Below, one piece after another: positions 1 through 18,098 of a stretch of 18,098 bases of DNA. The position numbers and the translations under genes were made by a program. The stretch spans positions 1 through 18,098 of the forward strand of contig QHWL01000082.1 of NCBI GenBank assembly GCA_003222555.1, written 5' to 3'. The notes under the pieces are model-generated. The model was not told the origin of the DNA, did not search any database, and saw nothing but the letters and a program-made list of their open reading frames with translations. The stretch comes from Acidobacteriota bacterium. Its GTDB lineage: Bacteria; Acidobacteriota; Vicinamibacteria; Vicinamibacterales; CAVVIG01. Every line of letters starts with the position of its first letter. The first letter of the stretch is position 1.

Positions 1-1790
<1,790 letters not shown>

Positions 1791-1853
1791 GCTCGTCTCA
1801 CCTTTCACAAAGTCCGGCTCACGCAGGACACTCCGAGATCGGCCCTAAAAGCT

Positions 1854-1940
1854 CTACCACGGAGATCACGGAACACGAACGGAGGTCACCGTTGAATAAA
1901 AGGCCGTGCCCTCTGTAGCCCTCCGTGTTTTCCGTGGTAG
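1854..1940. repeat. Intergenic hairpin repeat, CACGGAG type, copy 1
   Basis: The 10-bp ends CTACCACGGA (1854-1863) and TCCGTGGTAG (1931-1940) are perfect inverted repeats. Between them the arms carry degenerate CACGGA/CGGAGG words that pair imperfectly, with the apex near 1891-1903. The left arm can be aligned word for word with the left arm of the copy at 7904, so the two are members of one dispersed family. It fills most of the 204-nt gap between the DUF502 stop and the hppA start. Confidence 0.85.
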
Positions 1941-1994
1941 CGCCGCAGGCACAGACAGATCTGATCGATTACGGCGACGACACAAAACGCCGGA

Positions 1995-2615
1995 TTATAC
2001 ACGGAAGTCCTTTACACGGTCGTCGCCCCTCCAGCCGCGCAGCCGCGGAGGCAGGGCCATGCCGCCGGTCAAGAAGACACGAATGCCCTCTTCGACCGAA
2101 ACGTCGGGGAAGGTGGCGCGTTCGCGCTCGCAGATGACGATGTCGCCCAAGTACAGATGGTTGGTCGGCACATAGACGGCCAGGAACGGCTCGGGCCCCT
2201 GGCCGCGGTCGATGGTGAACTCGCGCGTGAGGAACCCGAGCGCCAACCCGCGCTTGGGGTCCTCGATCAGCACGACCCGCTTGAAGCCGAATTCGTTGTC
2301 GGGGGAGAAGGCGAAGACGAGTTGCTTCACCGGCGCATAGATCGTGCGAAACACGGGCACTCGCAGCAAATAGCTCTCGGCGCGGCCCAGCAGGCGTCGG
2401 CCGAAGACGTTGGTCGCCAACGCGCCGACGAGCACAATCGCCACTGCCGTCGACAGCGTGCCGAGCCCCGGAATCCGGCGTCCGAGCAGTTGATCGTAGA
2501 ACGGCGTGGTCAGCCCGTCGACGATGCCGAAGATCCAAACGAATGCGGCGACACTGAGAAACAGCGGCACCGTCACGAAGAACCCCGCGATGAAGTAACG
2601 GCGCAGCCGCTGCAT
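1995..2615 (-). CDS. DUF502 family membrane protein
   Basis: A 206-residue protein of the DUF502 family, whose function is not established. It starts with the usual basic patch (MQRLRRYF), followed by a first membrane segment at about residues 8-30 and a second at about 53-70. Then comes the conserved soluble part with RVPVFRTIYAPVKQL near 84-98, a strand region GFKRVVLIEDPKRG, and VYVPTNHLYLGDIV followed by a GG turn near the C-terminus. Family length is usually about 200, so it is complete. The ATG at 2613-2615 fits the family start, but there is no Shine-Dalgarno: the start codon lies 2 nt from a long hairpin repeat that separates it from uppP. It probably sits in the same minus-strand run as uppP and hppA. 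It is known only as a membrane-associated family in bacteria and plants, so no reaction can be assigned. Confidence 0.9.
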   Translation of the reverse strand: MQRLRRYFIAGFFVTVPLFLSVAAFVWIFGIVDGLTTPFYDQLLGRRIPGLGTLSTAVAIVLVGALATNVFGRRLLGRAESYLLRVPVFRTIYAPVKQLVFAFSPDNEFGFKRVVLIEDPKRGLALGFLTREFTIDRGQGPEPFLAVYVPTNHLYLGDIVICERERATFPDVSVEEGIRVFLTGGMALPPRLRGWRGDDRVKDFRV

Positions 2616-2617
2616 CT

Positions 2618-2738
2618 AAATGCACGAATGCAAAAATGCTCGAATGCAAAAATGCTCGAACCTACACATGCACATGCACGAACGCATTCGTGCATTCGTG
2701 CATTCGTGCATTCCTGCATTCTCCTGCATTCGTGCGTT
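2618..2738. repeat. Intergenic hairpin repeat, GAATGCAC/GTGCATTC type
   Basis: The left arm (2618-2682) holds repeated GAATGCA/ATGCTCGAATGC words. The right arm (about 2684-2738) holds four GTGCATTC-like words and variants (CCTGCATTC, CTCCTGCATTC). The arms are inverted complements of each other with scattered mismatches. Within each arm the words recur every 8-10 bases. The element fills the whole gap between the stop of uppP (2747) and the start of the DUF502 gene (2615). It differs in word from the other hairpins of the window but has the same design. Confidence 0.85.
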
Positions 2739-2746
2739 GTCAGGGA

Positions 2747-3607
2747 TCAACGGAACATCCATACCACCACCGCGCCGGCCAACGCCAACCGGTACCAGGC
2801 GAACAGGTCCAGCGAGTGATTCGCGAAGTAGCGGATGCAGAATCTGACCGCCACGTAGCCGACAATCGCCGAGCTCACGATGCCAATCACGAACAGGATC
2901 GCCATATCGGCGTCGAGGCCGGCCTTCAACACCTTCACCCCTTCGCTGGCCGCCGCGGCCAGAATCGCCGGTATCGCGAGCAGGAAGATGAAGCGCGCCG
3001 CGTCCCTCCGCCGGAGGCCCATGAAAAGCGCGACGGCGATCGTCACACCCGAGCGAGACACGCCCGGAATGAGCGCGACGGCTTGCGCGCAGCCGAGCCA
3101 GAACGCTTCGGCCATCGTGAGGCTCCGGTCCGAACGGGTCTTGGTGCCGGCGCGCTCGGCGATGAAGAAGACGATGGCGCCGAGGGCGAGCGCAATGGCG
3201 GCCACCAGCGGCACTCGCATGTGCTCTTCGATCTCGGTGTTGAACAGCAGGCCGACGACGACAGCGGGGATCGTGCCGACGACGAGCAGCCAGGCGAGCC
3301 GCGCGCCCTGGTTTTCTTCGTCACCGCCGGATCCCAACCCTGTTTCCGGGGCATTTCGTACGACTGCCCCGGGATTGAAGACTCGCGGCAGCGACCGGAT
3401 CATCTGCTCGACCTCGGGGCGGAAGTAGATGAGCACGGCGATGAGCGTACCGACGTGGCAGGCGACGTCGAAAGACAGGCCGAAGCGGCCGGCATCGATG
3501 CCGAAGAACGTTCGCGCGAGGATGAGATGCGCCGAACTCGACACTGGCAGAAACTCGGTCAGCCCCTGGACGACGCCGAGCACGGCTGCTTGGAGGGTGG
3601 CGGGCAT
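2747..3607 (-). CDS. uppP: Undecaprenyl-diphosphatase
   Basis: Removes one phosphate from undecaprenyl diphosphate so that the lipid carrier can be reused for peptidoglycan and other envelope polymers; an integral inner-membrane enzyme. The 286 residues match the BacA/UppP family (about 270). Signatures visible are QGLTEFLPVSSSAHL at about residues 13-27, which contains the catalytic Glu/Ser motif, and PGVSRSGVTI near 190, plus about eight hydrophobic spans. I chose the ATG at 3605-3607, giving MPATLQAAVLG, because it matches the family N-terminus and has GGTGAG 9 nt upstream. An in-frame ATG 81 nt further up would add a non-hydrophobic Arg/Ala-rich stretch foreign to the family. There is a mildly long linker (RNAPETGLGSGGDEENQG) after the second span. 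It lies 125 nt downstream of secF, so it may be a weakly coupled last part of the sec operon. Confidence 0.95.
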   Translation of the reverse strand: MPATLQAAVLGVVQGLTEFLPVSSSAHLILARTFFGIDAGRFGLSFDVACHVGTLIAVLIYFRPEVEQMIRSLPRVFNPGAVVRNAPETGLGSGGDEENQGARLAWLLVVGTIPAVVVGLLFNTEIEEHMRVPLVAAIALALGAIVFFIAERAGTKTRSDRSLTMAEAFWLGCAQAVALIPGVSRSGVTIAVALFMGLRRRDAARFIFLLAIPAILAAAASEGVKVLKAGLDADMAILFVIGIVSSAIVGYVAVRFCIRYFANHSLDLFAWYRLALAGAVVVWMFR

Positions 3608-3732
3608 CGTTGTCGGCTCACCAGAGCGCGAGACTCCACGCGCGAGCGCAGCGCCTGCGGCTCGGACGAGCGGGCCCCGCGAGAACACGAAACGTCTTCA
3701 GCGCGTGGGGCCGGCCCCCAGGGCGCCGGCAG

Positions 3733-4737
3733 CTAAGATGCGCGCGCTTTCCTTTGAGGCTTGGATCGGCGCGTGGGCTGCTGCGGTGCGACGACGGTCG
3801 TGGCGGGTGCGTGCGCAGCGGCTCGTGTCGGACCGCTGCCGCGCCAGAAGCTCACGATCGCCGCGGCGATGAAGACGCTGGAGTAGGTGCCGGTGATAAT
3901 GCCGACCACCATCGTGAACGCGAAGCCGTGCAGCACTTCGCCGCCGAAAAAGAAGAGGGCGAGCGCCGTGAGCAGCGCCGTGCCCGATGTGATCACCGTC
4001 CGTCCCAACGTCTGGTTGACCGAGATGTTGATCACCTGGTTCAGCGAATCGCGCCGCATGGACCTCAGATTTTCGCGAATCCGGTCGAAGATGACGATGG
4101 TGTCGTTGGTCGAATAGCCGGTCATCGTGAGAATCGCCGCAACCACGTTCAGCGACATGTCGTAGCGGAAGAACGCCAGGAACGCGAGCGTGATCAACAG
4201 ATCGTGAATCGTCGCGATGACGGCGCCGACGCCGAAGCTGAACTGAAAGCGAAACGCCAGATACAGAAGGATGCCGATGAGCGACAACACCGTCGCCTGC
4301 AGCCCTTTGCTGCGCAGCTCCCGGCCGACGGCCGGGCCGACGATTTCAGTACCGGACCTCTTGAAGGTGCCCACGGTGCCTTGCTTGAGCGCATTCTCGA
4401 CAGCGTCCGCGGTCGTACTGAGCGACGCCCCCGACTCGGCGCCGACCTGCGGGACGCGAATCATCACCTCGCGCCGTGAGGCGTCGCCGTAAGTCTGAAC
4501 GATGACGCTCTGACCGCCGCCCGGAAACGACTTGTCGAGGGCGGCCCGCACCTGCTGAACCGAGGTCGGTTGATCGAACTGCAAGATGAGCACGGTGCCG
4601 CCGGCGAACTCGACGCCTTGCGGAATGCCCTTGGTGACGATCGTGGCGATTCCGGCGATGATGATCAGCCAGGAGAGCGCCAGGGCGTGCCAGCGCCAGC
4701 GCAGGAAGTCGTAATTGGGCTTGTTGAAAATATGCAT
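3733..4737 (-). CDS. secF: Protein translocase subunit SecF
   Basis: Partner of SecD in the proton-driven accessory complex that pulls preproteins through SecYEG from the periplasmic side. The 334 residues show the family layout: a first span at about 18-36, the periplasmic domain beginning GVEFAGGTVLILQF, then EIVGPAVGRELRSKG and five spans, with the conserved MTGYSTNDTIVIFDRIREN (about residues 205-223) and LGRTVITSGTALLTALALFFFGG. A C-terminal tail of about 35 residues rich in Ala, Pro, Arg and Lys follows the last span and is not conserved. The ATG lies 2 nt after the secD stop with no Shine-Dalgarno, which points to translational coupling. Confidence 0.97.
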   Translation of the reverse strand: MHIFNKPNYDFLRWRWHALALSWLIIIAGIATIVTKGIPQGVEFAGGTVLILQFDQPTSVQQVRAALDKSFPGGGQSVIVQTYGDASRREVMIRVPQVGAESGASLSTTADAVENALKQGTVGTFKRSGTEIVGPAVGRELRSKGLQATVLSLIGILLYLAFRFQFSFGVGAVIATIHDLLITLAFLAFFRYDMSLNVVAAILTMTGYSTNDTIVIFDRIRENLRSMRRDSLNQVINISVNQTLGRTVITSGTALLTALALFFFGGEVLHGFAFTMVVGIITGTYSSVFIAAAIVSFWRGSGPTRAAAHAPATTVVAPQQPTRRSKPQRKARAS

Positions 4738-4739
4738 GG

Positions 4740-6341
4740 CTAGATTGAAAGCGTCGCGACCTGGTGGCGCCTTGCGAGCGCCAGCTCGAACAGGGTCTTC
4801 GACACGAAGATCGAGGTGAACAGGTTTGAGATCAAGCCGAAGAACAGCGTCACGGCGAACCCGCGAATCGGCCCGGTGCCGAACTGGAACAGAAACGCCG
4901 CCGAGATGAGCGCCGAGACGTGCGTGTCGACGAGCGTCCAGAACACGCGGCTGAACCCCGCGTTGATCGCGGCGCGCACGCCGCGCTGCGCCTCGAGCTC
5001 TTCCTTGATGCGCTCGAAAATGAGCACGTTCGAGTCCACACCGATCCCCATGGTGAGCACGAAGCCCGCGATGCCCGGCAGCGTCATCACGGCGCCGATA
5101 TACGCCATCAGCCCGAGCAGGATGATGAGGTTGAAGATGAGCGCCACGACCGCGTTCACACCGGACAACCTGTAGTAGACGAGCATGAAGCTGACGACGA
5201 GCAGCAGGCCGACGACCGAGGCGAGGACGCCCGAGCGGATCGAATCGGCTCCCAGGCTCGGCCCGATCGTGCGCTCCTGCAGATATGTGAGCGACGCCGG
5301 CAGCGCGCCCGACCGCAGGATGAGCGACAGGTTCTGCACTTCTTCCTGGGTGAAGCTGCCGGTGATGCGGCCGTCCGTGGTGATGCGCGAGTCGATCCGG
5401 GGCGCCGACTGCACGCGGCCGTCGAGAATGATGGCGAGCTGCCGGCCGATGTTCTCGCTGGTGACCTTGCCGAACTTGCGTCCGCCTTCCGAGTTGAGCG
5501 TGAAGCTGACGGCCGCCTGATTGTTTTCGTCGAGCGACGGCCTGGCATTGCGCAAATCGCGGCCGGTCACCGCCGCCGCTTTTCGCACCAAGTAGTACAC
5601 GGTGCCGGCCGCTTCGCCTGCAGTGCCGGTCGCGCCCGGGACGATTTCCATGCCGGCCGGCACCTGCCCGTTCTGCTGCAGAGCTTCCGCGGTCGGGGAC
5701 GGCCCCTGTTCGACGATTTTCAACTCGAGCAACCCGGTCGACCGGATAATCTCCTTCGCGCGCTCGACGTCGGTGACGCCCGGCAGCTGAACCAGAATCT
5801 CGTCGCCGCCCTCACCCTGCTGCGCGATGTCGGGCTCGGTGACGCCGAGCTCGTTCACGCGACGCTCGATGGTCTGTCTCGCCTGCACCACCGAGTCGTC
5901 GCGAAGGTTGACCACGATGTTGGGCTTCATCGTGAACGTGTAAGTACCGTTGGTGCCCGCGCTCCGATCGAAGTTGGCCTGGACTTCGATGGCGGCCTGT
6001 CGGAACGCGGCGTCCTGGGCCGGCGGCACCCCCTCGACACGGAAATGGGTCGAGTCGGGTGACGTCACGGTCACCCCGGTAATCCCGCGCTTGGTCAGCT
6101 CCTCGCGCAGCCGCTCCATCTCCGTCTCGGTTTCGATCCGGAGCGCATCGTCGGTCTGCACCCGCAGGACGAGGTGCACGCCGCCCTTGAGATCGAGTCC
6201 CAGCTTCAACTGCTTGTCCATCAGCCAGCCCGGTGAATGGACGCCGTAGTGCGCGGCGACGATCGGGTAGACACCCACGCTCCCGAACACCACGAAGACG
6301 GCGAGAATAGTGATGACTTTCCAGCGTAGATTGCTTGGCAT
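4740..6341 (-). CDS. secD: Protein translocase subunit SecD
   Basis: Large subunit of the SecDF export motor in the inner membrane. The 533 residues include an N-terminal span (about 9-30), the motif GLDLKGG at 48-54, a long periplasmic region with the P1 head domain, then TIGPSLGADSI and five C-terminal spans. The proton-path motif TMGIGVDSNVLIFERIKEEL lies near 440-460, and the family end GPIRGFAVTLFFGLISN is present. The start ATG has GGTGAG 10 nt upstream, overlapping the end of yajC, whose stop is 3 nt away. Order and spacing show one operon, tgt-yajC-secD-secF. Nothing in it is truncated. Confidence 0.97.
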   Translation of the reverse strand: MPSNLRWKVITILAVFVVFGSVGVYPIVAAHYGVHSPGWLMDKQLKLGLDLKGGVHLVLRVQTDDALRIETETEMERLREELTKRGITGVTVTSPDSTHFRVEGVPPAQDAAFRQAAIEVQANFDRSAGTNGTYTFTMKPNIVVNLRDDSVVQARQTIERRVNELGVTEPDIAQQGEGGDEILVQLPGVTDVERAKEIIRSTGLLELKIVEQGPSPTAEALQQNGQVPAGMEIVPGATGTAGEAAGTVYYLVRKAAAVTGRDLRNARPSLDENNQAAVSFTLNSEGGRKFGKVTSENIGRQLAIILDGRVQSAPRIDSRITTDGRITGSFTQEEVQNLSLILRSGALPASLTYLQERTIGPSLGADSIRSGVLASVVGLLLVVSFMLVYYRLSGVNAVVALIFNLIILLGLMAYIGAVMTLPGIAGFVLTMGIGVDSNVLIFERIKEELEAQRGVRAAINAGFSRVFWTLVDTHVSALISAAFLFQFGTGPIRGFAVTLFFGLISNLFTSIFVSKTLFELALARRHQVATLSI

Positions 6342-6344
6342 AGC

Positions 6345-7861
<1,517 letters not shown>

Positions 7862-7903
7862 TCAGTTTACAATCGCAATGCTCCATCACTTACACTCGCA
7901 CAT

Positions 7904-8005
7904 GCTCTACCACGGAGGTCACCGATACGAACAGAGGTCACGGATTAAAACCTTTAACAAGCTTTCCGTGTCCTCCGTTCGTTTCCGTGTCCTCCGTGGT
8001 AGAGC
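7904..8005. repeat. Intergenic hairpin repeat, CACGGAG type, copy 2
   Basis: The ends are a perfect 15-bp inverted repeat (7904-7918 with 7991-8005, GCTCTACCACGGAGG). Pairing continues with few mismatches through ACGAAC-GAGG-CACGGA words to about 7947 and 7961, leaving an A/T-rich apex (ATTAAAACCTTTAAC). It is the best-preserved hairpin in the window and aligns with the copy at 1854-1940. It lies between the divergent starts of tgt and ddl. Confidence 0.92.
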
Positions 8006-8040
8006 TTGAGTGGTAGCGCTTTGAGTGAGTAGCGCCTTGA
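7996..8040 (+). repeat. Three tandem 14-16 bp units directly before ddl
   Basis: Units GTGGTAGAGCTTGA (7996-8009), GTGGTAGCGCTTTGA (8010-8024) and GTGAGTAGCGCCTTGA (8025-8040) follow each other without a gap. The first overlaps the right end of the hairpin. They end 10 nt before the ddl start codon and take the place where a Shine-Dalgarno would be expected. Confidence 0.75.
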
Positions 8041-8050
8041 ACGGACCAAC

Positions 8051-9187
8051 GTGAAAAAAATCCGCGTCGGCGTGATCTACGGCGGCCGTTCCGGCGAGCA
8101 CGAGGTGTCGCTCGCCTCGGCGGCGGCGGTGTTCCAAAACCTGGATCCGCAACGCTACGATCCGATCGCCATCCGCATCGAGAAGGACGGCCGCTGGACG
8201 CTGGCCGACCACCCCCCGAGGCTTGTGTCGGCGGCCAGCGTCATCGAGGCGGCGGCCAACACCCGGCCGGTCGAGACCGGACGCGAAGCGCACCTGGTCG
8301 CCCACCCCGGCATCGAAACAGTCCTGACGATCGACCGCACGGACCGCCACCATGAGGTCGTTTCCGGTCTCGCCCTCGACGTCGTGTTTCCGGTGCTGCA
8401 CGGCCCCTACGGCGAAGACGGCACCGTTCAAGGTTTGCTCGAGCTCGCCAACGTGCCGTACGTCGGCGCGGGCGTCCTCGCGTCGGCCGTCGGCATGGAC
8501 AAGGCGACGATGAAGCTCGTGTTCGCAGCCTGCGGGCTGCCGATTTGCGATTACGAGGTCGTTCTCAAGCGCGACTGGCAGCGCGACGAGCGCCGAACGA
8601 TGCACACGATCGTCACGCGGCTGGGCTTTCCGGTGTTCGTGAAGCCGGCGAACCTGGGATCGAGCGTCGGCATTTCGAAAGCCAGGCACGCCGCCCAACT
8701 GCGGACGGCGATCACGTTGGCCGCCGAGTTCGACCGCAAGATCGTGATTGAAGCCGCCGTGCCGAAGGCGCGCGAGATCGAGTGCGCCGTCGTCGGCAAC
8801 GACGAGCCCGAGGCCTCGATGCCGGGCGAGATTATCACCTCGCGCGAATTCTACGACTACCAAGCCAAGTACCTCGACGAAGGATCGCGGTCGGTGATTC
8901 CGGCGCCCCTCACCGATGCACAGACGCAAGAAATTCGAACGCTGGCGGTCGCCGCCTTCAAGGCGGTCGACTGCGCCGGCATGGCGCGCGTCGACTTTCT
9001 GCTCGAGGGCGAGAGCGGTGTGCTGTACGTCAACGAGCTGAACACGATTCCCGGATTCACGACGATCAGCATGTATTCGAAGATGTGGGAAGCGAGCGGC
9101 CTGCCCTACCCCGCGCTCATCGATCGGCTCATCGCGCTCGCCCTCGAACGGCACGCCCAAAAACAGCAGCTCCGGACCAGTATGTGA
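8051..9187 (+). CDS. ddl: D-alanine--D-alanine ligase
   Basis: ATP-grasp enzyme joining two D-Ala for the peptidoglycan precursor in the cytoplasm. The 378 residues show the N-terminal VGVIYGGRSGEHEVSLASA, then HGPYGEDGTVQGLLELANVP, the ATP-binding lid VKPANLGSSVGISKA, the omega loop YDYQAKY, ARVDFLL and NELNTIPGFT. The Tyr-containing omega loop (YDYQAKY) is that of D-Ala-specific ligases, not of D-Ala-D-Lac (VanA-type) enzymes. The start is GTG at 8051, giving MKKIRVGVIYGG, which fits the family; the Shine-Dalgarno is poor and three short tandem units lie directly upstream. The stop is TGA at 9185-9187, followed 6 nt later by a hairpin repeat. Confidence 0.96.
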   Translation: MKKIRVGVIYGGRSGEHEVSLASAAAVFQNLDPQRYDPIAIRIEKDGRWTLADHPPRLVSAASVIEAAANTRPVETGREAHLVAHPGIETVLTIDRTDRHHEVVSGLALDVVFPVLHGPYGEDGTVQGLLELANVPYVGAGVLASAVGMDKATMKLVFAACGLPICDYEVVLKRDWQRDERRTMHTIVTRLGFPVFVKPANLGSSVGISKARHAAQLRTAITLAAEFDRKIVIEAAVPKAREIECAVVGNDEPEASMPGEIITSREFYDYQAKYLDEGSRSVIPAPLTDAQTQEIRTLAVAAFKAVDCAGMARVDFLLEGESGVLYVNELNTIPGFTTISMYSKMWEASGLPYPALIDRLIALALERHAQKQQLRTSM

Positions 9188-9193
9188 ACGTTC

Positions 9194-9276
9194 ATCACGA
9201 AGACGCGAAGGACACGAAGAACCTCTTGTACAAGGGATTCCTTCGTGTGTCTTCGCGATCTTCGTGCCTTCGCGAT
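9194..9276. repeat. Intergenic hairpin repeat, CGAAG type, copy 1
   Basis: Left arm ATCACGAAGACGCGAAGGACACGAAG (from 9194) is the inverted complement, with mismatches, of the right arm ending CTTCGTGCCTTCGCGAT (9276). The repeated word is CGAAG with a CAC/CGC lead. The apex contains a perfect 10-bp palindrome CTTGTACAAG at 9225-9234. It fills the gap between ddl and the TPR-like gene and could end ddl transcription, though no T-tract follows. Confidence 0.85.
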
Positions 9277-9300
9277 GTACTACGGCGTTGGGAGCCCCGG

Positions 9301-10872
9301 ATGCGCGCGTGGGCCGCAGGCGCTTTCGCTGTGGCAATCCTCTTTGCGTCGTCGGCCGGGGCGGCGCTCACCGAAGGCGGCCGGCTCAGGGCCGTCTACG
9401 ACACGATCCTTGACGCGCAATTCGATCGCGTCGATGCGCAGCTGAAGCAGACCTGTCCGCCCGCTCCGGGAGAGGCCTGCCAGACGCTCGGCGTGGTCGC
9501 GCTGTGGTGGCAGATTCTCATCAATCCCGAAAGCCGTCTGCTCGATCGGCGTTTCGCAGATGCGGCCGCGGCGGCTATCTTGGCCAACACCCGGTGGACC
9601 AGCCGCGAGCCACAACGCGCAGAAGCCTGGTTCTATTTGGCTGGGTCGTATGCGCCACTGGTGCAGTGGCACGTGCTCCGACGCGAGCGGCTCACGGCCG
9701 CGCGCGAGGGAAGCCAGATCAAGACCGCGCTCGAGCGAGCGCTGCAGCTCGATCCGGCGCTGAACGATGCGTATTTCGGCATCGGCCTCTACCATTACTA
9801 CGCCGACGTGGCCCCGGCGGCGGCGAAGTTCCTGCGGTGGCTGCTGCTACTGCCTGGCGGCGACCGCGTGAAGGGACTCCAGGAGATGCTCCAGGCTCGC
9901 GAGCGCGGCGAGCTGCTCAGAGGAGAGGCCGACTATCAGCTGCATCTGGTGTATTTGTGGTACGAGCAGAAGCCGCGGCAGGCGCTCGATTTGCTCGAAA
10001 TACTCGAGGCGCGCTATCCCTCGAACCCGCTCTTTCTCCAGCGCATCGCCGAAGTCGAGAGCGAATACTTTCAGGATCACCCGGCGAGCGCCGCCGGGTG
10101 GCAAACCCTGCTCGATCGCGCGCGCGGCGGCCGCGTGTGGGACGCCCCGCTGGCCGAGGTGCGCGCACGGCTGGGGCTCGCCTCCGAGCTCGACGCGATG
10201 TATGAAAGCGACCGCGCGATCGAAGAGTTGAAAAGAGTCGTCGAACTGAAGCCAATCGCACCGTTCGCCGCACGCACCCAGCTGCAGCTGGGCACGGCGT
10301 ACGATCGACTGGGGCAACGCGATCTCGCCGCGGCCGCTTACGTGACCGCGGTGGCGCTCGCGTCCGATGACGACCCGCTCCGGATTCGCGAGCGCGCCCG
10401 CTCGGGCCTGCGGCAGAGGCCCGACGTGCGTGTCGCCGAGGCCTACCGCCTGTCGCTCGACGGCTGGCGCGCGCTGGAGCGCGGTGCACACGAGGACGCC
10501 CGGCGCCTCCTGACGCGCGCCGTGATGCTCGCCCCCGAAGACTCGGTCGCTCGCTATCGCTATGCTCGCGCGCTCGAAGCGGACGGCGATCGCGCCAACG
10601 CGCGCGCGCAACTCGAAAAAGTGATCGCCGCGCGCCCGATTCCTCCCGCAGTCGTGCTCGCCGACGCGTATGTGGCCTACGCGCAGCTGCTCGAGCGCGC
10701 CGGTGAACGCGCGCGCGCGATCACGATGTATCGTGAGGCCGCCCGACTCGTCGGAGGTGTTCCCCGCGCGCGCGATCAGGCGAAGCGTGCGCTCGAACGA
10801 CTGTCGACGAGTTCAACTTTTTTTGACTTTTTTTTCAGATTGTGCTTGACATCGTGCGCGTCCCGCCCGTAA
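9301..10872 (+). CDS. Exported TPR-like repeat protein of unknown function
   Basis: Predicted 523-residue exported protein. Residues 1-21 form a signal peptide (MRAWAAGAFAVAILFASSAGA), so it should act in the periplasm or at the envelope. The body is alpha-helical with Ala/Arg/Leu-rich repeats of TPR character, for example ALERALQLDPALNDAYFGIG, ALDLLEILEARYPSNP, LQLGTAYDRLGQRDLAAAAY and ARALEADGDRANARAQLEKV. Start ATG at 9301 follows GGGAG with 6 nt spacing; the frame is open further upstream but that part is antisense-like and overlaps ddl. Two cysteines lie close together near residues 56-66. The C-terminal tail after KRALERLS is unusual (TSSTFFDFFFRLCLTSCASRP): its T-tracts and TTGACA look like the promoter region of the next unit rather than selected protein. 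TPR proteins usually mediate protein contacts; no specific role can be named. Confidence 0.85.
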   Translation: MRAWAAGAFAVAILFASSAGAALTEGGRLRAVYDTILDAQFDRVDAQLKQTCPPAPGEACQTLGVVALWWQILINPESRLLDRRFADAAAAAILANTRWTSREPQRAEAWFYLAGSYAPLVQWHVLRRERLTAAREGSQIKTALERALQLDPALNDAYFGIGLYHYYADVAPAAAKFLRWLLLLPGGDRVKGLQEMLQARERGELLRGEADYQLHLVYLWYEQKPRQALDLLEILEARYPSNPLFLQRIAEVESEYFQDHPASAAGWQTLLDRARGGRVWDAPLAEVRARLGLASELDAMYESDRAIEELKRVVELKPIAPFAARTQLQLGTAYDRLGQRDLAAAAYVTAVALASDDDPLRIRERARSGLRQRPDVRVAEAYRLSLDGWRALERGAHEDARRLLTRAVMLAPEDSVARYRYARALEADGDRANARAQLEKVIAARPIPPAVVLADAYVAYAQLLERAGERARAITMYREAARLVGGVPRARDQAKRALERLSTSSTFFDFFFRLCLTSCASRP

Positions 10873-10873
10873 T
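10846..10873 (+). promoter_or_regulatory. Candidate sigma-70-type promoter with upstream T-tracts
   Basis: A perfect TTGACA (10846-10851) is followed after 16 nt by CGTAAT (10868-10873), or after 18 nt by TAATCT (10870-10875). Two long T-tracts (10818-10824 and 10828-10835) lie just upstream and could act as an UP element. This A/T-rich patch stands out in GC-rich surroundings. It overlaps the last codons of the TPR-like gene and faces the small lysine-rich ORF. Confidence 0.6.
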
Positions 10874-10881
10874 CTACCTGT

Positions 10882-11086
10882 GGTATGAGGGTGGTCAACT
10901 TAGGCTACCCCTAGTGAGGTTGCCAGCTTCAAGAGGCAAGCGTAACCTCGCCCTTCCGCAATCCAACGGAAGGTGCCGCGAAGCGACGGGCGCCGGCGCC
11001 GGGTGAGCGTGCCAGGCGGCAGCCACTGAAGCGGCGACGTGAGCGCTCTCGCAAGCAAACCCACATGAAGGGGGGGATAACAGACA
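10882..11086 (+). ncRNA. Candidate structured leader or small RNA of unknown class
   Basis: About 200 nt between the candidate promoter and the small ORF, with several possible stems: GAGGTTGCC (10916-10924) with GGC and AACCTC (10935-10949, 6-nt bulge); CCTTCCG (10952-10958) with CGGAAGG (10967-10973), loop of 8; and GAGCG (11005-11009) with CGCTC (11044-11048), enclosing TGCC/GGCA and GCC/GGC stems. No longer reading frame with a start explains it on the plus strand. I do not recognise it as a known riboswitch; the lone GCCACTG is not enough for a cobalamin riboswitch. Structure is read by eye only. Confidence 0.45.
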
Positions 11087-11137
11087 ATGGCGAAGAAAGC
11101 CAAGGGCGGGAAGAAGAAGGCCGGCAAGAAACGGTAA
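11087..11137 (+). CDS. Tiny lysine-rich protein (16 residues)
   Basis: The ORF reads MAKKAKGGKKKAGKKR, with nine Lys and one Arg in 16 residues. It starts at ATG 11087, is preceded in frame by TAA at 11078-11080 so cannot be longer, and ends with TAA at 11135-11137. A purine run AAGGGGGG (11069-11076) lies 10 nt before the ATG and can serve as Shine-Dalgarno. A good promoter and a long leader precede it, and an intrinsic terminator begins 16 nt after the stop, so it is the only coding part of a self-contained unit of about 300 nt. The composition recalls basic nucleic-acid-binding tails (histone H1-like), but no family can be named. It could instead be a chance ORF in a small RNA; the well-placed start, purine run and terminator argue for translation. 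Confidence 0.55.
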   Translation: MAKKAKGGKKKAGKKR

Positions 11138-11153
11138 GCTGACCTCGCCCGTC

Positions 11154-11183
11154 AAAAAAAGGGGGCGGCTGTCGCCCCCTTTT
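11154..11183 (+). terminator. Intrinsic terminator, probably bidirectional
   Basis: A-tract (11154-11160), stem GGGGGCG (11161-11167), 5-nt loop, CGCCCCC (11173-11179), then TTTT. On the minus strand the same stem is followed by seven T, so it can also stop transcripts from the convergent cyclophilin gene. On the plus strand the short T run extends the stem by pairing with the A-tract. Confidence 0.85.
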
Positions 11184-11210
11184 CCACGTACGCCTGCCGA
11201 TGCGCGCGTC

Positions 11211-11315
11211 TTTCATCACGAAGACTTTCATCACGAAGACACGAAGCTCACGAAGGTACACGAAAACCTAAGGCTTTTTGTCTTTCTTCGTGACCGTCGT
11301 GGCTTCGTGATAAAC
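11211..11315. repeat. Intergenic hairpin repeat, CGAAG type, copy 2
   Basis: The arms 11227-11269 and 11273-11315 pair closely (TTCATCACGAAG...CTTCGTGATAAA) around the apex AAAACC-TAA-GGCTTTT. A further TTTCATCACGAAGAC unit at 11211-11225 duplicates the left end, so the left side has a partial tandem copy. The element lies between the terminator of the small unit and the stop of the convergent cyclophilin gene. It shares its word with the hairpin at 9194-9276. Confidence 0.9.
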
Positions 11316-11342
11316 GTTTCGGGCCCGCCATCACGATCGGCT

Positions 11343-13496
11343 TCACGGGCTGCCCTGAGTCGATTGCGCTCCGTCCCAGATTCTGACGCGACGGATCACG
11401 TCCCATTGCTCAATCTTGTCGACGATGTCCATCCCGGCGATGACTCGCCCGAACACCGTGTACTTCGCATCGAGATGCGGCTGTGGTAAGTGCGTGATGA
11501 AGAACTGGCTGCCGCCGGTGTCGGCCCAGTCGAGCGCCATGCCAACGGCACCGCGGAGAAACGGGCGCTCGCTCAGCTCGTCGCGAATCGCATACCCGGG
11601 TCCTCCCTCGCCGTCGCCGCGGGGATCTCCGCCCTGCACGACGAAGCCTGGCACCACGCGGTGGATAGGCAGGCCGTCGAAAAAACCTTTACGTGCGAGC
11701 GTCGTGAAATTCTCGACCGTCAGCGGCGCGTCGACGACTGCCAGCTCGATTTGGATGGTGCCGCGGTCGGTATCGATGTACACCTGCGTCGATACAGGCG
11801 GGTTCGTCAGTCGCGGCGCCTCGTAGGCGTCGACCGGCAGCTGCGACGGCGCGGGCCGAATCTGCGCGTCGACATCGTTGGCAGGGTCGAGCTGCTTCAA
11901 GAGCGCGGCAGCGCGGACACGCACGGCCCAGTCCTTGTCGGCGAGCGCCTCTTTGAGCACCGGCGTCGCCGCGGCGGCGCCGTATCTGGCGAGCGCGGCG
12001 AGGGCCGCCGCACGCGCGAGGTAGGTGGCATCGCGCTGGCCGAATCGGTAGGCGTCGGCGAGGGCCTGCCCACCATTGGCCGGCTTCAGCTCTCCCATGC
12101 CGTTCGCCGCAGCTACGCGCACTACGGGATCCTCGGCCTTGAGCCGATCGAGGATAACCGTGGCGGCGTTGGGTGAGCGGAGCTTTACCAGCGACGCCAG
12201 CACCGCGGGGAAGACGCGCTGATCGCTGTCATTGAGCATCGTCGTCAACCGAGGGAGGCCGATTTCGGGCGTCAACGTGCCAAGTACCGACGCGAGCGCG
12301 GCGCGCACCGTCCAGTTCGAATCGGGGTCGATACCGGACAGCACCGTCACGAACTCTTCGGGATCCTGCGCGGCTGTGGAGCCGAGCGCCGCGGCGCGAA
12401 TCGACGGCTTGGGGTCCGACAGCAGGTCCAGCAACACCTCGTTGACGGCGGGGACTGCATGAAGCCCGCCGAGAGCGGTCACCGCCTCGAGCCGCACGTG
12501 CGGTTCCGCATCGGCGGCCGCGACGATCTTCAGCAGCGGCGCGGCGGCTGCCGCGTCGCCGATGCGCCCGAGCGCACGGATCGCTTCGATGGTCACCGTG
12601 CGGTCTCCCGCGGTGAGGAGCGGCAGCAGAACGGGCAGCGCCGTGCGGTCGGCCAGGAGGCCGAGCCCTTTCACCGCAAACGCGCGCGTGTAGGGCTGCG
12701 CGTCCTTCGCAAGCGTGAGCAGGGCGTTCAGTGCGCGCTTGTCCTCGAGGCGCTGCAACGCGAACGCGACCGGCCACCACCGAACGCGCGGCTGCCCCGA
12801 AGCGTCGAGCACGGCGGCGGCGAGCTGATCGTAGGCCTTCAGCCGGACGAGCGCGTGCACGCCGAGTCGAAACGCAGACGCCGGCGTGTCGCGCCGGGCA
12901 TCCTCGTCCTCTCCCGGCTGCCCGACGGCGCCTCCCTGAACGATCTGCGCGACCATCCGCCCGATCGGCTCGGCGGCGGCCTGATCACCGATTAGGCCAA
13001 GCGCCTCGGCGGCACTTCCCTGCACGAGCGGCGACTCGTCGGAGAGCGCCCTGACCAGAGGATCGCGGGCCGTCTTGTCGCCGAGTAGACCGAGCGCGAA
13101 CGCCGCCATCTGCCGGACTTCCGGATCGGAGTCACCGAGCACCGCCACCAGGGGCTGCACGCCGTCGCGCAGCCCCACGCGTCCAACGGCCAGCGCGGCC
13201 CGCCGCCGCACGCGCGCCTCATTGTCGGACAGCAGCCTGATCAAATCGGGAGGCGGCGGGGACGGCGCGACGACCGGCGCATTCTGGCCGGGCACCGCCG
13301 CAACAGGTGTTGGTGGATCGGCCGGCGGCGCTTGATCGCGCAGCACCCGTTGGTTCTCCAGCCTCAAGATCGCCGCCGCCTTCTGCTCGAAGGACAGCGC
13401 CGGCGGAATCGGAACAATAACCGGCGCCGGCGGGGGAGCGCTCGCGCACGCGGAAGCGGCGAGCGCCAGCGCCAGCGCAACAGTCGTGCGAATCAT
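11343..13496 (-). CDS. HEAT-repeat lipoprotein with C-terminal cyclophilin-type peptidyl-prolyl isomerase domain
   Basis: Predicted 717-residue envelope protein that would fold or stabilise exported proteins. The N-terminus MIRTTVALALALAASAC ends in a lipobox-like ASAC, with Cys17 as likely lipid anchor, followed by a Pro-rich linker. From about residue 95 to 525 there are many HEAT/PBS-lyase-like repeats, such as DNEARVRRRAALAVGRVG, DSDPEVRQMAAFALGLLGD and DRTVTIEAIRALGRIGD. The last ~160 residues are a cyclophilin domain with TDRGTIQIEL, the catalytic Arg segment IHRVVPGFVVQGGDPRGDG, GGSQFFITH and HLDAKYTVFGRVIAGMDIVD. The ATG at 13494-13496 is chosen because it gives the signal peptide; the frame is open 44 codons further but overlaps the divergent kinase gene. 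No clear Shine-Dalgarno. The fusion of helical repeats to an isomerase suggests substrate recruitment by the repeats (inference). Confidence 0.9.
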   Translation of the reverse strand: MIRTTVALALALAASACASAPPPAPVIVPIPPALSFEQKAAAILRLENQRVLRDQAPPADPPTPVAAVPGQNAPVVAPSPPPPDLIRLLSDNEARVRRRAALAVGRVGLRDGVQPLVAVLGDSDPEVRQMAAFALGLLGDKTARDPLVRALSDESPLVQGSAAEALGLIGDQAAAEPIGRMVAQIVQGGAVGQPGEDEDARRDTPASAFRLGVHALVRLKAYDQLAAAVLDASGQPRVRWWPVAFALQRLEDKRALNALLTLAKDAQPYTRAFAVKGLGLLADRTALPVLLPLLTAGDRTVTIEAIRALGRIGDAAAAAPLLKIVAAADAEPHVRLEAVTALGGLHAVPAVNEVLLDLLSDPKPSIRAAALGSTAAQDPEEFVTVLSGIDPDSNWTVRAALASVLGTLTPEIGLPRLTTMLNDSDQRVFPAVLASLVKLRSPNAATVILDRLKAEDPVVRVAAANGMGELKPANGGQALADAYRFGQRDATYLARAAALAALARYGAAAATPVLKEALADKDWAVRVRAAALLKQLDPANDVDAQIRPAPSQLPVDAYEAPRLTNPPVSTQVYIDTDRGTIQIELAVVDAPLTVENFTTLARKGFFDGLPIHRVVPGFVVQGGDPRGDGEGGPGYAIRDELSERPFLRGAVGMALDWADTGGSQFFITHLPQPHLDAKYTVFGRVIAGMDIVDKIEQWDVIRRVRIWDGAQSTQGSP

Positions 13497-13536
13497 CGAC
13501 GGGCGACGCTCGTCGCGATCGATCTTCACTTCGCGA

Positions 13537-14196
13537 ATGATATCATCGGCGCGCTTGCGGTTCCGCCACATCGTGATCGAAGGGCCCATCGGCGCGGGAA
13601 AAACCGCGCTCGCCGAGCGGCTCGGCACGCGCCTCGATGCGACCGTCGTCCTCGAGGAAGGAGAGAATCCGTTCCTAGCCGATTTCTACGCCGACCGGCC
13701 GGGCGCCGCGCTGCAGGCCCAGCTGTTCTATCTGCTGAACCGGCATCGCCAGCAGACCTCCCTACGGCAAGCCGATCTGTTCAGCCAGACCACGATCTGC
13801 GATTACCTGTTCGACAAGGATAAGATCTTCGCTTACCTCAACCTTGACGACAACGAGCTGTTCATCTATCAGCGACTCTACGATCTGCTCGCGCGCGAGG
13901 TGCCGCCGCCCGATCTCGTGTTATATCTGCAGGCGCCGACCGACGTGCTGCTCCGGCGGCTGCGTCAACGGCACGCCGATCCCGACGCGGCGGCTTTCGA
14001 GCCCGACTCCGAGTACCTGCGGGAGCTGAACGAGGCGTACCACCATTTCTTTTTTCATTACAACGCGACGCCGCTGCTCGTCGTAGAAACCTCACAGTTC
14101 GATTCGGAGGGAAGCGAGGAAGCGCTCGACGATTTGGTCAAACAAATCCGCGGCATGGGGCCGGGGAAGCGGTACTACGTGCCGCGAACGAAATAG
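13537..14196 (+). CDS. Deoxynucleoside kinase (deoxyadenosine/deoxyguanosine kinase-like)
   Basis: Phosphorylates deoxynucleosides in salvage; cytoplasmic. The 219 residues show the P-loop GPIGAGKT at 16-23, preceded by RHIVIE, then FLADFYADRPGAALQAQLFYLLNRHRQ, the ICDYLFDKDKIFA stretch, IYQRLYDLL, PDLVLYLQAPTDVLLRRLRQR (the lid region) and a C-terminal LLVVETSQFD. This is the layout of the bacterial dNK family; the exact base specificity cannot be read. The ATG at 13537 is my choice; TTG at 13555 (giving MRFRHIVIEG) fits the family N-terminus as well, and neither has a Shine-Dalgarno. The gene diverges from the cyclophilin lipoprotein with only 40 nt between the starts, so promoters must overlap coding sequence. 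Confidence 0.88.
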   Translation: MISSARLRFRHIVIEGPIGAGKTALAERLGTRLDATVVLEEGENPFLADFYADRPGAALQAQLFYLLNRHRQQTSLRQADLFSQTTICDYLFDKDKIFAYLNLDDNELFIYQRLYDLLAREVPPPDLVLYLQAPTDVLLRRLRQRHADPDAAAFEPDSEYLRELNEAYHHFFFHYNATPLLVVETSQFDSEGSEEALDDLVKQIRGMGPGKRYYVPRTK

Positions 14197-14238
14197 CCCT
14201 TGGTCGTGAGTCCGCCTTCAGAGCTTGTGAACAAATCA

Positions 14239-14322
14239 CGTTAAACGCAGAGACCGCGGAGAGCCGCAGAGAAGAAATGCCCAAGGATTTCTCAGCGTGC
14301 TCTGCGAGCTCTGCGTTCAACG
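14239..14322. repeat. Intergenic hairpin repeat, CGCAGAG type
   Basis: Left arm CGTTAAACGCAGAG... (14239 on) pairs with right arm ...CTCTGCGTTCAACG (ending 14322) with mismatches; the repeated word is GCAGAG. The apex is AGAAAT (14273-14278) with ATTTCT (14287-14292) around GCCCAAGG. It lies between the kinase stop and accD, and its right end is about 30 nt before the codons of the conserved accD N-terminus. Confidence 0.88.
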
Positions 14323-14394
14323 TCGCATTTTTTCACAGGCTCTTCAGGCGGACCGTGGTTCAAAAAGGCCCGCACGCCGATCGCCCCGACCGAG

Positions 14395-15270
14395 GTGAAA
14401 GCCAGCCGGGTGCCCGAAGGGCTGTGGATCAAATGTCCTGGCTGCTCGCAGATCATCTACAACAAAGATCTCGCGACGAACTTGAACGTCTGCCCGAAGT
14501 GCGCCCACCATTTGCGCGTCAACGCGGCCGATCGACTCCGCATGCTGTTCGATGGCGGATCGTGGACGGAATACGACAAAGGGCTCGTGTCCATGGATCC
14601 GCTGGCGTTCAACGACACCAAGCCCTACAAAGCACGTCTGAAGGCGAGCACCGACGCGACGGGACTGAAGGACGCGGTCATCGTCGGCTCCGGCTCCATC
14701 GACGGCATTCAGACGATCGTCGCCGCCATGGAATACGAATTCATCGGCGGCAGCATGGGTGTGGTCGTCGGCGAGAAAATCACGCGCGGAATCGAGCGGG
14801 CGATCGACGAGCGGTGGCCGGTCGTCATCGTGTGCTGCTCGGGCGGCGCGCGGATGATGGAAGGTGCGCTCTCGCTGATGCAGATGGCGAAAATCTGCGG
14901 GGCCCTGGCGCAGCTCGATCGCGCGCGGCTGCCCTACATTTCGGTGCTCACCGATCCGACGACCGGCGGCGTGACGGCGAGCTTCGCCATGCTCGGCGAT
15001 CTGAACATCGCGGAGCCCAAGGCGCTCATCGGCTTCGCCGGACCGCGAGTCATCGAGCAGACGATCCGTCAGAAGCTGCCTGAGGGCTTTCAGCGCAGCG
15101 AGTTCCTGCTCCAAAAAGGCATGCTGGACCTCGTCATCGATCGCCGCGAGATGAAGGCCGTCATCGCCAACGCCCTGCGTTTCATGGGCGCCTCGCAGAC
15201 CGATACCGCGGCGGCGGCCATCGCCCCGACGGCGGTCGCCGCGGCCGGCCGACCCGCGCGGCAAGCTTAG
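14395..15270 (+). CDS. accD: Acetyl-CoA carboxylase carboxyltransferase subunit beta
   Basis: Beta subunit of the carboxyltransferase that makes malonyl-CoA for fatty acid synthesis. From GTG 14395 it is 291 residues and has the N-terminal zinc ribbon C14-PG-C17 and C33-PK-C36, then GGSMGVVVGEKI, VCCSGGARMMEGALSLMQMAK, PTTGGVTASFAMLGD, and GPRVIEQTIRQKLPEGFQRSEFLL. The frame continues upstream with PWFKKARTPIAPTE (14353-14394), which is plainly the conserved AccD N-terminus, but no ATG, GTG or TTG lies in that frame between the stop at 14242 and 14395. The true start is therefore uncertain: GTG 14395 has no Shine-Dalgarno and would drop the conserved N-terminus. The C-terminal tail is Ala-rich. 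folC follows with no gap. Confidence 0.92.
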   Translation: MKASRVPEGLWIKCPGCSQIIYNKDLATNLNVCPKCAHHLRVNAADRLRMLFDGGSWTEYDKGLVSMDPLAFNDTKPYKARLKASTDATGLKDAVIVGSGSIDGIQTIVAAMEYEFIGGSMGVVVGEKITRGIERAIDERWPVVIVCCSGGARMMEGALSLMQMAKICGALAQLDRARLPYISVLTDPTTGGVTASFAMLGDLNIAEPKALIGFAGPRVIEQTIRQKLPEGFQRSEFLLQKGMLDLVIDRREMKAVIANALRFMGASQTDTAAAAIAPTAVAAAGRPARQA

Positions 15271-16602
15271 GTGCCCGACTCCCTCACCTACCTCCTCGGC
15301 CTCGAGCAGATCGGGATCAAGTTCGGCCTCGAGAACATCAGGACGCTCGTGGACCGCCTGGATCACCCCGAGCGTGCCTTTCGCTCGATTCATGTCGCCG
15401 GCACCAACGGCAAAGGCTCGGTGACGGCGATGCTCGACACGGCGCTCCGTGCGGCCGGGCACCGCTCGGGGCGCTACACGTCGCCGCATCTGGTCGACCT
15501 CACCGAACGGTTCGTCATCGATGGCCGTCGGGTGGAAACGGCGGCGCTCAACGCGGCCGTCGCCGAAGTGCGGCATGCCATCGACGATCTTCGCGCGACA
15601 GGAGCACTGCAGGTTCAGCCCACCTTCTTCGAGGTCACGACAGCCGTCGCCTTCGAGTTGTTTCGTCGGGCGGGTGTCGACACGGCGGTCGTCGAGGTCG
15701 GCCTGGGCGGCCGGCTCGACGCCACCAACGTCATAACCCCTGTGGCATCGGCGATAACGTCCATCGCGTTCGATCATCAGAAATACCTGGGATCGACGCT
15801 TCGCGACATCGCGCGCGAGAAGGCCGGCATCATCAAGCCGGGCGTGCCGGTCGTCGTCGGCGATCTGGCGCCCGAGGCGCTCGCGGCGATTGAAGACACG
15901 GCGCGCGAGCAGGGCGCCGAGCTCATTCGAGCGTCGGAAGGCGTGACCATCGACGCGGTCCGGGTAAAGCCCCACACGACGGACAAGGGGAGCGTAGGCG
16001 TCCGGCTTCAGCCGGACATCTCAACCATCCGGCTGCGGACGCCGACGCGCAACTACGGCGAGATCGATCTGGCGCTTGCCGGCGCCCATCAAATCGCCAA
16101 CGCCCTCGTCGCCGTGCGAGTGCTCGAAGTCGCCGACACCCACAGCGTGACGGTGCCTCGCGACGCGGTCGTCAAGGGACTTGCAAGCGTCTCGTGGCCC
16201 GGGCGGATCGATCGACGAACGCTGCCGGACGGTCGCGAACTCATTCTCGACGCGGCCCACAACCCCGCCGGAGCCGCGGCACTGGCGGCGTACCTGGCCG
16301 GCGCGGGCGGCCCGAAGCTGCCGCTCGTGTTCGCGGCGATGCGCGACAAGGATGTCGGCGGAATGTTCCTCGCGCTGCTGCCGGCCGTCGGCGCCGTGTT
16401 CATGACCCAGGCGTCAAATCTGCGGACGACGGATCCGGAAGTGCTGGCGCATCACGCGCGAATTGCCGCGCCGAATGTTCCCGTGCAGATCGAGCCCTCG
16501 CTCGACGAGGCTCTCGACGCCGCCTGGCAGATCTCGCGGCGGATCGTGGTCGCCGGATCCATTTTTCTCGTCGGCGACGTGCTCAAGCGGATCGGCGAGT
16601 AG
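15271..16602 (+). CDS. folC: Bifunctional folylpolyglutamate synthase/dihydrofolate synthase
   Basis: Adds glutamate to dihydropteroate and to reduced folates in the cytoplasm. The 443 residues contain the P-loop GTNGKGSV (about 44-51), YTSPHLVDLTERF, VEVGLGGRLDATNVI, FDHQKYLGSTLRDIAREKAGIIK, and the C-terminal domain start WPGRIDRR with DAAHNPAGA. The GTG start follows the accD TAG directly and is in the same frame, so translation is probably coupled. Residues about 230-251 (VRVKPHTTDKGSVGVRLQPDIS) look like an insertion between the two domains; they are encoded by a palindromic element described separately. Catalytic parts are intact, so the enzyme is expected to work. Confidence 0.95.
   Translation: MPDSLTYLLGLEQIGIKFGLENIRTLVDRLDHPERAFRSIHVAGTNGKGSVTAMLDTALRAAGHRSGRYTSPHLVDLTERFVIDGRRVETAALNAAVAEVRHAIDDLRATGALQVQPTFFEVTTAVAFELFRRAGVDTAVVEVGLGGRLDATNVITPVASAITSIAFDHQKYLGSTLRDIAREKAGIIKPGVPVVVGDLAPEALAAIEDTAREQGAELIRASEGVTIDAVRVKPHTTDKGSVGVRLQPDISTIRLRTPTRNYGEIDLALAGAHQIANALVAVRVLEVADTHSVTVPRDAVVKGLASVSWPGRIDRRTLPDGRELILDAAHNPAGAAALAAYLAGAGGPKLPLVFAAMRDKDVGGMFLALLPAVGAVFMTQASNLRTTDPEVLAHHARIAAPNVPVQIEPSLDEALDAAWQISRRIVVAGSIFLVGDVLKRIGE
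15958..16017 (+). repeat. Palindromic element inside folC (encodes VRLQPD)
   Basis: GTCCGGCTTCAGCCGGAC (16000-16017) is a perfect 8-bp inverted repeat with a 2-nt centre, read in frame as VRLQPD. A degenerate relative, GTCCGGGTAAAGCCCCAC (15958-15975), precedes it and is read as VRVKPH. Together they form a 20-residue stretch that interrupts the link between the two FolC domains. Confidence 0.75.
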
Positions 16603-16627
16603 GATGAGGCGGCCAGGAGTACCGGTC

Positions 16628-18098
16628 GTGATACCCTTCGAGAACGTCGCATTCTTGATGCAGCCGTTCCTTCATCGCGAAAAGGGGCCATGCCCCTTTT
16701 TCTCGAACGCCTCCCATGACAAAGGGGTACGGCCCCTTTTCTTCCTGATCGGGTGCGTGTGCACGATGGTCGTGCTGGCGGGTTCCGCGAGCGCACAGCA
16801 AGTAGCGCCAGGCATCGACAACGTCATCAGCGAAAAGCAACAGCGCGTCGGCGAGAGCCATTACACGTTCGAAGGCGGTGTCGAGATCAAGTTGGGCAAC
16901 TCCGAAATCTACGCCGACAAAGCGGAGCTCTTCTACGAGCAGGATCGGGCGCTGTTGACCGGGAACGTGGTCTTCGTCCAGGGCGCGAACCGAATCGCCG
17001 CCGAACGCGCCGACTTCAACACCAAGACGCGGCTCGGCATGTTCTATAACGCGACCGGCATCGCGACCGTGCAGCCGCAGCGGCAGACACCGCGTCCCGG
17101 CGCCGTGGCGCCGCCGCCGCTCGCCGGCCAGGAGACCGACGTCTATTTCTACGGCGACACCGTCGAGAAGGTCGGACCCAAGAAATACCGAATCACCAAC
17201 GGCGGCTTCACGACGTGCGTTCAGCCTACGCCGCGCTGGATGCTCACGTCGAAGACCGTCGTGCTCAACCTCGATCACTACACGCTGCTTCGCGACGCGG
17301 TGTTGAGCGTCAAGGGCGTGCCGATGTTCTACACCCCCGTCCTTTATTACCCGACCAAAAGGGAGGACCGCGCGACCGGTTTCCTGCTCCCGACATACGG
17401 ATCGTCGACCATCCGAGGCCACTCGCTTCATAACGCCTTCTTCTGGGCGATCGACCGCAGTCAGGACGCCACCTTCCTTCACGACTGGTTCTCGAAGACG
17501 GGTCAGGGCGTTGGCAGCGAATATCGATACAACTTCGGCGCCGGGTCTGACGGCAACATGCGCACGTACCTGCTCAACGAAGCCCTTATCCCAGCCGACG
17601 GCACGACGGGCACCGCTTCGAACAGCCGGAGCTACGAGCTCCGCGGAAGCGCCAACCAGCCGCTGCCCGGCCGGCTGCGCGCGCGGGGGCGCATCGACTA
17701 CTTCTCGAGCATCACGACGATGCAGACGTTCAATACGAACATCTACGACGTCTCGCGCAATCAGCGCAGCTTCGGCGGCAACGTCGTCGGCGCGTGGGGC
17801 AACTACTCGCTCAACGGAACCTTCGATCGCAGCGAGAATTTCTACAACAAGACGAGCTCGGCGGTGTTTGGCAACTGGCCACAGGTAACCGTCAGCCGGA
17901 ACGAGCGCCCGATCGGGGACACGCCGCTGTATTTCTCGCTCAAAGGTGAGTACGCGGGACTGATCCGCGAAAGCAGAGACACGTCGCAGAACCAAATTGT
18001 CGATCAGGGGGTCACGCGCTCGGATTTCTCACCGCAGATCCGGTTCCCGTTCAAGAAGTGGCAGTGGTTCACCGTCAATTCCTCACTGAGCTGGCGCG
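16628..18098 (+). CDS. lptD: LPS-assembly outer-membrane protein LptD (partial, C-terminus outside window)
   Basis: Outer-membrane barrel that inserts lipopolysaccharide into the outer leaflet, working with LptA and LptE. About 490 residues are visible. After the signal peptide core (LFFLIGCVCTMVVLAGSASA, cut before QQ) comes an OstA/LptA-like domain with YTFEGGVEIKLGNSEIYADKAEL and LLTGNVVFVQGANRIAAERADFN. Next is a segment with the family pattern KVGPKKYRITNGGFTTCVQPTPRW and KGVPMFYTPVLYYPTKREDRATGFLLPTYG, then beta-strand barrel sequence. I chose GTG 16628 because AGGAG lies 8 nt upstream and because ATG 16766 would leave only ten residues before the cleavage site, too short for a signal peptide; ATG 16658 is another option. 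The chosen start puts two AAAGGGG palindromes inside the n-region. It follows folC by 25 nt. Confidence 0.88.
   Translation, partial: MIPFENVAFLMQPFLHREKGPCPFFSNASHDKGVRPLFFLIGCVCTMVVLAGSASAQQVAPGIDNVISEKQQRVGESHYTFEGGVEIKLGNSEIYADKAELFYEQDRALLTGNVVFVQGANRIAAERADFNTKTRLGMFYNATGIATVQPQRQTPRPGAVAPPPLAGQETDVYFYGDTVEKVGPKKYRITNGGFTTCVQPTPRWMLTSKTVVLNLDHYTLLRDAVLSVKGVPMFYTPVLYYPTKREDRATGFLLPTYGSSTIRGHSLHNAFFWAIDRSQDATFLHDWFSKTGQGVGSEYRYNFGAGSDGNMRTYLLNEALIPADGTTGTASNSRSYELRGSANQPLPGRLRARGRIDYFSSITTMQTFNTNIYDVSRNQRSFGGNVVGAWGNYSLNGTFDRSENFYNKTSSAVFGNWPQVTVSRNERPIGDTPLYFSLKGEYAGLIRESRDTSQNQIVDQGVTRSDFSPQIRFPFKKWQWFTVNSSLSWR
16680..16739 (+). repeat. Two REP-like AAAGGGG...CCCCTTT palindromes in the lptD leader region
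   Basis: AAAAGGGGC-CAT-GCCCCTTTT (16680-16700) is a perfect 9-bp stem, and AAAGGGG-TACGG-CCCCTTT (16721-16739) a 7-bp stem, 20 nt apart in the same orientation. They are read in frame in lptD as KGPCPF and KGVRPLF. The pattern resembles REP-type palindromes that are often linked to Y1 (TnpA-REP) transposases; no such transposase is in this window. Confidence 0.8.

Follow-up and report, generated by a model that had tools for sequence, protein, structure and literature searches.

The stretch of DNA analysed here (the window: 18,098 nt of an Acidobacteriota genome, contig QHWL01000082.1) is a housekeeping region. Pfam identifies H+-pyrophosphatase, DUF502, BacA/UppP, SecF, SecD, Tgt, a TPR protein, a HEAT-cyclophilin, dNK and carboxyl transferase among its products; Ddl, YajC, FolC and LptD were assigned by reading the ORFs. 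Six of its gaps each hold a long hairpin, as had been proposed from the letters alone (the sequence-only reading) at or near the positions found here. According to the gene table all six are intergenic and lie in four co-directional gaps, one divergent and one convergent, which also agrees with that reading. The features, to none of which a strand is assigned and whose ends are approximate, are these:

1851..1943: CACGGAG-word hairpin in the gap between the H+-pyrophosphatase and DUF502 genes; inverted arms; fold z -6.64
2618..2738: hairpin of GAATGCAC words (= CACGAATG in another register) in the gap between the DUF502 and BacA/UppP genes; inverted arms; fold z -6.90
7901..8008: CACGGAG-word hairpin in the divergent gap between tgt and ddl; arms 86% complementary; fold z -12.37
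7996..8040: about three imperfect 16-nt tandem copies of the right end of the 7901 hairpin, consensus GTGGTAGCGCCTTGA; TRF, 83% matches
9190..9280: CACGAAG-word hairpin directly 3' of the ddl stop codon; stem scan; fold z -4.45
11210..11319: CACGAAG-word hairpin in a convergent gap; inverted arms, TRF; fold z -4.71
14210..14353: CGCAGAG-word element, its inner word hairpin lying inside middle and outer arms; fold z -4.94

Folded as RNA, the six hairpins reach -40.7 to -67.4 kcal/mol, and for each of them none of 200 shuffles folds as well. Inverted-repeat arms were found at 7901-8008, 11224-11317, 2619-2712, 14238-14323 and 1851-1943, and those at 9190-9280 come from a separate stem scan. (That ungapped scan scores five of the six hairpins at 16.2-31.4, against best scores of 11.6-16.0 in six dinucleotide shuffles of the window; the 14238 hairpin, at 16.2, is at the edge of chance by this measure, and the 1851 hairpin, the stem of which is interrupted, falls below the reporting limit of 15.) The tandem words of which the arms had been said to consist are detected by TRF, and so is a tandem duplication, at 11210-11240, of the left end of the 11210 hairpin (CTTTCATCACGAAGA). 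The last element is larger than its inner hairpin and spans about 14210-14353; its outer arms are GTCCGCCTTCAGAGCTTGTGAA / TTCACAGGCTCTTCAGGCGGAC (REP-like, GTCCGCCTTC..GGCGGAC), its middle arms AGAGCTTGTGAA..TTCACAGGCTCT. At 16679-16741 there is a further, seventh hairpin between genes, of a different kind.

The sequence-only reading saw in these structures no terminator design and no classical transposase nearby, and is judged right on both points. A scan of the hairpins against Rfam yields no match at the gathering score, only sub-threshold ones, mostly to microRNA models.

Words, copy number and turnover

The words of the window hairpins (CACGGAG, CACGAATG, CACGAAG and CGCAGAG) all fit the pattern C-R-C-N-R-A-G or -T, and GAATGCAC and CACGAAGG words are mixed within one arm of a copy elsewhere in the same genome (L049). 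For these two reasons the six hairpins are treated as one superfamily. The four words, which the sequence-only reading described as differing between families, are variants of the one pattern and so are not unrelated.

Nor are the hairpins single-copy: word matches in the genome run to hundreds. Triples of CRCNRAG with gaps of 1-3 nt number 545 (284 + 261), against 1 for the reversed pattern, and CGCNGAG pairs number 892, against 18 for the control. There are fewer elements than word matches, because overlapping triples are counted more than once; likewise the GAATGCAC-word family has 21 matches on 13 contigs of this genome, several of which are one element matched on both strands. The CGCAGAG family has more than 30 dispersed copies among the 40 scored of 587 candidates in the genome of a sister species (G001). 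An alignment of 39 non-overlapping CGCAGAG copies from the two genomes has, in the 30 rows shown, a common asymmetric core, with middle arms AGAGCCTGTGAA...TTCACAGGCTCT in most rows, and these copies therefore look derived from one source. Covariation of the arms, which the sequence-only reading expected of a shared element family, is absent among the copies of the two families of this genome that were analysed (18 and 14 copies), which by that criterion counts against such a family. This implies that the pairing goes back to a master copy and is not maintained in each copy, as would be expected for decaying copies of a mobile master, and it speaks against maintained RNA stems.

Comparison was made with one congeneric genome, that of G001, in which synteny covers the window, the aligned blocks being 80-87% identical. 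Four of the six window gaps differ between the two genomes. Two are empty in G001: the hairpin adjoining ddl (9190) is absent, and so is the CGCAGAG element that precedes the carboxyl-transferase gene (14210). Two hold other repeats: the 1851 gap has a CGCAGAG-family element in place of the CACGGAG one, and the 11210 gap has words other than CACGAAG. The remaining two share their family, with another loop in the tgt-ddl gap and a shorter element in the DUF502-BacA gap. The empty or differently filled sites for which the sequence-only reading had proposed a search thus exist. Thirteen further sites of the window's own genome were traced in G001 by their flanks, out of 20 flanks taken. The element is absent at all three sites that can be read on both flanks (L074, L081 and L045); at eight sites with one flank aligned the adjoining stretch has no such words, two of these stretches running into N; and two sites are unreadable in G001 (L080, a run of N, and L064, a contig end). 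The elements are mobile, as judged by these differences between sister species and not from any observed transposition event. No target-site duplication was seen, in flanks whose 80-87% identity (about one base in five differs in the sister species) is low enough for small duplications or footprints to have been lost.

Stable folds and an intergenic position would also suit terminators or regulatory RNAs under selection. That the hairpins are functional RNAs in this sense is scarcely credible given the lack of an Rfam match above the weak ones, of arm covariation in two families, and of constancy between sister species.

A scan for CGCAGAG elements nested in other palindromes gives 64 pattern matches at about 31 loci, a single site often being matched in several overlapping ways. 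On reading, with the help of the alignment of CGCAGAG copies, the core lies between the halves of a REP palindrome at ten of these (the window element, L097, L114, L184, L194, L196, L200, L201, L207 and L212). Five copies at four loci (L198, L199 twice, L202 and L203) lie between words of class two, and the flanks of the other 17 or so loci are ordinary, one-sided, mixed or masked. Palindromic outer flanks scoring at least 12 occur at 19 of 50 copies and at 87 of 400 mispaired controls, a modest excess among copies that share sequence; for that reason the case for nesting rests on individual loci and on site L081. Insertion into the apex of a hairpin is accordingly a hypothesis, for which these cases are suggestive. 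Intervening sequences (IVS) of rRNA are described, in the passages available, as having replaced tetraloops of rRNA helices (PMC4990558); the nested CGCAGAG cores occupy a place of that kind.

A nuclease gene between word arms

Elsewhere, the same words surround a gene. Its product, GxxExxY (PF13366/TIGR04256), is a stand-alone protein of about 120 residues with the PD-(D/E)XK fold and its catalytic D and E-x-K. Foldseek finds no PDB match for it at E 0.001 or below, and a sequence search for a solved GxxExxY structure also found none. Words in inverted orientation flank the gene on both sides at 51 of 78 named loci from 18 phyla, on one side at 24 and on neither at 3; shifted control windows have words in 0 of 212 cases. 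At the loci of relatives, words are found on neither side in 12 of 40. (These counts cover the 78 of 80 named and 40 of 44 relatives' loci that have a motif-recognised ORF. Words on both sides but in the opposite orientation occur at 6 of the 78 and 1 of the 40.) A test for inverted arms took in 79 of 81 GxxExxY loci (80 named and one viral in the set), with L251 and L276 left out as lying at a contig edge. These larger sets are relied on in place of an earlier arm test of 29 of 30 PF13366 loci and 30 PF05635 loci, because 4 of 60 mispaired PF13366 controls in that test scored 49-79. The full element measures about 420-800 nt between its outer words (44 named loci), its arms are short tandem rows of CRCNRAG words, mostly 8-10 nt apart, and it is found in many bacteria and some archaea.

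Gene-bearing and gene-less forms can be compared directly. The left arm of a GxxExxY element of G001 (L136) aligns with the 1851 and 7901 hairpins at scores of 28 and 26.5 (shuffled maxima 15 and 16), and its right arm at local scores of 21 and 25.5 (shuffled maxima 12 and 14). The alignment includes a stretch that is more than a simple row of words, ATACGAACGGAGG (ACACGAACGGAGG at 1851 and ATACGAACAGAGG at 7901). Sequence similarity at this level indicates that the gene-bearing and gene-less arms of the CACGGAG family are akin; the other four window hairpins score within shuffles against the L136 arms. Two GxxExxY genes were seen in the window's own genome. One, L142, is intact; its CACGAAG arms score only slightly above shuffles against the 9190 and 11210 hairpins, one arm being above shuffles against 7901. 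The other is broken and lies between CGCGGAG/CGCAGAG arms. A strict pair pattern, run over stretches of this genome, finds inverted pairs separated by more than 250 nt only around the broken gene (it misses the intact copy), and 23 other forward pairs have their partner within 250 nt. The supposition of a mobile non-coding element is correct as to mobility; the elements are not purely non-coding, since members in this genome and across many phyla carry the GxxExxY gene between their arms.

The association extends to whole genomes. Among 40 relatives, the 26 with the gene have 11-615 word triples; of the 14 without it, twelve have 0-5 and two have 29 and 231. Among 159 genomes of the class, those with at least 10 triples make up 51 of 64 where the gene is present and 18 of 95 where none is detected (odds ratio 17); the corresponding figures are 38 of 46 and 12 of 71 for genomes at least 90% complete, and 48 of 64 and 18 of 95 after subtraction of the control. 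(The reversed control pattern itself reaches 10 in 12 of 64 and 0 of 95, respectively.) The number of words correlates with that of PF13366 genes (Spearman 0.74), and more weakly with that of PF05635 genes (0.37), with genome size (0.39) and with completeness (-0.46), in statistics that, like the gene-presence counts above and the RAYT ones below, ignore the kinship of genomes. One genome rated 100% complete (G110) has 239 triples and no detected PF13366. Across loci, closeness of the GxxExxY proteins tracks similarity of their words (Mantel r 0.29, p 0.0005, unchanged with GC controlled). Phylum labels on the protein tree need 36 changes, with a minimum of 17 and a shuffle mean of 52, so that phyla are mixed, though not at random.

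A phage origin of GxxExxY elements was considered and is unlikely: 50,697 phage records contain no GxxExxY match at E 1e-5, and IMG/VR contributes a single locus, with CACAAAG-like arms. Plasmids have the gene in 8 of 72,556 records. Among the papers listed by searches of the open-access literature, supplements apart, none reports, in its title, abstract or the passages seen, GxxExxY genes framed by repeats or tied to mobility.

The same data bear on whether another enzyme, or none, spreads the words. Growth of hairpins anew by template switching and slippage, with no dedicated enzyme, is in keeping, as a means of arm growth, with tandem words, with complementary arms and with the hairpin-end duplications at 11210-11240 and 7996-8040, which fit slippage. 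As the whole explanation this is disfavoured and very improbable: copies have long non-word sequence in common, sister species differ by whole elements, and the same words surround one gene in 18 phyla. It is this last observation that makes template switching alone, which the sequence-only reading had offered as a generating mechanism, insufficient.

REP/REPIN elements moved by a RAYT (Y1 HUH) transposase are the other familiar source of dispersed palindromes. Of 40 relatives, 28 have Y1 transposase genes, word triples are nominally commoner in genomes with RAYT (p 0.025), and REP halves often lie on either side of the CGCAGAG element. Moreover, hairpins of the CACGGAG family end in GTGGTAG, which contains the GTAG of the GTAG/CGTC end tag. 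However, REPs or TIRs of their own surround many RAYT loci; of 30 such loci none has CRCNRAG arms on both sides and 3 have them on one, and word abundance does not track RAYT number (Spearman 0.19, p 0.24). RAYT was rejected as the main mover on these grounds, the presence statistic notwithstanding, and we give this origin very little credence.

A second protein family occupies the same architecture with other words. PF05635, the four-helix protein of rRNA IVS, was analysed at 69 of 70 loci (30 selected automatically, plus 40 from the better part of a longer list). Inverted arms scoring at least 18 flank 53 of the 69, against 8 of 300 mispaired controls. The best arm period is 7 nt in 36 of these 53 (GGGATTC, TCAGCTG, GGGACTG and others), and arm autocorrelation is at least 0.6 in 29 of 53, against 5 of 1,060 shuffled arms. 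At one orthologous site G001 carries a PF05635-type element with its gene (E 7e-12), where the window's own genome has a CACGAAG hairpin inside apparent remnants of similar arms.

GxxExxY might, then, be a passenger, its gene carried in the loops of palindromes that the host or some other enzyme spreads. A general carrier role of the hairpin would suit the finding of an unrelated protein in the same architecture, and the 18 of 95 genomes that have at least 10 word triples and no detected gene also speak for a passenger. We nevertheless think this improbable, because the match of word to protein is nearly exclusive (a CRCNRAG pair occurs at 1 of 69 PF05635 loci, and words, by a slightly looser pattern, at 75 of 78 GxxExxY loci), because gene presence predicts word abundance, and because the word profile follows protein distance.

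Proposed mechanism and relation to known systems

The presence of the words around a nuclease gene suggests an unrecognised kind of mobile element. We consider it likely that the six window hairpins are gene-less copies of IVS-like mobile hairpin elements that GxxExxY moves in trans; the interpretation given in the sequence-only reading is to that extent partly supported. What GxxExxY recognises would most likely be the word arms as a folded hairpin of single-stranded DNA or RNA, and the nuclease would move its own element as well as the gene-less (non-autonomous) hairpins through a nucleic-acid intermediate. The elements occupy intergenic gaps and, in some cases, the middle of an existing palindrome, and their words might multiply by apex insertion, slippage or template switching.

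A more general proposal is made tentatively, and we regard it as rather less likely true than false. It would place these elements in a new class, found in bacteria and archaea, of hairpins that insert into hairpin tips. GxxExxY or its four-helix counterpart would recognise the words, repeated apex insertion would build the tandem arms, and the IVS of 23S rRNA would be a special case in which the target is an rRNA stem. The origin of IVS is called unclear in the passages available (PMC4990558), and the present findings bear on their possible source. They also connect a great many unexplained intergenic repeats with two small protein families, and give GxxExxY proteins (18 named phyla; NCBIfam supplies only a motif name) a habitat and a testable role. 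The matching of words to proteins makes the mechanism directly testable in vitro.

Among PD-(D/E)XK nucleases, Cas4 has iron-sulphur cysteines; GxxExxY differs from it and from other such nucleases in standing alone, at its small size. Neighbouring subjects are treated in work on rRNA insertions in CPR bacteria (PMC11270868), cas loci with IVP genes (PMC3936711), DGR/Avd (PMC10053308) and bacterial reverse transcriptases (PMC8934634), as far as the accessible passages of these papers go.

By strict criteria the elements belong neither with REPs nor with MITEs of a known transposase nor with rRNA IVS, and it is to IVS that their architecture comes closest. The TAACTGA heptamers of Beggiatoaceae resemble them as tandem 7-nt words; they are mostly intergenic direct repeats, for which transmission by mobile elements is one option discussed, and the accessible passages mention no hairpin arms around a gene (PMC4679880). 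With MITEs they share gene-less derivatives whose inverted ends are related to a gene-bearing element (1851 and 7901 as compared with L136), but the gene-bearing parent encodes no known transposase. REPs and REPINs are described, in the passages seen, as small palindromes scattered between genes, whose presumed mover in trans is encoded by a gene that the same repeats enclose (PMC3733652, PMC6006769). Dispersal as intergenic palindromes and proposed mobilisation in trans are thus common to them, to TIRYTs and to the window class, which differs in having no Y1 (PF01797) transposase between its arms and in having arms of degenerate tandem words.

IVS, 428 nt long in Coxiella, are portrayed in the accessible part of one account as having complementary ends that form a stem and enclose a short ORF; they are sporadic in occurrence and called selfish (PMC4990558). 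A complementary-end stem around a short ORF is likewise what is seen at GxxExxY and PF05635 loci, and in the relatives studied the S23/IVP family (PF05635) itself is flanked by word arms. An rRNA location was found for none of 20 PF05635 and none of 20 GxxExxY loci scanned. The window class differs from 23S rRNA IVS in encoding a PD-(D/E)XK nuclease instead of a four-helix protein, in lying between protein genes, and in the very large number of its gene-less copies.

Genomes departing from the gene-word association

Counts of word triples (three CRCNRAG words separated by 1-3 nt) depart from the distribution of the PF13366 nuclease gene in four genomes. Two genomes (G110 and G036) each hold >230 triples, yet no PF13366 gene was detected in either; the gene has been lost there or is unassembled, or else the hairpins were moved by something else. 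Conversely, G071 and G148 have several PF13366 genes, and the control pattern (the word pattern read backwards) is about as common as the word pattern, or commoner. The words may differ in these genomes, or other repeats may interfere.

Hairpins and arms with class-two or similar words

Contig 412 of the genome that the window comes from (L050) carries hairpins built from other words (GGTTCCT, AATTTACAATTCAC, GGGACTT), akin to those flanking four-helix IVP (PF05635) genes:
L050:30-110, other-word hairpin
L050:8040-8120, other-word hairpin
L050:13488-13553, other-word hairpin

At one PF05635 gene (L178, G010:C206) the outer part of the arms consists of class-two words and the inner part of CACAAAG-like ones, possibly a hybrid of the two classes. 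PMC3936711 reports 18 IVP genes within cas loci, and word arrays near these genes may have been mistaken for CRISPR-like context.

Tandem ends and other repeats of the window

In two of the hairpins an end is tandemly repeated, perhaps as traces of slippage or of repeated insertion:
7996-8040, about three imperfect 16-nt copies
11210-11240, two perfect 15-nt copies

What looks like an ordinary terminator follows a short ORF, and both are near-identical in the congeneric genome G001 (gap comparison):
11087-11137, short Lys-rich ORF
11154-11183, G+C-rich inverted repeat, then T residues, 3' of the ORF

A seventh intergenic hairpin (16679-16741, AAAAGGGGCC..GGCCCCTTTT) is of another kind than the six. 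Its sequence resembles repeats flanking a RAYT-like gene of a relative (L017, AAAAGGGGTCGTACCCC), and on this likeness it is perhaps a TIRYT-type element. GTAG-type palindrome clusters flank Y1 transposase genes in relatives within this lineage (L020, L027, L028, L031, L036, L037).
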